Source of the DNA: Maricaulis maris MCS10
GTDB lineage: Bacteria > Pseudomonadota > Alphaproteobacteria > Caulobacterales > Maricaulaceae
Length of the DNA stretch: 64,000 nucleotides
Assembly (NCBI RefSeq): GCF_000014745.1
Contig: NC_008347.1
Location: 2,124,001 to 2,188,000 of the forward strand
Direction: 5' to 3'
Shown: positions 1-64,000 of the stretch, piece by piece
Numbering within the stretch: position 1 is the stretch's first letter
Layout: each line of letters opens with the position of its first letter
Notes under the pieces: generated by a model
The model's input: only the letters and a program-made list of their open reading frames with translations
Database searches by the model: none
Told to the model about the DNA's origin: nothing
Program-made: the position numbers and the translations under genes

Positions 1-1608
1 CTCGATATCTTCAGCGATAGCCTGGACTGCTCCGCCCTGGGCACTGGGCAGCAGGGCCCCGCCGACAAATTCACTTCGAGCGGCCAGTCCCTGGATCGGA
101 CCGAGCGCCGTGATCACGCCGATCATGTCACCGACCACCGGATCATCGATCCAGCGGATCGCGTGGGCGCTGGACATGTCCATCAGGATGCGACCGGGCC
201 GACCGCGACGGGCATCCCGGCGCACATTGATCGGACGCGGCGGCGCGTCGATCCGCTCTGAAAGGACAACGGTCCAGCGATTGCCATCCAGACGGGCTTC
301 GGCCTGCGAAGTGGCCGGCACGATCAGTCGCGCGGCACTATAGGTCTCGCCATTGACCCCGGCGAAATTACGGATGTGGCGACGGCTGGCGCCGTCGAGT
401 TCGCGCAGGTCGAGCTCGGCGGCGGCATCAAACACCACCCAGACCGCTTCGCCGCGCCGGAAGACTGCCATGCCGAGCGGCGCCTGCCAGTTGAAGTCGA
501 TCCTCAGATCGCCATTGAAATCAGAGACCTCGGCCTGCACAACGCCGTCAGCGGGGACCGGGTTGCCACCGGACGGCTGGGCTGACAGCTCCGCTGGACG
601 ATTGTCAGCAGGAGCGGCGGCGGGTGGCGGGGCTTCGGCAACGACCGGCACCGGCTCCGCGGCAGACTGCGTGGCGGGGCGTTGCGGACGCGGAACAGCA
701 ACCGGTTCAGCCTCAGCCTGTCTTTCATCATCGCTGGCGATCTCGTCCGTCTCGATTTGAGCACCGGCAGCGGCCTCGATCTGCGCCAACAGGGTCTCGG
801 CGTCCGCGAAGGCCGGGTCCGGCAGATCGATCGCGACACGCCCCCCCTCACCCCAGGCACGGACCTGGACACCGGGTTCGACATCCAGCGTCAGCACGAA
901 CTCGTCGCCGTCGCGGGTCGCACTCAATCCATTGAGAAAGCGCGGCGGCGATCCCGCCAGACGGCTCAGATCGATGTCGGCGGGTTCCGCGAAGCGCACT
1001 TCCGCCACATCGCCTGACTGGCTGACCGAGACCTCGACTTCACGCGGCCACAACAATTCGATCCGTGTGTATTCCGTCGCCTGGCCGACGCGGTATTGGA
1101 CCGGCAGGGCCTCGGCGGGCGGTGGCGGTGGCGGCGGCAGGGCGGCCTGCTCGGCAGCCAGTCGCGCGGCCTCGATCTCGCGAGCCTCGCGCGGCGAGAC
1201 AATGTCGGCAGGACGGCTGCCACCCACAGGCACAAAATCAATCGCGACCTGGTCATAGCTGGCGGAGGTATAGGCATCGACCGTCTGGTTGAGGGCGATG
1301 CGCAAGGTCGATCCGTCGGGGTCCAGACGGGCCCGGGCGGCCAGGCCTTCAAGCGACCCGACCAGGGACGCAACATCGGCATCAAGCGGTTCGCTCAATC
1401 GGGCAATCAGGACGGTGTGTTCGACGCTGACATCGGCGGTCGGCAGACGGTCGGCGACACTATCGTCATAGTCGATCAGCAGGCGCAGGGAATTATTGCC
1501 GCGCTCGACACTGAGCGTGGCTGGCGACTGGGCCAGGGCTGTTGAGGCCAGCAACAGCGGCAGGACGCATCCGGCAAGGCCGGCCGTATATCTAGTCGGC
1601 CTCGGCAA
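1..1608 (-). CDS. Large secreted protein of the fliL-fliM-motE operon (3' end outside the window)
   Basis: An open frame of about 536 codons runs off the left edge. No ATG fits. The best start is TTG at 1608, with GGAG about 8 nt upstream, inside the end of motE (17-nt overlap). It gives a signal peptide (hydrophobic core followed by LLLASTALAQS). The visible part has beta-rich stretches, a run of seven prolines near residue 160, and an Ala/Pro/Glu-rich linker at roughly residues 275-345. In Caulobacter the equivalent place after MotE holds a long TPR protein. That part would lie outside the window, so this identity is inference. The protein is probably periplasmic and probably flagellum-related because it is co-transcribed with fliL-fliM-motE. 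Standard callers may miss it because of the TTG start. Confidence 0.72.
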   Translation of the reverse strand, partial: MPRPTRYTAGLAGCVLPLLLASTALAQSPATLSVERGNNSLRLLIDYDDSVADRLPTADVSVEHTVLIARLSEPLDADVASLVGSLEGLAARARLDPDGSTLRIALNQTVDAYTSASYDQVAIDFVPVGGSRPADIVSPREAREIEAARLAAEQAALPPPPPPPAEALPVQYRVGQATEYTRIELLWPREVEVSVSQSGDVAEVRFAEPADIDLSRLAGSPPRFLNGLSATRDGDEFVLTLDVEPGVQVRAWGEGGRVAIDLPDPAFADAETLLAQIEAAAGAQIETDEIASDDERQAEAEPVAVPRPQRPATQSAAEPVPVVAEAPPPAAAPADNRPAELSAQPSGGNPVPADGVVQAEVSDFNGDLRIDFNWQAPLGMAVFRRGEAVWVVFDAAAELDLRELDGASRRHIRNFAGVNGETYSAARLIVPATSQAEARLDGNRWTVVLSERIDAPPRPINVRRDARRGRPGRILMDMSSAHAIRWIDDPVVGDMIGVITALGPIQGLAARSEFVGGALLPSAQGGAVQAIAEDIE

Positions 1609-2323
1609 TCCGCGCCTCCAGCTCGGCCACGGTGTCCGGCAGGTCCGACCGGCGCGCCATGCGCTCGGTCAGGGCGGCCGCCGCGCCGGTATTCATCTCG
1701 GCGAGGATCGCGCCAAAAACACGTTGCGACATGCGCGAGGCAATCTGCAGCTGTGTGTCCATGTCGAGGGTCGCGATGCGCTCGGACGAGTCACGCGGGT
1801 CCATGGCGGAGTACCAGGCGACAATCACGTCCATGTCTTCGTTCTCGCGGTCCGACAGCTCGCCCGACAGGCTTTCAATCTGGGTCCGCAGGGCGTTGAG
1901 CTCGGTGATCTTGGTGTCCACCCGCTGCTCCATCGCCAGCATCAGCGCTTCGCGGGTCTCCAGCTCCCGTTCACGACTGTCGAGCTCGGAAGAGCGTTCG
2001 CGCAGGCGGTAGATGACACGCTCTTCCTCGGCGGTCCGGACACCACTGGCAATCCGTTCGGCAAAGGCCGCAGAGACGTCCGACGCACTTGGCTCATCCT
2101 CGGCCGGCGCGGGAGCCGCATGGTCGGCCGGCATGATGGGCGCATCCTCGCCCTCACCCGCAACGTCCTCGTCCTGAGCCTGCTCGGTGACCTCGGCGGC
2201 CATGGCACTGCCCTGGGCCTCCCACCAGTCGGCCGCCCCGTTGGCGATCGACAGCGTCTTGAGGCCCAACAGACCGCCCATCAGGACGGCCAGCACGGTG
2301 AGGAAGCGAAGGGGTTCGCGCAT
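1592..2323 (-). CDS. motE: MotE-like flagellar motor chaperone
   Basis: This 243-residue protein has one N-terminal membrane segment (about residues 7-27), an acidic Ala/Pro-rich linker, a coiled coil (about 95-160) and a C-terminal domain resembling the MgtE N domain (YSAMDPRDSSERIATLD to LAEMNTGAAAALTERM). That layout is typical of MotE, the periplasmic chaperone of MotC in rhizobia and a regular member of alphaproteobacterial fliL-fliM operons. It follows the DUF6468 gene after 4 nt and overlaps the next gene. The family assignment is firm from architecture and context; its role in this organism is inferred. Confidence 0.82.
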   Translation of the reverse strand: MREPLRFLTVLAVLMGGLLGLKTLSIANGAADWWEAQGSAMAAEVTEQAQDEDVAGEGEDAPIMPADHAAPAPAEDEPSASDVSAAFAERIASGVRTAEEERVIYRLRERSSELDSRERELETREALMLAMEQRVDTKITELNALRTQIESLSGELSDRENEDMDVIVAWYSAMDPRDSSERIATLDMDTQLQIASRMSQRVFGAILAEMNTGAAAALTERMARRSDLPDTVAELEARIAEAD

Positions 2324-2327
2324 GGAT

Positions 2328-2720
2328 CTACCTCACATCCTTGAGATCATTGATGACGCGGGAGCCGGCACCGTCCGGGAAAATATCGGCAGCGCGGCGA
2401 CGCGGCGCTCGACGCTGGGCCAGGCTGTCGGCCTTGCGGTCGACATTGCCGGTCACCAGGTGGAGTTCATCGGCCAGGGTCCGCGCTTCGCTGACACGCT
2501 TTTCCAGCACGTCGACGGACTGTGCGGTGGCACGCTCCAGAGCGCCAAGGCTGGCGCGGGCACGATCGGTTGCCTCATTGAGGGCGATCACCGACTCGCG
2601 CACGCCGTCCTGGCCCTTTTTCAGGGCGTTCAGACGGCGATCCACGCGCCAGCACATGACCACAGCCACAACCAGCAGCGCAGCAACGAGGCCTTCAAAA
2701 ATCAGGGCGGCGAGTGTCAT
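2328..2720 (-). CDS. DUF6468 / PflI-like bitopic membrane protein
   Basis: This 130-residue protein has a membrane anchor (about residues 5-22) followed by a coiled coil with heptad-like Leu/Ala spacing up to about residue 95, then a short basic tail. The size, topology and position directly after fliM match the alphaproteobacterial DUF6468 family, which includes the Caulobacter flagellar positioning protein PflI. I could not align it, so the PflI link is tentative. The start ATG overlaps the fliM stop (ATGA), so the two genes are translationally coupled. Confidence 0.65.
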   Translation of the reverse strand: MTLAALIFEGLVAALLVVAVVMCWRVDRRLNALKKGQDGVRESVIALNEATDRARASLGALERATAQSVDVLEKRVSEARTLADELHLVTGNVDRKADSLAQRRAPRRRAADIFPDGAGSRVINDLKDVR

Positions 2721-3847
2721 GCAAACCTCATCATGGCTTTTTTGGCTCCCGGCGAGAGCGGTCCGCTCAAGCGTAGGGCAACATTGTGTCCGATGCGCCC
2801 CATGCGGCCGCGGGTCAGGGGGACCTGACCGCAGCGCAGTTCGACATCACTGCTCGGCGACGCGTCGAGATAGAGCGTGTCACCCACTTTCAGATTGGCC
2901 ACGGTGCCCAGGGACACACGCTGCTCGTCGAGCACGGCCTGGACTTCCATCTTGGTCGACCAGAGTTCGGTCGCCAGGTGGCCTTCCCAGATATTATCAC
3001 GTCCGAATTTTTCCCCCATGAACTGCTGGAGCAGCATTTTCCGGATCGGCTCCAGAGTCGCATAGGGAAGAAGAAGCTCGATTCGACCGCCGCGGTCTTC
3101 CATGTCGATCCGCAGCTTGACCAGGATGGCCGCATTGGCCGGTCGGGCAATAGCGGCAAAGCGCGGATTGGTCTCGACACGCTCGAGGTCAAATTCGACA
3201 TCGGTCAGCGGTGCGAAGGCCTGTTTGGCATCGCCCAGAACGACTTCGATCATGCGCTGGACGAGCATCCGTTCGATCGTGGTGTAGGGCCGACCTTCAA
3301 TCCGCATGGCCGACGTGCCTCGGCGACCGCCGAGCAGCACGTCCACAATCGAGTAGATCAGGTTGGAGTCGACGGTCAGCAGGCCGTAATTGTCGAGCTG
3401 CTGGGCCCGGAACACGGCCAGGATGGCTGGCAGCGGGATTGAATTGAGATAATCGCCGAACCGGATCGAGGAAATATTGTCGAGCGAGACCTCGACATTG
3501 TCCGAGGTGAAATTGCGCAGCGAGGTCGTCATCAAGCGCACAAGGCGGTCAAAGACGATCTCCAGCATCGGCAGGCGTTCGTAGGAGACCAGGGCGGAAT
3601 TGATGATCGCGCGGATACCGGACTTGTCCGCAGCGTCGTCATCGGAGAGCGAGAAGCCGAGCAGGCTGTCGATCTCGTCCTGGTTGAGGATGCGCTCGGC
3701 CCCACCGCCAACTGTCGGCAGGTCCTGCTCATCATCCTCGGCACCGACCATCGCCTCCCATTCGGACGCCAGGTCGAGGTCGTCTCCGTCCTCGGCCATG
3801 GCTTCCCATTCGGCCGCCAGTGCATCTTGGTCCATATCGTCAGACAT
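2717..3847 (-). CDS. fliM: Flagellar motor switch protein FliM
   Basis: FliM forms the middle of the C-ring and binds phospho-CheY. The CheY-binding motif LNQDEIDSLLG sits at about residues 54-64, followed by the FliM/CheC core (VSYERLPMLEIVFDRLVRL, LLTVDSNLIYSIVDVLLGG) and a C-terminal SpoA domain (LKVGDTLYLD, LTRGRMGRIGHNVALRL). Full length is 376 residues. The motif lies unusually deep because about 50 acidic residues precede it, with two copies of an EWEAM segment (residues 14-18 and 29-33). The gene lies between fliL (29 nt upstream) and the DUF6468 gene (4-nt overlap). Confidence 0.97.
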   Translation of the reverse strand: MSDDMDQDALAAEWEAMAEDGDDLDLASEWEAMVGAEDDEQDLPTVGGGAERILNQDEIDSLLGFSLSDDDAADKSGIRAIINSALVSYERLPMLEIVFDRLVRLMTTSLRNFTSDNVEVSLDNISSIRFGDYLNSIPLPAILAVFRAQQLDNYGLLTVDSNLIYSIVDVLLGGRRGTSAMRIEGRPYTTIERMLVQRMIEVVLGDAKQAFAPLTDVEFDLERVETNPRFAAIARPANAAILVKLRIDMEDRGGRIELLLPYATLEPIRKMLLQQFMGEKFGRDNIWEGHLATELWSTKMEVQAVLDEQRVSLGTVANLKVGDTLYLDASPSSDVELRCGQVPLTRGRMGRIGHNVALRLSGPLSPGAKKAMMRFA

Positions 3848-3876
3848 GCGTGTGCTTTCCGTTGGTCGTCATCGGC

Positions 3877-4440
3877 CTAGTCGACAATCATGAATTCCTG
3901 GATCCAGACCGCATCGATCTGGTCCGGCTCGATGGCCAGGTTGACCCGGCGCAGCAGTTCCAGCTTCACGCGGTGCATGCCCGCCGACCCGTAGAGATCG
4001 TCCTCACGCAGCTCACGCAAGAACATGATGAACTGGTCCATGACCGGGTCGTAATGCTCTTCCAGGATCGGACCGAGATCCGACCGGCTCGACTCGAAGG
4101 AGATTTTCAGCTGGACGATGACCGGACGCCCGGTCACCGACCGGATATTGGTGGTGATCGTCTCTTCGGTGCCGTCGCCCTCGCGCAGATCATAATAATA
4201 TACTTCGTCAGTGGCATGGCTGTCGGCGGCACCATGGCCATCCGCATCCTCACCATGACCGGCATCGGCATGCTGTTCCTCGTCGTCGCCACCACCGGCG
4301 AACATCATGAAACCGCCGACACCCGCGAGCAGCAGGATCAGAACGGGAAGACCGATAAAGAGCACCAATTTCAATGGGTTCTTCTTCGGCGCCTCTTCGC
4401 CTTCGGCGTCGTCTTCGATCTCTTCGTTGTCGTCAGCCAT
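3877..4440 (-). CDS. fliL: Flagellar basal-body-associated protein FliL
   Basis: FliL is a single-pass inner-membrane protein that surrounds the stator. The protein has an acidic cytoplasmic tail, a membrane segment (LKLVLFIGLPVLILLLAGV, about residues 23-41), an acidic His-rich linker and the FliL domain (ITTNIRSVTGRPVIVQLKIS to LAIEPDQIDAVWIQEFMIVD). An in-frame ATG at 4467 exists. The ATG at 4440 is preferred because GGGAG lies about 8 nt before it and the protein then starts like other alphaproteobacterial FliL proteins. It is the first gene of the fliL-fliM-DUF6468-motE operon. Confidence 0.95.
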   Translation of the reverse strand: MADDNEEIEDDAEGEEAPKKNPLKLVLFIGLPVLILLLAGVGGFMMFAGGGDDEEQHADAGHGEDADGHGAADSHATDEVYYYDLREGDGTEETITTNIRSVTGRPVIVQLKISFESSRSDLGPILEEHYDPVMDQFIMFLRELREDDLYGSAGMHRVKLELLRRVNLAIEPDQIDAVWIQEFMIVD

Positions 4441-4520
4441 GACCAGGCTCCCAGTCGGGGGAATCATCTGATCCCATTAACGACCAGCGCGGTTAACGTT
4501 TCGTAGTGATTGGCGGCGAC

Positions 4521-4573
4521 CCGGCAACTTCTTCCCCCTGCCGTGACGGTCTTTGCCGGAAAGGCTTGCCGGG
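4521..4573 (+). promoter_or_regulatory. Cluster of TTGCCGG motifs (possible FlbD enhancer)
   Basis: CCGGCAA (4521-4527), TTTGCCGG (4552-4559) and CTTGCCGGG (4565-4573) lie 50-100 bp upstream of the sigma-54 promoter of flgF. Similar clusters accompany the other sigma-54 promoters here. In Caulobacter such ftr sites bind the activator FlbD; that role is inferred. Confidence 0.5.
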
Positions 4574-4621
4574 CTTGCCACCCCCTCCCCGTCAACCTCT
4601 TGTTTTCCATGAAAATTAACC

Positions 4622-4638
4622 TTGGCACGCCGCGTGCA
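4622..4638 (+). promoter_or_regulatory. Sigma-54 promoter of flgF-flgG-flgA-flgH
   Basis: TTGGCACGCCGCGTGCA contains the -24 GG and -12 GC exactly 12 nt apart, close to the TGGCACG-N4-TTGCA consensus. It lies 64 nt upstream of the flgF start, as expected for a class III flagellar operon. Confidence 0.85.
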
Positions 4639-4702
4639 GCAGCACTGGCAACTGCCGCGCAATGACGACGGCGGACCCCAGGCTCCAGAAAGGAACCGCC
4701 CG

Positions 4703-5452
4703 ATGGACAACGCAATGATGATCGGCCTCTCGCGCCAGATGACCCTTCGCCGGTCTATGGACGTCGTGGCCAACAATATCGCCAACGCCAATACAGCCGG
4801 CTTCAAGGTTGAATCCCTGCTGCTGGAAAACCGCGCTGCACCGACTGCCACGCATGATGACGGACCGGCCGACATCCAGTTCGTCAATACCTGGGGCATG
4901 GCTCGCGATTTCCGCCAGGGCGAACTCGCCTTCACCGGTCGCGAATTTGATCTCGCCATTGATGGCGGCGGCTTCTTCGCCGTCGAGTCGAATGGCGAAG
5001 AGCAATTCACCCGTGACGGCCGCTTCCGCCTTGATGGCGCCGGCCAGCTGGTCGCCTCCGACGGCGCGCCCGTTCTTGACGCCGACACCCGCGGCCCGAT
5101 CCTGATCGACGCCTCCGCCGGCAGTGTCCAGATCGTCGAGGGCGGCATGATCATGCAGAACGACCAGCAGATCGGCCGGATCGGCGTGTTCGAGATCGCC
5201 AACCGCTCGGAAATGTCCAAGCAGGGCAATGGCCGCTACACCATCCCGCCGATCGAGGATCCGGCCAACGAGCCGCTGGCCATGATCGATGCGACGGTGA
5301 GCCAGGGCTTTGTCGAGCAGTCCAACGTGCAGTCGATCCTCGAACTCACCGACATGATGTCTGTCATGCGCAGCTACCAGTCGGTCTCGAAATTCCTTGA
5401 ACAAGCAGAAGACCTGAGCAAGCGCGCCATCGAGCGCCTTGGCCGGATCTGA
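4703..5452 (+). CDS. flgF: Flagellar basal-body rod protein FlgF
   Basis: FlgF is a proximal rod subunit. The N-terminal motif (RRSMDVVANNIANANTAGFK) and the C-terminal helix (GFVEQSNVQSILELTDMMSVMRSYQSVSK) are those of rod/hook proteins, and the 249-residue length fits FlgF. The ATG at 4703 has AAAGGA about 8 nt upstream. An in-frame ATG at 4622 would lie inside the sigma-54 promoter and is rejected. It is the first gene of the operon, 16 nt before flgG. Confidence 0.95.
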   Translation: MDNAMMIGLSRQMTLRRSMDVVANNIANANTAGFKVESLLLENRAAPTATHDDGPADIQFVNTWGMARDFRQGELAFTGREFDLAIDGGGFFAVESNGEEQFTRDGRFRLDGAGQLVASDGAPVLDADTRGPILIDASAGSVQIVEGGMIMQNDQQIGRIGVFEIANRSEMSKQGNGRYTIPPIEDPANEPLAMIDATVSQGFVEQSNVQSILELTDMMSVMRSYQSVSKFLEQAEDLSKRAIERLGRI

Positions 5453-5468
5453 TCGGAGGAGAACGAAT

Positions 5469-6254
5469 ATGCGTGCTCTCACCACCGCCGCCACCGGCAT
5501 GCAGGCCCAACAGCTGAATGTCGAAGTGATCTCGAACAACCTGGCCAACATGAACACCACCGGGTTCAAGCGCCAGCGGGCCGAGTTCCAGGACCTGCTC
5601 TACCAGAATGTCCAGCAGATGGGTGCCGCCAGCTCCGACGCCGGGACGATCGTGCCGACTGGCGTCCAGGTCGGTCTAGGCGTGCAAACAGCTTCCATCT
5701 ACCGCATCACCGAACAAGGTGCGCTGTCGAATACCGGCAATCCGTTTGACCTCGCCGTGTCCGGCGAAGGCTATTTCCGGGTTCAAATGCCCGATGGCTC
5801 CGATGGCTTTACCCGCGCCGGCAATTTTGCAGTGAGCGGTGATGGCGAGCTGGTCACCTCGGAGGGCTATACCGTCGCGCCGGGCATCGCCATTCCTAAC
5901 GGCGCCCGCCAGATCGAAATCAATATTCAGGGTCAGGTCCAGGTGCAGATCGACGGTCAAACGGACATGCAGACCGTAGGCCAGATCGAATTGGCGACCT
6001 TCTTCAATCAGGCTGGCCTTGAAGCCATTGGGGGCAATCTTTTCCTGGAAACAGCGGCCTCTGGCTCAGCGTCACTCGGAACGCCGGGTTCGCCGGGCTT
6101 CGGCGATATCCAGCAGGGCTTTGTCGAGACCTCGAACGTCAATTCGGTGTCAGAAATCACCGCCCTGATCCAGGCCCAGCGCGCCTATGAAATGAACGCC
6201 CGCGTCATCACCGCATCCGACGAGATGATGGCCGCTTCCTCCAACCTTCGCTAA
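5469..6254 (+). CDS. flgG: Flagellar distal rod protein FlgG
   Basis: FlgG forms the distal rod. The protein opens with MRALTTAATGMQAQQLNVEV and SNNLANMNTTGFKRQ and ends with GFVETSNVNSVSEITALIQAQRAYEMNARVI, both hallmark FlgG segments. Its length is 261 residues, as is usual. The ATG at 5469 has a strong GGAGGA site. The in-frame ATG at 5439 lies inside flgF and is rejected. It is followed by flgA after 12 nt. Confidence 0.97.
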   Translation: MRALTTAATGMQAQQLNVEVISNNLANMNTTGFKRQRAEFQDLLYQNVQQMGAASSDAGTIVPTGVQVGLGVQTASIYRITEQGALSNTGNPFDLAVSGEGYFRVQMPDGSDGFTRAGNFAVSGDGELVTSEGYTVAPGIAIPNGARQIEINIQGQVQVQIDGQTDMQTVGQIELATFFNQAGLEAIGGNLFLETAASGSASLGTPGSPGFGDIQQGFVETSNVNSVSEITALIQAQRAYEMNARVITASDEMMAASSNLR

Positions 6255-6266
6255 CGGGAGAGATAG

Positions 6267-7211
6267 ATGATCCGCACAAGCCTCATCGCACTCGCCTGCC
6301 TCACCACGGCCCCGTTTGCGACCTCCTCCGCGCTCGCGGCCGAAGCCGTCGTGTTGCGCGAAACCATCCGCGTCGACAGCGCCCATATCACGCTGGGCGA
6401 CCTGTTCGACATCACCGGAGCGCAAGCCGACATCGTTCTGGCCCGCGCGCCGGCGCCAGGCAGCCGCACGGCGCTGGACGTCAATTATGTCCGTCGTATC
6501 GCGCTCGAGAATGACCTCGACTGGGCCAATGCCGGCGGCCTGCGCCGCCTGTCGATCGAGCGCGCCAGCCGCGTCGTCTCGGCCGACACGCTGGCCGACA
6601 TGCTGGAAGGCGAGCTGTTTGCCTCGGAAGGACGGGTTCACGACGTGCAACTGTCAAACACCGCGATGACCCTGCACGCCCCGCTCGACAGCATTGGCGG
6701 ACCGGAGATCCACGACCTCTCCTTTGACAGCCGCTCGGGCATGCTCGCCGCCGAAATCGCGCCCTATCACGGTGCCCAGCCAGTCCGCGTCACCGGCCGA
6801 GCCTATGCGACGGTCGAACTGCCGGTCCTGGCCCGTCCGGTTGCATCCGGACAGGAAATCACGGCCTCGGACATCACCTGGATCAGCCATCGTTCGGACC
6901 GTCTGCGTCCCGATGCCATTCTCGACCCGGAGGCCCTGATCGGCATGGAAACACGCCGCGCCCTGCGCCCCAACGAGCCGCTGCGTGGCTATGATCTTCA
7001 GCGCCCTTTGATGGTCGAGCGCGGTGACCTGGTCGTCCTGATGTTTGAAGTTCCCGGCATCCAGCTGACCGTGCGCGCCCGCGCCATGGAAGACGCCGCC
7101 GACGGCGAAGTTGCCCGCTTCATCAACCTGCAATCAAACCGCACGGTGGAGGCCCTCGTCGACGGCCCTGGTCGTGCCCGCGTCGGCACTTCGCCGGCCG
7201 CCAGCTTCTGA
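6267..7211 (+). CDS. flgA: Flagellar P-ring assembly chaperone FlgA
   Basis: FlgA is a periplasmic chaperone for assembly of the FlgI P-ring. A signal peptide (MIRTSLIALACLTTAPF to ALA) is followed by a long alphaproteobacterial-type N-terminal region and a C-terminal SAF/FlgA domain (about residues 185-305: LARPVASGQEITASDITW, then LVVLMFEVPGIQLTVRARAME). Its 314 residues exceed enterobacterial FlgA but fit the Caulobacterales form. It lies between flgG and flgH, in the Caulobacter order. Confidence 0.92.
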   Translation: MIRTSLIALACLTTAPFATSSALAAEAVVLRETIRVDSAHITLGDLFDITGAQADIVLARAPAPGSRTALDVNYVRRIALENDLDWANAGGLRRLSIERASRVVSADTLADMLEGELFASEGRVHDVQLSNTAMTLHAPLDSIGGPEIHDLSFDSRSGMLAAEIAPYHGAQPVRVTGRAYATVELPVLARPVASGQEITASDITWISHRSDRLRPDAILDPEALIGMETRRALRPNEPLRGYDLQRPLMVERGDLVVLMFEVPGIQLTVRARAMEDAADGEVARFINLQSNRTVEALVDGPGRARVGTSPAASF

Positions 7212-7227
7212 TCAAGGAGATCACGCC

Positions 7228-7983
7228 ATGATCCGCAAACTCGCCGCCCTCATCGTCGCCGCTGCCGCCCTGCAGGCATGCGCCGTCTCCGACCGTCTGT
7301 CCTATGTCGGCCAGACGCCGCCGATGACCCCGATCCAGAACCCGGCCGATCTCGCCGGAACCGGACCGTCGCAATTGCCCATGCCGATGCCGCGCATGCC
7401 GCAACAGCGCTATGCGACCAATTCGACCGCCAACAACTCGCTCTGGACCGCCAATTCGCCGACCTTCTTCGGTGATCCGCGGGCCGACCAGGTCGGTGAC
7501 ATCGTCACGGTCAACATCGCCATTTCCGACAGCGCCCAGCTGAACAACACCACCAATCGCAGCCGCTCATCGGCCGAGGACAGCGACCTGACCAGCTTCC
7601 TGGGCGCCGACCTGACCGGCTTCTTCAACGACAATATCGACCCGACCTCGATGACCAGCCTTGGCTCGACCTCGTCGCTGGCCGGTTCGGGATCCGTCAA
7701 CCGCACCGAAAGCATCTCGCTGACCGTCGCGGCCCTCGTCACCCAGGTCCTGCCGAATGGCAATCTGGTGATCGCCGGCCGTCAGGAAGTCCGCGTGAAC
7801 AATGAGGTGCGCGAACTTCTCATCACCGGCATTGCGCGTCCGCAGGACATCGGGTCCGACAATACGATCGCCCATACGCAAATCGCCGAAGCCCGCATTT
7901 CCTACGGTGGCCGCGGACATCTCTCCGATGCCCAGCGCCCCCGTTACGGCCAGGAACTCTATGACATCCTGATGCCGTTCTAG
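7228..7983 (+). CDS. flgH: Flagellar L-ring lipoprotein FlgH
   Basis: FlgH forms the outer-membrane L-ring. The ATG at 7228 follows AAGGAGA and gives a lipoprotein signal with lipobox LQAC (about residues 15-18). FlgH motifs include DPRADQVGDIVTVNIAISDSA, a Ser/Thr-rich middle (about 100-150), GNLVIAGRQEVRVNNEVRELLITGIARPQDI and the C-terminal GRGHLSDAQRPRYGQELYDILMPF. Length is 251 residues. It is the last gene of the operon and is followed by a terminator. Confidence 0.96.
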   Translation: MIRKLAALIVAAAALQACAVSDRLSYVGQTPPMTPIQNPADLAGTGPSQLPMPMPRMPQQRYATNSTANNSLWTANSPTFFGDPRADQVGDIVTVNIAISDSAQLNNTTNRSRSSAEDSDLTSFLGADLTGFFNDNIDPTSMTSLGSTSSLAGSGSVNRTESISLTVAALVTQVLPNGNLVIAGRQEVRVNNEVRELLITGIARPQDIGSDNTIAHTQIAEARISYGGRGHLSDAQRPRYGQELYDILMPF

Positions 7984-8015
7984 GACAACGAATCCCCACC
8001 ACCATCGGGACCCAC

Positions 8016-8053
8016 TGGGCCGTTGCGCAATAGGCGTGACGGCCCATTTTTTT
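8016..8053 (+). terminator. Rho-independent terminator after flgH
   Basis: A perfect 7-bp stem (TGGGCCG / CGGCCCA) with a 17-nt loop is followed by seven T residues, 33 nt after the flgH stop. Confidence 0.8.
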
Positions 8054-8109
8054 AATTGAAATCGCAGGTTTTGGGCGGTTCGGCCGGAATTGTTTCCGGC
8101 CTGATCCCG

Positions 8110-8538
8110 TCAGCTGTCGCGGTGGACGCGTTCCTTGCGCTCGTGGCGCTCCTGCGCCTCGAGGCTCAGCGTGGCAACAGGCCTGGCATCGAGCCGGGCC
8201 AGCGAGATCGGCTCACCGGTCTCGTCACAATAGCCGTACTCGTCCTCTTCCAGACGGCGCAGGGCCTTGTCGATCTTGGAGATCAGCTTGCGCTGACGAT
8301 CACGGGCCCGCAGCTCGAGCGAGCGGTCCGTCTCGGTCGACGCACGGTCGGCCAGGTCGGGCAGAGCCCCCATGTCCTGCTGGAGATTGGTGATCGTCGA
8401 GCGGCTTTCCCGGAGGATGTCATCCTTCCAGGCCATGAGCTTGCGTCGGAAATATTCCTTCTGCCGGTCATTCATGAACGGCTCGTCTTCCGACGGGAAG
8501 TAATCCTTGGGCAATTCGATCGGTTCAGCTTCGCTCAT
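8110..8538 (-). CDS. dksA: RNA polymerase-binding transcription factor DksA
   Basis: DksA binds the RNA polymerase secondary channel and works with ppGpp. The 142-residue protein has the N-terminal coiled coil (RQKEYFRRKLMAWKDDILRE, and later DRASTETDRSLELRARDRQ, about residues 25-90) with the acidic tip, then the C-terminal finger (YGYCDETGEPISLARLDARP). Only one of the four classical zinc-binding cysteines remains, as in other alphaproteobacterial DksA proteins. The gene converges on flgH and shares the intergenic terminator region. Confidence 0.95.
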   Translation of the reverse strand: MSEAEPIELPKDYFPSEDEPFMNDRQKEYFRRKLMAWKDDILRESRSTITNLQQDMGALPDLADRASTETDRSLELRARDRQRKLISKIDKALRRLEEDEYGYCDETGEPISLARLDARPVATLSLEAQERHERKERVHRDS

Positions 8539-8698
8539 CGCTTTCCACTCAACTCCACGCGGTACAGCGCTCTCCCCCAGAAAGCGGGCGGAGAATATGC
8601 ACCGAGCCGCTCAAGTCAATGTGGAGACGCTGTTGCCACACCAACTTCATGGAGCAAATAGCGAAAAACCTTGAATGATTTGTGTCGAAAAGTGTGAC

Positions 8699-9109
8699 CT
8701 AGCTGAACTTGGCCAGTTCAACCGCTGCCCGGGTTTCAACTTCGTCGAGTGCCGCTTCCAGCCGGGCGTCATTGGTCGCATCGCGGCGGGTCTGCAGCAA
8801 GTCCATCAGCGCGACCAGCTTGGCGCGTGGCAAACCGCCCTCGAGCAGGGCGATCTTGAGCTCATCGAGCATGTCCAGCATGTCGAATGCGCGATCTGTG
8901 GCCTGCTTGCGCGCATGGGTGAAATCCTCGACTCCTTGCAGCGCCAGAATGGCATCCACCGACTGCACCGAGGACACACCGCTGGCCGTCATCCCGGCAC
9001 CGGCCTTGGCCGGCGAATCCAGCTTGAACGCCTCACCGGAGGCGCGCGAGGTGGACTTGCGCTTGCCGGCTGAAACGGAACTGGTGGAGCTGGGTCCGGA
9101 GACTTTCAT
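8699..9109 (-). CDS. fliX: Flagellar assembly regulator FliX
   Basis: In Caulobacter, FliX senses early flagellar assembly and controls FlbD, the sigma-54 activator of late flagellar genes. The 136-residue protein (MKVSGPSSTSSVSAGKRKS at the N-terminus, then VDAILALQGVEDF and a helical DMLDELKIALLEGGLPRAKL) matches the FliX pattern in length and in its position divergent from flgI. The reading frame extends to 9262, but the ATG at 9109 gives the conserved N-terminus and has GAGGAA upstream. A perfect CtrA-type box lies 51 nt upstream. Confidence 0.9.
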   Translation of the reverse strand: MKVSGPSSTSSVSAGKRKSTSRASGEAFKLDSPAKAGAGMTASGVSSVQSVDAILALQGVEDFTHARKQATDRAFDMLDMLDELKIALLEGGLPRAKLVALMDLLQTRRDATNDARLEAALDEVETRAAVELAKFS

Positions 9110-9159
9110 GGCGGGAATCATTTCCTCGTGATGACGTCCAATGGATGCGGCCGGGGCGA

Positions 9160-9174
9160 TTAACAGAGCCTTAA
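9160..9174 (-). promoter_or_regulatory. CtrA binding box upstream of fliX
   Basis: The plus strand reads TTAACAGAGCCTTAA, a perfect match to TTAA-N7-TTAA. It is placed where the -35 region of fliX is expected. In Caulobacter, fliX is a CtrA-dependent class II gene. Confidence 0.75.
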
Positions 9175-9189
9175 CCTGACCCCCTGGAT

Positions 9190-9205
9190 CGGCAAAAACT
9201 GCCGG
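9190..9205 (+). promoter_or_regulatory. Inverted CGGCAAA/TGCCGG motif (possible FlbD enhancer)
   Basis: CGGCAAAAACTGCCGG lies between fliX and flgI, about 105 bp upstream of the flgI sigma-54 promoter. It is the same motif as in the other sigma-54-controlled flagellar promoters of this window. Confidence 0.5.
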
Positions 9206-9308
9206 TCCGGACCTGCAGGTGGCGGGTTTTTCCGCCCCTGCGATCAGCACTCTACTCGCCAACCCTTTGTTTTTCAGCGTCTTATTTTATTAACCAAATC
9301 CGGAAAAC

Positions 9309-9324
9309 TGGCACGCCACTGGCA
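9309..9324 (+). promoter_or_regulatory. Sigma-54 promoter of flgI-flgJ-flbY
   Basis: TGGCACGCCACTGGCA has GG and GC elements 12 nt apart. It lies 35 nt before the flgI start codon. Confidence 0.82.
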
Positions 9325-9358
9325 AGGTCGTGGGCGAACCTGTTCCGGAGACCGCAAA

Positions 9359-10474
9359 ATGCGCCTGATCATTGCCCTTCTCGCCGCCCTGTCCTTCGCG
9401 ACCCCCGCCCTGGCGTCGTCCCGCATCAAGGACATGATCGATGTCGAGGACGTCCGCGACAACCACCTCGTCGGCTATGGCCTGGTGGTGGGGCTGGACG
9501 GTTCCGGGGACAGCCTGCGCAATGCCGCCTTCACCAACCAGTCGCTGAACGCGATGCTGGAACACTTCAACGTCAACACCCGCGACGCCAACCTGAACAC
9601 CCGCAATGTCGCCGCGGTGATGGTGACGGCCTCACTGCCGGCCTTCTCTTCGCAGGGAAGCCGCATCGATGTGACGGTATCGGCCATTGGCGACGCCTCC
9701 AGCCTGCAGGGCGGCGTGTTGATCGCCACCCCGCTGTTCGACAGCCAGAGCCGCGCCTGGGCCGTCGCCCAGGGCTCGCTCGCTGTCGGTGGCTTCGAAG
9801 CCGCCGGTGACGGTGCCAGCATCACCCGCGGCGTACCGACCTCCGGCCGCATCGCCAATGGCGCCCTGGTCGAAAACCCGTTCGAAGGCTCCGGCATTGA
9901 TCCCTGGGCCGAGATTGCCAACCGCGCCAGCCTGCGCCTGTCGCTGCGCAATCCCGACTTCACCACCGCCCGCCGCATGGCCGATGCGATCAATGCCTAT
10001 GTCGGCCCCGGCTCGGCACGGGCCACCAATCCCAGCACGGTCACGCTGCAGCGCCCGAGCCATTTTGACGGCGACATGATCGACCTTCTGTCCGAGGTCG
10101 AGCAGCTGCGTGTCGAGGCCGACATCCCGGCCCGCATCATCATCGACGAGAATACCGGCACCATCGTGATGGGCGAGAATGTCCGCGTCTCCACCGTCGC
10201 CATTGCCCAAGGCAATCTGACCATCACGGTCACCGAAAGCCCGATCGCCAGCCAGCCGGCGCCCTTCTCCGAAGGTGAAACCGTCGTCCTGCCGCGTACC
10301 GATGTGTCGGTCACCGAGGACAATATGCAGCTGGGCGTGCTGGAAGAGAGCGTCTCGCTGAGCCAGCTGGTCGACGGGCTGAACGCCATGGGCGTCACCC
10401 CGCGCGACATGATCACCATCCTCCAGGCCATCAAGGCAGCGGGTGCGCTGCAGGCCGAAATCGAGGTGCTGTAA
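9359..10474 (+). CDS. flgI: Flagellar P-ring protein FlgI
   Basis: FlgI is the periplasmic P-ring subunit. It has a cleavable signal peptide (MRLIIALLAALSFATPALAS) followed by family motifs RIKDMIDVEDVRDNHLVGYG, VVGLDGSGDSLRN, NVAAVMVTASLPAFSSQGSRIDV and the C-terminal LSQLVDGLNAMGVTPRDMITILQ. Its 371 residues are the normal length. The start is set by the signal peptide and the preceding CCGGAGA. It is the first gene of a three-gene operon divergent from fliX. Confidence 0.98.
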   Translation: MRLIIALLAALSFATPALASSRIKDMIDVEDVRDNHLVGYGLVVGLDGSGDSLRNAAFTNQSLNAMLEHFNVNTRDANLNTRNVAAVMVTASLPAFSSQGSRIDVTVSAIGDASSLQGGVLIATPLFDSQSRAWAVAQGSLAVGGFEAAGDGASITRGVPTSGRIANGALVENPFEGSGIDPWAEIANRASLRLSLRNPDFTTARRMADAINAYVGPGSARATNPSTVTLQRPSHFDGDMIDLLSEVEQLRVEADIPARIIIDENTGTIVMGENVRVSTVAIAQGNLTITVTESPIASQPAPFSEGETVVLPRTDVSVTEDNMQLGVLEESVSLSQLVDGLNAMGVTPRDMITILQAIKAAGALQAEIEVL

Positions 10475-10476
10475 TC

Positions 10477-10803
10477 ATGGACGGCATGCTGGAACTGCAA
10501 CTCGCCAATGCCACCGGCGCCGGTCGCGCCCAGGGGGCACCGAATGTAGGCGGCGCGCGCAACGAGACCGAAGCGCGGGCCATTGCCGAGGACTTCGAGA
10601 GCTTCTTCCTGTCGCAGATGATCGAGCAGATGTTCGCTCAGACCGGCGAGGAGAACCCGTTTGGCGGCGGCTCGGGCGAGCGCGCCTTCACCGGCCTGCT
10701 GCACGAGGAATACGCCAAGGTGATGGCCCAGTCCGGCGGACTTGGCCTTGCCGACCGCCTGACATCAGAAATCCTGCGCTATCAGGAAACCGGGGAGATC
10801 TAA
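10477..10803 (+). CDS. flgJ: FlgJ-like rod-binding protein (no muramidase domain)
   Basis: This 108-residue protein carries the rod-binding domain of FlgJ (AIAEDFESFFLSQMIEQMFAQTG, then FTGLLHEEYAKVMAQSGGLGLAD). It lacks the glucosaminidase domain of enterobacterial FlgJ, as is common in alphaproteobacteria, where a separate enzyme opens the peptidoglycan. It starts 2 nt after flgI and ends 2 nt before the next gene, so it is clearly part of the operon. Confidence 0.88.
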   Translation: MDGMLELQLANATGAGRAQGAPNVGGARNETEARAIAEDFESFFLSQMIEQMFAQTGEENPFGGGSGERAFTGLLHEEYAKVMAQSGGLGLADRLTSEILRYQETGEI

Positions 10804-10805
10804 TC

Positions 10806-11255
10806 ATGACCGAACTTGCCGCCGGCAACCCTGCCGAACGTGCCGAGGGCCTGCTCAAGCTGACCCGTCGCCTGACCGACCTGATCAATGAGGAAACCCG
10901 CCTCTTCCAGGACCGTCGGCCGCATGACGCGCTGGGCCTGCAGGACGAAAAGTCCCAGCTGGCCAATATCTATCGCGCCGAAGTGGCGCGGGCGCGCAAG
11001 GAACCGGCGCGCTTTTCCGGCGCTCCGGCACCGATCAAACAGGCCCTGCGCGATGCCACGACCAGTTTCCACGCCTCCCTGGCCGAGAATGGCCGGATTG
11101 TCGGCGCGTTGAAAACTGTCACTGAAGGCGTGGTGAAAGCCATTGCCGACGAAGCCGCACGCCAACGCTCGACCGCTGGCGGTTACGGACCCGGCGCGTC
11201 GCAACAGACCGGTCGTGGCGGCAGCTTCGCTATCGCAGTCAACCGCACGGCCTGA
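10806..11255 (+). CDS. flbY: FlbY/FlgN-like flagellar protein
   Basis: This 149-residue, mainly helical protein (AEGLLKLTRRLTDLINEETRLFQDRRPHDALGLQDEKSQLANIYR) has the FlgN-type pattern in which a helix pair contains the LxxLLxxEtxxL segment. The tail is low in complexity (Gly/Gln/Arg). The position after flgI-flgJ matches Caulobacter flbY, but I name it from memory of the gene order rather than from an alignment. FlgN-type proteins chaperone hook-associated proteins. The start ATG lies 2 nt after the flgJ stop. Confidence 0.68.
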   Translation: MTELAAGNPAERAEGLLKLTRRLTDLINEETRLFQDRRPHDALGLQDEKSQLANIYRAEVARARKEPARFSGAPAPIKQALRDATTSFHASLAENGRIVGALKTVTEGVVKAIADEAARQRSTAGGYGPGASQQTGRGGSFAIAVNRTA

Positions 11256-11308
11256 TTTCGACAATGGCAGGGCTTGTCGGGTCGCCTTGACTGCGGCATC
11301 ACCCTGCC

Positions 11309-11968
11309 ATGAAACACCGAGCCCGCTCATCTGTGACAAAGGCCTATGATGCATGGGCCGCACAGTATGACAGCGACGACAACAAGACCCGCGATCTTGA
11401 TGCAGCCTACCTCATCAATGCCGGCCTCGAACTGGCAGGACGGCGTATTGTCGAATTCGGCGCCGGGACCGGCAAGAATACCGCATTCCTGGCTCGGCGC
11501 GCTGCCCACGTCCTGGCAATGGATATTTCCGGTGCCATGCTCGACCGGGCGCGGGCGCGCCAACTCGGCTCCCACATTGAATACATCGAACATGATGTGA
11601 CCGAGCCTTGGCCCGTCCGCTCAGGCTCGGCCGACATGGTGGTCGGCAATCTGGTTCTTGAGCATATCGCAGAGCTTGCTCCGGTCTTTCAGGAGGCCGC
11701 TCGCGTACTCAAGCCCGGCGGTCAGCTCTATCTCGCCGAGCTCCACCCTTTCCGGCAATTGCTGGGAAGCCAGGCCCGCTTCGCGCAGGCTGACGGGACC
11801 GAATTGCGCATCGAGGCGTGGTATCATGGCGTGTCGGATTATTGCGCGGCGGCCCGCGAGGCGGGGCTGCAACTACTCGACCTGCGCGAGCCGGTCGACG
11901 CCGGCTCGTCGGTCGGTAGCCAGTGCCCGCCGCGATTATTGGTCATGCAATTTGTGAAGGGCGCCTAG
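11309..11968 (+). CDS. Class I SAM-dependent methyltransferase
   Basis: This 219-residue protein contains motif I (RRIVEFGAGTGKNTAFLA, about residues 45-62), the acidic loop (VLAMDISGAMLDRAR) and the post-motif segments (GSADMVVGNLVLEHI, RVLKPGGQLYLAELHP). It belongs to the Methyltransf_11/25 type. The substrate cannot be read from the sequence. It sits alone between flbY and the convergent flaEY-like gene (4-nt overlap at the 3' ends), so a role in flagellin methylation is only a guess. Confidence 0.85.
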   Translation: MKHRARSSVTKAYDAWAAQYDSDDNKTRDLDAAYLINAGLELAGRRIVEFGAGTGKNTAFLARRAAHVLAMDISGAMLDRARARQLGSHIEYIEHDVTEPWPVRSGSADMVVGNLVLEHIAELAPVFQEAARVLKPGGQLYLAELHPFRQLLGSQARFAQADGTELRIEAWYHGVSDYCAAAREAGLQLLDLREPVDAGSSVGSQCPPRLLVMQFVKGA

Positions 11969-14718
11969 AAATAGGCGCTGGCCTGACCGCCGGAACCGGA
12001 GTTCAGACGCGCCAATCCGGCCTGGTAGTTGGCAAGCTGGGAATTGTAGTAAGCCGGAACAGTGCCGCCTCTCTTGCCCGCCTGCGGCCCCTGGAGCAGT
12101 TCCTTTAGCGCCGGATCCATCGTCAGGTCCCGATAGGCACGCTGGATTTTCGAGAGCGCGTCCTGGATCGCTTCCATGGCCGTCTCGGCAGTGTCTTTCT
12201 CTGCCAACGACATCGTGGTGGGCAGGTCCAGCGCGAACAGCGGCGGCGCATCGGTGGTCTTGTCGTCCTTGTCGAGAAGGGAGCCGGTATTGACGATCGC
12301 GCCAGGCGAAATTCCGAGGGATTTCAACAGATCGCGACCTTCACTGCCGGCAAACAACTCAATCGAGGAGCCTTCGGCCGCCTTGATGCGCAACATGTCG
12401 CCTTCGGCCGAACGGCGGACATCGGCCGTACCGTCGAGCACCAGCTTGGCGTTGATCTTGAAGCTGAGCGATCGCATCGTGTCGTCGGCTTCGATGGAAA
12501 TCTTCTTGCGACGACCGCCATTCACGGAGACGTAGAAGAAATCGTCCTCGCGAGCCGAACTGCGGTCCGTGACCACACGGCTGTCGGAATAGGTCAGTGT
12601 ACCGGTTGGCAGTCCGAGCGAGTCCAGCACGCTGTCATCGGTCGTCGACAGTGCGAGGCCCTTGGCATCCGCCAGCCCACCCCGGCCGGACACCTGGGTC
12701 GTCCAGTCGACGGCTCCGGTCGAGGCATCAAGCTGGGCCGCGAACGCATCCCGCTCACCATTCAACGTGCCGCCATTGATCCCGCCAAGCGTCTTGCCGG
12801 CGATATAGATTTTGCCATCATGGACCTGGACATCGGCGGCACCGTCATCCTTGTCCGAGCCGACAAAGGTCAGGAAATCGGTCGTCGGTGCGCCACCATC
12901 GGTCATCTTCATCACGAAGGCATCGCGAACGCCGCCCGCATGCGCCGATACCGGCGCCGTTGGTGCGAACCCGCCGCCCGCCGCGCCGGTCAGATAGATA
13001 CCGGTCGCATCGATCGCGAGACCACCAACCCGGCCATCATCCAGATCGCCCAGATCCTGCTCCCAGATCGCGGCTGACGTGTCATCACTGACATCGAATT
13101 TGCGCAGGACGGCGTTGCCGTCCTCCTGGCTTGCCACGACCAGATTGCCGTCACTCGCAATCGCGATCGCCGACACGGACTCCTCTCCGGTCGAGCCGAC
13201 CCGCCGCGTCCACAAAGTCGTACCGCTGGCGTCGATGGCACGGATATACCCGTCCGAACCGCCACCCGCATGGGCGTCACCACCGAATGCGCTGGCCGAA
13301 CTGCCGGCGACATACACCGTACCGTCATCACCGACGGCGACGGTGCTGGCCTGGTCATCCTTTGTCCCGCCAAAGCGCTGCGTCCATTGTTCCACACCGC
13401 TGGCCGAGTATTTGACAACGACGCTGTCGCTGCCGCCAACATCAGTCGTGTCACCAAGCCCGCCCTCGACCTTGCCGGCGACGACCACATTGCCACTGGA
13501 ATCGGTCGCGATGGACAGGCCTTGCGCGCTTTCGGCGGCGCCGAGCACCCGGCTCCAGACGCGATTGCCGGTTGAATCATATTTGGCCAGGATCAGGTCC
13601 TGCTCACCCTTGAGCACCTGGCCGTCGGTCGCGGCCGATGCATGGCCGACCACGAAGATGCCGCCATCAGCGGAGGCGGTGGTTGCATGGATTTCGAGCG
13701 GATTGTCTTCCTGCTTGACCCGCGTCTCGCCCTCTTCACCGCCGACAACGGCGACTTCGGAGGTGGTTGGGTCGGCACTGAAGCGTGTCGTGTATCCGGT
13801 CTGCGGCGTGCCGCTGGCGAGATCCGTCAGCTTGACGACCTGACCGCCTGCGCTGTCATTGATGCCGGAGACGCCGGCAAAATAGAGTGCCGGTTTGGCT
13901 GCAGCGGCGGAAAAGGAAATGGTTTCGGTCGACACGCCGGATATCTGGAAGCCGTAATTATTCCCCGGCACTACCCCGACATCATTTTCCTCGCCAATCT
14001 TGGCGCGCTCGAAGCGCGAGAGCACGCCGGCGGCTTCGAGTTGGGTGTTGATGTGGTCGGAGATATTGTCGAGATTGCGCGTCGTCCCGCCCATGTCGGC
14101 CAGATTGATGTCGATGGTCTGGGTAATGCCGCTCTTCTTCACTGAGATCGAGAATTGGACATCGCCGGTCAGGCTGGCGACTTCGGCATCAAAATCACCG
14201 GTATGGATCGTGTCGGTCGTATATTGCGACGTGCCGCGTGCGATCGCGACTTCGCTTTCGATCTTGGACAACTGCTCACCCTTGAGCAGGGTCAGGCCTT
14301 CCAGGTCCATGTCGTCAAAAAAGCCGTCCAGCTGGGCGAGGCCGGATTGGAAACTCTTGTTGAGGAAGGAACGGCGACTGTCAGCGGTCGTTTTTTCCTG
14401 GGCTTCCTCGGCCAGGGAAGCGAGGCGCTTGAGGCCCTGGTGCAGGGAGAAAAGCTGTTTGTGGTCATCCGGCGCATCCAGGCCGGAGAATTCGCGGTCA
14501 GGGTCGTTGAAGAAGATGCCGTTGGCGAGAACCTTGCGGCTCATCTCTTCCAGCGTCATCAGGTTCGGCGAGCCGATCTCCCAGGGCGCCGGGGCGGTCG
14601 GTTTCTGGGAACGCGCAGACGACGCCGTCGACAATGAAGTCGATGAGGCCAGCGAGGCGCTGATACGTGAATTGTACCACCCCGTCAGAAGCCCGACATC
14701 CAGTCCGATAACGCTCAC
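11965..14718 (-). CDS. flaEY: FlaEY-like protein: beta-propeller embedded between helical ends
   Basis: This 917-residue protein resembles Caulobacter FlaEY, which lies beside flmA and is linked to flagellin and filament assembly. The ends are helical (GLKRLASLAEEAQEKT; TAMEAIQDALSKIQRAYRDLTM) and look like flagellin or hook-associated proteins. The middle (about residues 345-690) holds repeated SBBP-type blades such as DGGIFVVGHASAATDGQV, SGNVVVAGKVEGGLG, DGTVYVAGSSASAFGG and DGKIYIAGKTLGG, each about 45-50 residues. The start is GTG at 14718 with AAAGGA upstream. No signal peptide is seen, so flagellar export is plausible. The function is not settled even in Caulobacter. Confidence 0.7.
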   Translation of the reverse strand: MSVIGLDVGLLTGWYNSRISASLASSTSLSTASSARSQKPTAPAPWEIGSPNLMTLEEMSRKVLANGIFFNDPDREFSGLDAPDDHKQLFSLHQGLKRLASLAEEAQEKTTADSRRSFLNKSFQSGLAQLDGFFDDMDLEGLTLLKGEQLSKIESEVAIARGTSQYTTDTIHTGDFDAEVASLTGDVQFSISVKKSGITQTIDINLADMGGTTRNLDNISDHINTQLEAAGVLSRFERAKIGEENDVGVVPGNNYGFQISGVSTETISFSAAAAKPALYFAGVSGINDSAGGQVVKLTDLASGTPQTGYTTRFSADPTTSEVAVVGGEEGETRVKQEDNPLEIHATTASADGGIFVVGHASAATDGQVLKGEQDLILAKYDSTGNRVWSRVLGAAESAQGLSIATDSSGNVVVAGKVEGGLGDTTDVGGSDSVVVKYSASGVEQWTQRFGGTKDDQASTVAVGDDGTVYVAGSSASAFGGDAHAGGGSDGYIRAIDASGTTLWTRRVGSTGEESVSAIAIASDGNLVVASQEDGNAVLRKFDVSDDTSAAIWEQDLGDLDDGRVGGLAIDATGIYLTGAAGGGFAPTAPVSAHAGGVRDAFVMKMTDGGAPTTDFLTFVGSDKDDGAADVQVHDGKIYIAGKTLGGINGGTLNGERDAFAAQLDASTGAVDWTTQVSGRGGLADAKGLALSTTDDSVLDSLGLPTGTLTYSDSRVVTDRSSAREDDFFYVSVNGGRRKKISIEADDTMRSLSFKINAKLVLDGTADVRRSAEGDMLRIKAAEGSSIELFAGSEGRDLLKSLGISPGAIVNTGSLLDKDDKTTDAPPLFALDLPTTMSLAEKDTAETAMEAIQDALSKIQRAYRDLTMDPALKELLQGPQAGKRGGTVPAYYNSQLANYQAGLARLNSGSGGQASAYF

Positions 14719-14894
14719 GGCGAATTTCCTTTACATTCGACGTTACACTCTGGACCTCAAACACGAAGAAAGTGTTGCGAGACAAGGTAAATCGGGACTT
14801 TCAAATTGTCTGCAAAAGCGCGGCCGGCAATGGCCGACAACAGGTCTGCTCACGGACGCGGCAATCTGCTAGTGTCCAGCGCTGACGAACATGC

Positions 14895-14909
14895 CTAACG
14901 TACCGTTAA
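14895..14909 (+). promoter_or_regulatory. CtrA-like box upstream of pseB
   Basis: CTAACGTACCGTTAA matches TTAA-N7-TTAA with one mismatch, 48 nt upstream of the pseB start. It closely resembles the box at 24618. The rest of the 239-bp flaEY-pseB gap shows nothing else clear. Confidence 0.45.
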
Positions 14910-14957
14910 CCTTGGCGGCGCAGCGTCGGACACTGGATACGAATCGCGAGGCCCAGC

Positions 14958-16031
14958 ATGTCAGACACGACAGCGCCCGATGCGTCTTTCGAGGAAATGA
15001 TGAACCAACGCTCCTTCCTCGACCCACGCATGCCGCTCGACGGCAAAACAATACTCGTCACCGGCGGAACGGGTTCGTTCGGCCGCAAGCTGACCGAGAC
15101 CATCTGCGCCGAGTACAAGCCGAAAAAGCTGATCATTTTTTCGCGCGACGAGCTTAAACAGTATGAAATGGCTCAGGATTTTTCGCCCAGCGATTATCCC
15201 TTCCTGCGCTATTTCATTGGCGATGTGCGCGATGCATCGCGACTCGACCAGGCCATGCGCGATGTTGACATCGTCATCCATGCCGCGGCGCTGAAGCATG
15301 TGCCGATCGCCGAATACAATCCATTCGAGTGCATCAAGACCAATGTGATGGGTGCCGAAAACGTGGTGTGCGCCGCGATCAAGCGCGGCGTCAGCCATGT
15401 CTGCGCCCTGTCCACGGACAAGGCCGCCAACCCGATCAATCTCTATGGCGCCTCGAAACTGGCTGCCGATAAAATATTCACGGCCGCACAGCACATGGGC
15501 GGCGAAGGCGGCCCGGTCTTCTCGGTCGTGCGCTATGGCAATGTGGTCGGATCACGCGGCTCGGTCATTCCCTATTTCCGCCGCCTGATCGAATCCGGAG
15601 CCACCGAATTGCCGATCACCGATCCGCGCATGACGCGGTTCTGGATCACACTGGAGCAAGGCGTCAATTTCGTCCTGTCCAGCCTGTCCATGGCGCGTGG
15701 CGGCGAGATCTTCGTCCCGAAAATCCCGTCCATGAGCACAGCCAACCTGGCCCGCACCATGGCGCCGCACCTGCCGCACAAGGTGATCGGGATCCGGCCG
15801 GGCGAAAAGCTGCACGAAATCATGATCCCGGAAGACGATGCCCGCACCACGATCGAGCTTGATGACCGGTTTGCCATCCTGCCTGCCCACGCAGCCAAGG
15901 TGACGGCCCGCTATCTGGCCAGTGGCGGACATCTTGTGCCCGACGGGTTCAATTACGCCTCCAACACCAATCCGGAGCAATTGACCGAGACGGCCCTGCG
16001 GCAGTTGATCGGCATGGCGGCAGCGGCCTAG
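14958..16031 (+). CDS. pseB: UDP-GlcNAc 4,6-dehydratase (inverting), first step of pseudaminic acid synthesis
   Basis: PseB (FlmA in Caulobacter) converts UDP-GlcNAc to the 4-keto-6-deoxy-L-arabino sugar. It is an extended SDR enzyme of 357 residues: NAD(P) loop TGGTGSFGRKL (about 35-45), FIGDVRD, the AALKHVPIAEYNPFECIKTN segment, the catalytic region STDKAANPINLYGASK, and SVVRYGNVVGSRGSVIPYF. It carries an N-terminal extension of about 25 residues. It converges on pseC with a 4-nt overlap. Confidence 0.95.
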   Translation: MSDTTAPDASFEEMMNQRSFLDPRMPLDGKTILVTGGTGSFGRKLTETICAEYKPKKLIIFSRDELKQYEMAQDFSPSDYPFLRYFIGDVRDASRLDQAMRDVDIVIHAAALKHVPIAEYNPFECIKTNVMGAENVVCAAIKRGVSHVCALSTDKAANPINLYGASKLAADKIFTAAQHMGGEGGPVFSVVRYGNVVGSRGSVIPYFRRLIESGATELPITDPRMTRFWITLEQGVNFVLSSLSMARGGEIFVPKIPSMSTANLARTMAPHLPHKVIGIRPGEKLHEIMIPEDDARTTIELDDRFAILPAHAAKVTARYLASGGHLVPDGFNYASNTNPEQLTETALRQLIGMAAAA

Positions 16032-17194
16032 CCGTTCAGCACCTGCGCCAGCCTATCGATCACGAAAGCCGGATCCTCATCCAGCATGTCGACGAACAGC
16101 GGTAGCGACAGTGTGCGTGCGTAATAGGCCTGCGCGCCAGGCAGGTCCTGCGGCCCGTAACGTGCCGTGTAGTAAGGCTGGTCACTGACCGGGATATAGT
16201 GCACCTGGCTACCCACTCCCCGCTCGGCCAGCCCGGCCATGACATCCGCCCGGCTCAGGCCGATGGCATCAAAATCGATCCGGACCGGATATAGGTGCAG
16301 ACAGGGGTCGCAATGCGGCGTCCGCGCCAGTGGCGATACAGACAGATTGCTGTCTGCCAATGCCGCATCATAGGCTCGCGCCAGCGTGCTGCGGCGCTTG
16401 GCAAAACTGTCCAGGCGGCGCAATTGCGACAGGGCCAGAGCCGCCTGAATATCACTGAGGCGGTAGTTCCAGCCGAGCGACTGCATCTCGTGCCACCAGG
16501 GTTCACCGGCCTGGCGTTCATGCCGCGACGGGTCGCGCTCGATGCCGTGACTGCGCAGCGTCCGCATGCGGCGGGCAAGCTCACCGTCACGGGTCGTCAC
16601 CATGCCGCCCTCACCGGCGGCAATCGTCTTGACCGGGTGGAAGGAGAAAGTGGCAGCCCGCGAATGTTTGCAATTGCCGACCGGTTCACCGCGCCAGCGC
16701 GAGCCAACGGCATGACAGGCGTCCTCGACCAGGACCGCACCGGCCGCTTCGGCCTGCACCGCCATCTCGTCCAATGCCTCGCACTGGCCGGCCAGATGCA
16801 CCGGCAGAACAGCGCGGACCTTGCCACCGGCCCGGCCGAGCGCGTCGGCCAGCGTCTCCGGCGTCATCAGCCCGGTATCCGGATCAACATCCGCAAAGAC
16901 GATGTCGGCACCGCAATAGAGCGCGGCATTGGCTGTCGCCATGAAGGTGATGGCCGGCACGATGCAGACATCTCCCGGCGCCACCCCTTCAGCCGCCAGC
17001 GCCAGGTGCAGCGCCGTCGTACCATTCGAGCAGGCGACAGCGTGTTCAGCCCCAACGGCGTCACAAAAGGCGGTCTCCAGCGCGTCAATGGTCGGCCCGG
17101 TGGTCAGCCAGTCGCCACGCAGGACCTCGACCACAGCGGCAATATCGCTCTCATCGATCGACTGACGCCCGTAGGGCAAAAAGCTTCTGGACAT
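16028..17194 (-). CDS. pseC: UDP-4-amino-4,6-dideoxy-L-altrose aminotransferase
   Basis: PseC (FlmB in Caulobacter) is the PLP-dependent aminotransferase of the second pseudaminic acid step. It belongs to the DegT/DnrJ/EryC1 family: SNGTTALHLAL, VLVEDACHAVGS, and the PLP lysine in FHPVKTIAAGEGG (about residue 189). The ATG at 17194 with GGGAG 8 nt upstream is preferred over the in-frame ATG at 17239, because it gives the usual short N-terminus before FLPYGRQSIDESDI. Length is then 388 residues. It lies between pseB and flagellin genes. Confidence 0.95.
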   Translation of the reverse strand: MSRSFLPYGRQSIDESDIAAVVEVLRGDWLTTGPTIDALETAFCDAVGAEHAVACSNGTTALHLALAAEGVAPGDVCIVPAITFMATANAALYCGADIVFADVDPDTGLMTPETLADALGRAGGKVRAVLPVHLAGQCEALDEMAVQAEAAGAVLVEDACHAVGSRWRGEPVGNCKHSRAATFSFHPVKTIAAGEGGMVTTRDGELARRMRTLRSHGIERDPSRHERQAGEPWWHEMQSLGWNYRLSDIQAALALSQLRRLDSFAKRRSTLARAYDAALADSNLSVSPLARTPHCDPCLHLYPVRIDFDAIGLSRADVMAGLAERGVGSQVHYIPVSDQPYYTARYGPQDLPGAQAYYARTLSLPLFVDMLDEDPAFVIDRLAQVLNG

Positions 17195-17280
17195 GCGCGA
17201 TACTCCCTGCAGACGCCGGTGGTACGGCGATCCGGTCACATGATGCCGGAAATGATGGATTGAGTCGCCGAAACGGAAAC

Positions 17281-17301
17281 GGCCCCCGGAAACCGGGGGC
17301 C
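17281..17301 (-). terminator. Terminator after flagellin 1
   Basis: A perfect 9-bp GC stem (GGCCCCCGG / CCGGGGGCC, 3-nt loop) lies 30 nt after the stop. On the minus strand it is followed by GTTTCCGTTT, a weak T tract. Confidence 0.65.
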
Positions 17302-17331
17302 GCGCCGTGGTGGTGGAGAATGTTGAACGGG

Positions 17332-18165
17332 TTAGCCGCCGAACAGGTTGAGGATGATCTGCGGCTGGCCATTGGCAATCGAAAGCGCCTGGACACCCAG
17401 TTGTTGCTTGACCTGCAAGGCCTGTAATTTCGCACTTTCAACCGCCAGGTCAGCATCGACAAGGTCACCGACCCCGCGGGTCAGGGAGTCCATCAGCTTG
17501 CCGACAAAATTGGAGTGGGCCTCCAGCTTCTTGGTATCGGAGCCGAGATTGGCCAGGGCTTGGTTGACGTTTTCCAGCGAGGTCTTGATCGCGGTCACCG
17601 CATTGGTGGCCAGCGTCACTGAGCCGAGGCTGGCGGTGGCGGCAATCGTCAGGATCGCTCCGCCAATGCTCATGTCCTGCGCCTTCAACGTCACCGAACG
17701 TGCCGCATCGGCGTCGGCCAGGAATTCAATGCCATTGGTAATCGAACCGTCGAGGATGTTGGCACCGTCAAATTCGGCGTTCTGGAGGATGCCGCTGATC
17801 TGGTCGAGCAAGGCCTTGAAGTCCGAGTCGTAGGCAGCCCGGGAGAAAGCATCGAGCGACGGATCCATGGCTGCAGTTGCCTTCTCGCGCATCTGCACGA
17901 GGAGATCGGAAATCGACTCGCCGGCGGCCAGGGCCACATCGCCGATGGTCGAGGCCCGGTCGAGACCGCTTTGCACCGCTTCGAGGGCGCGGATATCGGC
18001 GCGCATGCCCTGGGCCACGGCGTAGATCGCGGCATTGTCCTTGGCACCGGAGATTTTCAGGCCGGTATTGATCCGGTTCTGAACACCCAACATGTCATCA
18101 TTGGTCTTGTTCAGGTTCTGAAGAGCGATCATCGCCCCGGTATTTGTGTGGACGCTCATGGTCAT
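17332..18165 (-). CDS. Flagellin 1 (divergent paralogue)
   Basis: A filament subunit with conserved ends: N-terminal SVHTNTGAMIALQNLNKTND and C-terminal LQALQVKQQLGVQALSIANGQPQIILNLFGG. The short central region is typical of Caulobacterales flagellins, which lack D2/D3 domains. It is clearly less like flagellins 2 and 3 than they are like each other (for example NAAIYAVAQGMRADIRAL in place of NGGVYAIAQRMRSQVNG). It could therefore be the specialised FljJ-like paralogue. The start ATG at 18165 has GGGAG upstream; the in-frame ATG at 18198 is unlikely. A sigma-54 promoter lies at 18224-18238. Confidence 0.95.
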   Translation of the reverse strand: MTMSVHTNTGAMIALQNLNKTNDDMLGVQNRINTGLKISGAKDNAAIYAVAQGMRADIRALEAVQSGLDRASTIGDVALAAGESISDLLVQMREKATAAMDPSLDAFSRAAYDSDFKALLDQISGILQNAEFDGANILDGSITNGIEFLADADAARSVTLKAQDMSIGGAILTIAATASLGSVTLATNAVTAIKTSLENVNQALANLGSDTKKLEAHSNFVGKLMDSLTRGVGDLVDADLAVESAKLQALQVKQQLGVQALSIANGQPQIILNLFGG

Positions 18166-18223
18166 GCGACATTCTCCCGCGTTCTCAGTAACCGCCATTC
18201 AGCGGCTGTTCGAACCGGTATGC

Positions 18224-18238
18224 GCAAGAGGCGTGCCG
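18224..18238 (-). promoter_or_regulatory. Sigma-54 promoter of flagellin 1
   Basis: The minus strand reads CGGCACGCCTCTTGC, an almost ideal GG-N10-GC element. It lies 59 nt upstream of the start codon. Confidence 0.82.
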
Positions 18239-18320
18239 TTTTGGCACGCTCTGGAATTACGAATTAAATCAGAACAATAGGCCGAAGTCAGGACATCAGG
18301 CCTGATCATCTTCGCCGGGG

Positions 18321-18362
18321 CTTGCCGGGACACATATGCCCGGGTGGTCAAAATTTGCCGGG
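18321..18362 (-). promoter_or_regulatory. TTGCCGG motif pair (possible FlbD enhancer)
   Basis: CTTGCCGGG (18321-18329) and AATTTGCCGGG (18352-18362) lie about 80-140 bp upstream of the flagellin 1 sigma-54 promoter. Confidence 0.45.
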
Positions 18363-18396
18363 TTCAGGCGGCGTCAAAAGCCGCCACTATTTGGGA

Positions 18397-18762
18397 TCAG
18401 GCCCGCTGGTCGACAATGCCGGCCGAGCGCGTGCGCAGGAATTCCATGAGGTCGGCATGTTTCTCGGGCGGCCAGCGCCGCACCGTCTCGCCGGTATCCT
18501 GATCGATCAACAGATAGATGTAGTCGCCGGACGTGTCGTCCTGGAGGATTTTCAGGCGGGAGTTACTGAGGCTCTCCGCTGCCAGGCGCTCGACTTCGGC
18601 CGGTCGCTCCGGCGACGCAGGCCTGGCGGACGCGCTTTGGTCAGCATCCATGACGGGCTCAACCCGCCGCGCGGCTTCGCGTGGGCGGTCAGCAGATATG
18701 TCCCTGTTCTCGGTGATGGGCGCCACTGGAACAGGTTTTGGATTGAACCCCGTTTCTGCCAT
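18397..18762 (-). CDS. flaG: FlaG family flagellar protein
   Basis: This 121-residue protein has a disordered N-terminus (about residues 1-60, Pro/Ala/Arg-rich). Its compact C-terminal FlaG domain reads LKILQDDTSGDYIYLLIDQ, then TGETVRRWPPEKHADLMEFL. The signature is a persisting beta hairpin ending in GExxRxxPPE. FlaG influences filament length in other bacteria. It lies 99 nt after flagellin 2, with a strong hairpin in between, so it is probably expressed by read-through. Confidence 0.85.
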   Translation of the reverse strand: MAETGFNPKPVPVAPITENRDISADRPREAARRVEPVMDADQSASARPASPERPAEVERLAAESLSNSRLKILQDDTSGDYIYLLIDQDTGETVRRWPPEKHADLMEFLRTRSAGIVDQRA

Positions 18763-18825
18763 TTGAATAATCGCTGACGCGGAGGCATCAGCGCCTCACT
18801 AAAATTTCGCGTCAACCGCGGAGGC

Positions 18826-18852
18826 GGATGGCGGAGCGAGGCTCCGCCATCC
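18826..18852 (-). terminator. Perfect 12-bp hairpin after flagellin 2
   Basis: GGATGGCGGAGC pairs exactly with GCTCCGCCATCC around a GAG loop, 9 nt after the flagellin 2 stop. No T tract follows on the minus strand, so it may stabilise the mRNA 3' end or attenuate read-through into flaG rather than stop transcription fully. Confidence 0.55.
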
Positions 18853-18861
18853 AGTCCGTGA

Positions 18862-19686
18862 TTAACGGAAGTAACCCAGGATCGTGCTGGGCGCCGAGTT
18901 GGCGATCGACAGGGCCTGAACGCCAAGCTGTTGCTTGACCTGCAGGGACTGAAGACGCGCGCTCTCTTTGGCCAGGTCCGCATCGACCAGGTTGCCGATA
19001 CCCTTTTCCAGGGCGTCAGACAGCTTGCCGACGAAACCCTTGTGGATCTCGAGCGAGCTGGACGCGGTGCCGAGCTTGGCCAGCGATGCGTTCAGGTTGT
19101 CGAGCGAGGTTTCGATCGTGGTGACGAGCGTGGAAGCGTCGCCAGCAGATGCGAAGGAAGCCGCAGCCGCAACGGTCACATTGCCGCCGCCCAGAGAGAA
19201 GTTCTGGTCAGAGATCGTGATCGTGTTGGAGCCGTCAGCATTGGCCAGGGCCGAAATGGACGTAACCGAGTTGTTGATCAGGTTCGTGCCATTGAATTCG
19301 GCATTGTCGACGATTGTGGAGATCTGGTCGCGAAGGGCCTTGAAGTCTTCGTTCAGGGCCGTGCGGGACGCCGTATCGAGAGACGAGTCGGAAGCAGCCA
19401 GGGCCTTTTCCTTCATCTCGATCAGGATATCGCCAATTGCTTCACCGGCGGCAAGAGCCACGTCGGTGGTAGAAGCAGCCAGATCGAGCGAGTTGCCGAC
19501 AGCGGCATAGCCGTTGACGTCAGAACGCATCTTCTGGGCAATCGCGTAAACGCCGCCATTATCCTTGGCGGATGCCACAGCCAGACCGGTGTTGATGCGG
19601 CTCTGGACTTGCTCCATGTCGCGGTTGGTCTGATTGAGGTTCTGCAGCGCAACCATGGCGCCAGCATTCGTGTTGATTGTAGCCAT
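18862..19686 (-). CDS. Flagellin 2
   Basis: A 274-residue flagellin with conserved D0/D1 ends (MATINTNAGAMVALQNLNQT; LQSLQVKQQLGVQALSIANS) and a short centre. It is very similar to flagellin 3 (shared stretches include AAASFASAGDASTLVTTIET and SDSSLD-ASRTALNEDFKALR), so the two are recent duplicates. The start follows AAAGGG. A strong sigma-54 promoter lies at 19759-19774. It is a filament subunit and probable glycosylation target of the FlmG-like protein. Confidence 0.96.
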   Translation of the reverse strand: MATINTNAGAMVALQNLNQTNRDMEQVQSRINTGLAVASAKDNGGVYAIAQKMRSDVNGYAAVGNSLDLAASTTDVALAAGEAIGDILIEMKEKALAASDSSLDTASRTALNEDFKALRDQISTIVDNAEFNGTNLINNSVTSISALANADGSNTITISDQNFSLGGGNVTVAAAASFASAGDASTLVTTIETSLDNLNASLAKLGTASSSLEIHKGFVGKLSDALEKGIGNLVDADLAKESARLQSLQVKQQLGVQALSIANSAPSTILGYFR

Positions 19687-19758
19687 TTCTTGGCCCTTTC
19701 CATTCTGGTGATGTACGGACGTTCTGCCCGCCGGGTCTTCTGACCCTGCCTAGGAAAG

Positions 19759-19774
19759 AGCAAGCGCGGTGCCA
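19759..19774 (-). promoter_or_regulatory. Sigma-54 promoter of flagellin 2
   Basis: The minus strand reads TGGCACCGCGCTTGCT, matching TGGCAC-N5-TTGCT exactly in spacing, 73 nt upstream of the start codon. Confidence 0.87.
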
Positions 19775-19826
19775 ATTGGACATTGACCACAAGGGTTAAC
19801 TCGGAGTCGCGTGATTCGTAGGGCTG

Positions 19827-19924
19827 TTTTTGCCGAGTCAATCTTTGCCCAGTAACCATTTGGGCGGCAAATTTTGCCGGTCCACAGGCGAATTTCGCTA
19901 GGAAATTTCTGCCGGTCGGCAAAA
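19827..19924 (-). promoter_or_regulatory. Three CGGCAAA/TTTGCCG elements (possible FlbD enhancers)
   Basis: TTTTTGCCG (19827-19835), the perfect palindrome CGGCAAATTTTGCCG (19865-19879) and CTGCCGGTCGGCAAA (19910-19924) lie 50-150 bp upstream of the flagellin 2 sigma-54 promoter. Confidence 0.55.
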
Positions 19925-19991
19925 TTTTATGATTAATATCAGGTTAATGGCCGATTGCAGGCATGCGTCTGCGCCAGCGCCGGCGAATCTG

Positions 19992-20029
19992 AAAAAAATG
20001 ACCGGGATCGCCAAAGTGGCGATCCCGGT
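19992..20029 (-). terminator. Rho-independent terminator after flagellin 3
   Basis: A 13-bp stem (ACCGGGATCGCCA / TGGCGATCCCGGT, 3-nt loop) is followed on the minus strand by CATTTTTTT, 10 nt after the stop. Confidence 0.9.
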
Positions 20030-20038
20030 CGGACGAAC

Positions 20039-20866
20039 TTAGCCGAAGAACGACAGGATGGTCTGCGGCGCCTGGTTGGCGATGGAGAGCGCCTGGACAC
20101 CCAGCTGCTGCTTGACCTGCAGCGACTGGAGTCTTGCGCTTTCCTTGGCCAGGTCGGCATCGACCAAATTGCCAATTCCCTGCTCCAGCGTATCACTCAG
20201 GCGGGACACGAAACCCTTGTGTATTTCAAGGGATTTCGAGGCCGTACCAAGCTTCGCAAGCGAGGTGTTCAGATTGTCGAGAGAGGTCTCGATCGTGGTG
20301 ACGAGTGTTGACGCATCACCAGCCGAAGCGAAGGAAGCCGCGGCCGCCACCGTCACGGTACCACCGGCCAGAGTGAAGTTCTGGTCGGAGATGAGAATCG
20401 TGTTGGAGCCGTCCGAATTGGCCAATGCGGAAATCGAGGTCACCGTGCCGTTGATCAGGTTGGTGCCGTTGAATTCCGCGTTAGAAGTAATCGTTGCGAT
20501 CTGATCCCGCAGGGCCTTGAAGTCTTCATTCAGTGCCGTCCGGGAGGCTGCATCAAGCGATGAGTCAGATGCCGCGAGCGCCTTCTCCTTCATTTCGATC
20601 AGAATATCTGAAATTGCCTCACCGGCAGCCAGAGCCACATCGGTGACAGACGCGGCGAGGTTGAGACTTTGCTCGACCACACCATACCCGTTGACCTGGG
20701 AGCGCATGCGCTGGGCAATGGCGTAAACACCACCATTGTCCTTGGCACTGGCCACTTCCAGCCCGGTATTGATGCGGTTCTGAACCTCGTTCATGTCCAT
20801 GTTCGTCTTGTTCAGATTCTGCAGGGCGATCATCGCCCCAGCGTTGGTGTTGACAGAAAGTGCCAT
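20039..20866 (-). CDS. Flagellin 3
   Basis: A 275-residue flagellin (MALSVNTNAGAMIALQNLNK to VQALSIANQAPQTILSFFG), the close paralogue of flagellin 2. The ATG at 20866 has GGAGAG 9 nt upstream. The longer frame to 20944 would run through the sigma-54 promoter. It lies between its own sigma-54 promoter and a strong terminator, so it is monocistronic. Confidence 0.96.
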   Translation of the reverse strand: MALSVNTNAGAMIALQNLNKTNMDMNEVQNRINTGLEVASAKDNGGVYAIAQRMRSQVNGYGVVEQSLNLAASVTDVALAAGEAISDILIEMKEKALAASDSSLDAASRTALNEDFKALRDQIATITSNAEFNGTNLINGTVTSISALANSDGSNTILISDQNFTLAGGTVTVAAAASFASAGDASTLVTTIETSLDNLNTSLAKLGTASKSLEIHKGFVSRLSDTLEQGIGNLVDADLAKESARLQSLQVKQQLGVQALSIANQAPQTILSFFG

Positions 20867-20939
20867 TTTTTTGCTCTCCATTCTGGATGCGTATGAGGCT
20901 GAATTTTTCAGCCGCGGGCGTTTTGCCCGCACATGGCAT

Positions 20940-20955
20940 CGCAAGCGCCATGCCG
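20940..20955 (-). promoter_or_regulatory. Sigma-54 promoter of flagellin 3
   Basis: The minus strand reads CGGCATGGCGCTTGCG, with GG and GC 12 nt apart, 74 nt upstream of the start codon. Confidence 0.78.
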
Positions 20956-21000
20956 CGCATGGACGCCGGATAAGCGTGGCTTTTCAGAGATTTAAGATAT

Positions 21001-21029
21001 TAAAAAAGGCACCCTCGGGAGAGGGTGCC
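21001..21029 (-). terminator. Rho-independent terminator after flaF
   Basis: A 9-bp stem (GGCACCCTC / GAGGGTGCC, 4-nt loop) is followed on the minus strand by TTTTTTA. Confidence 0.88.
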
Positions 21030-21047
21030 TGATTCTGCCTGCCGTTA

Positions 21048-21062
21048 TTGCCGTGTCGGCAA
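21048..21062 (-). promoter_or_regulatory. TTGCCG-TGT-CGGCAA inverted repeat (possible FlbD enhancer)
   Basis: This perfect inverted repeat lies about 95 bp upstream of the flagellin 3 sigma-54 promoter and next to the flaF stop codon. Confidence 0.5.
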
Positions 21063-21065
21063 TTG

Positions 21066-21446
21066 TTACCCCACCGCTTGCTCCGCACCCGCGGCAGCCT
21101 GCGGCATCAGTCCTTGCATCACCGTCCGGTTGATATCGACCAGATCGTCGATCGCCTCCGGATTTCGCATGGCGTGGCTGCCCTGCTTGGACACGAAAAT
21201 CGAAAGCGAGATGATCGCGGCGCGCAATGCCTCAGGCAGCTTGTTGTCCTGGCTGGCACAATCCAGCGCCAGATTGCTCCAGACACGGCGGTTCCAGTCG
21301 ATCGCCTGGGCCCGGTCCTGGAGGGATTCGATGGGTAGTGACTTGGCGTTCATGAGGGAACGCGTGACCTGGGCAAACAGCCGGTACTCGGTCGCACGGG
21401 GATCTTCCGCCCTTGCGGCAGATTTCTGATAGGCTTGAAGGGACAT
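21066..21446 (-). CDS. flaF: Flagellin synthesis regulator FlaF
   Basis: This 126-residue protein matches FlaF: MSLQAYQKSAARAEDPRATEYRLF at the N-terminus (shown here in part) and IDWNRRVWSNLALDCASQDN, LPEALRAAIISLSIFVSKQ in the core. In Caulobacter FlaF is needed for flagellin translation or secretion and opposes FlbT. The start codon overlaps the flbT stop by one base (TGATG), so the pair is translationally coupled. Confidence 0.95.
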   Translation of the reverse strand: MSLQAYQKSAARAEDPRATEYRLFAQVTRSLMNAKSLPIESLQDRAQAIDWNRRVWSNLALDCASQDNKLPEALRAAIISLSIFVSKQGSHAMRNPEAIDDLVDINRTVMQGLMPQAAAGAEQAVG

Positions 21447-21832
21447 CAGCTCAGTCTCTCGGCTTCATAAGTCATCAGCTTGCGGCACCCGAGCAGCGCC
21501 TTGTAATGCTCGCTCGCCATCACATCACGACTGACATTCACGCACAGACCCAGAGTTTGCGGGTCCGAAACCACGCCCATGAACTCGTTCATTCGCAACA
21601 CGAATTCATCGTAGAGTTTGTCGTCTGCCCGGTCGGACAGATACATCATCATGATCGGAAAATAGATCCGCTTGACCGGCGTATCGACGTCCTCGGCGTG
21701 GAGAATGTCTTTCTCCCGCAGGACTGACGCCTTGTTCTGCAGCACAAGATTGGCCCGACGGTCGCCATTCTCGATGACGGCTCCGTTGAGGACAAACTTC
21801 TCGCCGGGCTTGAGCGAGATTTTGAGCGGCAT
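21446..21832 (-). CDS. flbT: Flagellin mRNA translation repressor FlbT
   Basis: FlbT binds flagellin mRNA leaders in Caulobacter and promotes their decay until the hook is complete. The 128-residue protein starts MPLKISLKPGEKFVLNGAV and includes RANLVLQNKASVLREKDIL and FPIMMMYLSDR, as in the family. The ATG at 21832 with GGAGGG upstream is preferred over 21892. It is the first gene of flbT-flaF. Confidence 0.96.
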   Translation of the reverse strand: MPLKISLKPGEKFVLNGAVIENGDRRANLVLQNKASVLREKDILHAEDVDTPVKRIYFPIMMMYLSDRADDKLYDEFVLRMNEFMGVVSDPQTLGLCVNVSRDVMASEHYKALLGCRKLMTYEAERLS

Positions 21833-21942
21833 GGGGTCCCTCCGGTCGACAATTGACGCGAACACCGAGGTTCGCTGCGTACAGGTTCGCAATACGGGGT
21901 GAAGAAATGGTTTCCGGGCCGAATGGAACCAGTCATCGGTTA

Positions 21943-21957
21943 TTAGCGAGTTCTTAA
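21943..21957. promoter_or_regulatory. CtrA-like box between flbT and flmG
   Basis: TTAGCGAGTTCTTAA is one mismatch from TTAA-N7-TTAA. It lies in the 173-bp divergent region and could serve either gene. Confidence 0.35.
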
Positions 21958-22005
21958 AGCGAATCTCCTGCCCTGCACGATAGAATCGAGGCAGGACTCA
22001 GACCC

Positions 22006-23793
22006 ATGCAACAAGCCAGCAAGCTCGACCTTGAAGCGGAAATTTCCGCCGAGGCAGAAGTTGAAAAGAATGAAGCCCGTGACTCGGCTCAGATCGGGAA
22101 GCAGGCGGTACGGGTCGATGCCCATGTCGAACGCGTACCGGCAGATCGTCGCCGCGTCTTCCAGAAGGTGGCGGCGCTGGCCAAGCGGGCCATGAAATCT
22201 TCTGCCGAGGGGGATAATGTTGGCGCTGCGCGATTAGCCCACAAGGCCTATCTCCTCGCCCCCGACATGGCCCTGACCAATCATGTCCTCGGTTTGATGC
22301 TGTATAATCTGGGCCGTCTTTCACGCGCGCTCGACTTTTTCGAGGTCGCCTGGAAAATCGATCCGAGCGATGCGGAAATTTACCAGAAGCTTGGCCTGGT
22401 CGCCTGGAAGCTGAACATGCTCGAGGCCGCCGAGAAATTCTATCGGCTTCAATACAAGCTCGCCCCCGCGGCGGTCGATGCGGCGATCAATCTGGGCGGT
22501 GTCTTGCGTGATGCCGGGAAGTTTGAGGAAGCGATCGAAATCCTCCGGACGGCGATCTATGCGCATCAGGACGACTACGAGCTCTGGAACTCGATGGGCA
22601 CGGTTCTGAGCGACAAGGGCGAGCCCGAGGAGGCCAGAACATTCTATCTGGAAGCGCTACGCCTTAAACCGGATTATGGCCGGGCCCACAATAACATGGC
22701 CAACATCCACGAGTTGTTGGGCCAGCCCTTGCTGGCGCTCCCGCATTACGATGAAGCGCTCAAGGACCCCGCCGACGCGATGGAAGAGGCGACGATGCGA
22801 CATGGCCGGTCCATGGCCCTTTTGTCGGCAGGTCGCCTGGCGGAAGGTTGGGCAGCCGGTGAGAGTCGGCTCGACCCCAATCGCGCGCAGGCCACGCTTT
22901 TTACGATGAAGGCGCCTTACTGGGACGGCACAGACCCCGGGAGACTGCGTGGAAAGACACTTGTCCTCGTCGGGGAACAGGGCCTGGGCGACGAGGTATT
23001 GTTCATGAACACTGTTCCGGACCTCCTGGAAGCCCTCGGTCCGGACGGCGAATTGCGCATTGCTTGCGAACAACGCCTGAGATCATTGGTCAAGCGCTCT
23101 TTTCCCACAGCCGTCGTGGGGAACCACCTGTCAGCAACCATCGAGGGCCGGGACGTTCGCGTCGCCCTAAAGCTTGAAGACGGCGCCGATTTCTGGACGC
23201 CGATGGCCACGCCGCTTCGCGCTTTCCGAAACGATATTGCCGATTTCCCGGACACCCACTTTCTGGTTGCCGACCCCGACCTTCAATCAAGCTACCGCCA
23301 ACAGATGGATGGGTTTGGCGACGGCCTGAAAGTCGGCATTCTCTGGAAGTCCCTGAAAATGGACGTCAAGCGCTCGAAGTTTTTCTCGTCCTTCGATGCC
23401 TGGGCCCCCGTACTCAAGACCAGCGGTGTTGACTTCATCAACCTGCAATACGGAGAAGTTGACGAAGAACTGGCCGTCGCCAGGGACCGCTTTGGCGTAA
23501 ACATCCATCAACCGCAGGGCCTCGACCTTAAATTGGACCTTGACGGTGTCGCCGCCTATGCCTCGGCCTGCGATCTTGTCATCGGCCCCATGAATGCGAC
23601 CAGTAACCTGGCTGCGGCGTGTGGCGGAAAAGTCTGGTTTGTTCACTCGCGCTCCAGCGCCTGGACGCTGCTGGGCACCCGCCACCAACACTGGTATCCG
23701 CAGTCCCGCTCCTTTTTCGGCACCGGCTTTCAGGACTGGTCCAATACGATGGACCAGGTCGCCAAGGCTCTCTCGCAAGAGCTGGCCAGCTAG
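22006..23793 (+). CDS. flmG: FlmG-like flagellin glycosyltransferase (TPR + GT-B domain)
   Basis: In Caulobacter, FlmG binds flagellin through its TPR domain and transfers pseudaminic acid with its C-terminal GT domain. This 595-residue protein has a charged N-terminus, about five TPRs (residues 60-260: ALTNHVLGLMLYNLGRLSRA, AEIYQKLGLVAWKLNMLEAA, LWNSMGTVLSDKGEPEEA, AHNNMANIHELLGQ) and a GT41-like C-terminal half (LVLVGEQGLGDEVLFMNTVP, KVGILWKSLKMD, YASACDLVIGPMNATSNLAAACG). It is cytoplasmic, with no signal peptide. It stands divergent from flbT and beside flagellin and pse genes, which supports the assignment. It overlaps the convergent spsF gene by 4 nt. Confidence 0.88.
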   Translation: MQQASKLDLEAEISAEAEVEKNEARDSAQIGKQAVRVDAHVERVPADRRRVFQKVAALAKRAMKSSAEGDNVGAARLAHKAYLLAPDMALTNHVLGLMLYNLGRLSRALDFFEVAWKIDPSDAEIYQKLGLVAWKLNMLEAAEKFYRLQYKLAPAAVDAAINLGGVLRDAGKFEEAIEILRTAIYAHQDDYELWNSMGTVLSDKGEPEEARTFYLEALRLKPDYGRAHNNMANIHELLGQPLLALPHYDEALKDPADAMEEATMRHGRSMALLSAGRLAEGWAAGESRLDPNRAQATLFTMKAPYWDGTDPGRLRGKTLVLVGEQGLGDEVLFMNTVPDLLEALGPDGELRIACEQRLRSLVKRSFPTAVVGNHLSATIEGRDVRVALKLEDGADFWTPMATPLRAFRNDIADFPDTHFLVADPDLQSSYRQQMDGFGDGLKVGILWKSLKMDVKRSKFFSSFDAWAPVLKTSGVDFINLQYGEVDEELAVARDRFGVNIHQPQGLDLKLDLDGVAAYASACDLVIGPMNATSNLAAACGGKVWFVHSRSSAWTLLGTRHQHWYPQSRSFFGTGFQDWSNTMDQVAKALSQELAS

Positions 23794-24575
23794 TCCGCCT
23801 GAGGAAAAGTGTAGTCGCGCACGATGGATGCCGCCGCAGCGACGCTGGCGCGGGACGGATCGGCATGGGCCGCATTGATCGCGGCAAGTTCGGGCGTGGA
23901 TCGGCAAAGTGCAGCCAGTTTCGGGTAGTCGACCCATGCAGCCCGGGCGTCGCCCAGCCGCTCGAAAACAGCGCGACAGAAGTCCAGGTCTTCAGGATAG
24001 TCCAGCGTCCAGCGCAATGCCCCGGCATCGCCGCCCGGCCCGCGCAAACAGGCCATGCTCACGGCATGCTGGCGCCGCATCCAGGCGGTGACATGCTCCC
24101 GGTTGGCCGGGGCTTTGGCTTGACGCTCGGCCTTGAAGAGCAGCTCGGCCGGGAAGGCTTCGCAATCGAGTCCCTGGGGGAATCCGGCAATCATCGTATT
24201 GTTGGCGTAATCGGCACCGGACTCACGCAGCAGCGCCACCACCTGGCGGCACACTTCCGGGTCGAAGAAGGGACAGTCGCTGGTCACGCGGACGACCTCA
24301 TCCGCCCCGACGGCCCTCGCTGCATCGGCATAGCGCGAGAGCACGTCAGTCTCGCTGCCCCGCACCACATGCGCGCCGCAGGCTTTCGCCTCGGCCGCCA
24401 CCGCATCATTGCCAGCGCTGTCGGGAACGGCGCAAACAAGGTCGTCCAGCCCCTCCAGCCGACGACATCGCGCCAGCACGCGGGCCAACACACTGGCCGC
24501 CCCCAGCGGCTCGAGCACCTTGCCCGGCAATCGCGAGGAGCCGGCCCGGGCCTGGACGATAATGGCGAGCGTCAT
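23790..24575 (-). CDS. SpsF-type cytidylyltransferase 1 (candidate CMP-pseudaminate synthetase)
   Basis: This 261-residue protein has the CTP_transf_3 opening IIVQARAGSSRLPGKVLEPLG and the DEVVRVTSDCPFFDP metal-binding segment. The SpsF family activates nonulosonic-type sugars with CMP, and no canonical PseF/NeuA gene is seen in this window. It is therefore the natural candidate for the last step before FlmG transfer. The ATG at 24575 has AAAGGA upstream; the in-frame ATG at 24602 is less likely. It is divergent from pseG. Confidence 0.8.
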   Translation of the reverse strand: MTLAIIVQARAGSSRLPGKVLEPLGAASVLARVLARCRRLEGLDDLVCAVPDSAGNDAVAAEAKACGAHVVRGSETDVLSRYADAARAVGADEVVRVTSDCPFFDPEVCRQVVALLRESGADYANNTMIAGFPQGLDCEAFPAELLFKAERQAKAPANREHVTAWMRRQHAVSMACLRGPGGDAGALRWTLDYPEDLDFCRAVFERLGDARAAWVDYPKLAALCRSTPELAAINAAHADPSRASVAAAASIVRDYTFPQAD

Positions 24576-24617
24576 GAATATCCTTTCGCGCACTCGCTTC
24601 AAGTTTGCCCGTTACAC

Positions 24618-24632
24618 CTAACGACGCATTAA
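24618..24632. promoter_or_regulatory. CtrA-like box between spsF-1 and pseG
   Basis: CTAACGACGCATTAA matches TTAA-N7-TTAA with one mismatch and has the same CTAACG...TTAACC frame as the box upstream of pseB. It is centred in the 99-bp divergent spacer. Confidence 0.45.
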
Positions 24633-24674
24633 CCGGGCAGGCGCAGGCTGGCCACTCACCCTGACCCGATTGCC

Positions 24675-25736
24675 ATGACACACACGCCACCGCACATCAT
24701 GATCCGCGCCGACGCCTTTGCCGACCTCGGCGGCGGGCACATCATGCGTTGTCTTTCCCTGGCGCGCTGGCTGGCCGCGCAAGACTGCCGGGTCGCATTC
24801 GCCTGCGCGCCGGGCAGCGCGGACCTGGTACCCGCCCTCGCACGGTCGGGATTTGCGGTTCTCGACGCACATGGCAACAGAGATTTGCCGCTGCCGGACG
24901 GCTGGCCGGCGCGGGCGGATGCCGTCTTCGTTGATCTTTACAGCTCCGACGCTTCCGACGAGGTCGCTCTTCGCGCCAGGGCTGGCGCGGTCGTGGCAAT
25001 CGAAGACCTTGACGGTCGCCACCATAATTGCGACCTGCTGGTCGATCCCGGCGCCGGGCGCAGCGCAGACCTGTATCGTGGCCGCGTACCGCCGGATTGC
25101 CGTGTCCTCGCCGGCCCCGGCTTTGCCCTTCTGCGCGACGAATTCGCCGCGGCCCGGGCGGACAGTCTGGCGCGCCGCGCCCGGCAAATTGCCCCGCCCC
25201 GGCATGTCCTTGTTTCCATGGGGCTGACCGATATCGGCGGGATTTCCGAACGCATTGCGCGCCTGGTCGTCAATGCGCTGCCCGACGCGACGGTCGAGAT
25301 CATCCTCGGACCGCGCGCGCCCAGCCTCCCCGCCCTCCGCACGCTCGCAGCCTCCCAGCCCCGGCTTGAACTCGGCATTGATGTCGACGACATGGCCCGG
25401 CGCATGTCACAAGCCGACATCGCCATCGGCGCCGGCGGCGGCACGGCGCTGGAGCGCTGCGTGCTCGGATTACCGAGCGTCGCGATCATTCTTGCCGCCA
25501 ATCAGCGGCCGGCCACGTTATACTTGGCCCGAACAGGCGCGCTGCTCGCCATCGACACGATCGATGCCGTCGAGAACGAGCTGCCCGGACTGCTGGCCCG
25601 GATGACGCCCGAGCGCTGCGCCGCACTTTCCAAGACCGCCGCATCCGTTTGCGACGGAAAAGGCGCCGAGCGCGTCGGCAGAGCCCTGCTGGAACTGGTG
25701 AACGGCAATCGACCGGAGACCCGAAACCATGACTGA
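24675..25736 (+). CDS. pseG: UDP-2,4-diacetamido-2,4,6-trideoxy-beta-L-altropyranose hydrolase
   Basis: PseG removes UDP from the acetylated sugar to supply PseI. This GT-B-fold protein (353 residues) has the catalytic His in ADLGGGHIMRCLSLARWLA (about residues 16-35), VFVDLYSSD, NCDLLVDPGAG and the C-terminal IAIGAGGGTALERCVLGLPS loop. The start is set by the divergent promoter region. It overlaps pseH by 8 nt, and pseH is followed by pseI, so the three form an operon. Confidence 0.9.
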   Translation: MTHTPPHIMIRADAFADLGGGHIMRCLSLARWLAAQDCRVAFACAPGSADLVPALARSGFAVLDAHGNRDLPLPDGWPARADAVFVDLYSSDASDEVALRARAGAVVAIEDLDGRHHNCDLLVDPGAGRSADLYRGRVPPDCRVLAGPGFALLRDEFAAARADSLARRARQIAPPRHVLVSMGLTDIGGISERIARLVVNALPDATVEIILGPRAPSLPALRTLAASQPRLELGIDVDDMARRMSQADIAIGAGGGTALERCVLGLPSVAIILAANQRPATLYLARTGALLAIDTIDAVENELPGLLARMTPERCAALSKTAASVCDGKGAERVGRALLELVNGNRPETRNHD

Positions 25737-26292
25737 AAAACCTGCAGCCCCGATCAGGGACGGACCTGTTGCCATTCGCCCGGCCGATAGCGCCGACAAG
25801 AGCCGAATCCGGGCCTGGCGCAACAAGCCGCACGTCCGGCAGAACATGTACACCGATCACAAGATCAAGAAAGCCGAGCACGAAAACTGGCTCGAGGCGG
25901 CGCAGTGCGACCCGACGCGCGAACTCTGGGTGATCCAGTGCGACGGCGAGGATATCGGCGTGGTCCTGATCAGCGAGATCGACCCGGTCGGGAAATCGGC
26001 CAGCTGGGCCTTTTATATCGGTGAGGAAGGCCTGACAGGGCGCGGCATCGGCACGCGGGTGGAACGCCTCGTCCTGCACCGCATCTTCGACGAATTGAAA
26101 TTTGACCGCTTGCGCTGCGAAGTGCTGGAATTCAACCAGATGGTCATAGGTCTGCACCGGAAATTCGGCTTCCGGGAGACCGGACGGATCGAAGCCAGGG
26201 TCGAGCGCGACGGCAAAATGGTCGCGGCGGTCTGCCTTGAACTGGAACGCGGCAACCTGCCCAAGCAGCCACCCCTCGAAACGACGGATTGA
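25729..26292 (+). CDS. pseH: UDP-4-amino sugar N-acetyltransferase (GNAT)
   Basis: PseH acetylates the 4-amino group of the PseC product. The 187-residue GNAT protein has RPADSADKSRIRAWRN, SWAFYIGEEGLTGRGIGTRV (acetyl-CoA loop) and LEFNQMVIGLHRKFGFRETG, the typical PseH/RimJ-like ending. It sits between pseG and pseI. Confidence 0.88.
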   Translation: MTEKPAAPIRDGPVAIRPADSADKSRIRAWRNKPHVRQNMYTDHKIKKAEHENWLEAAQCDPTRELWVIQCDGEDIGVVLISEIDPVGKSASWAFYIGEEGLTGRGIGTRVERLVLHRIFDELKFDRLRCEVLEFNQMVIGLHRKFGFRETGRIEARVERDGKMVAAVCLELERGNLPKQPPLETTD

Positions 26293-26296
26293 GAGC

Positions 26297-27391
26297 ATGA
26301 CCCAGGACAAGACCGGTTTCGAGATCGCCGGGCGCCCGATCGGGCCGGACCATCCTCCGCTCGTGATTGCCGAAGTTTCGGCCAATCATCTCGGTCGCAT
26401 CGACCGGGCGCTGGAGACCATCGAGGCCGCCGCGGCGTGTGGTGCGGATGCGATCAAGATCCAGACCTATACCGCCGACACGATCACGATGGATCATGAC
26501 GGTCCCGGCTTTGTCCTCGAGAGCGGTCCGTGGGCGGGACGTACGCTCTACGACCTCTACAAGGAAGCGGGAACGCCCTTTGAGTGGCACGGGGCGCTGT
26601 TCGCCAAGGCCCGGGCCTGCGGTGTTCCGATCTTCTCCACGCCCTTCGACTTCACCGCCGTCGACCTGCTCGAGGACCTGAAAGCCCCGGCCTACAAGAT
26701 TGCCAGTTTCGAGGCCGTCGACCTGCCGCTGATCGCCCGGGTGGCGCAGACCGGCAAGCCGATGATCATCTCCACCGGCATGGCCAACCTTGGCGAGATC
26801 GATGCCGCCGTCCGCACCGCCCGCGAGAATGGCGCGACCGGCCTCGCCCTGCTGCACTGCCTGTCGGCCTATCCGGCGCCAATCGACCAGGCCGATCTGC
26901 GCACCATCCCCCATCTCGGCGCGGCCTTTGATGTCATTGCCGGCCTGTCCGACCATACGCCCGGCACGGCCTGTGCCGTCGCCGCAGTCGCCCTCGGCGC
27001 ACGGGTCATTGAAAAACACTTCACCCTGTCCCGCGCGGATGGCGGTCCTGACAGTGAGTTTTCACTTGAGCCGGACGAAATGAGACGCCTGGTGCAAGAC
27101 TGCCATGCGGCTTTCCACGCGCTGGGCAGTGTGCGCTTTGGCACAGCCCAGAGCGAAGCGGGCTCGGTCACCTATCGACGCTCGCTTTACGCGGTTACCG
27201 ACATCGCAGCCGGCCAATGCCTGACCGCGGACAACGTGCGCTCAATCCGCCCCGGGCACGGCTTGGCACCAAGCTGGTACGAAAAGATTATCGGGCGCCC
27301 GGCCTCGCGCGACATCAAGCGCGGCGAACCGCTTCAGCTCGACTTGATCGAATGGGCCGGGACCGATCCGGCAGCCGGTCAGGAACCATGA
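26297..27391 (+). CDS. pseI: Pseudaminic acid synthase
   Basis: PseI condenses the 2,4-diacetamido hexose with phosphoenolpyruvate. The 364-residue protein has the NeuB TIM barrel (VIAEVSANHLGRIDRALETI, ADAIKIQTYTADTITMD, KIASFEAVDLPLI, ISTGMANLGEI, LSDHTPGTACAVAAVALGA, VIEKHFTLSRADGGPDSEFS). A complete C-terminal SAF domain follows (about 290-355, YAVTDIAAGQCLTADNVRSI). The YTADT and GPDSEFS segments are typical of PseI rather than NeuB or LegI. The ATG at 26297 has GAGAG upstream and lies 4 nt after pseH. Confidence 0.94.
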   Translation: MTQDKTGFEIAGRPIGPDHPPLVIAEVSANHLGRIDRALETIEAAAACGADAIKIQTYTADTITMDHDGPGFVLESGPWAGRTLYDLYKEAGTPFEWHGALFAKARACGVPIFSTPFDFTAVDLLEDLKAPAYKIASFEAVDLPLIARVAQTGKPMIISTGMANLGEIDAAVRTARENGATGLALLHCLSAYPAPIDQADLRTIPHLGAAFDVIAGLSDHTPGTACAVAAVALGARVIEKHFTLSRADGGPDSEFSLEPDEMRRLVQDCHAAFHALGSVRFGTAQSEAGSVTYRRSLYAVTDIAAGQCLTADNVRSIRPGHGLAPSWYEKIIGRPASRDIKRGEPLQLDLIEWAGTDPAAGQEP

Positions 27392-27467
27392 CACCGGCCG
27401 GACTTGTCGAGCCCCTCGCGTCCCGCGCGCGCCACCAATCCGTGACACAGCCCCGGGCAAGGACGTA

Positions 27468-28406
27468 ATGGCGCGCCCCTTCAAAATCGCCATTCGGGCG
27501 GATGGCTCGAAGCTGATTGGCCTCGGACACGTCATGCGCTGCGGCGCGCTGGCCAATGCGCTGGCTGAGATCGGTGCCGGAATTGCCTGGTTGACGACAA
27601 CGCCTCAGCATTTGCCCGCCGGCCTGTCGCATGCGGTCGAGCCCGTGCAACTGGACAATGACGAACAGCTGGCCGACGCGCTGACCGCCCGCAACATCCA
27701 CCATCTTGTCGCCGACTGGCACCGCACCGACCCGCAGCGTGTCCACAGCCTGAGGGCAAACGGCGTGCACGTCAGCCTGGTCGGCAATTTCCTGCAGGAT
27801 GCAGTCCCTGACCTGCATATCAGGCAAGGCTTCCTGCCGGGCATGTCGCCATCCGGGGCGCCAACCTTGAGTGGCCCGAAATACCTGTTGCTTCCCGCCT
27901 CATGCGAGGCGCTGCCGCCACGCCCCGTCGCGGCGACAGCCCGGCGGGTCCTGCTGTCGCTGGGCGGCACTGACAGCCCGCTTCTGGCACGCATCCGGGA
28001 CCGCCTGGCGCAAGGCTTTCCGGCAATCGAGGTCGATGGGCGCGGCCCCGTCGGCAATGGTCCGATCCCGCCTCTGACCGAAGCCATGCGAAGAGCCGAT
28101 ATCGGAATTCTGGCTGGCGGAACGAGCTTGCACGAGGCGGCAGCGACCGGCCTGCCGAGCCTGTGTCTGCCTATCGCCGCCAATCAGTTCGAGCGGGCCG
28201 GTCATTTTGAAAGCGCGGGCCTCGGCATCAGTCTGGATCCGGCAGACCCCGGTTTCGACCAGCAGTTCGACACGGCACTGGCCAGGCTTGTTTCAGATCA
28301 AGCCGGACGACAGGACATGGCCCGAACCGGCCAGGCCCTGGTGGACGGCGGCGGAGCCCGACGCGTCGCCACCCACCTGGCCGCCCTCATCACCGCCGGG
28401 ACCTGA
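27468..28406 (+). CDS. Second PseG-like UDP-sugar hydrolase
   Basis: This 312-residue protein shares the PseG layout: IRADGSKLIGLGHVMRCGAL with the catalytic His, VADWHRTDPQRV, VLLSLGGTDSPL and a C-terminal ADIGILAGGTSLHEAAATGL loop. It is clearly diverged from the PseG at 24675, lacks about 40 residues, and heads the second set of glycan genes. It may hydrolyse a different UDP-diacetamido sugar or act like SpsG. A 76-nt gap separates it from pseI. Confidence 0.75.
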   Translation: MARPFKIAIRADGSKLIGLGHVMRCGALANALAEIGAGIAWLTTTPQHLPAGLSHAVEPVQLDNDEQLADALTARNIHHLVADWHRTDPQRVHSLRANGVHVSLVGNFLQDAVPDLHIRQGFLPGMSPSGAPTLSGPKYLLLPASCEALPPRPVAATARRVLLSLGGTDSPLLARIRDRLAQGFPAIEVDGRGPVGNGPIPPLTEAMRRADIGILAGGTSLHEAAATGLPSLCLPIAANQFERAGHFESAGLGISLDPADPGFDQQFDTALARLVSDQAGRQDMARTGQALVDGGGARRVATHLAALITAGT

Positions 28407-28502
28407 GAAATTCAGTGATTTTTTAAGACTGAGCCCGTTCATTGGGTCTCGATCAGGCGGGTGATTCGGCGCGACCGCGCGCAAGAGGGGCAAGTCCGGA
28501 CA

Positions 28503-29477
28503 ATGAGGCGCGATACTCGACCCAATGGCGAGGCGTTCGAGGCGCCCGCGCAGGTCTGGCCGAACTTCCTGGTCATCGGCGCGCCGAAATCCGGCACCAC
28601 CTCCCTCTATCACTATCTCAACCAGCATCCGGACGTGTTCCTGTCGAAAATCCGCAAGGAAGGGCGCTTCTTCTCCGGTGTCGGGGATGGATCGGTCTAC
28701 TGGCCGGACTTCTATCATTTCGACACGGCGCCGGATGTCAGCGACTATCAGGCGCTGTTTGCCGGTCATGAGGGGCAGGCCCGGATCGGTGACGTCTCAC
28801 CGGATTATTACGCCTACGCGCCCATCGCCGCCCGACGGGTAATGACCTTTTGCGGACCCGATACCCGGATCATTGCCATCCTGAGGAACCCGGTCGACCG
28901 CACCTGGTCGCACTACCTCCAGAATGTCCGCCGCGATGCCGAATTCTACTCGTTCGAAAAGGCACTCGCCGACGAGCCGCGGCGCATCGCGGCCAATTGG
29001 GGCTTTCAGTGGCTCTATGCCGATACCGGTCGTTATGCCGCTCGCCTGCGCCAGTACCGCGACCGTTTTGCCAATATGCTGGTCCTGCTTCAGGACGAGC
29101 TCGATCAAGACGGCCCCGGCACCGTGCGGCGGATTTTCGAGTTTCTCGAGATCGACGCCGATGCACCGGTCACCGTCGAGCAACGCTTCAATACCGGCGG
29201 CATTCCGCGCTCGAAAATGCCCATCCTCGAGGGTGCTCATGACCACCGGGACGCGGACAGTTTCGAACAGCTCCATGCCGAACTTGTCGCCCCGGTATCT
29301 GGCGTGTCCGGCGCCACCAGCGCCGACGGCGTCTATCCACCGATCCAGGAGGACGCCGTGTCGATTCCCCCCATGCAGAGCGAAACGCGCGCCCTGCTGC
29401 AGGCCCGCTTCGAGCCTGAAATCGCCGCTCTTGAAGACCTGCTCGGCCGGTCGCTCGACCAGTGGCGAGCCTCATGA
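28503..29477 (+). CDS. PAPS-dependent sulfotransferase
   Basis: Sulfotransferases move sulfate from PAPS to a sugar or other acceptor. This protein (about 324 residues from the ATG at 28503; a GTG at 28461 is possible) has the 5'-phosphosulfate loop FLVIGAPKSGTTSLYHYLNQHP (start of the domain) and the 3'-phosphate site IIAILRNPVDRTWSHYLQN. It also has SPDYYAY and a C-terminal ALLQARFEPEIAALEDLLGR helix typical of heparan-sulfate-type bacterial enzymes. It is coupled to the next gene by an ATGA overlap, inside a nonulosonate locus, so the acceptor is probably a glycan. Confidence 0.87.
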   Translation: MRRDTRPNGEAFEAPAQVWPNFLVIGAPKSGTTSLYHYLNQHPDVFLSKIRKEGRFFSGVGDGSVYWPDFYHFDTAPDVSDYQALFAGHEGQARIGDVSPDYYAYAPIAARRVMTFCGPDTRIIAILRNPVDRTWSHYLQNVRRDAEFYSFEKALADEPRRIAANWGFQWLYADTGRYAARLRQYRDRFANMLVLLQDELDQDGPGTVRRIFEFLEIDADAPVTVEQRFNTGGIPRSKMPILEGAHDHRDADSFEQLHAELVAPVSGVSGATSADGVYPPIQEDAVSIPPMQSETRALLQARFEPEIAALEDLLGRSLDQWRAS

Positions 29478-30523
29478 GCCTTGCATCCCTGACAACCGGC
29501 ATCCTGGTCACCGGCGTCGGAGCGCCGCCCGGTCTGGGGACGTTGCGCTCCCTGCGCCTGGCTGACGCCGACCTCAATCTGGTCGCCGCCGACATCAACC
29601 CGCTGGCCGGCGGCATGTTCGAACCGGGTACGCCGAGCGTGGTCCTGCCCTCGGCCTCCGACCCCGAGGCCTATCGGGCTGCCGTCAGAGAGATCTGCAC
29701 CGACCGCAAGCTCGACATCATCATCCCCGGGTCCGAAGCGGAAATCGCCGCCCTGGCACCGGTCGCCCGTGAATGGACAAAGGCCGGTCTGCGCGTCCCG
29801 GTCGCCGAGCCGGATGTGGTCGCCTTCGGGATCGACAAGGGCCTGTTGCTCGAGCGTGTCAAACACGTCGGCCTGCCGCATCCGCAGACCCTTCAACCCA
29901 GCTGCGTTGACGACCTGGCCGATTGGTCTGGCGGCTTTCCCTGTGTCGTCAAACCCCGCACATCGCGCGGTGCCCGAGGTGTTGGCTATCCGGGCAATGC
30001 CGACGCACTGACGTCAATGTGGCGGGAGACGGCGGCAGCGCACGGCCCGTGTGTCGTCCAGCAGCTGATCCCCGGCGGCGCCGAGACCGTCTACACCATC
30101 GGTTCGCTGTGGAATCGCGGCGACCTGATCGTCTCCACCCTGCACCGCAAACTGCAGACAAATCCGCCGACCGGCGGCGTCGCCATTGCCGGCGAAACGG
30201 TCGATGATCCCGAGCTGATGGCGGCGGGACTGGCGGTGCTGGAGGCGTCCGGGCCCTGGCATGGCCTGGCGGCGGTCGAGGTCAAGCGTCCGACACCGGA
30301 CGCGCCCGCCTACCTGCTCGAAATCAATCCGCGCATGTGGGGATTTGGCTATCTGATGACGCTGGCCGGGCTGAACATCCCCGCCCTGCTGGTGCGGATG
30401 CTGGCCGGCCGCGAACACCTGACCGGCCATATCCCGTCAACCTTTCCGCCCTACACTCCCACGCGAATGGTCCGATCATGGCAAGACCTCGAAATCCCGC
30501 CGAGCACGGAGACAAGCAGATGA
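29474..30523 (+). CDS. ATP-grasp enzyme of the glycan locus
   Basis: This 349-residue protein has an N-terminal PylC/CarB-like Rossmann domain (GILVTGVGAPPGLGTLRSL, VAADINPLAGGMFEP) and an ATP-grasp domain (CVVKPRTSRGARGVGY, CVVQQLIPGGAETVYTIG, YLLEINPRMWGFGYL). ATP-grasp enzymes join a carboxylate to an amine or thiol through an acyl phosphate. The substrate is unknown. Tight coupling with the sulfotransferase and SpsF-2 genes (ATGA on both sides) points to modification of the sugar, for example an N-acyl or amide group. ATG at 29474 is chosen over GTG at 29462 because of the coupling. Confidence 0.8.
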   Translation: MSLASLTTGILVTGVGAPPGLGTLRSLRLADADLNLVAADINPLAGGMFEPGTPSVVLPSASDPEAYRAAVREICTDRKLDIIIPGSEAEIAALAPVAREWTKAGLRVPVAEPDVVAFGIDKGLLLERVKHVGLPHPQTLQPSCVDDLADWSGGFPCVVKPRTSRGARGVGYPGNADALTSMWRETAAAHGPCVVQQLIPGGAETVYTIGSLWNRGDLIVSTLHRKLQTNPPTGGVAIAGETVDDPELMAAGLAVLEASGPWHGLAAVEVKRPTPDAPAYLLEINPRMWGFGYLMTLAGLNIPALLVRMLAGREHLTGHIPSTFPPYTPTRMVRSWQDLEIPPSTETSR

Positions 30524-31248
30524 CCCGAACCGTAGCCGTCATCCAGGCCCGCACCGGCTCAAACCGGCTGCCCGGCAAAGTCCTGAAGCCGCTCCACGAC
30601 GACGTGTCGCTGCTCAGCTATCAGTGCCGCCAGCTTCGCAATATCGAGGGCGTCGACGAGCTGGTGATTGCCACCACCACCAATCCGGACGATGACACCG
30701 TTGTGGCGTTGGCCGAGCGCGAGGGCATCCGTGTTTTCCGCGGTTCCGAAGAGGATGTGCTGTCGCGCTTCCTGCTGGTCGCCGAGCAGACCGTGGCCAA
30801 GACCATCATCCGTATCACTTCCGACAGCCCGTTTCGCGACCCGGCGGTTATCGCGCGCTGCGTGGCTGAACACCGCCAACATCAGGCCGAATATACCCGC
30901 CCCAGCGCCGGACACCTGCCCAAGGGTTTGCGCGCCGAGGTCGTCGAGACCGCTGTCCTGCGCCAGCTGGACGAGGCGGCCGGGACGACCGCGCGCGACC
31001 GCGAGCATGTGACGGTCTTCATCCGAGAACACCTCGACCGCTTTCGCTGTCACACTGTCGATTTCCCGGAGCCGCTGCATCGCCCGGACCTCGATGTCTC
31101 GGTCGATACCATCGAGGGCCTGGCTCTGGTCCGCGCGCTTCATGCGGCACTGGTTGATCGCGACTGGCCCGTCGATACGGCGCATCTGTGCCGCCTCTAC
31201 GACGAAACCAATGTTCTCAAAGCCATCGTCACAGACCTGGCGTCCTGA
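30520..31248 (+). CDS. SpsF-type cytidylyltransferase 2
   Basis: This 242-residue CTP_transf_3 protein (MTRTVAVIQARTGSNRLPGK, TTTNPDDDTVVALAE, TIIRITSDSPFRDPAVIARC) is a paralogue of the SpsF at 23790. The start ATG at 30520 overlaps the ATP-grasp stop; longer starts lie inside that gene. With the NeuB-like synthase 3 nt downstream it would make and activate a second nonulosonate-like sugar. Confidence 0.8.
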   Translation: MTRTVAVIQARTGSNRLPGKVLKPLHDDVSLLSYQCRQLRNIEGVDELVIATTTNPDDDTVVALAEREGIRVFRGSEEDVLSRFLLVAEQTVAKTIIRITSDSPFRDPAVIARCVAEHRQHQAEYTRPSAGHLPKGLRAEVVETAVLRQLDEAAGTTARDREHVTVFIREHLDRFRCHTVDFPEPLHRPDLDVSVDTIEGLALVRALHAALVDRDWPVDTAHLCRLYDETNVLKAIVTDLAS

Positions 31249-31251
31249 CCC

Positions 31252-32169
31252 ATGACCCATATCGATGTCATTGCCGAAATCGGCTCCAATCACGGCGGCG
31301 ATCTCGACCAGGCCAAACGCTATATCGAAGCCAGCGCCAAGGCCGGTGCCGATGTGGTCAAATTCCAGACGCTGACCCGCGAGGGCTTGATCGCCCGCTT
31401 CGTGAAGGGTGCCGACGGAACTGTCACTGAAAACCCGAAATTCGCCGCCTTCGGAAATGCCGGCCTGCCCGACGACTGGCATGCCCCGCTGATGACCTGT
31501 GCCGCGGACAATGGCGTCGAGTTCATGTCGACGCCCTTCTCGCTCGACGCCGTTGAGCTGATGGAGAGCCTCGGCGTCAAACGCTACAAGATCGCTTCGG
31601 GCGACCTGACCTTCACACCGCTTCTCGAAGCCCTGGGCGCGACCGGCAAGCGCCTGATCCTGTCCACCGGCGCCAGCTATCTCGACGAGGTGACCACCGC
31701 GGTCACCACCCTGACCCGCAGCGGCTGCCCGCATCTGACCGCCCTGCATTGCGCCGCAAGCTATCCGCCTGCCTGGGAGGATCTCAACCTGTCGGCCATC
31801 ACGACGCTGCAGAAGACGCTGGGTCTGCCGGTTGGCCTGTCTGATCATTCACCCGGCGCCATGGCTCCGATCGCTGCGGCCGCCTTGGGCGCTGTGGTCA
31901 TCGAAAAGCATGTCACCTTTGATCGCGCGACGCCGGGGCCGGACCATCCCTTCGCGATGGAAATGGACGAGCTGGCCGCCTTGATCGCCGATCTGCGCAA
32001 TCTCGAGATCGCACTCGGTGATGGTGACAAGAAGCCGGCCGCCAGCGAGATCAACCGCCGCCGCAATCTGCGCCGGGGCCGCTATGACGCCACCACCGGC
32101 AAGCCGGATGATCACGGCACCGACTGGCTGCGCCCGCAACACGCTCCGGATGACCGGGCGGAATTCTGA
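31252..32169 (+). CDS. NeuB/SpsE-like nonulosonic acid synthase lacking the SAF domain
   Basis: The TIM-barrel synthase domain is complete (IDVIAEIGSNHGGDLDQAK, ADVVKFQTLTREG, EFMSTPFSLDAVELMESLGV, KIASGDLTFTPLLEAL, STGASYLDEV, LSDHSPGAMAPIAAAALGA, VIEKHVTFDRATPGPDHPFA). The protein stops at 305 residues with a polar tail after RRRNLRRG. The C-terminal antifreeze-like SAF domain that covers the active site of the neighbouring partner monomer in NeuB/PseI is absent. I see no frameshift in the following bases. It starts 3 nt after SpsF-2. Confidence 0.82.
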   Translation: MTHIDVIAEIGSNHGGDLDQAKRYIEASAKAGADVVKFQTLTREGLIARFVKGADGTVTENPKFAAFGNAGLPDDWHAPLMTCAADNGVEFMSTPFSLDAVELMESLGVKRYKIASGDLTFTPLLEALGATGKRLILSTGASYLDEVTTAVTTLTRSGCPHLTALHCAASYPPAWEDLNLSAITTLQKTLGLPVGLSDHSPGAMAPIAAAALGAVVIEKHVTFDRATPGPDHPFAMEMDELAALIADLRNLEIALGDGDKKPAASEINRRRNLRRGRYDATTGKPDDHGTDWLRPQHAPDDRAEF

Positions 32170-32478
32170 TCAACCGATCGGGGCCCACATCTGGATGGTC
32201 TCGAAAAGGTCTTCCCAGCCGGGTTTGGTGCGCTCGATCAGATTGATCTTCCACTGGCGGTGCCAGTTTTTGAGTCGTTTCTCGCGCTCGATCGCAAAGC
32301 CGAAGTCCTGATGAAACTCATACCAGACCAGGCGATCGACCTTGTACTTCCGGGTAAAGGCTGAGCCTTTGCCCTCCTTGTGCAGCATGATCCGCATCGC
32401 GATATTGCCCGTCACACCGATATAGAGGGTGCCGTTACGCTGGCTGGCGAGGATGTAGACGCATGGATGGCGAGCCAT
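32170..32478 (-). CDS. GIY-YIG domain protein
   Basis: This small protein (about 102 residues from ATG 32478; the frame is open to 32526) has the GIY-YIG core VYILASQRNGTLYIGVTGN, then RIMLHKEGKGSAFTRKYKVDRLVWYE and the helix EREKRLKNWHRQWK. This UPF0213/COG2827 type is widespread in alphaproteobacteria and is a predicted nuclease of unknown role. Its 3' end abuts the NeuB-like gene. Confidence 0.85.
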   Translation of the reverse strand: MARHPCVYILASQRNGTLYIGVTGNIAMRIMLHKEGKGSAFTRKYKVDRLVWYEFHQDFGFAIEREKRLKNWHRQWKINLIERTKPGWEDLFETIQMWAPIG

Positions 32479-32551
32479 GCGCGGAGTGTATCGCCTGCCT
32501 CCAGCGCTATCCGTGATGCCGGTCATGCGCGCTCACGTTTTCAGCCTTGTC

Positions 32552-32663
32552 CAACCGTCATCCTGACGAAGGTCAGGACCCAGGTCATAGGGCGAAGTGC
32601 GTCCAGGCCGGGCACCATCACGCTTTGTGATCTGGGCCCTGACCTTCGTCAGGGTGACGGTTG
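32552..32663. repeat. Palindromic element with 35-bp imperfect arms
   Basis: The left arm (32552-32587) and right arm (32628-32663) are near-perfect reverse complements built around CCTGACGAAGGTCAGG, which is itself a near-palindrome. About 40 bp lie between them. No ORF or target-site duplication is evident. Such intergenic elements are often dispersed in alphaproteobacterial genomes. Confidence 0.6.
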
Positions 32664-32704
32664 TAAGAGAACATCGCGCAAATGGCAGGAGTCGGCACTT
32701 GAAC

Positions 32705-32734
32705 AAAAAAGGGCGCCCGGAGGCGCCCCTTTTG
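32705..32734 (-). terminator. Terminator after the cupin gene
   Basis: GGGGCGCC and GGGCGCCC pair with one bulged base around a short loop. On the minus strand six T residues follow, 20 nt after the stop. Confidence 0.75.
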
Positions 32735-32753
32735 TCTCGCTCGAAGCGCGCCC

Positions 32754-33467
32754 TTATTGGGTCCGGATCGCGTCGATCTTGGACGCCGAGACGCCATCGA
32801 CCATCGTGCGATTGATCATCGGGTGGTTTTCGTCCTGCGGGCCGAAATCACTGTCCGGGTGATAGGCAATGACCCGCATCTCGGTGTCGAAGGTGCGGAA
32901 TTTGTGATTGCCCTCAAAGGGGATGCGGAACATCACGCCCGGCTCGAGCGGAATGACGCCCTCCGGCGTCTCGCACTCGCCGCGTCCGGAGAAGACCACG
33001 CCGATGCGGTCGGACGGGTGGGTGTGCGGGGTCTGGTCGATACCCGGCGGGAAGTAGAGCAGGTTGAGGCAGGGCGCCCCCAGTTTCACGGGCGCGACCA
33101 GCAGGCTGTCGGTACAGCCATCAATGTATTTCAGGCGGCCTTGCGGTTCGACCGGCCCACCGATCATGAAGAAGGCCTGGTGGTATTCGCGCGCCATCAC
33201 AATGCCGCGGCCACCGGTCACGGTGAGCGCATTATTGGCGGAAAAATACATGCCCGCCTGGAGTTTGAACTGTCCGGATGCTGTCACCAGCATCGCCTCG
33301 CCTTCCTGGACGAAGCCGAAATAGGCCGTGTCGCAATTGCCAAGGTCCAGCGTCTCGCCGTCCCACGCGTACAGGGTGGTCGGAAAATTCGGATCGCAAT
33401 CCGCCACTTTCCCCGTCAGCCATTCGAAGGCGTAAAAGTTGTGGGTCCGATTCATCCCGTCCGCCAT
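32754..33467 (-). CDS. Cupin-domain protein
   Basis: This 237-residue protein (start ATG 33467; the frame is open to 33506) has two beta-rich halves. The second is a cupin: HTHPSDRIGVVFSGRGECET with the metal-binding His pair, then GVMFRIPFEGNHKFRTF with the third His. The first half (YFGFVQEGEAMLVTASGQF, MYFSANNALTV) looks like a cupin without ligands. Cupin enzymes include dioxygenases and isomerases; the substrate is unknown. Confidence 0.75.
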   Translation of the reverse strand: MADGMNRTHNFYAFEWLTGKVADCDPNFPTTLYAWDGETLDLGNCDTAYFGFVQEGEAMLVTASGQFKLQAGMYFSANNALTVTGGRGIVMAREYHQAFFMIGGPVEPQGRLKYIDGCTDSLLVAPVKLGAPCLNLLYFPPGIDQTPHTHPSDRIGVVFSGRGECETPEGVIPLEPGVMFRIPFEGNHKFRTFDTEMRVIAYHPDSDFGPQDENHPMINRTMVDGVSASKIDAIRTQ

Positions 33468-33604
33468 GTCCCAAAACCTTTTGTACAACTGTGCAACAAA
33501 CGCCAAGATTCACCTTTACAGAAGCTTAATCACAGGATGTTGGGCGCCAATTCAGATTTGCCGGTGTTCGACACTGGAGCGATGCGACAAAATCGCGCTA
33601 CATC

Positions 33605-34489
33605 ATGGCCATGCGCTTTGAAGGTACAGATCAGTATGTCGCTGATGGAGAACTGAGCGCCGCGGTCAACGCCGCGGTGGCTCTCGAGCGCCCGCTCCTC
33701 GTCAAGGGTGAGCCGGGTACGGGCAAGACAGAGCTGGCCAAGCAGGTCGCCCAGGCGATGGGCATGCCGCTGATAGAATGGCACGTCAAATCAACGACCA
33801 AGGCCCGCCAGGGGCTGTACGAGTATGACGCCGTCGCGCGCCTGCGCGACAGCCAGCTCGGCGATGACCGCGTCCACGACATCAACAACTACATCCGCAA
33901 GGGCAAGCTGTGGGAGGCCTTCGCCGCCCCCGAGCGCTCTGTCCTTCTGATCGACGAGATCGACAAGGCCGATATCGAATTCCCCAACGACCTCCTGCAG
34001 GAGCTCGACCGGATGGAATTCCACGTCTACGAGACCGGCGAGACCATCAAGGCAGCCAATCGGCCGGTCATCATCATCACCTCGAACAATGAAAAAGAAC
34101 TGCCCGACGCCTTCCTGCGCCGCTGCTTCTTCCACTTCATCGCCTTCCCCGACGAAGCGACCATGCGCAAGATCGTCGAGGTCCATTATCCCGGCCTCAA
34201 GGGCCGCCTGCTGTCAGAAGCGCTGACCCTCTTCTACCAGATCCGCGATGTGCCCGGCGTCAAGAAGAAGCCCTCGACCTCGGAACTCCTGGACTGGCTG
34301 AAACTCCTCCTCGTCGAAGATATCGATGCCTCCGTCCTGGCCGAACGCGACCCGCGCAAGCTGATCCCGCCGCTGCACGGTGCCCTGCTGAAAAACGAGC
34401 AGGACGTCATGCTGTTCGAAAAGCTGTCCTTCATGGTGCGGCGTCCGGGTGGGCCGGGTGACGGTCCACGCGGGCCGGGCGCGGCTTAG
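33605..34489 (+). CDS. MoxR-family AAA+ ATPase
   Basis: MoxR ATPases act as chaperones, usually with a VWA protein, to insert cofactors or assemble complexes. The 294-residue protein has Walker A GEPGTGKT (residues 35-42), Walker B VLLIDEIDKAD (about 113-123), sensor 1 VIIITSNNEKELPDAFLRRC and a C-terminal lid. A second ATG at 33611 is equally possible. The usual VWA (CoxE-like) partner is not next to it but at 41701, after about 7 kb of accessory genes. Confidence 0.92.
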   Translation: MAMRFEGTDQYVADGELSAAVNAAVALERPLLVKGEPGTGKTELAKQVAQAMGMPLIEWHVKSTTKARQGLYEYDAVARLRDSQLGDDRVHDINNYIRKGKLWEAFAAPERSVLLIDEIDKADIEFPNDLLQELDRMEFHVYETGETIKAANRPVIIITSNNEKELPDAFLRRCFFHFIAFPDEATMRKIVEVHYPGLKGRLLSEALTLFYQIRDVPGVKKKPSTSELLDWLKLLLVEDIDASVLAERDPRKLIPPLHGALLKNEQDVMLFEKLSFMVRRPGGPGDGPRGPGAA

Positions 34490-34510
34490 GTAAAACCTGC
34501 GGACGCCTAC

Positions 34511-34640
34511 CCCATTTTTCCCGGCCGAAGCCCCGCAACAGCGGGGCGCAGAGCCGGGACCGACGGGCCTGACCGGCAAGCAATGAGTCTCCCGTAGGTC
34601 CCGGATCGCGCTCACGCGCGTCCGGGAAAAATGGTGGGTG
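34511..34640. repeat. Palindromic intergenic element A
   Basis: The outer arms CCATTTTTCCCGG (34512-34524) and CCGGGAAAAATGG (34622-34634) are perfect complements. Inner arms with GGGACC and GGTCCC pair as well. It sits directly after moxR in a 448-bp gene-free stretch and contains no ORF. Confidence 0.6.
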
Positions 34641-34678
34641 CCCTGCTTTTTTCGACACCGATTTTCGTGCCCCATCTT

Positions 34679-34794
34679 CACCGTCATCCCACGGTCACGA
34701 CCACGTCGTGATCCGGGGGACCTCACCTACCCGTCTGACGGGGAAGCAAAGGTCCCCCGGATGCCTGCTGCGCAGCCACCGTGGAATGACGGTG
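34679..34794. repeat. Palindromic intergenic element B (MITE-like)
   Basis: The ends CACCGTCATCCCACGGT and ACCGTGGAATGACGGTG are near-perfect reverse complements. Inner arms ATCCGGGGGACCT and AGGTCCCCCGGAT pair perfectly. The size (116 bp) and fold suit a miniature palindromic element. The rest of 34490-34937 holds nothing I recognise. Confidence 0.6.
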
Positions 34795-34937
34795 GAACGC
34801 GGACCGGATGGCCGCTATAAAACACGTCCAACGCAGGAGAGCGCTCAAATGAACATGTCCGGCTAGTCCGCGCCTGACCGGGAGACCGGGGGCGCATTTC
34901 GACGATACGAAATCCACCTCTTGCCCGGAGTCTGTTC

Positions 34938-35603
34938 ATGACTGCTTCTTCCAACACGCCTGCGTTTGATCACCCTGCTCTCAACCCGATGAATCCGGCC
35001 CCCATGCCGGCCGCGGCATCGATGGCCTATCTCAAACCGCTGGTCGCCGATCATCCCAAGGTCTCGGCCGGCGATTACAGCTATATCCATTCCTTCGATG
35101 ACCCGGCCCGTTTTGCCGAGACGCAGCTAAAATACGCCTTTGATTTCATCGAGGACCGTCTGGAAATCGGCAGATTCTGTTCGATCGCGGCGGATGCCAG
35201 CTTTGTGCTCAATGGCGGCAATCATTTTGCCGACCGGCTGTCGAGCTATCCCTTCCCGATCTTCGGTTGCTGGGGTGAGCCCGATCCCGGTCCCTGGCCG
35301 AACAAGGGCGGGATCACGATCGGCCATGATGTGTGGATCGGCTGGGACGCGGTGATCATGCCCGGTGTCACCATTGGCCACGGCGCCATCATCGCCGCCA
35401 AGTCCGTGATCACCCGCGATGTCGCGCCCTACACCATTGTCGGCGGAAATCCCGGACAGGTGATCCGCCAACGCCTGCCCGACGCCGATGTCGAGCGCGT
35501 TCTGGCGCTGGCCTGGTGGGACTGGCCGGTCGAGGCGATCCGCGCGGCGTCAGACGCCTTGATGAAGGCGGATATCGAGGCTCTGGAGCGATTGGCACCC
35601 TGA
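34938..35603 (+). CDS. Vat/CatB-type hexapeptide acetyltransferase
   Basis: This 221-residue left-handed beta-helix protein belongs to the xenobiotic acetyltransferase type: KVSAGDYSYIHSFDDP, LEIGRFCSIAADASFVLNGGNHFADRLSSYPF (shown in part), ITIGHDVWIGWDAVIMPGV, IGHGAIIAAKSVITRDVAPY, IVGGNPGQVIRQR. His in GNHF is the expected catalytic residue. Such enzymes acetylate streptogramins or chloramphenicol, but many chromosomal homologues have other substrates, so resistance cannot be claimed. CGGAG precedes the start. Confidence 0.87.
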   Translation: MTASSNTPAFDHPALNPMNPAPMPAAASMAYLKPLVADHPKVSAGDYSYIHSFDDPARFAETQLKYAFDFIEDRLEIGRFCSIAADASFVLNGGNHFADRLSSYPFPIFGCWGEPDPGPWPNKGGITIGHDVWIGWDAVIMPGVTIGHGAIIAAKSVITRDVAPYTIVGGNPGQVIRQRLPDADVERVLALAWWDWPVEAIRAASDALMKADIEALERLAP

Positions 35604-35646
35604 CAACTCAATCAGGGATGACCCGACGCGCCCCGTTAACTGTCAA

Positions 35647-35671
35647 AGAAACAGAAACTGTTTCTGTTTCT
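35647..35671. promoter_or_regulatory. Perfect 25-bp palindrome, candidate operator
   Basis: Arms AGAAACAGAAAC and GTTTCTGTTTCT flank a central T with no mismatch, 98 bp upstream of the beta-helix lipoprotein gene. Each arm is a tandem AGAAAC pair. The length and symmetry fit a TetR-type operator; the nearby TetR gene at 38149 is the natural candidate. Confidence 0.7.
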
Positions 35672-35769
35672 GATTGTATCTGCGCATTGAATGTGAAAAT
35701 TTGCTAGGAGAAGCGATCGGCGAATGCCGAACCAAAAGTCATGGGCGGCGAGACGCCGGGGAGAGCAAG

Positions 35770-37005
35770 ATGAAGACATTCAAGTATCTGATGATCGGGG
35801 CATCCGCGCTGGTTCTGACCGCCTGCGGCAATAGCGACACGTCACGCGACCTCGCTGAGGCCAATGTCGATTATCAGGCGACCCTGATGGAGCAATTGAT
35901 CGATGCCCAGCCGGGTGACGTGATCGAGATCCCGGCAGGCGTGTACAGCTTCGACCGTTCGCTGAGCCTCAATATTGATGGCGTGACGATCCGCGGCGCC
36001 GGCATGGACGAGACCATTCTGAGCTTCCAGGACCAGATCGCCGGAGCAGAAGGCCTGATCGTCACCGCCAATGACTTCACCCTCGAAAACCTCGCCATTG
36101 AAGACACGATCGGTGACGGGCTGAAGGTGAATGGCGGCGAGAACATCATCATCCGCGGCGTCCGCGTCGAGTGGACCAATGGCTATGCCACCGAGAACGG
36201 TGCCTATGGCATCTATCCGGTGCAGACCACCAATGTGCTGGTCGAAGACACGGTTGCGATCGGCGCCTCGGATGCCGGCATCTATGTCGGCCAGTCGCGC
36301 AATGTGATCGTCCGCAACAGCCGGGCCGAATACAATGTCGCCGGCATCGAGATCGAGAACTGCATCGGCGCCGACGTCTACGGCAACACCGCCACCAACA
36401 ATACCGGCGGCATCCTCGTCTTCAACATGCCGAACCTGCCGCAGCCGGGCTATCACACCCGCGTCTACGACAATGACATCTTCGCCAACAATACCGAGAA
36501 TTTCGGCCATGCCGGCACCCCGGTCGCCAGCGTCCCGGCCGGTTCGGGCGTGGTCATCAACTCGAACGACCAGGTCGAGATCTTCAACAACCGGATCTCC
36601 GACAACGACACCGCCAACATCATCATCTCCAGCCTGCACTCGACCGGGTATTCCGATTACTCGGTGCAGACCGATTTCGATCCCTATCCGGAATCGATCT
36701 GGATCCATGACAACACCTATTCCGGTGGCGGCACCTCGCCGGACGGTCTCGACCTGACCGCGCTGAAGATCGCCATGTTCGGTCTCAATGGCGCCCTGCC
36801 GGACGTGTTGTTTGACGGTTTTGTCGACGATGCCAAGCTGGTCGACGGCGCTCTGCCCGACGCCCTGCGGATCTGTGTCAGCGATCCTGTCGACGTACTC
36901 AATGCCGACGGTCCGAATGGCTATGCCTCGCCGAGCGTCGATACCGAAGACTTCCGTTGCAGCCTCGACAGCCTGAGCGCCGTCGAACTCGCCTTCGCCG
37001 ACTAA
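35770..37005 (+). CDS. Parallel beta-helix lipoprotein (two-gene system with dihaem cytochrome)
   Basis: This 411-residue protein has a lipoprotein signal with lipobox LTAC (residues 16-19), then a right-handed beta-helix built of NosD-like turns (VTIRGAGMDETILSFQ, FTLENLAIEDTIGDGLKVNG, NIIIRGVRVEWTNG, NVLVEDTVAIGASDAGIYVG, NVIVRNSRAEYNVAGIEIEN, ADVYGNTATNNTGGILVFN). It matches the family that occurs regularly beside SO2930/HNE_0200-type dihaem cytochromes; the function of the pair is unknown. ATG at 35770 with GGGAGAG upstream is preferred over 35674. It lies 18 nt before the cytochrome gene and downstream of the 25-bp palindrome. Confidence 0.87.
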   Translation: MKTFKYLMIGASALVLTACGNSDTSRDLAEANVDYQATLMEQLIDAQPGDVIEIPAGVYSFDRSLSLNIDGVTIRGAGMDETILSFQDQIAGAEGLIVTANDFTLENLAIEDTIGDGLKVNGGENIIIRGVRVEWTNGYATENGAYGIYPVQTTNVLVEDTVAIGASDAGIYVGQSRNVIVRNSRAEYNVAGIEIENCIGADVYGNTATNNTGGILVFNMPNLPQPGYHTRVYDNDIFANNTENFGHAGTPVASVPAGSGVVINSNDQVEIFNNRISDNDTANIIISSLHSTGYSDYSVQTDFDPYPESIWIHDNTYSGGGTSPDGLDLTALKIAMFGLNGALPDVLFDGFVDDAKLVDGALPDALRICVSDPVDVLNADGPNGYASPSVDTEDFRCSLDSLSAVELAFAD

Positions 37006-37023
37006 GCAATACCGGGATTTGTC

Positions 37024-38148
37024 GTGACCGTGTTTCGTGGACTGATACTGATCGCCGCCGCCGCTCTCGCGGCCTGTTCACCGAACGCACCAACGGCGCA
37101 ATTCCATAGCGAAGACAATCCCCGGCTGCTCTCCGAATGGGGGCAGCTGGGTATTGTCGCCGGCGACCTGCAATTGGCCGACGGGGTCGTGCCCTACGAC
37201 CTCAACACACCGCTCTTCACCGACTATGCGCTGAAGCTCCGGACCATCTGGATGCCAAGCGGCGAAACCGCAGCCTACCGCGAGAATGACACGCTCGACT
37301 TCCCGGTCGGCACCGTCATCACCAAGACTTTCTACTATCCCCTTGCTGACACGCCCGGCCAGGTCACCCGCGGCGATGGCCACAGCCTGACCCGCGCCGA
37401 CGGCAGCCTGGACCTGTCCCGTGTGCAACTGATCGAGACCCGCATCCTGGTTCACCGTGAAGCCGGCTGGGAGGCCCTTCCCTATCGCTGGAATGATGAC
37501 CAGACAGAGGCCGTGCTCCTGCGCTATGGCGACGTCGTGCCGATGACTGTAGCCGAGGCCGATGGCGGCGCTTCGACTTTCAATTATGTCATGCCGGATG
37601 TGAACCAGTGCGCCAGCTGCCATGCCCCGGACTCAAATACCCGCCAGATCGCTCCGATCGGTCCGAAACCGCGCCATCTGAACCGCGACTTCGACTATCC
37701 GGACGGCACCGCAAATCAGCTCGAATATCTGACCGAGGTCGGCTACCTCACCGGCGCGCCCGTGCCTGCCGACGCGCCGCGCAATGCGGACTGGGAAGAC
37801 CTGGAAGCGAGCCTGGAAGCGAGGGCCCGCGCCTATCTCGATGCCAATTGCTCACACTGCCACAGCCCGGTGGGACCGGCCGATACGTCCGGGCTGAACC
37901 TTCAACCGGATATCGCGCACGGCCCGGCACTGGGCATCTGCAAATTGCCGATCGCGGCCGGGTCAGGCACCGGGGACCGTCGGTTCGACATCTTCCCGGG
38001 GCGTCCGGACGAGTCGATCCTGCTGTTCCGCCTCGATAATGTTGAGCCGGACCAGATGATGCCGGAGGTCGGGCGCTCGACCAATCATGTCGAAGGCATC
38101 GAACTGATCCGCGCCTGGATCGAAAGCCTGCCCGGCGATTGCGGCTGA
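37024..38148 (+). CDS. SO2930/HNE_0200-family dihaem c-type cytochrome lipoprotein
   Basis: This 374-residue protein has a lipoprotein signal (LAAC) and two haem c sites, CASCH (about residue 197) and CSHCH (about residue 278). The long N-terminal beta-rich domain (LSEWGQLG, YDLNTPLFTDYALKLR, TVITKTFYYP, ILVHREAGWEALPYRW) and the conserved C-terminal segment (FPGRPDESILLFRLDN, MMPEVGRS) place it in the SO2930 type. It probably transfers electrons at the periplasmic side of a membrane. The start is GTG with GGGA upstream. It is co-transcribed with the beta-helix lipoprotein. Confidence 0.87.
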   Translation: MTVFRGLILIAAAALAACSPNAPTAQFHSEDNPRLLSEWGQLGIVAGDLQLADGVVPYDLNTPLFTDYALKLRTIWMPSGETAAYRENDTLDFPVGTVITKTFYYPLADTPGQVTRGDGHSLTRADGSLDLSRVQLIETRILVHREAGWEALPYRWNDDQTEAVLLRYGDVVPMTVAEADGGASTFNYVMPDVNQCASCHAPDSNTRQIAPIGPKPRHLNRDFDYPDGTANQLEYLTEVGYLTGAPVPADAPRNADWEDLEASLEARARAYLDANCSHCHSPVGPADTSGLNLQPDIAHGPALGICKLPIAAGSGTGDRRFDIFPGRPDESILLFRLDNVEPDQMMPEVGRSTNHVEGIELIRAWIESLPGDCG

Positions 38149-38802
38149 TCAGTCCAGATAGGGCGCCAGATAGCGCTGCAGGGCCATCAGGGTTTCATTG
38201 AAATAGGTCTCGGCCTGCTCCGGTCGGTCACGGGTGGCAAAAATCAACACCTCGGCCGCGCAATAAAACTCGACCGTCAGCCGGGCGACGACTTCCGGGT
38301 CGCCATCATGGAAACCGTCCATGCCCTTGTGCCAGCGATGTGACAGGACGGCCGCCAAACGGAGGTTCCAGCGCTCGCGGACAACCCGCAATTCCGGCGT
38401 CGTCAGGGTCAGCTGGAAGACAGCACCATAGGACGGATTACCGGCGACCAGTTGGCGCAACCCGTTCAGCATGCCAAAAATGCTGATCCGCCAGTCCTGC
38501 TCCTCCGGGTCCTCGAGGATGGTCGAAATGATCGCTTCGGCCTCGAGCATGAACTCGTCGAGAATGGTGCAGTGAAGGGCGTAGATATTCGGGAAATATC
38601 GATAGACCGAACTGACCGGGACACCCGCCTGGGCTGCGACACTTGAGGTCGTAATCGCGTCGGCACCGTCATTTTCGAGCAGATACTTGGTGGCGGCGAC
38701 GATCGTGTTGATTCGTTCCTGCGACCGCTTCTGCCGGGGGGCAGCGCGTCTCCCAAGATCAACATTTTCTGTCGGAGCCCGCTCGTTCACTGTCTGCCTC
38801 AT
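38149..38802 (-). CDS. TetR-family transcriptional regulator
   Basis: This protein of about 217 residues (ATG 38802; the frame is open to 38844) has the TetR helix-turn-helix: RINTIVAATKYLLENDGADA, ITTSSVAAQAGVPVSSVYRYF, with YRYF closing the recognition helix. The ligand domain is of the TetR_C type. It converges on the dihaem cytochrome gene (0-nt gap) and is divergent from a TonB receptor gene, so it probably regulates this locus. Candidate operators are the palindromes at 35647 and 38940. Confidence 0.88.
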   Translation of the reverse strand: MRQTVNERAPTENVDLGRRAAPRQKRSQERINTIVAATKYLLENDGADAITTSSVAAQAGVPVSSVYRYFPNIYALHCTILDEFMLEAEAIISTILEDPEEQDWRISIFGMLNGLRQLVAGNPSYGAVFQLTLTTPELRVVRERWNLRLAAVLSHRWHKGMDGFHDGDPEVVARLTVEFYCAAEVLIFATRDRPEQAETYFNETLMALQRYLAPYLD

Positions 38803-38918
38803 TGATATTGCACCGCAATTTGGCACACCTGCGCCGTTAGGCAAGTGTGACCAATTTGCGTCTCATGGACAGCATAGCGCGTCACGCGCCGTTCGCCGCT
38901 TGAATAACTGAAAAAAAT

Positions 38919-38953
38919 TCTGTTTCGTTTATTGGAATGTCCGATCGGATATA
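38919..38953. promoter_or_regulatory. Intergenic palindrome and CTGTTTC half-site
   Basis: TCCGATCGGA (38940-38949) is a perfect 10-bp palindrome. TTCTGTTTCGTTT (38919-38931) resembles one arm of the 25-bp palindrome at 35647. Both lie in the divergent tetR / TonB-receptor region. Confidence 0.45.
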
Positions 38954-39036
38954 TCAAAGGGGGAGTCCCGGCAGAGCGCGCAAACAAGATGACGCGCCGG
39001 ATCGGGAAATCGGGCCAGTTGCCCAGCGGAGGAACC

Positions 39037-41466
39037 ATGAAACCCAACACGTCAGCCAAGCGCCACAGCTTGCGCTATCTGCTCGCATCGACTGTCGCCT
39101 GTATCGCTGCGGCGCCTGCCCTGGCGCAGAGCGACGAGACGCCGGATGACGTTATTGTCGTCACAGCACAGCAGCGTGCCCAGTCGTCGCAGGATGTGCC
39201 GATCTCGTTGCAGGTCCTGGACAGCGAATTCATCGACGCGGTCGCGGCTGACGATATGGGTGACCTGGAAGCCTTCGTGCCGGGTCTCGATGTCTCCAAC
39301 GGCAGCCCGACGCAGCCGCGCTATTCGATCCGCGGCATCACCACCAGCGATTTCGGCGTCGGCACCGATCCGGCGGTCGGCATCTATGTTGACGGGATCT
39401 ATGCAGCGCGCTCGGGCGCCTCGCTGCTGGCTTTCAACGATATCGAGCGCATCGAGGTCCTGAAAGGACCGCAGGGCACCCTCTTCGGCCGCAACTCGGC
39501 TGCTGGCGCGGTCTCGATCATCACCCGCGAACCCAGCGACGAGCTGGAAGGGCGTGTCGCCGTGCGCATCGGCAGCCATAACCGCATGCGCACGGAGGCG
39601 ATGCTCAACCTGCCGATCACGGACACGCTCGCCATTCGCGCCAACTTCCTGAGCAACAAGGCTGATGGCTGGCTGACCGACGCGGTGACCGGTGAAGACT
39701 ATCGCCGCGAGGACTCCTCCGCCGACCGTTTCACCGTGCGCTGGAATGCGACACCGTCGACCGAGATCCTGCTTCGCCACAGCCGGGACACGATCGACCA
39801 GGACGCGCGTCCGGCAATCGGCATTGTCGAGATTCCCGCCTTCCCGGGCACGCCGCCGCTTCCCGTCGACACCACGGCATTCCTCGACCCGTTCAACGCA
39901 CCTGTCCGCAATGATGTCGTGTTCAACCGCGAAGCCCGCAATCTCGCCGAAACGACACTCACCGTCCGTCAGGACATCGGCGACATGACGCTGACCTCGC
40001 TGACCTCCTATCGCGAATTCGACACGATGAATCGCGAGGACGAGGACGGCACCAACCGGATCGACACCTATTTCGACACCAATAATGTCGAGGACAATGA
40101 AGCCTTCTATCAGGAATTCCGCCTGGCCGGCACGACCGGCACGGTCGATTGGCTGGTCGGCGCGAGTTATTACGACGAGACCGCGATCCAGGCGTCCGAA
40201 ACCTTCACCTTCACCGATACCGTCAACACGGTGCTCGGCAATGTCGGCGCCGGCACGCCCTTCACCGATCTGGAATACGGCCTCCTGGTCCCGTTTGGCC
40301 TGCCGTTCAGCATGCTCGGTCACTCCTGGCAGGAGACAATGAGCAATCAGGGCGAGTTCACCGCCCGCGCGGTCTATGCCGACATGATCTGGTCAGCCAC
40401 CGACCGCCTTAATGTGTCAGTCGGCCTGCGCTATACCGAGGACGAAAAGAGCTTCCAGTGGATCAATGGCGGTCGGCAGGCTGACAGTCTCGACCAGACG
40501 CTCGCCGCTCTCGACGGGGCCGGCATCCTGGCGCTGGCCGGTGCCTCCCCGGCAGACTTCCTGTTCGATTTCGTCTTTGACCTCGCCCCGCTCGCCGGCG
40601 TGGCCTGCGATAATGGCGTCAATGTTGCCGAAGGCGTCGCCTGCGTGATGGAAGACAGTTGGAACAATCTCAGCCCGCGCGTCGTCGTCGACTATCAGCT
40701 GACCGACAATGTCATGATCTATGGCTCGTTCAGTGAAGGCTACAAGGCCGGCGGCTACAACTCGGTCGAGGTCGGTTCGCGCTTCGAGAACGAGACCGTG
40801 ACCAGCTGGGAATTCGGCTTCAAGTCAGACTTCCTGAACCCCGATCTCGTCTTCAACATGTCGGCCTTCTCCTATGTCTACGAGGACAAGCAGTCGATCC
40901 GCCTCGTCGTTCCGACCGGTGGCGGGGTGCCGCAATACCTGGTGCAGACCTCGGATGACGAAGCCATCGGTGTCGATATCGAACTGGATTGGCAGGCGTC
41001 TGACGCATTGCGCCTGCGCGGCAATGCCCAGTGGCTGGACTCCACCCACAAGCGCCGCGTTGACAGCAATGGCGCCGACCTGGCCGGTGAGCCGACCGGC
41101 GAGCCGTACTGGAATGTCGCCTTCGGCGCCGACTATGTCATTGATCTGGACGGCGGCAGCGATCTGACCCTGCAGGCCAATCATGCATATCGCGGCGAGA
41201 GCCGGTGCAACAGCCAGTCCGTCCTTCAGGGCACCTGTGGCGGCTACACCGCCTTTGCCACCGGCGAAGCCCGCAACCGCACCGATCTGCGGGCCCGTTG
41301 GACGGCACCGAACGGCGATCTGACCGTCAGCGCCTTCGTCAACAACGTCTTCGACAACCAGTATGTCGGCGGCGTCAACAACATCACGGCGAGTACGCTG
41401 GGTACAGCGTTCGCGTCCATCTCGGCGCCGCGGGTTTGGGGGTTGGAGATCGGATACGACTTCTAG
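39037..41466 (+). CDS. TonB-dependent receptor
   Basis: An outer-membrane receptor of 809 residues. It has a signal peptide (ending AAPALA), a TonB-box-like DDVIVVTAQQR and a plug domain (QDVPISLQVLDSEFIDAV, GDLEAFVPGLDVSN, RIEVLKGPQGTLFGRNSAAGA), then a 22-strand barrel ending RVWGLEIGYDF. The barrel segment MIYGSFSEGYKAGGYNS is typical of sphingomonad/Hyphomonas receptors of unknown ligand. ATG 39037 follows GGAGGAACC. It is divergent from tetR. Confidence 0.93.
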   Translation: MKPNTSAKRHSLRYLLASTVACIAAAPALAQSDETPDDVIVVTAQQRAQSSQDVPISLQVLDSEFIDAVAADDMGDLEAFVPGLDVSNGSPTQPRYSIRGITTSDFGVGTDPAVGIYVDGIYAARSGASLLAFNDIERIEVLKGPQGTLFGRNSAAGAVSIITREPSDELEGRVAVRIGSHNRMRTEAMLNLPITDTLAIRANFLSNKADGWLTDAVTGEDYRREDSSADRFTVRWNATPSTEILLRHSRDTIDQDARPAIGIVEIPAFPGTPPLPVDTTAFLDPFNAPVRNDVVFNREARNLAETTLTVRQDIGDMTLTSLTSYREFDTMNREDEDGTNRIDTYFDTNNVEDNEAFYQEFRLAGTTGTVDWLVGASYYDETAIQASETFTFTDTVNTVLGNVGAGTPFTDLEYGLLVPFGLPFSMLGHSWQETMSNQGEFTARAVYADMIWSATDRLNVSVGLRYTEDEKSFQWINGGRQADSLDQTLAALDGAGILALAGASPADFLFDFVFDLAPLAGVACDNGVNVAEGVACVMEDSWNNLSPRVVVDYQLTDNVMIYGSFSEGYKAGGYNSVEVGSRFENETVTSWEFGFKSDFLNPDLVFNMSAFSYVYEDKQSIRLVVPTGGGVPQYLVQTSDDEAIGVDIELDWQASDALRLRGNAQWLDSTHKRRVDSNGADLAGEPTGEPYWNVAFGADYVIDLDGGSDLTLQANHAYRGESRCNSQSVLQGTCGGYTAFATGEARNRTDLRARWTAPNGDLTVSAFVNNVFDNQYVGGVNNITASTLGTAFASISAPRVWGLEIGYDF

Positions 41467-41494
41467 TCGGATCACGAACTTCATTGCGGCTGAG

Positions 41495-41523
41495 CGGCCT
41501 CGCCCCATGGGCGGGGCCGTTTT
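41495..41523 (+). terminator. Rho-independent terminator after the TonB receptor
   Basis: An 11-bp GC stem with one wobble (CGGCCTCGCCC / GGGCGGGGCCG, 3-nt loop) is followed by TTTT. The remaining bases up to 41700 show nothing clear. Confidence 0.75.
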
Positions 41524-41700
41524 CCGTGGGGAGAAAGGACGGCTGACGTGGTCACACCACCTGCCGGCGCGCGCCCCAAGCCGCAAGGCCGTTCGGTCTC
41601 CAGCGCCCGGCGCGGAAACAGGTCCGACATTTACGGATGACGGCAATCCGCGACACACCCCCGCCCTTCCCTGCCGCGCGAACCCCGCTAGATTACCACC

Positions 41701-42876
41701 ATGCTGCATCACTTCTTCACAGAACTCCGCGCCGCCAAGATCCCCGTGACCACGCGGGAATACCTGACCTTGCTGGAAGCCCTCGACAAGGGCGTCATCG
41801 AGCCGGAAATCAAGCATTTCTACTCGGTCAGCCGCGCCGCGCTGGTGAAGGACGAGAAGGATTTCGACAAGTTCGACATGGTCTTCGGCCACGTCTTCAA
41901 GGGCGTGGAAATGCTCTCCCAGATGTTCGAGGACAAGGACATCCCGGACGAATGGCTGAAGGCGATGATGAAACGCATGCTGACGGAAGAGGAAATGGCC
42001 GAGCTCAAGGCCCTGCCCTTTGACGAGCTGATGGAAACCCTCAAGAAGCGCCTCGAGGAGCAGGAAAAGCGCCATGAGGGCGGCAATAAATGGATCGGCA
42101 CCGGCGGCACCTCGCCCTTCGGGCATTCCGGCTTTAACCCGTCCGGCGTGCGTATTGGCGGAGAAAGCCAGAACAAGCGCGCCGCCAAGGTCTGGGAACA
42201 GCGCCGCTACAAGGATCTTGATGGCGAGCGCGAACTGGGCACGCGCAATCTGAAAGTCGCCCTGCGCCGCCTGCGCAAATTTGCCCGCGATGGTGCCCGC
42301 GAGGAGCTGGATCTGGGCGAGACCATCGACGCCACCGCCAAGCAGGGCTGGCTCGATGTGGTCATGCGACCGGAACGCCGCAACGCCATCAAGGTGCTGG
42401 CCCTGTTCGATGTTGGCGGCTCAATGGATCCGCATATCCGCCTGTGCGAGGAGCTCTTCTCCGCCGCGCGCTCGACCTTCAAGAATCTGGAATACTATTA
42501 CTTCCACAACTGCCCCTATGAGGGCGTGTGGCGGTCAAATCTGCGCCGCCGCACCGAGACCGTGCCGACCCTGGATGTGATGCACAAATACCCGGCCGAC
42601 TGGAAGGTCATCCTGGTCGGTGATGCCGCCATGGCGCCTTATGAGATCACCCATGATGGCGGCTCGGTCGAGCACTGGAATGAAGAGGCCGGCGCGGTCT
42701 GGCTGCAACGCATTGCCGACACCTGGCCGCACCTGATCTGGATCAATCCGACACCGGAAAAATGGTGGGAGCACTCCTACTCCACCCGCCTCGTCCAGGA
42801 CATTATCGGCGCCGACCGCATGTTCCCGCTGACGCTTGAAGGCGTCGATGCGGCGATGAAGGAATTGGCGCGCTAG
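41701..42876 (+). CDS. VWA domain CoxE-like protein
   Basis: The 391-residue protein has an N-terminal CoxE-type helical region (HHFFTELRAAKIPVTTREYL, LLEALDKGVIEPEIKHFY) and a C-terminal VWA domain. The MIDAS motif is DVGGSM (variant of DxSxS), followed by LEYYYFHNCPYEGVWRS, with DWKVILVGDAAMAPYEI later. It is the standard partner of the MoxR ATPase found here at 33605, with which it probably forms a metal- or cofactor-insertion chaperone. The two genes are normally adjacent; here about 7 kb separates them. Confidence 0.9.
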   Translation: MLHHFFTELRAAKIPVTTREYLTLLEALDKGVIEPEIKHFYSVSRAALVKDEKDFDKFDMVFGHVFKGVEMLSQMFEDKDIPDEWLKAMMKRMLTEEEMAELKALPFDELMETLKKRLEEQEKRHEGGNKWIGTGGTSPFGHSGFNPSGVRIGGESQNKRAAKVWEQRRYKDLDGERELGTRNLKVALRRLRKFARDGAREELDLGETIDATAKQGWLDVVMRPERRNAIKVLALFDVGGSMDPHIRLCEELFSAARSTFKNLEYYYFHNCPYEGVWRSNLRRRTETVPTLDVMHKYPADWKVILVGDAAMAPYEITHDGGSVEHWNEEAGAVWLQRIADTWPHLIWINPTPEKWWEHSYSTRLVQDIIGADRMFPLTLEGVDAAMKELAR

Positions 42877-42904
42877 TCAGGGCGCCTGAATGGAAGGACT
42901 GCCC

Positions 42905-43474
42905 ATGCTGCCATTGTCCCGCGCGATCACCCTGGCCACCCTCACTGCCAGCCTTGCGCTGGTCGCATCCTGTTCAAACGCCAGCCAAACTGACGATGCC
43001 GCGTTGTGGACCGCCAATCCCGACCGGCTCGGCCCGATCACCGCCGATACCCCCTTCAGACAGGACGCGCTTGCAGAGGCGCTGGTCGGTTTCACTGTCA
43101 ACCCCGGTCAGGCCTCGGCCGAGGGCGAGACCTATCTGATCTATGAAGCCCGCCGCACGGATGCTGCACCGGTCGAATTGGTCATTGACGGTGATGGCGA
43201 GCAGCTATTGGCCGTCACGGTCCGGGTGGCCGAACTGGTCCAGTCGGCGCTGGATGTCGGCATGCTGGCCGGTGCGGTCGATCTCGACCCCGACTTGTGC
43301 TTTCCCGGAGTTGAAGAACGTTCCGGCGACGTCGTCTGCCAGGATGAAAGACCGACCGGGCTGACCTACTGGATCCGCGTCGATCACGCCGGTCCCGACG
43401 GCGAGCTGCCGCCGCTCGAGACCCTCAATGCGGGCACGGTCTACGAAATCCAGTGGGTGCCGGTTCCGGGCTGA
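42905..43474 (+). CDS. Lipoprotein, possibly DUF1131 (YfeY-like)
   Basis: This 189-residue protein has a lipoprotein signal with lipobox VASC. The mature part (GPITADTPFRQDALAEALVG, ETYLIYEARRTD, LAVTVRVAELVQSALDVGM) loosely recalls DUF1131, the RpoE-regulated lipoprotein YfeY family. That is a pattern impression, not an alignment. ATG 42905 with GGAAGGA upstream is preferred over 42890. It follows the VWA gene closely (28 nt) and may be co-transcribed. Confidence 0.7.
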   Translation: MLPLSRAITLATLTASLALVASCSNASQTDDAALWTANPDRLGPITADTPFRQDALAEALVGFTVNPGQASAEGETYLIYEARRTDAAPVELVIDGDGEQLLAVTVRVAELVQSALDVGMLAGAVDLDPDLCFPGVEERSGDVVCQDERPTGLTYWIRVDHAGPDGELPPLETLNAGTVYEIQWVPVPG

Positions 43475-43497
43475 GGCGTCAATGGTTGAAGGACCGG

Positions 43498-44121
43498 CTA
43501 GGCCAGCACAGTCACCCGCCCCTCATCATGATCGAGGTCGAGCTCGTTCTCGACCCGCGCGACCCAGCCCCTCACGCCGAGGAATTCGTCGAGGTCGAAT
43601 CCACCCTCATCGGCCACCCGCGTGTAGGCGACCAGGGCGATATCGGCCAGCGACAGCTGATCGCCAACGATGAAGTCCCGTGACAGGAGGCGCATTTCCA
43701 TCACGCCAAGTGCCCGGCGTCCCTTGGCCATGAGCTGCGGGTCAATGGCCTCGTCCGGCATGTGCTGGAAGGCCCGCTGAAAGCGGCGCACGGCAATATA
43801 GGGCTCGTGGCTGTACTGTTCCCAGAACATCCATTCCAGCATCTTGGCCTTGTCGAACGGGTCGGCGGGAACCAGTTCCGAGCCGTTGGCCAAGTGGAAG
43901 ATGATGGCATTGGACTGGGCCAGGATGCGACCATCCTCACGCTCGAGGCACGGGACCTGTCCGGCCGGATTGATGGCCAGGAAGTCCTCGGTCCGGGTTT
44001 CCCCCTTCACCACATCAACCTCGTGCCAGTCATAGGCAATGCCCAGGTGGTCGGCCGTCCATTTCACTTTCAGGCAATTGCCGCTGCGGCGGTCACCATA
44101 GATGCGTACTGGCTCGGTCAT
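43498..44121 (-). CDS. Glutathione S-transferase family protein
   Basis: This 207-residue GST has the thioredoxin-like N-domain (RIYGDRRSGNCLKVKWTADHLG, AINPAGQVPCLEREDGRILAQSNAI with the Pro and Glu/Gln-Ser glutathione contacts) and the helical C-domain (DFIVGDQLSLADIALVAYTRVADEGGF, given in part). The start at 44121 has AGGAG upstream. The physiological substrate is unknown. Confidence 0.9.
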   Translation of the reverse strand: MTEPVRIYGDRRSGNCLKVKWTADHLGIAYDWHEVDVVKGETRTEDFLAINPAGQVPCLEREDGRILAQSNAIIFHLANGSELVPADPFDKAKMLEWMFWEQYSHEPYIAVRRFQRAFQHMPDEAIDPQLMAKGRRALGVMEMRLLSRDFIVGDQLSLADIALVAYTRVADEGGFDLDEFLGVRGWVARVENELDLDHDEGRVTVLA

Positions 44122-44310
44122 GTCGCGACTCCTGTGCGTGTCGTCACAGCATAGCGCCGCTGCGGGCAAGATCGAGTGGTGAAAAAGGACCACGCGCAGC
44201 CGCCTGCCACGGCAAGGCTGCACCGGTTGCCAGGACTGTGACAGTCCGCCGCTTGGGCGTCGCTGTCAGCCCGCCTATAAGGGGACAAACGAGCACAGGT
44301 TCCATTGCCC

Positions 44311-44637
44311 ATGACCACGACACCCCCTTCCGGCATTACCCCGGCTGAAGACTGCCAGACCATGCAGGAGGTCCGTGCCGGCGTCGATGCGCTGGACCGT
44401 GAACTGGTTGCCCTGGTGGCGCAGCGGGCGCGCTACATGGAAGCGGCAGCCCGCATCAAGCCAAGCCGCGAGGTCGTCCGCGACGAGTGGCGGATCAATG
44501 ATGTGATCTCGAAGGTGAGCGCGGCCGCAAAATCCCACGGCCTCGCGGTAGAGATCGCCGAACCGGTCTGGCGCGAACTGGTTGAACGCTCGATTGCCTA
44601 TGAGTTCAGCGTCTGGGATGCGACACGCACCGACTGA
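44311..44637 (+). CDS. AroQ-type chorismate mutase
   Basis: This 108-residue all-helical protein has the AroQ features: MQEVRAGVDALDRELVALVAQR with the conserved Arg and D-x-L-D, RIKPSREVVRDEWRI, and EPVWRELVERSIAYE. It converts chorismate to prephenate (Phe/Tyr route) or acts as a PchB-like lyase. It stands alone, so the free-standing mutase role is more likely. ATG 44311 is chosen; a TTG start at 44305 is in frame. Confidence 0.87.
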   Translation: MTTTPPSGITPAEDCQTMQEVRAGVDALDRELVALVAQRARYMEAAARIKPSREVVRDEWRINDVISKVSAAAKSHGLAVEIAEPVWRELVERSIAYEFSVWDATRTD

Positions 44638-44976
44638 TCAGTCGACGGTTCCAAACGCCCGTTCCGTTTCCCGGAACGCACGCTCCACCGCCAGCCGTGC
44701 CCCGGCCCAGGCGGCCGCCGACTGGACTTCCGCCTCGTCACATATCTCGGCAAGGGCGAAGGCCCCGACGCCGCGCGCAGCACCTTTGAGCGTGTGACAG
44801 GCCGCACGCCAGCTGGCGGGGTCCGGCGGGCTGTCCATGATCGCCAGACAGCGCCGCGCCTGGTCGCACATCAGCGACAGCAACTCATCGCGAAGGGCCG
44901 CATCACCGCCCGTGTATCGGGCCAGGTGCGCGTCATCGAAAACGGGTGTGGCGAGAGGTTTCATGGCGGCAATCAT
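44638..44976 (-). CDS. Hpt phosphotransfer domain protein
   Basis: This 112-residue protein has the Hpt motif ACHTLKGAARGVGAFALAEIC with the phosphorylatable His, preceded by AALRDELLSLMCDQARRCL. It would relay phosphate between response-regulator receiver domains. No kinase gene is near. It ends immediately after chorismate mutase (converging, 0 nt). Confidence 0.87.
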   Translation of the reverse strand: MIAAMKPLATPVFDDAHLARYTGGDAALRDELLSLMCDQARRCLAIMDSPPDPASWRAACHTLKGAARGVGAFALAEICDEAEVQSAAAWAGARLAVERAFRETERAFGTVD

Positions 44977-45119
44977 GCGTCTGTCCTAGCGCCCGAGCCT
45001 TAACAGCGCCCTTAAAACACCTGCCGGCAAAGGCCTTTCGCTCATCTTGGTGAATAGGACGTTCACATTCCCGTCAGGCGCGAAATGACAGATTTGTCAC
45101 GCAAAATCGGGAGGATCAC

Positions 45120-45590
45120 ATGTTCAGAACGGTCAGAACCATCGCCTGCGGCCTCGCCCTGGCGATCAGCGCAGGTGGACTTGCCGCCGCAACATCGTCG
45201 AGCGCGCCGGCTCCCGCCCAGGCTCCTGAGAAGGTTGCCGAGGCCGGCGAGAAACGCCTGCAACGACGCCAGCACCGGCAGCGCGACCATTACCGCGACC
45301 GCCGCGGGTCAAATCGCGGCTATAGCGACCGTCGCGGTGGGCGCCGGGACTATAATGACCGCGGTCGTGGCCGGCACGACTATCGCGACTATCGCCGGGG
45401 CCGTCATGATTATCGTGACAATCGCCGCCACCAGTCACGCTGCTGGAGTGAAAGCCAGCGCTCCCGTTTTCGCGGCCACCCCGCCATCGTCAGTGTTCGG
45501 GTGTGCCGTGACCGCCATGGCAGAACCTACACGGTCCGGGGGTCCACGCGCCTGATCCGGTACCTGCGCGGCAACCGTCGCCACTGGTAG
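45120..45590 (+). CDS. Small secreted Arg-rich protein with RGRHDYRD repeats
   Basis: This 156-residue protein has a signal peptide (hydrophobic core ISAGGLAAA), then about 80 residues rich in Arg/Tyr/Asp with short repeats (DRRGGRRDYNDRG, RGRHDYRDY, RGRHDYRDN). Its C-terminal domain has two Cys (RCWSESQRSRF, VSVRVCRDRHGRTYTV). Similar basic low-complexity secreted proteins occur in Caulobacterales; the function is unknown. GGGAGGATCAC precedes the ATG. A TGACA-GATT-TGTCA inverted repeat lies at 45086-45099. Confidence 0.72.
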   Translation: MFRTVRTIACGLALAISAGGLAAATSSSAPAPAQAPEKVAEAGEKRLQRRQHRQRDHYRDRRGSNRGYSDRRGGRRDYNDRGRGRHDYRDYRRGRHDYRDNRRHQSRCWSESQRSRFRGHPAIVSVRVCRDRHGRTYTVRGSTRLIRYLRGNRRHW

Positions 45591-45620
45591 TCCCGGGGCG
45601 GGAATACGCTTGAAGGTTGA

Positions 45621-45649
45621 CCCTCGGCGCGATAATTTCGCGCCGAGGG
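45621..45649 (+). promoter_or_regulatory. Hairpin adjoining the ribosome-binding site of the Vgb-like gene
   Basis: CCCTCGGCGCG and CGCGCCGAGGG form a perfect 11-bp stem with a 7-nt AT loop. The 3' arm ends in GAGGG, part of the Shine-Dalgarno sequence GAGGGAGG of the gene starting at 45659. It could be a terminator for the upstream gene, but it lacks a T tract, so an RNA switch or thermometer is possible. Confidence 0.45.
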
Positions 45650-45658
45650 AGGCCCACC

Positions 45659-46765
45659 ATGTCACACGCTTCAATCCGCTTTCACCTGATGGCAGCCAGC
45701 GCGGCCTGCGCGTTGCTCGCAGCCTGTTCGGCGCCTGAGGATTCCGCCATCGAGCCGGTCTCCGACAGCCGGGCCCCGGCGCCGGTCAGCCACGAAGACA
45801 CCCGCCCCGCCGACGGCGTCGCGCCGCCGGAAACGAGCCCCGAACGAAATGCCGTCGACATCCAGGAATGGGATGTTCAGTGGGAAGGTCGGCCGCGTGA
45901 CCCCTACACGCTGGATGGTGAAACGGTCTGGTTCGTCGGCCAGGCCAATTCCTATATCGGCCGCCTTGATGTCGCGACCGGCGAGATGACCCGTACCGAT
46001 CTTCGCGAGGGCGCCGGCCCGCACAATCTGATCGTCAATCCGGACGGGCGCATCTGGTATGCCGGCAATCGTGATGCCCATATCGGGATCTATGACCCGG
46101 CCGACGGCACATTCGACTATGTCGAGACGCCGCCCGACACGGTCGCCGATCCGCACACACAGATCTTCGATGGCAACGGCAATATCTGGTTCACCAGCCA
46201 GCGCAGCAATTCGGTCAGCCGTCTCAACATGGAAACGCGCCAGCTCGACACGGTGATGGTGCCGACGCCAGGCGCCCGCGCCTATGGCATCAAACTGGCT
46301 CCGGACGGCACCATCTGGGTCGCCCTGTTCGGCACCCACAAACTGGCATCCGTCGATCCGCAAACCATGGTCCTGACCGAGCATGACCTGCCCCGCGACA
46401 CGGCCCGGCCGCGCCGTCTCGACATCACCTCGGACGGGCGCATCTGGTATGGCGATTATGCGGATGGCTATCTTGGCGTGCTGGATCCGGCCGACGGGTC
46501 GGTGACCGAGTGGGCCATGCCGTCGGGCGCCAATGCCCGCCCATATGCCCTTGCCGTTGATGGCCAGGACCGGGTCTGGTTCGTGGAAACCGGCGTCGAC
46601 CCGAACTGGTTTGTCGGCTTTGACCCGGCCAGCGAAACCTTCTTCTCCGTCACCGGCATCCCATCCGGCGGCGGTGTTGTACGGCACATGCACTACCTGC
46701 CTGCTACCGGCGAAATCTGGTTCGGCAGTGACATGGGCACGATCGGTCGCGCCCAGGTCGAATAG
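45659..46765 (+). CDS. Vgb-like beta-propeller lipoprotein
   Basis: This 368-residue protein has a lipoprotein signal (LAAC) and a seven-bladed propeller made of SMP-30/Vgb-like repeats: DGRIWYAGNRDAHIGIYDPA, NGNIWFTSQRSNSVSRL, DGTIWVALFGTHKLASVDP, DGRIWYGDYADGYLGVLDPA, DRVWFVETG. This is the virginiamycin B lyase fold, but the His/Glu catalytic set of Vgb cannot be confirmed by eye, so drug lyase activity is not claimed. ATG 45659 follows GAGGGAGG. Confidence 0.83.
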   Translation: MSHASIRFHLMAASAACALLAACSAPEDSAIEPVSDSRAPAPVSHEDTRPADGVAPPETSPERNAVDIQEWDVQWEGRPRDPYTLDGETVWFVGQANSYIGRLDVATGEMTRTDLREGAGPHNLIVNPDGRIWYAGNRDAHIGIYDPADGTFDYVETPPDTVADPHTQIFDGNGNIWFTSQRSNSVSRLNMETRQLDTVMVPTPGARAYGIKLAPDGTIWVALFGTHKLASVDPQTMVLTEHDLPRDTARPRRLDITSDGRIWYGDYADGYLGVLDPADGSVTEWAMPSGANARPYALAVDGQDRVWFVETGVDPNWFVGFDPASETFFSVTGIPSGGGVVRHMHYLPATGEIWFGSDMGTIGRAQVE

Positions 46766-46767
46766 CC

Positions 46768-46804
46768 GGCGGGTGGCAGAACCGGCACGCCGGTTCCGCC
46801 CGCC
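46768..46804 (+). terminator. Hairpin after the Vgb-like gene
   Basis: GAACCGG and CCGGTTC form the core of a longer, bulged GC stem 2 nt after the stop. No T tract follows. Confidence 0.5.
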
Positions 46805-46872
46805 ATCCAGGCACCGCTTGCCGGCCAAGCGTCCACGCATGGCAGGCATGTGCAATCGGCCGAAGGAATGGC

Positions 46873-46900
46873 TTGCTTTTACGCCGCGTCCGCGTATTTT
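46873..46900 (+). promoter_or_regulatory. Likely promoter of tRNA-Lys
   Basis: TTGCTT and TATTTT are 16 bp apart and end 19 bp before the tRNA gene. Confidence 0.4.
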
Positions 46901-46919
46901 CCGCCGCTTCCCAACCGGC

Positions 46920-46995
<76 letters not shown>

Positions 46996-47208
46996 TTTTT
47001 CCTGAAATCTGTCGTCAACCGCCGGGCCATGATTACCCGCGCGAACCATTGGGTCGGCACCGTGATCATGATCGGCCTGTTGCCCCGGGGCAGGCGGCTC
47101 GACGCCATTGGTCCGGCCCATCAGGCTTCAGGATTGACCGACAGTGGAAGGGCATGACAAGTCAAAAGCCTGTCCCCATCCCTGCAACTAGGCGGAGCGA
47201 CCTCATTC

Positions 47209-48327
47209 ATGATCCGACTGTATCGCTTGATTGCCCTGGCGACTGTGCTGGCTGGCCTGTCGGCCTGCACGCATGTCCCTGCCCGCCTGCCCATCCTCGA
47301 CACGTCGGCTGCAGACGGACGCAGCGAAACGATCCTGATCGCCACGACCCGGGTGCCCAGCGAGGATCCCGCCCTGCGCCTCTCAAGCCTGCGTGGCGAC
47401 CTGTCCTTCGCGCGGGCGGATGTCTGGGTGCCATCAAACCGGCACGCCGGTGAGATCAATCATCCATCCCGCCAGCCGGACCCGTCACGCGAATTCGGCC
47501 TGACCGGCTATCAGGAGGGTATGAGCTCCGCAGACTGGTATGATGATCTGGACCGCCAGCTATCGGCCCTGCCTCTGACCGAACGGCAGGTGCTGGTATT
47601 CGTGCACGGCTTCAACACACCATTTTCCGACGGGCTCTATCTGAATGCCCAGATTCTCAATGACTTCGGCGTCAACACGGTCGCGGTTCATTATGCCTGG
47701 CCGTCGGCAGGCCAGGTGACGGCCTATCTCCAGGACCGGGACAGCGCCCTGTTTGCCCGGGACGGTCTGGCAGACTTGCTGGTGACTGTCGCAGATAGTC
47801 CATCGATCTCGGTCACGATTCTCGCCCACTCAATGGGGGCACATGTGACGATGGAGGCGTTGCGACAGCTAAGTCTTGAGGGTCGCAGCGAGGTGCTGGC
47901 CAAGATCGATCCGGTCATTCTCGCCATGCCGGACATCGCTTTTGACGTGTTTTTCAGCCAACTCGATGCGATCGAGCCACGCCCGGAGAACATGACCGTG
48001 CTGGTCTCCGGCCGCGACCAGGCCCTTCGCGTCTCCGACTCGCTCAGCGGCGGTGGTCTGGCCCGGATCGGAATCGGCGCCCAGCAGGACGCGCTGACCG
48101 CGCACGGGATAGCCGTTCTGGATCTGACCGGGTTGCGCGACGGCACCGTGATCGGCCACACCGATTTCGCAGCCTCGACAACATTGATGCAACTCGCGGC
48201 GAGCGGTGCGCTCGACCATGCCTTCAATGCCGAAGCTCAATCGTCGGGAAGCCTGCTGCCCGCCCCCCTGGCGGCCATAGCGGCGCAGATCATCCGCCTG
48301 CCGGCCCGGGCTTTCGGCGACAACTGA
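47209..48327 (+). CDS. DUF900 alpha/beta-hydrolase lipoprotein
   Basis: This 372-residue protein has a lipoprotein signal (LSAC). The DUF900-type hydrolase core reads ILIATTRVPSEDP, VLVFVHGFNTPFSDGLYLNAQ, VAVHYAWPSAGQVTAYLQDRD and nucleophile elbow LAHSMGAHVTMEAL, with the catalytic Asp/His in the C-terminal part. The natural substrate is unknown. It is a single gene ending in a strong bidirectional terminator. Confidence 0.86.
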   Translation: MIRLYRLIALATVLAGLSACTHVPARLPILDTSAADGRSETILIATTRVPSEDPALRLSSLRGDLSFARADVWVPSNRHAGEINHPSRQPDPSREFGLTGYQEGMSSADWYDDLDRQLSALPLTERQVLVFVHGFNTPFSDGLYLNAQILNDFGVNTVAVHYAWPSAGQVTAYLQDRDSALFARDGLADLLVTVADSPSISVTILAHSMGAHVTMEALRQLSLEGRSEVLAKIDPVILAMPDIAFDVFFSQLDAIEPRPENMTVLVSGRDQALRVSDSLSGGGLARIGIGAQQDALTAHGIAVLDLTGLRDGTVIGHTDFAASTTLMQLAASGALDHAFNAEAQSSGSLLPAPLAAIAAQIIRLPARAFGDN

Positions 48328-48353
48328 TCATCCGGCCCCGCGCCCAGACAAGA

Positions 48354-48390
48354 AAGCGCCCGGACCGAGGGGGAGAGGGTCCGGGCGCTT
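48354..48390. terminator. Bidirectional terminator between the hydrolase and chemoreceptor genes
   Basis: A perfect 13-bp stem (AAGCGCCCGGACC / GGTCCGGGCGCTT) with an 11-nt loop lies between two converging genes. Confidence 0.75.
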
Positions 48391-48420
48391 GTGTTGCAAG
48401 GCGACATCTGGGGGGAGAGA

Positions 48421-50124
48421 TCAGCCGGCCTCGCGAACCTCGGTGAGGAATGTTTCCACGGTGGAATTCAGTTTTTCGGCGCGTTCGGACACTGTCCGCA
48501 CGGCCCGCAACACATCCTGTGATGCATCGCCGGTCTGGCGGGCCGAGCGGGATACGACATCGACATTGTCGGAAACAGCCCGGGCGCTGGTCGCCGCATG
48601 AGAGACAGAACTCGAGATTTCGCGGGTTGACGCGCTTTGCTCTTCTGCCGCGGCGGCAATCGCCGAGGCCGACCGGGAAATCTCGCCAACAGCGCGGGTC
48701 ACGTCCTCGATGGACGCCGAAGACGAAGCGGCCGCTTCCTGGATGGCCTGGATCTGGTCACGGATATCATCGGTGGCCTTGGCCGTCTGGGCGGCGAGCG
48801 ATTTGACCTCGGAAGCCACAACCGCGAAGCCCTTGCCGGCTTCCCCGGCACGCGCCGCCTCAATGGTGGCGTTCAGGGCAAGCAGGTTGGTCTGCTCGGA
48901 AATGTCATTGATCAGCTGGACCACATTGCCGATCTCCTGGGCAGCAGCGCCCAGATTGTCGACCACGGCGCGGACCGATTTGGCCCGCTCATCGGCCTGG
49001 CTGGCCATATCCGACGAGCCCTGGATCTGTTGGGTCACTTCGGCGATGGACGCGGTGAGCTCTTCGGAGGCCGCGGCAACGGATTCGACATTGGCGGACG
49101 CCTGCGCGGCAGACGATGCCATCTGGCCAGACTGCTCGGATCCTTCGGTTGCGGCCTGGGACAGCTGCTCAGCAATGGCAGACATGGACGAGCAGGCATC
49201 ATTCACCTCGCCCAGCATGGACATGACTTCAGCGTCAAAGGTCTGCGCCAGATCGTTGAGCTTGGCAGCGCGACGCTCATTGGCTTCGGCCTGGACGCGC
49301 TGTTCTTTTTCCAGCTCTTCGGCCTGCAGGCCCTTTTCGCGGAAACGGCTGAGACTCTGGACCACGGCGCCAAGCTCGTCAGAACGTTCCAGCGCGGCGA
49401 TGTCGAGCGTGTAGTCACCATCTGCCAGCGTTTCAGTCGCCGCAGCGATCTTGCGGACCGAGGTCGAGATCTGGCGACCGAACAGGACGGCCAGGGCAAT
49501 CAGGGCGACGCCGACACCTATGGTCAGGCCGACGAACAGGATGATCGAGTTACGGACGGCGACCTCGGTGGCAGCCGCATCCATACGGGCCAGCGAAGCC
49601 CCTTCCATGGCAAGACCGTCCAGGTCGGCGCTGATCTCGGCGAACACAGCGTCAAACGGCTGCAGGAAAGCGACCGAGCTGGCAAAATCGAGTTCGAGCA
49701 TCTGCCCGACAAAGTCGAGCGCATCCTTGTAGAGCGCCAACTGCTCGACCAGGCTGTCGAAGGTAGCGGCCCCCATCGCGATGTCGGCGCCGGAAGTCTG
49801 CAGTTCGCTGATGCGGACCGAGAGGCCGTCGACGCGGATGCCAACCGCATCAAATGCGGCCATCACGTCAATCGGGTTGCCCGCGGCCTGGGAGGTTACG
49901 ACGGCAAGGACTTCGCTGTTGATCGATTGCAGTTCGGACTTCAGGTCCGTCAGCTCGAGCGCCGCATTCATTTCCCGCATCGCACGCTGCTGGCTCGCCG
50001 AGCCGTCCTGCAGCGACCAGGCGCCGAGCCCGGCAACCGCAATCAATGCGATAATAGCGGCAATCGGCGCGACCGCGAAGGATTGCGCGATGGTCAGCCT
50101 GAAGATTGAAGTCGCCTTGCCCAT
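48421..50124 (-). CDS. Methyl-accepting chemotaxis protein
   Basis: A 567-residue chemoreceptor. It has TM1 (about residues 14-36), a periplasmic helical sensor (about 37-185), TM2 (about 190-212), a HAMP domain ([24 protein letters not shown]) and a signalling domain with hairpin tip [37 protein letters not shown] (given in part). There is no CheR-binding pentapeptide at the C-terminus. The helical sensor ([20 protein letters not shown]) is of a four-helix-bundle type with unknown ligand. ATG 50124 follows GGGAG. Confidence 0.95.
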
Positions 50125-50204
50125 TTTAGTCTCCCAATTGACATCACCGGTTGGCGGTATTGTCACCCGACGAATTGTCCGCCTGAATCGCTGAAGTCAG
50201 GGTT

Positions 50205-50238
50205 AACGCCCCGGCGCGTTTCGGCGCGCCGGGGCGTT
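50205..50238 (-). terminator. Terminator after the second TonB receptor
   Basis: A perfect 14-bp stem (AACGCCCCGGCGCG / CGCGCCGGGGCGTT, 6-nt loop) lies 9 nt beyond the stop. The T tract is weak. Confidence 0.65.
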
Positions 50239-50247
50239 CATTTCGAT

Positions 50248-52263
50248 TTAGAAGTTGCTCGACAGACCGAACCAGACGCGTGAGTCCGACTGGGCGTTGG
50301 CAGTGGTCGCCTCGCCGTCACCGAAATTGGCGTTCTGGGCATTCAGCGACACAGCGATATGGTCATTGATGCGATAGCCGGCGCGGAAGGAAATGGCGAC
50401 ATAGTCGTCGATTGCAACCTGAGTCGGCAGGCCGAATACCGGCTGCAGCGGAGTCGTCGTCTCAGAGACGTAGTTCACGTAGCCATCAACGCTCAGCTTT
50501 TCGCCGGTCCAGCCCACATGGGCGTTAAACAGGTGAGACGGGGTAGCATTCTCGAAATCCTGGAGATGATTAAGTCCGAAAATGCCGGTCAGATCATCCT
50601 CGGTTTCCTGGAATGTGTAGTTGGCATCCCAGGAGACCGGACCGTCTGGATCGCCCGAGAAACCCAGTTCGAAACCGGCGGTCGAGGTGTCCCCGCGATT
50701 ATTGAACAGCAGCGTCGGAATGGTCACGGCCGGCGGTAGCAGGTCCGGGAACAGGCCAATCTGCCCACGAACGTCGGACGTGTCCTGCAGGAAGATCGCC
50801 GCCCGCATGTTGATCGTCGGCGTAACAGCTCGGTCATAAGCGACTTCATAGCTGTCCACGATGGACGGGACCATGTCCGGGTTGCCCGACAGGATGAGCG
50901 GGTTTCCGCCAACAACGGTCTGCAGGGTGAAGCCGATATCGAAGGAGGTCGGTGCCTGGACACCGCGTCCCGCCATGAAGCGCATCGTGCCGCCGAAGGT
51001 CGGGCGCCAGACGAGAGCCGCATTATAGGAAAACTCCTCAAAGGAGACGGAGTAATCCTCCTGAGTGAAGGAATAGAAGGCGCCGGGCGCGCTGTCACGG
51101 CTCCAGTCAACAACATCATAGCGACCGGCAAGGGTCAGGTCCCAGGTGTTCGAGAACTTGTGATTCCACATCGCCGAGATGGCCATCGACTCATAGCCGA
51201 AATCACCATTGCCCGGGTCCGGGAAGGACGCGGTCTGGCCGTCACGGTATTCGGCACCGATGCGGATGGTGTCATTGGTGCCAACCTTGAACAGGTCCTG
51301 GACGCGGAAGGTTGTCAGCTCTGCGCTCAGCGGGCCGAAGCTGTAAACGATTTCGCTCTCATTGCGATAGGCCAGCGCCGTGATGACGCCATAATCCGTG
51401 TCGGCTTCCAGCTCCGCCTTGTAGGAGCGCAGCTCGTACAGGGCTCGGGCGGAAGAATAAACCGATGTCATTTCAGACTGGTCGACATTGGTGAAGGTCG
51501 CTTCCGCGGTGAGGCTGACATTGTCCGTCAGAGAAAAGCGACCTTCGACGGCACCGGTCTCGCGATGATAGTCCTGCAGGGCGAGCGTTGCCGCCTGGAT
51601 AGCGTTGGCACCCGCTGGCATTTCGGATGTCTCCGCATTGCCGTAGCTGACGCGGAAAGCCGCACGATCCCCGAACTGGCGCGCCGCAACGAAAGCTGCG
51701 TCGAAACCACCATCAGCTTCAACATTCACGCGCGCCGTGGCGTAGTCGCCGTGGTGCGGATTGCGAGTGATGATGTTGACCACGCCGGACACGGCGTTGA
51801 AGCCGTAGAGGGCCGACTGGGCACCCTTGACGACTTCAATCTGCTGGATCTCTTCCAGCTGGACCGGAAGGGTCGACCAGGCGGTGTAGCCATAGCTGTC
51901 GAGATAGACTTCACGTCCATTTATCAGCACCAGCAGGCGTGGCGAGTAAGGCGTGGCAGCACCACGGATCGAAATCTGGCCGTCGCCATAACCATAGCGG
52001 TTGTGATTGATGCCGGCATAGTGACGCAGGATGCCCGGGATGTCGTATTCCGGGAAGCGTTCGATATCGGCCTGGGTGATGATCACCATGGTGGCCGGAA
52101 CATCCGAAGCCCGTTGCGGGGCGCCAGTGGCGCCGGCGGTCACGGCTTCGCCGAACAGATCGCTCATCGCGGTGTAGTCGAGCGACTGAGCAGTAGCCGC
52201 GGCGGAGAAACCGACGCTCAGCGCAAGCACGGAGATCGACGTTGTGAGGAATTGGGTCTTCAT
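50248..52263 (-). CDS. TonB-dependent receptor (cobalamin/vitamin-receptor-like)
   Basis: A 671-residue outer-membrane receptor. It has a signal peptide (AAATAQS), an acidic TMSDLFGEAVTAG region in place of a clear TonB box, and a plug (ATMVIITQADIERFPEYDIP, LVLINGREVYLDSYGYTAW, IQQIEVVKGAQSALYGFNAV, GVVNIITRNPHHGD), then a barrel ending VWFGLSSNF. The LFGEAVTAG start and the short plug resemble receptors that accompany YfiR-like proteins. It lies 31 nt after the gene at 52295. Confidence 0.92.
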   Translation of the reverse strand: MKTQFLTTSISVLALSVGFSAAATAQSLDYTAMSDLFGEAVTAGATGAPQRASDVPATMVIITQADIERFPEYDIPGILRHYAGINHNRYGYGDGQISIRGAATPYSPRLLVLINGREVYLDSYGYTAWSTLPVQLEEIQQIEVVKGAQSALYGFNAVSGVVNIITRNPHHGDYATARVNVEADGGFDAAFVAARQFGDRAAFRVSYGNAETSEMPAGANAIQAATLALQDYHRETGAVEGRFSLTDNVSLTAEATFTNVDQSEMTSVYSSARALYELRSYKAELEADTDYGVITALAYRNESEIVYSFGPLSAELTTFRVQDLFKVGTNDTIRIGAEYRDGQTASFPDPGNGDFGYESMAISAMWNHKFSNTWDLTLAGRYDVVDWSRDSAPGAFYSFTQEDYSVSFEEFSYNAALVWRPTFGGTMRFMAGRGVQAPTSFDIGFTLQTVVGGNPLILSGNPDMVPSIVDSYEVAYDRAVTPTINMRAAIFLQDTSDVRGQIGLFPDLLPPAVTIPTLLFNNRGDTSTAGFELGFSGDPDGPVSWDANYTFQETEDDLTGIFGLNHLQDFENATPSHLFNAHVGWTGEKLSVDGYVNYVSETTTPLQPVFGLPTQVAIDDYVAISFRAGYRINDHIAVSLNAQNANFGDGEATTANAQSDSRVWFGLSSNF

Positions 52264-52294
52264 GGTAGTTACTCTCTCAAATCTCTGTTTACGC

Positions 52295-52804
52295 TTAGAT
52301 TTCTTCGATCATCATGGCGAAGGCGGCGGCGAAGGAGACAGACGAGCTGTCGGCGGCGCCGCGATTGACCACGATCCGGACCGACGGCGCGCTCTGCACG
52401 CCCATCACGCACTGGGCGCTTTCGACGCAACCCATATCAGTGGAAACGGTCATGACGCCGGCCGAGCTGGCAGCGCCAAAAACGCCGGCATCGCCGGCGG
52501 CACCTCCAAGCAGTACAGCCGCGTCTGCACCGCTGATCGAACCGGTATCGGCCATCGGGACCAGGCGGGCATTCAGCGTGACACGGCCGGCCGAGAGGCC
52601 CCCTGCCATGGCTGATGCGAGCGCTTGAGCCTCGGCTTCGCTACCGGCGTCATAAACGATGGCAACCGTGCGGTCCGAGCCGCTGGCGCCTTCGACAAAC
52701 CCGAGCGCGCGACCGATCACTTCCAGATCGCGCTGGGTTGTTTCGGCCATCGCCGGTGTTGAGATGAGAAGGCCAGCCAGAGCCGGCAGAATGAATTTGC
52801 GCAT
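52295..52804 (-). CDS. Secreted YfiR-like (DUF4154) protein
   Basis: This 169-residue protein has a signal peptide (LPALAGLLISTPAMA) and a Rossmann-like alpha/beta mature domain. Its C-terminal pattern, GVMTVSTDMGCVESAQC, VRIVVNRGAADSSSVSFAAA, recalls the VLTVSD and INLDAARRAGL segments of YfiR/DUF4154. YfiR is the periplasmic inhibitor of the diguanylate cyclase YfiN; no such cyclase is in this window. ATG 52804 is favoured for the signal peptide. It is co-transcribed with the TonB receptor downstream. Confidence 0.6.
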   Translation of the reverse strand: MRKFILPALAGLLISTPAMAETTQRDLEVIGRALGFVEGASGSDRTVAIVYDAGSEAEAQALASAMAGGLSAGRVTLNARLVPMADTGSISGADAAVLLGGAAGDAGVFGAASSAGVMTVSTDMGCVESAQCVMGVQSAPSVRIVVNRGAADSSSVSFAAAFAMMIEEI

Positions 52805-53089
52805 TTGGGGACACCCCGTCCTGTTCCACATTTCACCGCAGTGCGGCGTATGGGGTGGAACTAGACGACGGATATTAACCATGCACTTCTTCGGGGTAAT
52901 TGGATATTACAATAGGTACAAGGGGTTACGGGGAGAATAGCAACCTTAAATCGATCACCAGGCCGGCGCACCGCTGCCCGCAGGGCCATGATTTCCAGGC
53001 AGGGCCATGCTCGGCAATGGGTATCCGGCTACCGCATATTCTGCTGTTGCCGCCGCCATTCGGCCCTTTTTGTCGGACTGAATGCGCGC

Positions 53090-53587
53090 ATGAATTTGAC
53101 AGAGACACGAAAACCGACCTCGTTGACGACCGGAATCTTGCTCATCGCCAGCGTCCTGTTCGTGCCTGGATTAACCCTGTCGGCGATTGAAACGCGGCAT
53201 TTGGGCCTGTGGGGGGACGATCATTCCATCCTCGGCCTGGCCATCACGCTCGCGACAGAGGGTGATTGGCTTTTGGCCGCCACGGTCTCGCTATTCTCGA
53301 TCGGCTTCCCGCTCACAAAGCTGATCTGGATGTGGCGGATCCAGGTTTTTCCGGGCGGGATGGCGACGGACAGCGGAGCCGTCCGGCGCAAAGGCTCGCT
53401 GAAATGGCTCGAACGCCTGGGAAAATGGTCCATGGCCGACGTTCTGGTCATCGCGTTGATCGTTTTCAGTCTGCGCGGAAACCTTTTGCTCGAAGCCCGA
53501 CCCTTGTTCGGCGCCGGTTGTTTCGCACTGTCCACCCTCATCGCCATGTGGGCAGCCGGACGCATTGTTGCCGAGCAGGCCGACTAG
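53090..53587 (+). CDS. PqiA-like inner-membrane protein (single domain)
   Basis: This 165-residue protein has four predicted membrane segments (LTTGILLIASVLFVPGLTLS, GDWLLAATVSLFSIGFPLTK, ADVLVIALIVFSL, LFGAGCFALSTLIAMWAAG) and the PqiA signature LERLGKWSMADVLVIALIV. The zinc-binding CxxC region of full PqiA is absent, so this is a half-size form. PqiA proteins act with MCE proteins in lipid transport. Its 3' end overlaps the convergent marR gene by 4 nt. Confidence 0.82.
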   Translation: MNLTETRKPTSLTTGILLIASVLFVPGLTLSAIETRHLGLWGDDHSILGLAITLATEGDWLLAATVSLFSIGFPLTKLIWMWRIQVFPGGMATDSGAVRRKGSLKWLERLGKWSMADVLVIALIVFSLRGNLLLEARPLFGAGCFALSTLIAMWAAGRIVAEQAD

Positions 53588-54060
53588 GTGTCCGCGCCGT
53601 CCAGAAGCTCAGCGGCGCGCGACCGAACAGCCTCAAGCAAACGAACCAGGATTGCCACTTCCTCGGCATCCAGCCCGTCAAGGAGGTCCGCCTCCGCCCC
53701 GAGCGCAACCGGCATGATTTCCAGATACAGGGACCGGCCCGGATTCGTCAGACGGAGGTCACGTGATCTTCGGTCGCTCGCGCGCTCGGCCCGAACGACC
53801 AGTCCCCGTTCCACCAGAGCCTTGACCGCCCGGCTCACGGAAACCTTGTCCATGGCCGCGATGTCGGACAGGGATTGGGCAGTCATCGGCTCGGCCTCGC
53901 CCAATAACGCAATCACACGCCATTCCCAGACCGTCAGCCCGAAACGGGCCTGATAGGCGCGCGCGACCACGCGGCTGACCTGGTTGGACGTCACCGCCAG
54001 CCGGTAGGGCAGATAGTCGTGCAAGCTCAGGGCTGGCGGCGTGTCGGTCGGATCGGTCAT
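53584..54060 (-). CDS. MarR-family regulator
   Basis: This 158-residue winged-helix protein has LAVTSNQVSRVVARAYQARF, LTVWEWRVIALLGEAEPMTA, DKVSVSRAVKALVERGLVVRAERASDRRSRDLRLT (given in part) with the wing, and a C-terminal dimerisation helix. It is divergent from the FAH/maleylpyruvate isomerase pair, which it probably controls in response to an aromatic compound. Confidence 0.9.
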   Translation of the reverse strand: MTDPTDTPPALSLHDYLPYRLAVTSNQVSRVVARAYQARFGLTVWEWRVIALLGEAEPMTAQSLSDIAAMDKVSVSRAVKALVERGLVVRAERASDRRSRDLRLTNPGRSLYLEIMPVALGAEADLLDGLDAEEVAILVRLLEAVRSRAAELLDGADT

Positions 54061-54144
54061 GCGTCACAGGTGCCGGATGCGGGCAACAGCTGCAAGGCGT
54101 TTGTTGGCTCGACGAAGCGCCCGGCGCTCGGCTATCGATAGGGC

Positions 54145-54789
54145 ATGAGCGATATCTTCCCCCTCCCCGCCCCGCCGCGCCTCGCCATTGACGGCGACAG
54201 CCGCACATTCCCGGTCAGCCGGATTTTCTGCATCGGGCGCAATTATGCCGACCATGCCCGGGAAATGGGGGCGACGGCCGAAGCGATCTTCTTTGCCAAA
54301 CCGGCCAGCGCCATCACCAGCGCGACCACCCTGCCCTATCCAACCGAGACCAATGACCTGCATCACGAGGTCGAGCTGGTTCTGGCGCTGGGCGAAGGCG
54401 GTGCCATCATTGCGTCCGGTACCGGCGTCGACCTGACCAAGCGCGACCTGCAGTCCGACCTCAAGGCCAAGTCGGCACCGTGGGAGATTGCCAAGGGGTT
54501 CGACGCGTCGGCGCCGATGGGCGCCCTGCGCCTCGGGCCGCCGCCAGCAAACGGTTCGATCAGCCTCAGCGTCAATGGTGCCATGCGGCAGTCCGGCGAG
54601 CTGGAGCAAATGATCCTGCCTCCGCAGGAATTATTGGGCCAGCTGGGGCGTTATTTTGTGCTCAAGCCCGGTGACCTGGTTTTCACGGGAACCCCGTCGG
54701 GCGTCGGTGCACTTGAACCATGCGACACGGTTGCCGCCCGAATTGACGGCCTGCCTCCGCTGGACTTCACCCTGACCGAAAGGCGCTGA
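54145..54789 (+). CDS. Fumarylacetoacetate/fumarylpyruvate hydrolase family protein
   Basis: This 214-residue FAH-fold enzyme has IFCIGRNYADHAREMG, FFAKPASAI, HHEVELVLALG (metal-binding Glu pair), LTKRDLQSDLKAK and PGDLVFTGTPSGVGAL. Its short form fits fumarylpyruvate hydrolase (NagK) or acylpyruvase better than full-length fumarylacetoacetase. It is 3 nt before a maleylpyruvate/maleylacetoacetate isomerase, so the pair forms the lower part of gentisate or homogentisate breakdown. Confidence 0.87.
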   Translation: MSDIFPLPAPPRLAIDGDSRTFPVSRIFCIGRNYADHAREMGATAEAIFFAKPASAITSATTLPYPTETNDLHHEVELVLALGEGGAIIASGTGVDLTKRDLQSDLKAKSAPWEIAKGFDASAPMGALRLGPPPANGSISLSVNGAMRQSGELEQMILPPQELLGQLGRYFVLKPGDLVFTGTPSGVGALEPCDTVAARIDGLPPLDFTLTERR

Positions 54790-54792
54790 TCC

Positions 54793-55440
54793 ATGACCAC
54801 GACACTCTTTGGCTACTGGCGCTCCAGCGCCGCCTACCGCCTTCGGATTGCCCTCAACCTGAAGGGCGTGGCCTACGACCAGGTCGCCGTGAACCTGAAA
54901 GAGGGCGAGCAGTCCGGAGCCGACTGGCTCGCTATCCAGCCGCAGGGCCTGGTGCCGGTTCTGGAACATGATGGTGAACGTTTGCTGCAATCGCCGGCCA
55001 TTCTGGAATGGATTGACGAGACATGGCCGGAGCCGGGTTTTCTGCCACGTGACCCGGTCGAGCGGTGCCGCGTGCGCGGCTGGGCGTCGATCATTGGCTG
55101 TGACATCCACCCGCTGCAAAACCTGCGCGTCCTGAAAACCGTTGCGGGTGATCTCGGACAGGGGCCGGACGGCATGAAGGCCTGGGCCCAGCGCTGGATG
55201 CGCAGCGGCCTGGATGCGCTTGAAACCCTCGTTGAGGCCGCACCCCGCACCGGTGCCTTTCTGGGCGGTCAGGCGCCGGGCCTGGCCGACATCTATCTGG
55301 TTCCCCAGCTCTACAACGCCCGTCGCTGGGGTCTCGATGCGACCGCTTGGCCGGCCCTTGAGGCGGCCGACGCGGCCTGCCAGGCTTTGCCGGCTTTCCA
55401 GGATGCACTCCCGGAAAACCAGCCCGACGCGGACGCCTAG
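54793..55440 (+). CDS. Maleylpyruvate/maleylacetoacetate isomerase (zeta GST)
   Basis: This 215-residue zeta-class GST has the N-terminal SSAAYRLRIALNLKGVAYD glutathione site, NPQG-like IQPQGLVPVLEHDGERLLQS, CDIHPLQNLRVLK typical of MaiA, and GAFLGGQAPGLADIYLVPQ. It isomerises the cis product of ring cleavage to fumarylpyruvate or fumarylacetoacetate, the substrate of the preceding gene. Confidence 0.9.
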   Translation: MTTTLFGYWRSSAAYRLRIALNLKGVAYDQVAVNLKEGEQSGADWLAIQPQGLVPVLEHDGERLLQSPAILEWIDETWPEPGFLPRDPVERCRVRGWASIIGCDIHPLQNLRVLKTVAGDLGQGPDGMKAWAQRWMRSGLDALETLVEAAPRTGAFLGGQAPGLADIYLVPQLYNARRWGLDATAWPALEAADAACQALPAFQDALPENQPDADA

Positions 55441-56609
55441 CCTCGGCGCAGCCGCGCGAAATGCCGGCTCGACACGCCGTCCAGCAACCATTCGACCGGA
55501 CCAACCCGCAGCCAGCGGTCAATCGCCAAGACCGCACCCGCCTGGACCATGACGAGGACCAGGCCCAACGCAAACAGGCTCGCCGGAGCCAGTTGGCCAT
55601 ACAGGGCAAGGCCAGGAATACCGGAGAAGACCACCGTCAACACCACGATCTGGCCGACATGAAGACTGAGCCAGGTATTGCCTGCCCGGATCAGGAAGAG
55701 CTGGAACCGTTCGGCCACCCGATAGCGAACCGCCAGTACAACCAGGGCTGCATAGCCATAGGCCGACAGGAGTGCACCCGCCGCGTGCGCCGCGACACCG
55801 CCCCAGGCCTGCGACGGCGCGAACCCGGCACTCATGGCATGCACCGCGCTCCAGCCGTTGAGCGGAAGACCGATGCCGAGCGCTGCCGCGGCACTGAAAA
55901 CAAGGGGCATGACAGGCCAGGCACCGCTCCAGAAACGACGTTCGACCAATTCCATTCCGAGCAGGACCAGGCCCAGCGCACCGCCACCCAGGAAGAATAT
56001 TTCGACGAGATGGAATTGCAGCGCAATCGCCATATTGTCTGGCAGCCTCGCCCAGAACCCGGACTGGTGAGCCGCTTCAATGGCCGTGATACGTGCGGCA
56101 TCCAGGCCGAGCAGGTCAGAAAGGGCCATGCTGTCCGGCACCAACGCCGTGATACCGGCACCGGCAAGCAGGATCAGATAGGTCCCGCCGATCAGACCCG
56201 CGAGCGTCATCCACCGGGTCGCCGGCTGCAACGCCCGCATCGGCACCGCGATCATCCCGGCCAGAGCCAGCACTGTCAGCAATTCGCCGTGCCAGAAGAC
56301 GTATGCGAGCACCAGCCCGCCAAAGCCCATCCAGCCCAGCCCCCGCGCACCGTCCCCGGCCCGGCGCAAGGCCAGGCTCGATCCGAACAGGACCATCAGC
56401 AGGATATTGAAAGTCCAGGACACGAATGTCTGTCCCAGCCACCAGGCCAGCTTGTCGAGCGCTCCGGCGGCAGGCGACTGAAGGGGAAGGATGTCGGCGG
56501 CGGCCCAAACGTGGGCGAAGCCAGACAGGTTGGCCGACAACAGCCCGAAGACCGTCACGCCGAACATGATCAGGATGCCGGCCTCCTCCGCCTCATCTGG
56601 CTCGTTCAT
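55437..56609 (-). CDS. DUF418 membrane protein
   Basis: This polytopic protein of about 390 residues (start ATG 56609; the frame is open to 56669) has 9-10 predicted membrane segments. The DUF418 pattern comprises ILIMFGVTVFGLLSANL, FNILLMVLFGSSLALRRAG and, near the C-terminus, YGYAALVVLAVRYRV, WLSLHVGQIVVLTVVF and GPVEWLLDGV. The function is unknown, possibly transport. It converges on maiA with a 4-nt overlap. Confidence 0.85.
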   Translation of the reverse strand: MNEPDEAEEAGILIMFGVTVFGLLSANLSGFAHVWAAADILPLQSPAAGALDKLAWWLGQTFVSWTFNILLMVLFGSSLALRRAGDGARGLGWMGFGGLVLAYVFWHGELLTVLALAGMIAVPMRALQPATRWMTLAGLIGGTYLILLAGAGITALVPDSMALSDLLGLDAARITAIEAAHQSGFWARLPDNMAIALQFHLVEIFFLGGGALGLVLLGMELVERRFWSGAWPVMPLVFSAAAALGIGLPLNGWSAVHAMSAGFAPSQAWGGVAAHAAGALLSAYGYAALVVLAVRYRVAERFQLFLIRAGNTWLSLHVGQIVVLTVVFSGIPGLALYGQLAPASLFALGLVLVMVQAGAVLAIDRWLRVGPVEWLLDGVSSRHFARLRRG

Positions 56610-56777
56610 GGGTGATCCAATCGGTGTTTCAGTGGGCGTTCTGACCGGGGCGCGCCCCAATTTGGCCATCTTGTTACCAACTCTTCACGAACCTCCCATG
56701 TTTCGTGAATTACCTTCACCGTATGCAGGTCACAGGCACATGTTCAATACCAACAGGGTCCGGGACGCACACCTGAC

Positions 56778-57047
56778 ATGATCCAGTTTCTCATCTCCAT
56801 CATCGAATGGTTTGCTGTCGTCGCCCTGTCCTCAATCGGCATTGAGGCAGACGCGGCCAGAGGCTGCGCGTCAAACCCGAACACCCGCCCCGCCGAATAT
56901 CGTGAGGCCGTCATGGGGACCGAAGCCCCTCTTGTGAAGGCGACACAGGTCAACCTGCTCTCCGATCCTTGCCAGCAATGGCTGCCGATCAGCGCGCCCA
57001 GCGAAGTGCCGGAATTGCTCTCGCCGCCTCTCATTTACAGCAGCTGA
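56778..57047 (+). CDS. Small hypothetical protein
   Basis: An 89-codon frame with a hydrophobic N-terminus (IQFLISIIEWFAVVALSSIG) and no recognised motif. An ORF of similar size overlaps it on the other strand. Either may be spurious; the plus frame is preferred for its membrane or signal segment. Confidence 0.3.
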   Translation: MIQFLISIIEWFAVVALSSIGIEADAARGCASNPNTRPAEYREAVMGTEAPLVKATQVNLLSDPCQQWLPISAPSEVPELLSPPLIYSS

Positions 57048-57267
57048 TCAACCAGCCGGCACACCTGATCACGCGACCTTTCCGCTGCAAATATTGAATT
57101 TGCATAGATTATCTGTGTGCCTGACGCGCATCTGGTCCTATTCTCTGTCATAATATCAAGCACCGACAGGCTCGTGCAGGCGGGCCCGCGCAATGCTGAT
57201 CGCAGCCACCAGGCCCCAAATGACCGAGACGAACCAAGACCACACGATCGAACTGGCGGAGATGACC

Positions 57268-59268
57268 ATGGCCGACGAGGACAAGGGCACACCGTTGACG
57301 CAAGCAGGCCCGAACGCGTTGACCGCGCCAGCCGCACCGCAGTCCGCAGACGGCGATGCCCGGCCGCGCGGCGGCAATTGGCTGGTCTGGCTGGGCAATT
57401 GTTTCGCTCTGTTCTGGGTCGGCGGTGCCAGTGCCTTTCTCTGGGGATATTTGGGCATCCAGTCTCTCGAAGCGCTGGGCCGATACGGTTTCGGTCAGCT
57501 GACCGGCCTTTCGGTATTTGCCCTCCTGCCCGCGCTGATCTTCATAATTGCCGGCATGATGGCGCGCGAAATCGTGCGCAGTTCCGCCAATACGCGCCGT
57601 GTCGAGCTGGCCATCCGCAAGCTGGCCGAGCCGGCCCAATATGCCCGGCACGAAGTCCAGACCCTGTCGGACGCGGTGTCCGGCGAGGTCGAACGCATCA
57701 ACTCGGCACTGGAAAGCGCCCTGGCCCGCCTTGCCGCCATGGAAGAAGTGATCAGCCATCATGCTGAATCGCTGGAACAGTCGGCGACCGATGCCCGTGA
57801 CCGCACCGAGCACCTGCTCAAGGGGCTGCGCACCGAGCGTCTGCGCCTGGGCGAGGTCTCGGAATCCCTCGACGACAAGGCAGCACTCATCGCCGCCGCC
57901 ATCTCTGACCAGTCCAAGATGGTCGCCGCTGCAGCCGAACTCGCGGCCAGCCAGGCAACCGACAGCGAAAAGCGGATCCGGGCCAGCGTCCAGGACCTCA
58001 ACGAGGCCGGCAGCGCTGTAACCGAGCGCAGTGATGCGGCCGCGCTGATCATTGCCGAACGGACCGGCCATCTGCGCGAACTGTCCGACGGGCTCAAGGA
58101 ACGTTCGGAAAATCTCGACGCTGCCTATGTCAAACATCGCCAGCGCCTCGCTGATGCCGGTGAAGCCCTGCGCCAGGAGCAGGAAAAGATCGCTGCGGCG
58201 CTCGATTTCCACAAGGCCGAGCTTGAAGTGATGGCCTCGACGGCCCGTGACGGCGCCGATGCCCTCAATTCGGCCGCGTCCAACGGGGCCGTCGCCTTCC
58301 GCGAGGCGGTTGAATCCGCCATCGAGCGCGCCGACGGCATGGCCGGACGGGTCCGGGCCGAAACCGAAAGCGCGGCCCAGGAACACGAATCTGCCCTGGC
58401 GCGCCTGATTGCCTCCGCACATGAAGCCAAGGCCGTGTCCGACGCGGCGATCGAAGCCATTGAGGCCCAGGCCGATATTGTCGCCAGCAAGGTCGAGCAG
58501 ACAAATGAGGCCGCCTATGCCGCCGCCCGTCGTTCCGACGAAGCCTTCGACCAGCGGCTGGCCGAAGCTGACAAGCTGACCAAGCGCGCCTCTGTCGCGG
58601 CCGACGAGGCTGCCGAGTCCGTTCGCAAACGCCTGGAGGCCGTCCTGGCCTCAGCGCGCTCGGAGACCCAGACGGTCGAACGTCACATCGAGACCATGAC
58701 GGCACGCCTGGATGAGCTTCCCGGCGTCGCGCGTGACCGCGCCCAGGAAACCGCCGATACGCTGCGCCGGGGACTGGAAGGCCTCAACGCCGCCGCCATG
58801 GCGGCTGCCGAGGAAGCCCAGGAAATCGATGCGGCCTTCCAGGCCCGCATCCGCCAGAATTACGAATTGCTGTCTGACTTCATGCTTCGCATGGGGTCTG
58901 TCGCTGGTGGCCGCCGCGCCCCGGAGCTGGCCAGCAACGAGCTGCCGGACCCGCTTGCCGGCCGCAAGTCGCGTCGTCCCTCGGCGGCACCAACTCCCGC
59001 GACCGACACCAAAGAAGACCCGGCGGAAACCCCGGCGGATGAAGACATGAAACAGCCGCTCGGTCATTCCGAGGCGTCCACCCAGCCGCGCGCCGACAAT
59101 GCCGTCGGGTTTCCGGAACGCGGCGGTCGTCGCAGCAATGCCTCCGGCGGCGAGCCGGGTTGGCGCTGGAAGGATCTGCTGTCATCCATGCCGGACGAGG
59201 ACGACACACCGGCAGCAAAGCCCGGCCGTCGCGGACGCAAGGATGATGACAGCTCCGGCGAGGGCTGA
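57268..59268 (+). CDS. Membrane-anchored long coiled-coil protein (possibly TipN-like)
   Basis: This protein of about 666 residues has two N-terminal membrane segments (LVWLGNCFALFWVGGASAFL and LSVFALLPALIFIIAGMMA) and then a long coiled coil (about 110-565) rich in Ala/Glu (many ADAGEALRQEQEKIAAALD-like stretches). It ends in a charged tail with the conserved-looking GWRWKDLLSSMPDEDD. This layout equals that of the Caulobacter polarity factor TipN (two TM segments plus large coiled coil), but similarity has not been tested. ATG 57268 with GGAG 8 nt upstream is preferred; the frame is open from 57193. Its size and context give no other clue. Confidence 0.72.
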   Translation: MADEDKGTPLTQAGPNALTAPAAPQSADGDARPRGGNWLVWLGNCFALFWVGGASAFLWGYLGIQSLEALGRYGFGQLTGLSVFALLPALIFIIAGMMAREIVRSSANTRRVELAIRKLAEPAQYARHEVQTLSDAVSGEVERINSALESALARLAAMEEVISHHAESLEQSATDARDRTEHLLKGLRTERLRLGEVSESLDDKAALIAAAISDQSKMVAAAAELAASQATDSEKRIRASVQDLNEAGSAVTERSDAAALIIAERTGHLRELSDGLKERSENLDAAYVKHRQRLADAGEALRQEQEKIAAALDFHKAELEVMASTARDGADALNSAASNGAVAFREAVESAIERADGMAGRVRAETESAAQEHESALARLIASAHEAKAVSDAAIEAIEAQADIVASKVEQTNEAAYAAARRSDEAFDQRLAEADKLTKRASVAADEAAESVRKRLEAVLASARSETQTVERHIETMTARLDELPGVARDRAQETADTLRRGLEGLNAAAMAAAEEAQEIDAAFQARIRQNYELLSDFMLRMGSVAGGRRAPELASNELPDPLAGRKSRRPSAAPTPATDTKEDPAETPADEDMKQPLGHSEASTQPRADNAVGFPERGGRRSNASGGEPGWRWKDLLSSMPDEDDTPAAKPGRRGRKDDDSSGEG

Positions 59269-59299
59269 CCCAGCGCGTCAGAAAACCTGCCCGGCCGCC

Positions 59300-59929
59300 T
59301 CAGCGACCCTGTTGGGCGGTCCGGCCGGCGGTCCAGTCCGCGATCTCGCGACTGGCAGTTTGTGACGCCTGATCGAAAGCTGCCACAATGGCGCTGGTCC
59401 GGTTGGCACTGGCCCGGACTTCCGCAGTCACCACGCGGGCACCGGCGAAACGGCGCCCATGCTCGGCGACCAGGCGGACCGATATACGCACACGAACAAG
59501 TGGCGCAATGTCGGCGCCACGATCATAAACCGCCTCAAACTCCTGCATGTCGAGGCGCAGCTCGTAATCCGCCCTTATCCCGTCATCCGACCGGATCGGC
59601 GCAAGACGGCCACCATGGGCGTTGAAGGACTCAACCAACAGGCTCTGCAGCAGGCGCGGCGTCGGCGATATCCAGCGCGCTCCTTGGATATAAGCGAGAC
59701 TGGAACCATCCTGCATGATGGCAATCTGGTCGCCGGACAGTCCACGCGGTGCGTTGGGCACGTCGATCTCGATGACCGTCCAGCTCTCCCCCTGCAACTC
59801 GACCGGCTCGGGTGAGGACAGGCGATAGACCGAAACCGGCTCGGACTCCGGCAAGAGCGACACACAGGCCGAGACAGACAACGCGCTCACCCCGACAAGG
59901 GCGGCACGGAGATAGCGGGACCGGCTCAT
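59300..59929 (-). CDS. ABC-type transport auxiliary lipoprotein (PqiC-like)
   Basis: This 209-residue protein has a lipoprotein signal (LSVSAC) and the ABC_trans_aux pattern: VYRLSSPEPVELQGESWTVI, LAYIQGARWISPTPRLLQSL, LRLDMQEFEAVYDRG, ARVVTAEVRASANRTSAIVAAFDQASQ (given in part). It is the outer-membrane-side partner of MCE-type lipid transporters. Its start overlaps the stop of the MlaD-like gene (ATGA). Confidence 0.86.
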   Translation of the reverse strand: MSRSRYLRAALVGVSALSVSACVSLLPESEPVSVYRLSSPEPVELQGESWTVIEIDVPNAPRGLSGDQIAIMQDGSSLAYIQGARWISPTPRLLQSLLVESFNAHGGRLAPIRSDDGIRADYELRLDMQEFEAVYDRGADIAPLVRVRISVRLVAEHGRRFAGARVVTAEVRASANRTSAIVAAFDQASQTASREIADWTAGRTAQQGR

Positions 59930-60876
59930 TGCGGCACCTCCACGGTTTCGCGGGGCGCTCCGGCAATGAAGCCCCCGGGATTGCTTTCCACTTCGGACGT
60001 GATCCGCTCCAGAGACGCCACCACTCGACGCAAATCTGACAGGGTCCTGTTGAGGTCCTCGACGCCGCTGTCGGCCAGGCTCTCAATGGCTGGCTGCAGG
60101 GTCAGCACAATCTGGTTGGTATCCGCCGCGGCCTGGTTGACCGCCATTGCGGCCAGCGTTGTCTCATTGGTGGCCAGGGTCATTTCATTGTCGAGGAAGG
60201 CTGTCGCTGTGACGCCAAATTCCTGCAAGGACATCGCGGCAGCTGACATGTCGCTGGCGGCTGTGTCGATCCCGGCGAGCGTGTTGCGCATATCGGCAAT
60301 CAAGGCCTCTTCCTCGGACAGGCGGTCCGTGATTTCGCGCAGGTTGGTCAGGGTTGCCGAAACTTCGCCGACATTCTGTTCGCTCAGCAGGGCGGTCAGG
60401 CGGAACAGGGCCGTCTGGGCAGCGTCAAGCACATCCTCGGAACCTTCAACCAGACCTTCCAGCTGGGCCCGCCGGGCAAAAATGCGGGGGACCGGCCGGT
60501 TGGCCGGGCTCTCGAGACGCTGGGCATCCGGCGTACCACCGGTGATCAGGACATAGGACAGGCCAGTCAGGCCCTGCGGCTCAAGCTGGGCTTCGCTATT
60601 GGTGCGCACCGGGGTTTGCGCCAGCACGCGTATACGGGCAATGACGCGGCTCTGATCATCCAGCTCGAGTTCGGTAACCTCGCCGACCTGGATCCCGTTG
60701 AAGCGGACTTCTCCGCTTTCCCGCAATCCACGCACCGGCCCGTCAAAGACGATGTCATAAAAGGCGTAGTCCTCGTCGAAGGAAACCTTGCCGAGCCAGA
60801 GCGCAAAGAATCCGCCCGCCGCCAGCAGCAGGACGGCAAACAGGCCGACCAGAGCATGATGGGCTTTGGTTTCCAT
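59926..60876 (-). CDS. MlaD-like MCE-domain protein
   Basis: This 316-residue protein has one N-terminal membrane segment (ALVGLFAVLLLAAGGFFALW), an MCE domain (about 35-120: GLRESGEVRFNGIQVGEVTE, QAQLEPQGLTGLSYVLITGG-like) and a long helical C-terminus (about 150-300). MCE proteins bind lipids in the periplasm and form the channel of Mla/Mce transporters. It follows the ATPase after 2 nt. Confidence 0.92.
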   Translation of the reverse strand: METKAHHALVGLFAVLLLAAGGFFALWLGKVSFDEDYAFYDIVFDGPVRGLRESGEVRFNGIQVGEVTELELDDQSRVIARIRVLAQTPVRTNSEAQLEPQGLTGLSYVLITGGTPDAQRLESPANRPVPRIFARRAQLEGLVEGSEDVLDAAQTALFRLTALLSEQNVGEVSATLTNLREITDRLSEEEALIADMRNTLAGIDTAASDMSAAAMSLQEFGVTATAFLDNEMTLATNETTLAAMAVNQAAADTNQIVLTLQPAIESLADSGVEDLNRTLSDLRRVVASLERITSEVESNPGGFIAGAPRETVEVPQ

Positions 60877-60878
60877 AT

Positions 60879-61652
60879 CTAACTCTCCTTGCCCGCCAGC
60901 GCTGCGCGCCCGCGCGGTCCGTGGAAATATTCCTGGATCCAGGGATGCGAATTGGCCAACAACTCGCTGATTGGTGCCACAGCTTCAACCCGTTTGTCGG
61001 CCAAAACAGCCACCCGGTCACAAATCGCGTACAGACTGTCGAGGTCGTGTGTGATCATGACCACAGTCAGGCCGAGCGCGTCAGACAATTCGCGGATGAG
61101 ATTGTCGAAGGCCGCTGCGCCGATCGGGTCGAGGCCGGCCGTCGGTTCGTCGAGGAACAGGATTTCCGGATCCAGTGCCAGCGCCCGGGCCAGTGCCGCC
61201 CGCTTGCGCATCCCGCCGGACAGCTCCGAGGGAAAGCGGTCTGCAGCGCTGGGATCAAGCCCGGCGAGGCCGATCTTCATGCCGGCGATTTCCTCCATCA
61301 GGGGGATCGACATGTCGATATGCTCGCGCAGCGGGGCCATCACGTTTTCCAGCACCGAAAGTGACGTGAACAGGGCCCCGTTCTGGAACAACACGCCCAA
61401 CCGGCTGTCAATCTGGCGCCGCTCGCGCGCCGTCATGTCAGCCAGGCGCTGCCCGTTCAGGAGGATTTCGCCGCCCTCGGGCTGTTTGAGGCCGAGAATG
61501 GTGTTCAGCAATACCGTCTTGCCGGTCCCCGAACCGCCGACAATGCCCAGTATTTCCCCACGACGGACGTCCAGATCCAGGTGCTCATGAACCACATGGC
61601 GCCCGAATGCGCTGCGCAGGTTGCGCACCGAGATGAGGATGTCGTCGGTCAA
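60879..61652 (-). CDS. MlaF-like ABC transporter ATPase
   Basis: This 257-residue ATPase has Walker A GGSGTGKT, Q-loop LFQNGALFTSLSV, signature LSGGMRKRAALARALAL and Walker B ILFLDEPTAGLDPIG. Those are MlaF-type features (FQNGALF and LSGGMRKR). It overlaps the permease gene (4 nt) and pairs with it to drive lipid transport across the envelope. Confidence 0.95.
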   Translation of the reverse strand: MTDDILISVRNLRSAFGRHVVHEHLDLDVRRGEILGIVGGSGTGKTVLLNTILGLKQPEGGEILLNGQRLADMTARERRQIDSRLGVLFQNGALFTSLSVLENVMAPLREHIDMSIPLMEEIAGMKIGLAGLDPSAADRFPSELSGGMRKRAALARALALDPEILFLDEPTAGLDPIGAAAFDNLIRELSDALGLTVVMITHDLDSLYAICDRVAVLADKRVEAVAPISELLANSHPWIQEYFHGPRGRAALAGKES

Positions 61653-62803
61653 ATCTCCAGCTCCAGATACATCATCGCGAACAGCGCCTCGAGCACGATG
61701 ATGGCGAAGATCGACTGAACCACCGAAGCCGTCACCCGCCGTCCCAGCGACTCGACATCGCCCTGCACCTGCATGCCCTGACGGCAGCCGATAATCGCGA
61801 CCACCATCCCGAATACGGGCGCCTTCGACATGCCGACCCAGAAATGGCTGATGTCGATCTCCGAATGCAGGCGCGTAAAGAACAGGGCCGGCGAAATATC
61901 CTGTGCCGTCCAGGCCACCAGCATGCCGCCAAAGATGCCGGCGACCATGGCGCCGAAAGTCAGAAGCGGCGCCATGAGCACACAGGCGACAACACGCGGT
62001 AATACCAGCGCTTCATAGGGGTCGAGGCCGAGCACACGCATGGCGTCGATTTCCTGTTGCATCTTCATCGCCCCGATCGAGGCGGTGAAGGCACTGTCGG
62101 AACGGGCCGCCAGCATGATCGCGGTAATCAAGACACCGAACTCGCGCAGGACGGCGAGGCCGACCAGGTCGACCGTAAACACGGACGCGCCGAAGCTCTG
62201 CAACAATGTGGCACCCATATAGGCAACCACAGCGCCGATGAAGAAGGTCAGGGTGGCCACAATCGGCAGCGCATTCACGCCCACCTCTTCCATGGCCCAG
62301 ACCGTCGGGGTCAGACGAAAACGCCAGGGCTGGATGAAGCAACTCAAGCCGGTGGTCAGAGTTTTGCCAAAGAAGGCGAAGGTGTCGACGGCTTCCTGAT
62401 AGGCGACTTCAATCCCTGCCCCTAGCCTGGCGAGCGCCTTGATAAAGCCGAAGGTCGGGACTTCGTCCGGACCGCAGACCTGGGTCCGCATCCGGACTTC
62501 CTCGATCAGACGCCTGACCGTGCGATGTTGGCCGACAAAATGGAAATCCGCATCTGGCGTGGGGCACTTGCGGGTTGCCCGGCCCAGCAAGTAGGCGCCC
62601 GCTGTATCGACACGTCCCAGATGGCTGACATCCACGACGATACTGCACGGGTCGGCGCTGGCCTCGACGGCGCGTATGGCGTTGTCGTGACGGCCGATCG
62701 TATCGATGACCCAATCACCATGGGGCTCAAGGATCGTGCGCTCGCCTTCCTCGCGCACAACCAGCTCCGCTCTCGCCGGCGATTCGTCCCGCATTCCCCT
62801 CAT
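61649..62803 (-). CDS. MlaE-like permease with N-terminal STAS domain
   Basis: This protein of about 384 residues combines an N-terminal STAS-like region (about 1-100: TILEPHGDWVIDTIG, CSIVVDVSHLGRVDTAGAYL) with the MlaE permease (VNALPIVATLTFFIGAVVAY, RSDSAFTASIGAMKMQQEID, MRVLGLDPYEALVLPRVVAC, FWVGMSKAPVFGMVVAIIGC). STAS is a separate protein (MlaB) in E. coli but fused in many alphaproteobacteria. The ATG at 62803 has AGGAT upstream; the frame is open to 62851. It overlaps the MlaF gene and leads the operon. Confidence 0.92.
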   Translation of the reverse strand: MRGMRDESPARAELVVREEGERTILEPHGDWVIDTIGRHDNAIRAVEASADPCSIVVDVSHLGRVDTAGAYLLGRATRKCPTPDADFHFVGQHRTVRRLIEEVRMRTQVCGPDEVPTFGFIKALARLGAGIEVAYQEAVDTFAFFGKTLTTGLSCFIQPWRFRLTPTVWAMEEVGVNALPIVATLTFFIGAVVAYMGATLLQSFGASVFTVDLVGLAVLREFGVLITAIMLAARSDSAFTASIGAMKMQQEIDAMRVLGLDPYEALVLPRVVACVLMAPLLTFGAMVAGIFGGMLVAWTAQDISPALFFTRLHSEIDISHFWVGMSKAPVFGMVVAIIGCRQGMQVQGDVESLGRRVTASVVQSIFAIIVLEALFAMMYLELEI

Positions 62804-62813
62804 CGCTTCGATC

Positions 62814-63989
62814 CTAATCGATATTTTCCCGACGCGGGAGTAAAGAAACACGACGCAACAAGACGGCTGCAGCGAGCCCGAGCAGGCCCGGCACCATCAT
62901 GAAAGCGAAGCCGCCAACGCCAAACCGGGCATAGGCATAGCCGGACAGGGTCGACACCGCTGCCAGTACAATGCCGCCCGAAAGGGCTGAATTGAGGCCT
63001 TGCGACAAGGCCGTCTGATCGTCCGGCATGTCATTGGCCGTAAAGCGCAGGAAGCCGACATAGGTCGCGGCAAAGGTCAGGGCGTGCAATGCCTGCAGGG
63101 GGAAGAGTGCCCACAAGGGCGGGGACAGGGCTGTCAGCCCCCAGCGCAGCAATGATGCCAGGCCACCGATGATCATCAGGTTTGCGGGGCTGAGCCGCCC
63201 CAGCCAACCACGACCTGACAGCCACAGAAAGGCGATCTCGAAAGCGACCGCGAAGGCCCAGAGCGTGCCGACCATGGCGCCACTGATCCCCTGAGCGGTC
63301 CAGGCATTGGCGGAAACGACATAGTAAAATCCATGGCCGGCCTGGATCAGGGCCGAGGCGGCCAGTGCCAGACCAAGCGGCCCCGCCAGCATGCGCGCCA
63401 GACGCGACCACTCGTCGGGCCGGGGAATATGGGCAGTCGGGCGGTGTCCCGGCGGCAGCCAGGCCGCCGCAAGGGCCATCAGACCGCCGGCGATAATCAT
63501 CCAGGCCAGCACGCTTTCCGTGCCGAGCCGGTCGATCAGAGCGCCGGCGCTGAAATTGGCGACGATGAAAAGGGCCGAACCGAAGGCCCGCACCGGTCCG
63601 AACTCGAAAGTGTGGTCGCGCGCGGCCCGGATCGCGAAGGCGTCGGTGACGGGGATCTGGCCAAAGACCAGCGCCCCGGCCGCAAAGGACAGGACCAGCA
63701 GGATCCACGGTGTCGAGACAGGCAGATGCAAGGCGAAGACGATCACGCTGCCGATAGCGAAAGCCAGGATCGGGTCGCGGTGACGCACCGCACGATCGGC
63801 CCAGCGCGCACCGATCGGCGAGACCAGCGTTCGCCCGATCATTCCGGCCGCCAGTATCCAGCCAATCCATTCCGGCGACAGGCCGCGCCCGTCGAGCCAA
63901 CGCGGAAAATAGGGCAGAAACGCCCCGAACATCAGATAGAAGGCGCCATAATAAGTCGCAAAGCGCAGGGCTGTCGGTTTGACCATCAC
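62814..63989 (-). CDS. MFS transporter (MFS_1_like / HcaT type)
   Basis: This 391-residue protein has about 12 predicted membrane segments and the MFS_1_like opening RFATYYGAFYLMFGAFLPYFPRWLDGRGLSPEWIG (given in part) with LVSPIGARWADR as loop 2-3. These resemble the 3-phenylpropionate transporter family, whose real substrates vary. It lies 10 nt before the start of the MlaE-like gene on the same strand, so it may be the first gene of that operon. Confidence 0.88.
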   Translation of the reverse strand: MMVKPTALRFATYYGAFYLMFGAFLPYFPRWLDGRGLSPEWIGWILAAGMIGRTLVSPIGARWADRAVRHRDPILAFAIGSVIVFALHLPVSTPWILLVLSFAAGALVFGQIPVTDAFAIRAARDHTFEFGPVRAFGSALFIVANFSAGALIDRLGTESVLAWMIIAGGLMALAAAWLPPGHRPTAHIPRPDEWSRLARMLAGPLGLALAASALIQAGHGFYYVVSANAWTAQGISGAMVGTLWAFAVAFEIAFLWLSGRGWLGRLSPANLMIIGGLASLLRWGLTALSPPLWALFPLQALHALTFAATYVGFLRFTANDMPDDQTALSQGLNSALSGGIVLAAVSTLSGYAYARFGVGGFAFMMVPGLLGLAAAVLLRRVSLLPRRENID

Positions 63990-64000
63990 TCAATCCTGTC

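Follow-up and report, generated by a model that had tools for sequence, protein, structure and literature searches.

Four genes in the 64-kb stretch of the Maricaulis genome analysed here (hereafter the window) probably constitute a small catabolic island governed by one repressor, that is, a module for the uptake of a compound and its oxidation in the periplasm. Comparison of sequences among relatives reveals the features from which this reading is built, namely the linkage of the genes, two shared operator-like sites, the near-restriction of these sites to the module and the co-occurrence of an aldehyde dehydrogenase in some lineages. A sequence-only reading of the window had recognised a lipoprotein, a dihaem cytochrome, a tetR gene and a divergent gene for a TonB receptor behind a palindrome, and our analyses bear out this whole set, the lipoprotein and the cytochrome being assigned to the families TIGR03805 and TIGR03806, respectively. 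The features of the locus are as follows.

35647..35671, no strand: operator-like site 1, a perfect 25-bp palindrome with AAACAGAA-N5-TTCTGTTT, 5' of the lipoprotein gene
35770..37005, plus strand: parallel beta-helix lipoprotein, TIGR03805, 411 aa (profile match, AlphaFold model, fold search)
37024..38148, plus strand: dihaem c-type cytochrome lipoprotein, TIGR03806 (SO2930 family), 374 aa (profile match)
37171..37641, plus strand: segment of the cytochrome (residues 50-206), putative P460-like domain, with the first CxxCH (196-200) and the invariant Arg73, Lys101 and Glu138
38149..38802, minus strand: TetR-family regulator, 217 aa from ATG 38802 (longest open frame begins at 38844)
38906..38926, no strand: operator-like site 2, AACTGAAAAAAATTCTGTTTC, in the tetR/receptor gap
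39037..41466, plus strand: TonB-dependent receptor, 809 aa from ATG 39037 (longest open frame begins at 38932)

The start codons given for tetR and the receptor are the likely ones as read off the sequence. The regulator contains a TetR_N domain (PF00440, 32.5 bits against a Pfam cut-off of 24), and the plug and beta-barrel domains of the receptor (PF07715, 71.4 bits, and PF00593, 96.1 bits) both score over the cut-off.

Conservation of the regulator, the receptor and the operator-like sites

The sequence-only reading had staked its case on conservation in relatives, and a computational check finds the TetR regulator, the receptor and the palindromic element conserved together. Natural frequencies are given by searches of 299 genomes of the host's order, which recovered the TetR family in 18 and the receptor clade in 14. 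Seventeen of the 18 TetR genes adjoin the lipoprotein–cytochrome pair, and all 13 receptors of the clade with visible surroundings lie beside both TetR and the pair, the 14th being cut by a contig end. The cytochrome family, in turn, was matched in 196 of the 299 genomes, and in a lipoprotein tree of 119 rows (a quick tree with several long branches, on which the presence of TetR needs at least five changes and that of the receptor 12) the pair occurs without TetR in 101 rows and without this receptor in 85. Given how common and how mostly TetR-free the pair is, the full module represents one specialised context of a pair that is otherwise general.

Surroundings were fetched for 40 genomes chosen from the 196 matching ones and for nine regions mostly picked for a TetR match, and a separate search contributed a further 80 named loci; because the loci were selected, several of them for a TetR match, the share of TetR in these sets is not its natural frequency. 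Seven duplicate loci were removed before the spacing of lipoprotein and cytochrome genes was counted, and eight before the tree, neighbour and operator counts; except for that spacing, linkage was counted from tblastn because our home-made gene caller returned some antisense calls.

The palindrome AGAAACAGAAACTGTTTCTGTTTCT ends 98 bp short of the ATG of the lipoprotein gene and is free of mismatches, precisely as had been claimed. It is the sole perfect 12-1-12 palindrome in the window, and a single place in the whole genome matches AGAAAC-N13-GTTTCT. As for the proposed 25-bp operator, relatives conserve the 21-bp element AAACAGAA-N5-TTCTGTTT and do not share the perfect symmetry over 25 bp that the copy in the window shows. 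The CTGTTTC sequence previously noted in the tetR/receptor gap is real and forms part of operator-like site 2. With a score of at least 12 out of 16, the conserved element is found 5' of the lipoprotein gene in 15 of 18 TetR loci and in none of 102 loci without TetR, a comparison that is partly circular, because the final consensus was derived from the same TetR loci on which it was scored, several of them close kin; in L092 the element takes a divergent form.

Thirteen of the 18 TetR loci carry a second copy in the gap next to tetR. This copy is absent from L035, L040 and L042, three of the four TetR loci that lack an intact receptor of this clade (the receptor of L035 is a fragment only). 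In L036 the gap site is present although the divergent gene encodes a DEAD-box helicase and there is no receptor, and L164 and L165 have the receptor and no clear gap site. With both strands counted, the pattern gave 36 rows across 17 TetR genomes, of which 32 fall on the module, including 22 of 22 zero-mismatch rows; the reversed control pattern gave seven rows in the same genomes. A search allowing up to one mismatch found no third copy in the Maricaulis genome. An early motif, GAAA-N4-TTCTGTTTC, was taken from the first ten loci. Each of the seven later-fetched TetR-plus-pair loci (L161-L167) matched it at 12 of 13 positions, either before the lipoprotein gene or in the gap, with none of 100 shuffles equally good; it was dropped in favour of the symmetric consensus once the relatives were read. 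Gene linkage and the two shared sites back the idea that one regulator may control both the receptor and the pair.

The nearest known parallel that we considered is PsrA, likewise a TetR repressor (linked to long-chain fatty acids) with a palindromic operator containing GAAAC/GTTTC. The PsrA motif, as PMC5722320 gives it, is C/GAAAC-N4-GTTTG/C; the conserved half-site of the module is instead TTCTGTTT with N5, so a PsrA-type operator is ruled out by both spacing and half-site. Similar operator sites would not indicate related regulators in any case.

The lipoprotein, the dihaem cytochrome and cytochrome P460

The proposal that the two proteins belong to known paired families agrees with the profile searches, since both exceed the curated cut-offs and their genes are adjacent. 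The lipoprotein scores 464.8 bits with TIGR03805 (cut-off 141.5) and covers the model from position 1 to 314 of 314; the cytochrome scores 381.3 bits with TIGR03806 (cut-off 313.3). Lipobox-like cysteines (LTAC and LAAC) can be read from the N-termini of the lipoprotein and the cytochrome. Among loci where the gene caller kept the cytochrome, the lipoprotein is within two genes of it on the same strand in 99 of 101 (median position -1), and further loci of the cytochrome family bear the names of Gammaproteobacteria, Betaproteobacteria, Acidobacteria and other groups. Searching the literature by family name, we found no published function for the pair; SO_2930 appears among Shewanella outer-membrane or extracellular cytochromes in the network table of one paper. 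Compared with the pair in general, the Maricaulis locus adds a dedicated TetR, two operator-like sites and a receptor of its own.

Both NosD (PF05048) and Beta_helix were matched in 39 of 39 members of the lipoprotein alignment (window plus 38 of the 80 named loci). The best-ranked solved folds for the AlphaFold model (pLDDT 92) are the beta-helices of AlgE4, PL6 and inulin fructotransferase. TM-scores to such carbohydrate-active proteins range from 0.18 to 0.58, and we take the likeness as one of fold, not function.

The two CxxCH motifs of the cytochrome (residues 196-200 and 276-280) do not vary in any of the 138 sequences aligned, a set that contains near-duplicates. Its first haem domain appears weakly related to cytochrome P460. 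The window protein scores 21.1 bits with the P460 profile (PF16694), under the Pfam gathering cut-off of 27, and nine of the 47 members of the cytochrome alignment (window plus 46 of the 80 named loci) match it at E 0.01 or better, the best at 1.8e-5. When a profile of the N-terminal haem domain (111 sequences) was compared by hhalign with 18 P460 domains (from 23 P460 matches), the result was 81%, E 1.2e-5 and a score of 36.9, against a best score of 19.5 in 100 column-shuffled alignments. This comparison aligns Lys101, invariant in 138 of 138 sequences, with the cross-linking lysine of P460, which is residue 106 of 6amg as counted on the alignment; the lysine at this position is named as the haem cross-link in PMC11928373. 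The likewise invariant Glu138, a candidate for the distal carboxylate (Glu/Asp) of P460, falls by eye on the Ala131 position, and low-threshold hhalign puts it about three residues further on. A Foldseek search with the model of the whole cytochrome (pLDDT 88) returned no match at E 0.001 or better and no P460 chain among the best 50 of 415 rows, and this absence of a significant fold match for the predicted structure counts against the P460 reading. Different from the P460/c'-beta superfamily are also the second cytochrome c domain and the lipobox, and the annotated neighbours include no nitrogen-metabolism genes.

We can offer only tentatively, as a somewhat doubtful combination of claims, that TIGR03806 comprises widespread two-haem enzymes with haem 1 in a P460-like pocket, possibly cross-linked by the invariant Lys101, and haem 2 as the electron exit; that they act, unlike the reviewed P460 proteins, on organic compounds delivered by a dedicated TonB receptor; that the beta-helix partner is a substrate platform or a maturase; and that a TetR or AraC regulator controls expression by sensing the substrate.

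Neighbouring genes in other lineages

In other lineages, it is often an AraC regulator, in place of TetR, that accompanies the lipoprotein, cytochrome and receptor genes, along with an aldehyde dehydrogenase. TetR is present in 14 of 35 receptor loci (which are clustered by lineage); an AraC gene lies within 7 kb in 15 of the remaining 21 and in none of the 14 with TetR. An aldehyde dehydrogenase is found within 7 kb in 14 of the 35 receptor loci versus five of 87 other loci (seven with a second query), and FadL/TodX in five of 35 versus none of 87. In L070 and L161-L163 the gene order is lipoprotein–cytochrome–aldehyde dehydrogenase, and in L166 and L167 it is receptor–lipoprotein–cytochrome on a single strand.

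AraC-linked loci of this kind, with the same pair and a related receptor, are exemplified by Dyella, Rhodanobacter, Luteimonas and relatives (receptor identity 45-49% in three Xanthomonadales rows of the receptor alignment). In place of the missing TetR they have an AraC regulator (the three scanned contain an Arabinose_bd domain), and they differ from the Maricaulis locus also in having an aldehyde dehydrogenase and sometimes FadL. The one AraC regulator scanned against NCBIfam is nearest to QhpR, below the cut-off. Matches of the linked aldehyde dehydrogenases to the MdlD profile (401 and 312 bits) fall under its cut-off of 550, so aromatic substrates are a hint only. A plasmid search returned four records, and the one good match with annotated neighbours, from Novosphingobium, has receptor genes and an aldehyde dehydrogenase near the pair. 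Among the TetR-type relatives of the window, none has a linked aldehyde dehydrogenase, and the search at up to one mismatch found no further operator pointing to an aldehyde dehydrogenase in the Maricaulis genome. The linkage of aldehyde dehydrogenase and AraC genes seen in other lineages lends support to the earlier suggestion of uptake plus oxidation.

A putative uptake and oxidation module and its alternatives

We envisage that TetR binds two similar candidate operators, one in the divergent tetR/receptor gap and one before the lipoprotein–cytochrome operon, and lets go of both when its ligand, a substrate or a product, appears. This compound is probably organic and hydrophobic; the receptor would bring it into the periplasm, where the two lipid-anchored partners would oxidise it. 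Haem 1, in the P460-like domain and with no obvious sixth ligand, may be the reactive site, and haem 2 (CxxCH plus the invariant Met346) may hand electrons to the respiratory chain. The beta-helix lipoprotein would hold the substrate or help in maturation of the haem site. The product is probably an aldehyde, which in relatives could pass to the linked aldehyde dehydrogenase. Repression, the ligand, the direction of transport, oxidation and the division of labour between the haems are steps that we infer.

Of the other explanations, none strikes us as equally convincing. It is unlikely, yet worth keeping in mind, that the lipoprotein is a NosD-like cofactor-maturation factor, with the mature cytochrome alone as the enzyme or electron carrier and TetR sensing stress rather than a nutrient. 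The universal NosD match in the lipoprotein alignment and the tight linkage to the cytochrome would fit such a role, which leaves the receptor and the aldehyde dehydrogenase unexplained; moreover, the top solved folds are carbohydrate-active beta-helices with no NosD among the 50 matches listed, and no ABC transporter was seen among those neighbours (a part of the total) scanned with Pfam. Acquisition of iron, haem or cobalamin, in which the receptor imports a metal chelate, the cytochrome acts as a metal-releasing periplasmic reductase and the lipoprotein is a binding partner, seems to us improbable. The receptor does have siderophore and haem receptors as its best NCBIfam matches (below the curated cut-offs), and the solved structures nearest to it in sequence are receptors for pesticin, pseudopaline, ferrioxamine and haem, but the linked genes that recur where the receptor is present encode an aldehyde dehydrogenase, AraC and FadL/TodX, with no iron gene among these, and the operator-like element tracks tetR.

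An accidental neighbourhood, with the palindrome a terminator or unrelated site and tetR and the receptor landed by chance near a widespread pair, is already disfavoured and in our view very hard to credit. The pair does occur in many different neighbourhoods, the flanking two genes of the locus vary in spacing among relatives, and the palindrome scores as a terminator-like hairpin. The terminator interpretation was rejected because this hairpin has just three G-C pairs and because the element follows tetR, not the upstream gene, accompanying it across families whose upstream genes differ; chance would also have to account for the adjacency to the pair of 17 of 18 TetR and 13 of 14 receptor matches.

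If the locus is indeed an uptake and oxidation module, its dedicated repressor, two operator-like sites and dedicated receptor offer a way in to the function of a widespread pair, as the ligand of TetR and the substrate of the receptor should reveal what the pair acts on. Should the relation to P460 hold, the haem chemistry known from hydroxylamine oxidation may have a wider use.

A receptor-linked module between a MoxR-like and a CoxE-like gene

The sequence-only reading placed a palindrome, a lipoprotein-cytochrome pair, a TetR gene and a divergent TonB-dependent receptor at 35647-41466, and this observation is right. The window covers bases 2124001-2188000 of a single-contig genome of 3,368,780 bases, and the features concerned are the following.

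33605-34489: MoxR-like AAA gene, flanking the module
35647-35671: operator-like site 1, a palindrome before the lipoprotein gene
35770-37005 (+): beta-helix lipoprotein, TIGR03805
37024-38148 (+): dihaem cytochrome, TIGR03806 (SO2930 family)
38149-38802 (-): tetR
38906-38926: operator-like site 2, in the tetR/receptor gap
39037-41466 (+): TonB-dependent receptor, divergent from tetR
41701-42876: CoxE-like gene, the other flank

The lipoprotein and cytochrome genes are 18 bp apart, and site 1 is the only perfect 12-1-12 palindrome (25 bp) in the window. The two flanking genes lie 7.2 kb apart with the module between them; in relatives where the module is absent or located elsewhere, their spacing is 46 bp to 3.7 kb (10 of 12) or they fall on different contigs (2 of 12). 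The gap looks like a gene-acquisition site. The unit of tetR and the pair occupies other sites in three further genomes (G088, G098 and G188), indicating more than one placement site within the genus. A hexapeptide acetyltransferase gene at 34938-35603, nearest to the Vat family (198 bits versus a cut-off of 300), is found in the same gap in six genomes.

Distribution of the pair, the linked tetR and receptor genes and the operator-like element

As judged from gene content across the order, the pair is general and the TetR protein and receptor are specific. TIGR03806 is matched in 196 of the 299 genomes sampled, 189 of them exceeding its cut-off. The two genes occur together in all 41 loci of our first set, though one of these loci, L069, has its lipoprotein frame split. 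In the wider set, where 101 loci have a called cytochrome, the lipoprotein gene lies within two genes and on the same strand in 99. The remaining neighbours vary greatly. In six loci (cluster 15) the pair lies near an opposite-strand gene, which in the scanned member (L088, Marinicaulis flavus) encodes a squalene-hopene cyclase. Some Maricaulis and Hyphobacterium loci devoid of TetR, L077 and L082 among them, share two other neighbours of the pair, an amidohydrolase and a gene of the sodium/bile-acid symporter type (clusters 7 and 8).

Conservation of the regulator and receptor beside the pair in relatives, as the earlier reading had anticipated, is borne out. A profile of ten TetR proteins (E 1e-25) finds matches in 18 of the 299 genomes, with tetR beside the pair in 17; in the remaining one (G165), which lacks a TIGR03806 match, tetR lies near an aldehyde dehydrogenase gene. 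A profile of twelve receptors (E 1e-180) matches 14 genomes, in 13 of which the receptor stands beside TetR and the pair, the 14th being truncated by a contig end. The position of tetR directly beside the cytochrome gene is one of three arrangements: it is placed behind an aldehyde dehydrogenase gene in L070 and L161-L163, and heads a receptor-lipoprotein-cytochrome run in L166 and L167. In L168 (9088-11330), from a genome with no TIGR03806 match, a TetR relative interrupted by a stop lies near an aldehyde dehydrogenase gene. A quick tree of the lipoproteins from 119 loci requires a minimum of five changes for the TetR label and 12 for the receptor label, so the association was gained, moved or lost several times.

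A first motif was read from the upstream regions of ten loci. Each of the seven further loci with TetR and the pair (L161-L167) that were added afterwards matches it at 12 of 13 positions, either ahead of the lipoprotein gene or in the tetR gap, and none of 100 shuffles equalled this. The final symmetric element is AAACAGAA-N5-TTCTGTTT. Upstream of the lipoprotein gene it scores at least 12 (maximum 16) in 15 of 18 TetR loci versus none of 102 loci without TetR (top score 11), a comparison that is partly circular, as the consensus derives from the same TetR loci. Three TetR loci score under 12: in L166 and L167 the lipoprotein and receptor genes overlap, and Kordiimonas L092 has a divergent form of the element. 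A variant palindrome, AAAAAGTGAAATTATTTCATATTAT, upstream of the lipoprotein gene in L097 resembles the latter, which suggests a sister operator type.

Of the 18 TetR loci, 13 have a further copy in the tetR gap, again scoring 12 or more, which upholds the claim of a related element there. The copy is absent from L035, L040 and L042, where the receptor is a remnant or missing, and from L164 and L165 although the receptor is present; L036 keeps the gap site and has no receptor. L164, L165 and L036 count against a simple rule linking gap site and receptor. A search of 17 TetR genomes with the degenerate element (at most one mismatch, both strands counted) placed 32 of 36 matches on the module, including all 22 mismatch-free ones, and yielded no match in three of the genomes; the reversed control pattern gave seven matches. 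In the genome that holds the window, only 35648-35670 and 38906-38926 match.

Possible chemistry of the cytochrome and lipoprotein

Methionine is a usual sixth ligand of haem, and Met346 is invariant at the second haem of the cytochrome. The first haem has no obvious sixth ligand among the conserved residues: apart from those that serve as CxxCH ligands, only two histidines are conserved, namely His278, which falls within the second CxxCH, and His355, whose conservation is looser. Strands predominate in the modelled domain of the first haem, and the cytochrome has a sub-threshold match to Pfam P460. Compared with a profile of 18 P460 domains from the phylum, a cytochrome-domain alignment (A6) gave 68.5%, and 111 cytochrome domains gave 81% (E 1.2e-5, score 36.9; 88% for the 27 short-form and 76% for the 84 long-form members). 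The controls reached 2.8% and a score of 19.5 (column-shuffled, best of 100), less than 1% (reversed profiles) and 10.8% with a score of 23.7 (the cytochrome's own C-terminal domain).

The matched block comprises residues 69-106, with FPVGTVITK(101) aligned to FPDGSVLAK. In a P460-profile search of solved structures, the aligned lysine is by counting residue 106 of 6amg, and 6w6n has leucine there. According to a review, Lys106 is the residue that makes the cross-link, 6w6n is K106L/A131E, and Arg44 of NeP460 is tied to cross-link formation (PMC11928373). Arg73, invariant like Lys101, aligns to the arginine of ELRAV, and a count of 26 residues towards the N-terminus from the lysine points to the Arg44 position for this arginine. 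Glu138 is an uncertain candidate for the distal carboxylate. Foldseek with the whole cytochrome model returned no P460 among its best 50 matches, and we therefore stop short of placing the protein among the P460 cytochromes. Its mode of action may be similar to theirs, but we consider P460-like chemistry rather doubtful.

The lipoprotein family is well conserved, with 44-88% identity to the window protein in an alignment with 38 named loci (A5), all 39 members of which match NosD. The window protein is modelled at pLDDT 92 as a beta-helix of right-handed type, the best-ranked solved folds being AlgE4, PL6 lyases and inulin fructotransferases. It may be a substrate platform or a maturation factor.

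Linked genes and the proposed role of the module

The receptor occurs in 35 loci, 14 of them with TetR. An AraC gene lies within 7 kb in 15 of the 21 receptor loci lacking TetR versus none of the 14 with it; the same distance takes in an aldehyde dehydrogenase gene in 14 of the 35 receptor loci versus five of 87 others (seven with a Novosphingobium-type query), both counts being clustered by lineage. The scanned AraC proteins carry an Arabinose_bd domain, and the scanned aldehyde dehydrogenases are nearest to benzaldehyde dehydrogenase MdlD, under its cut-off. The gene order in Dyella and Rhodanobacter is lipoprotein-cytochrome-receptor-aldehyde dehydrogenase, with a FadL/TodX-type gene beyond it five times. 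No aldehyde dehydrogenase linkage was found in the window's own TetR-type relatives.

The proposal of uptake and oxidation under one regulator appears largely right, given the linkage and the shared element, and the module very probably constitutes one regulon. The linked-gene counts speak for a hydrophobic organic compound being imported and oxidised, a reading we somewhat favour, in which an aldehyde is probably an intermediate.
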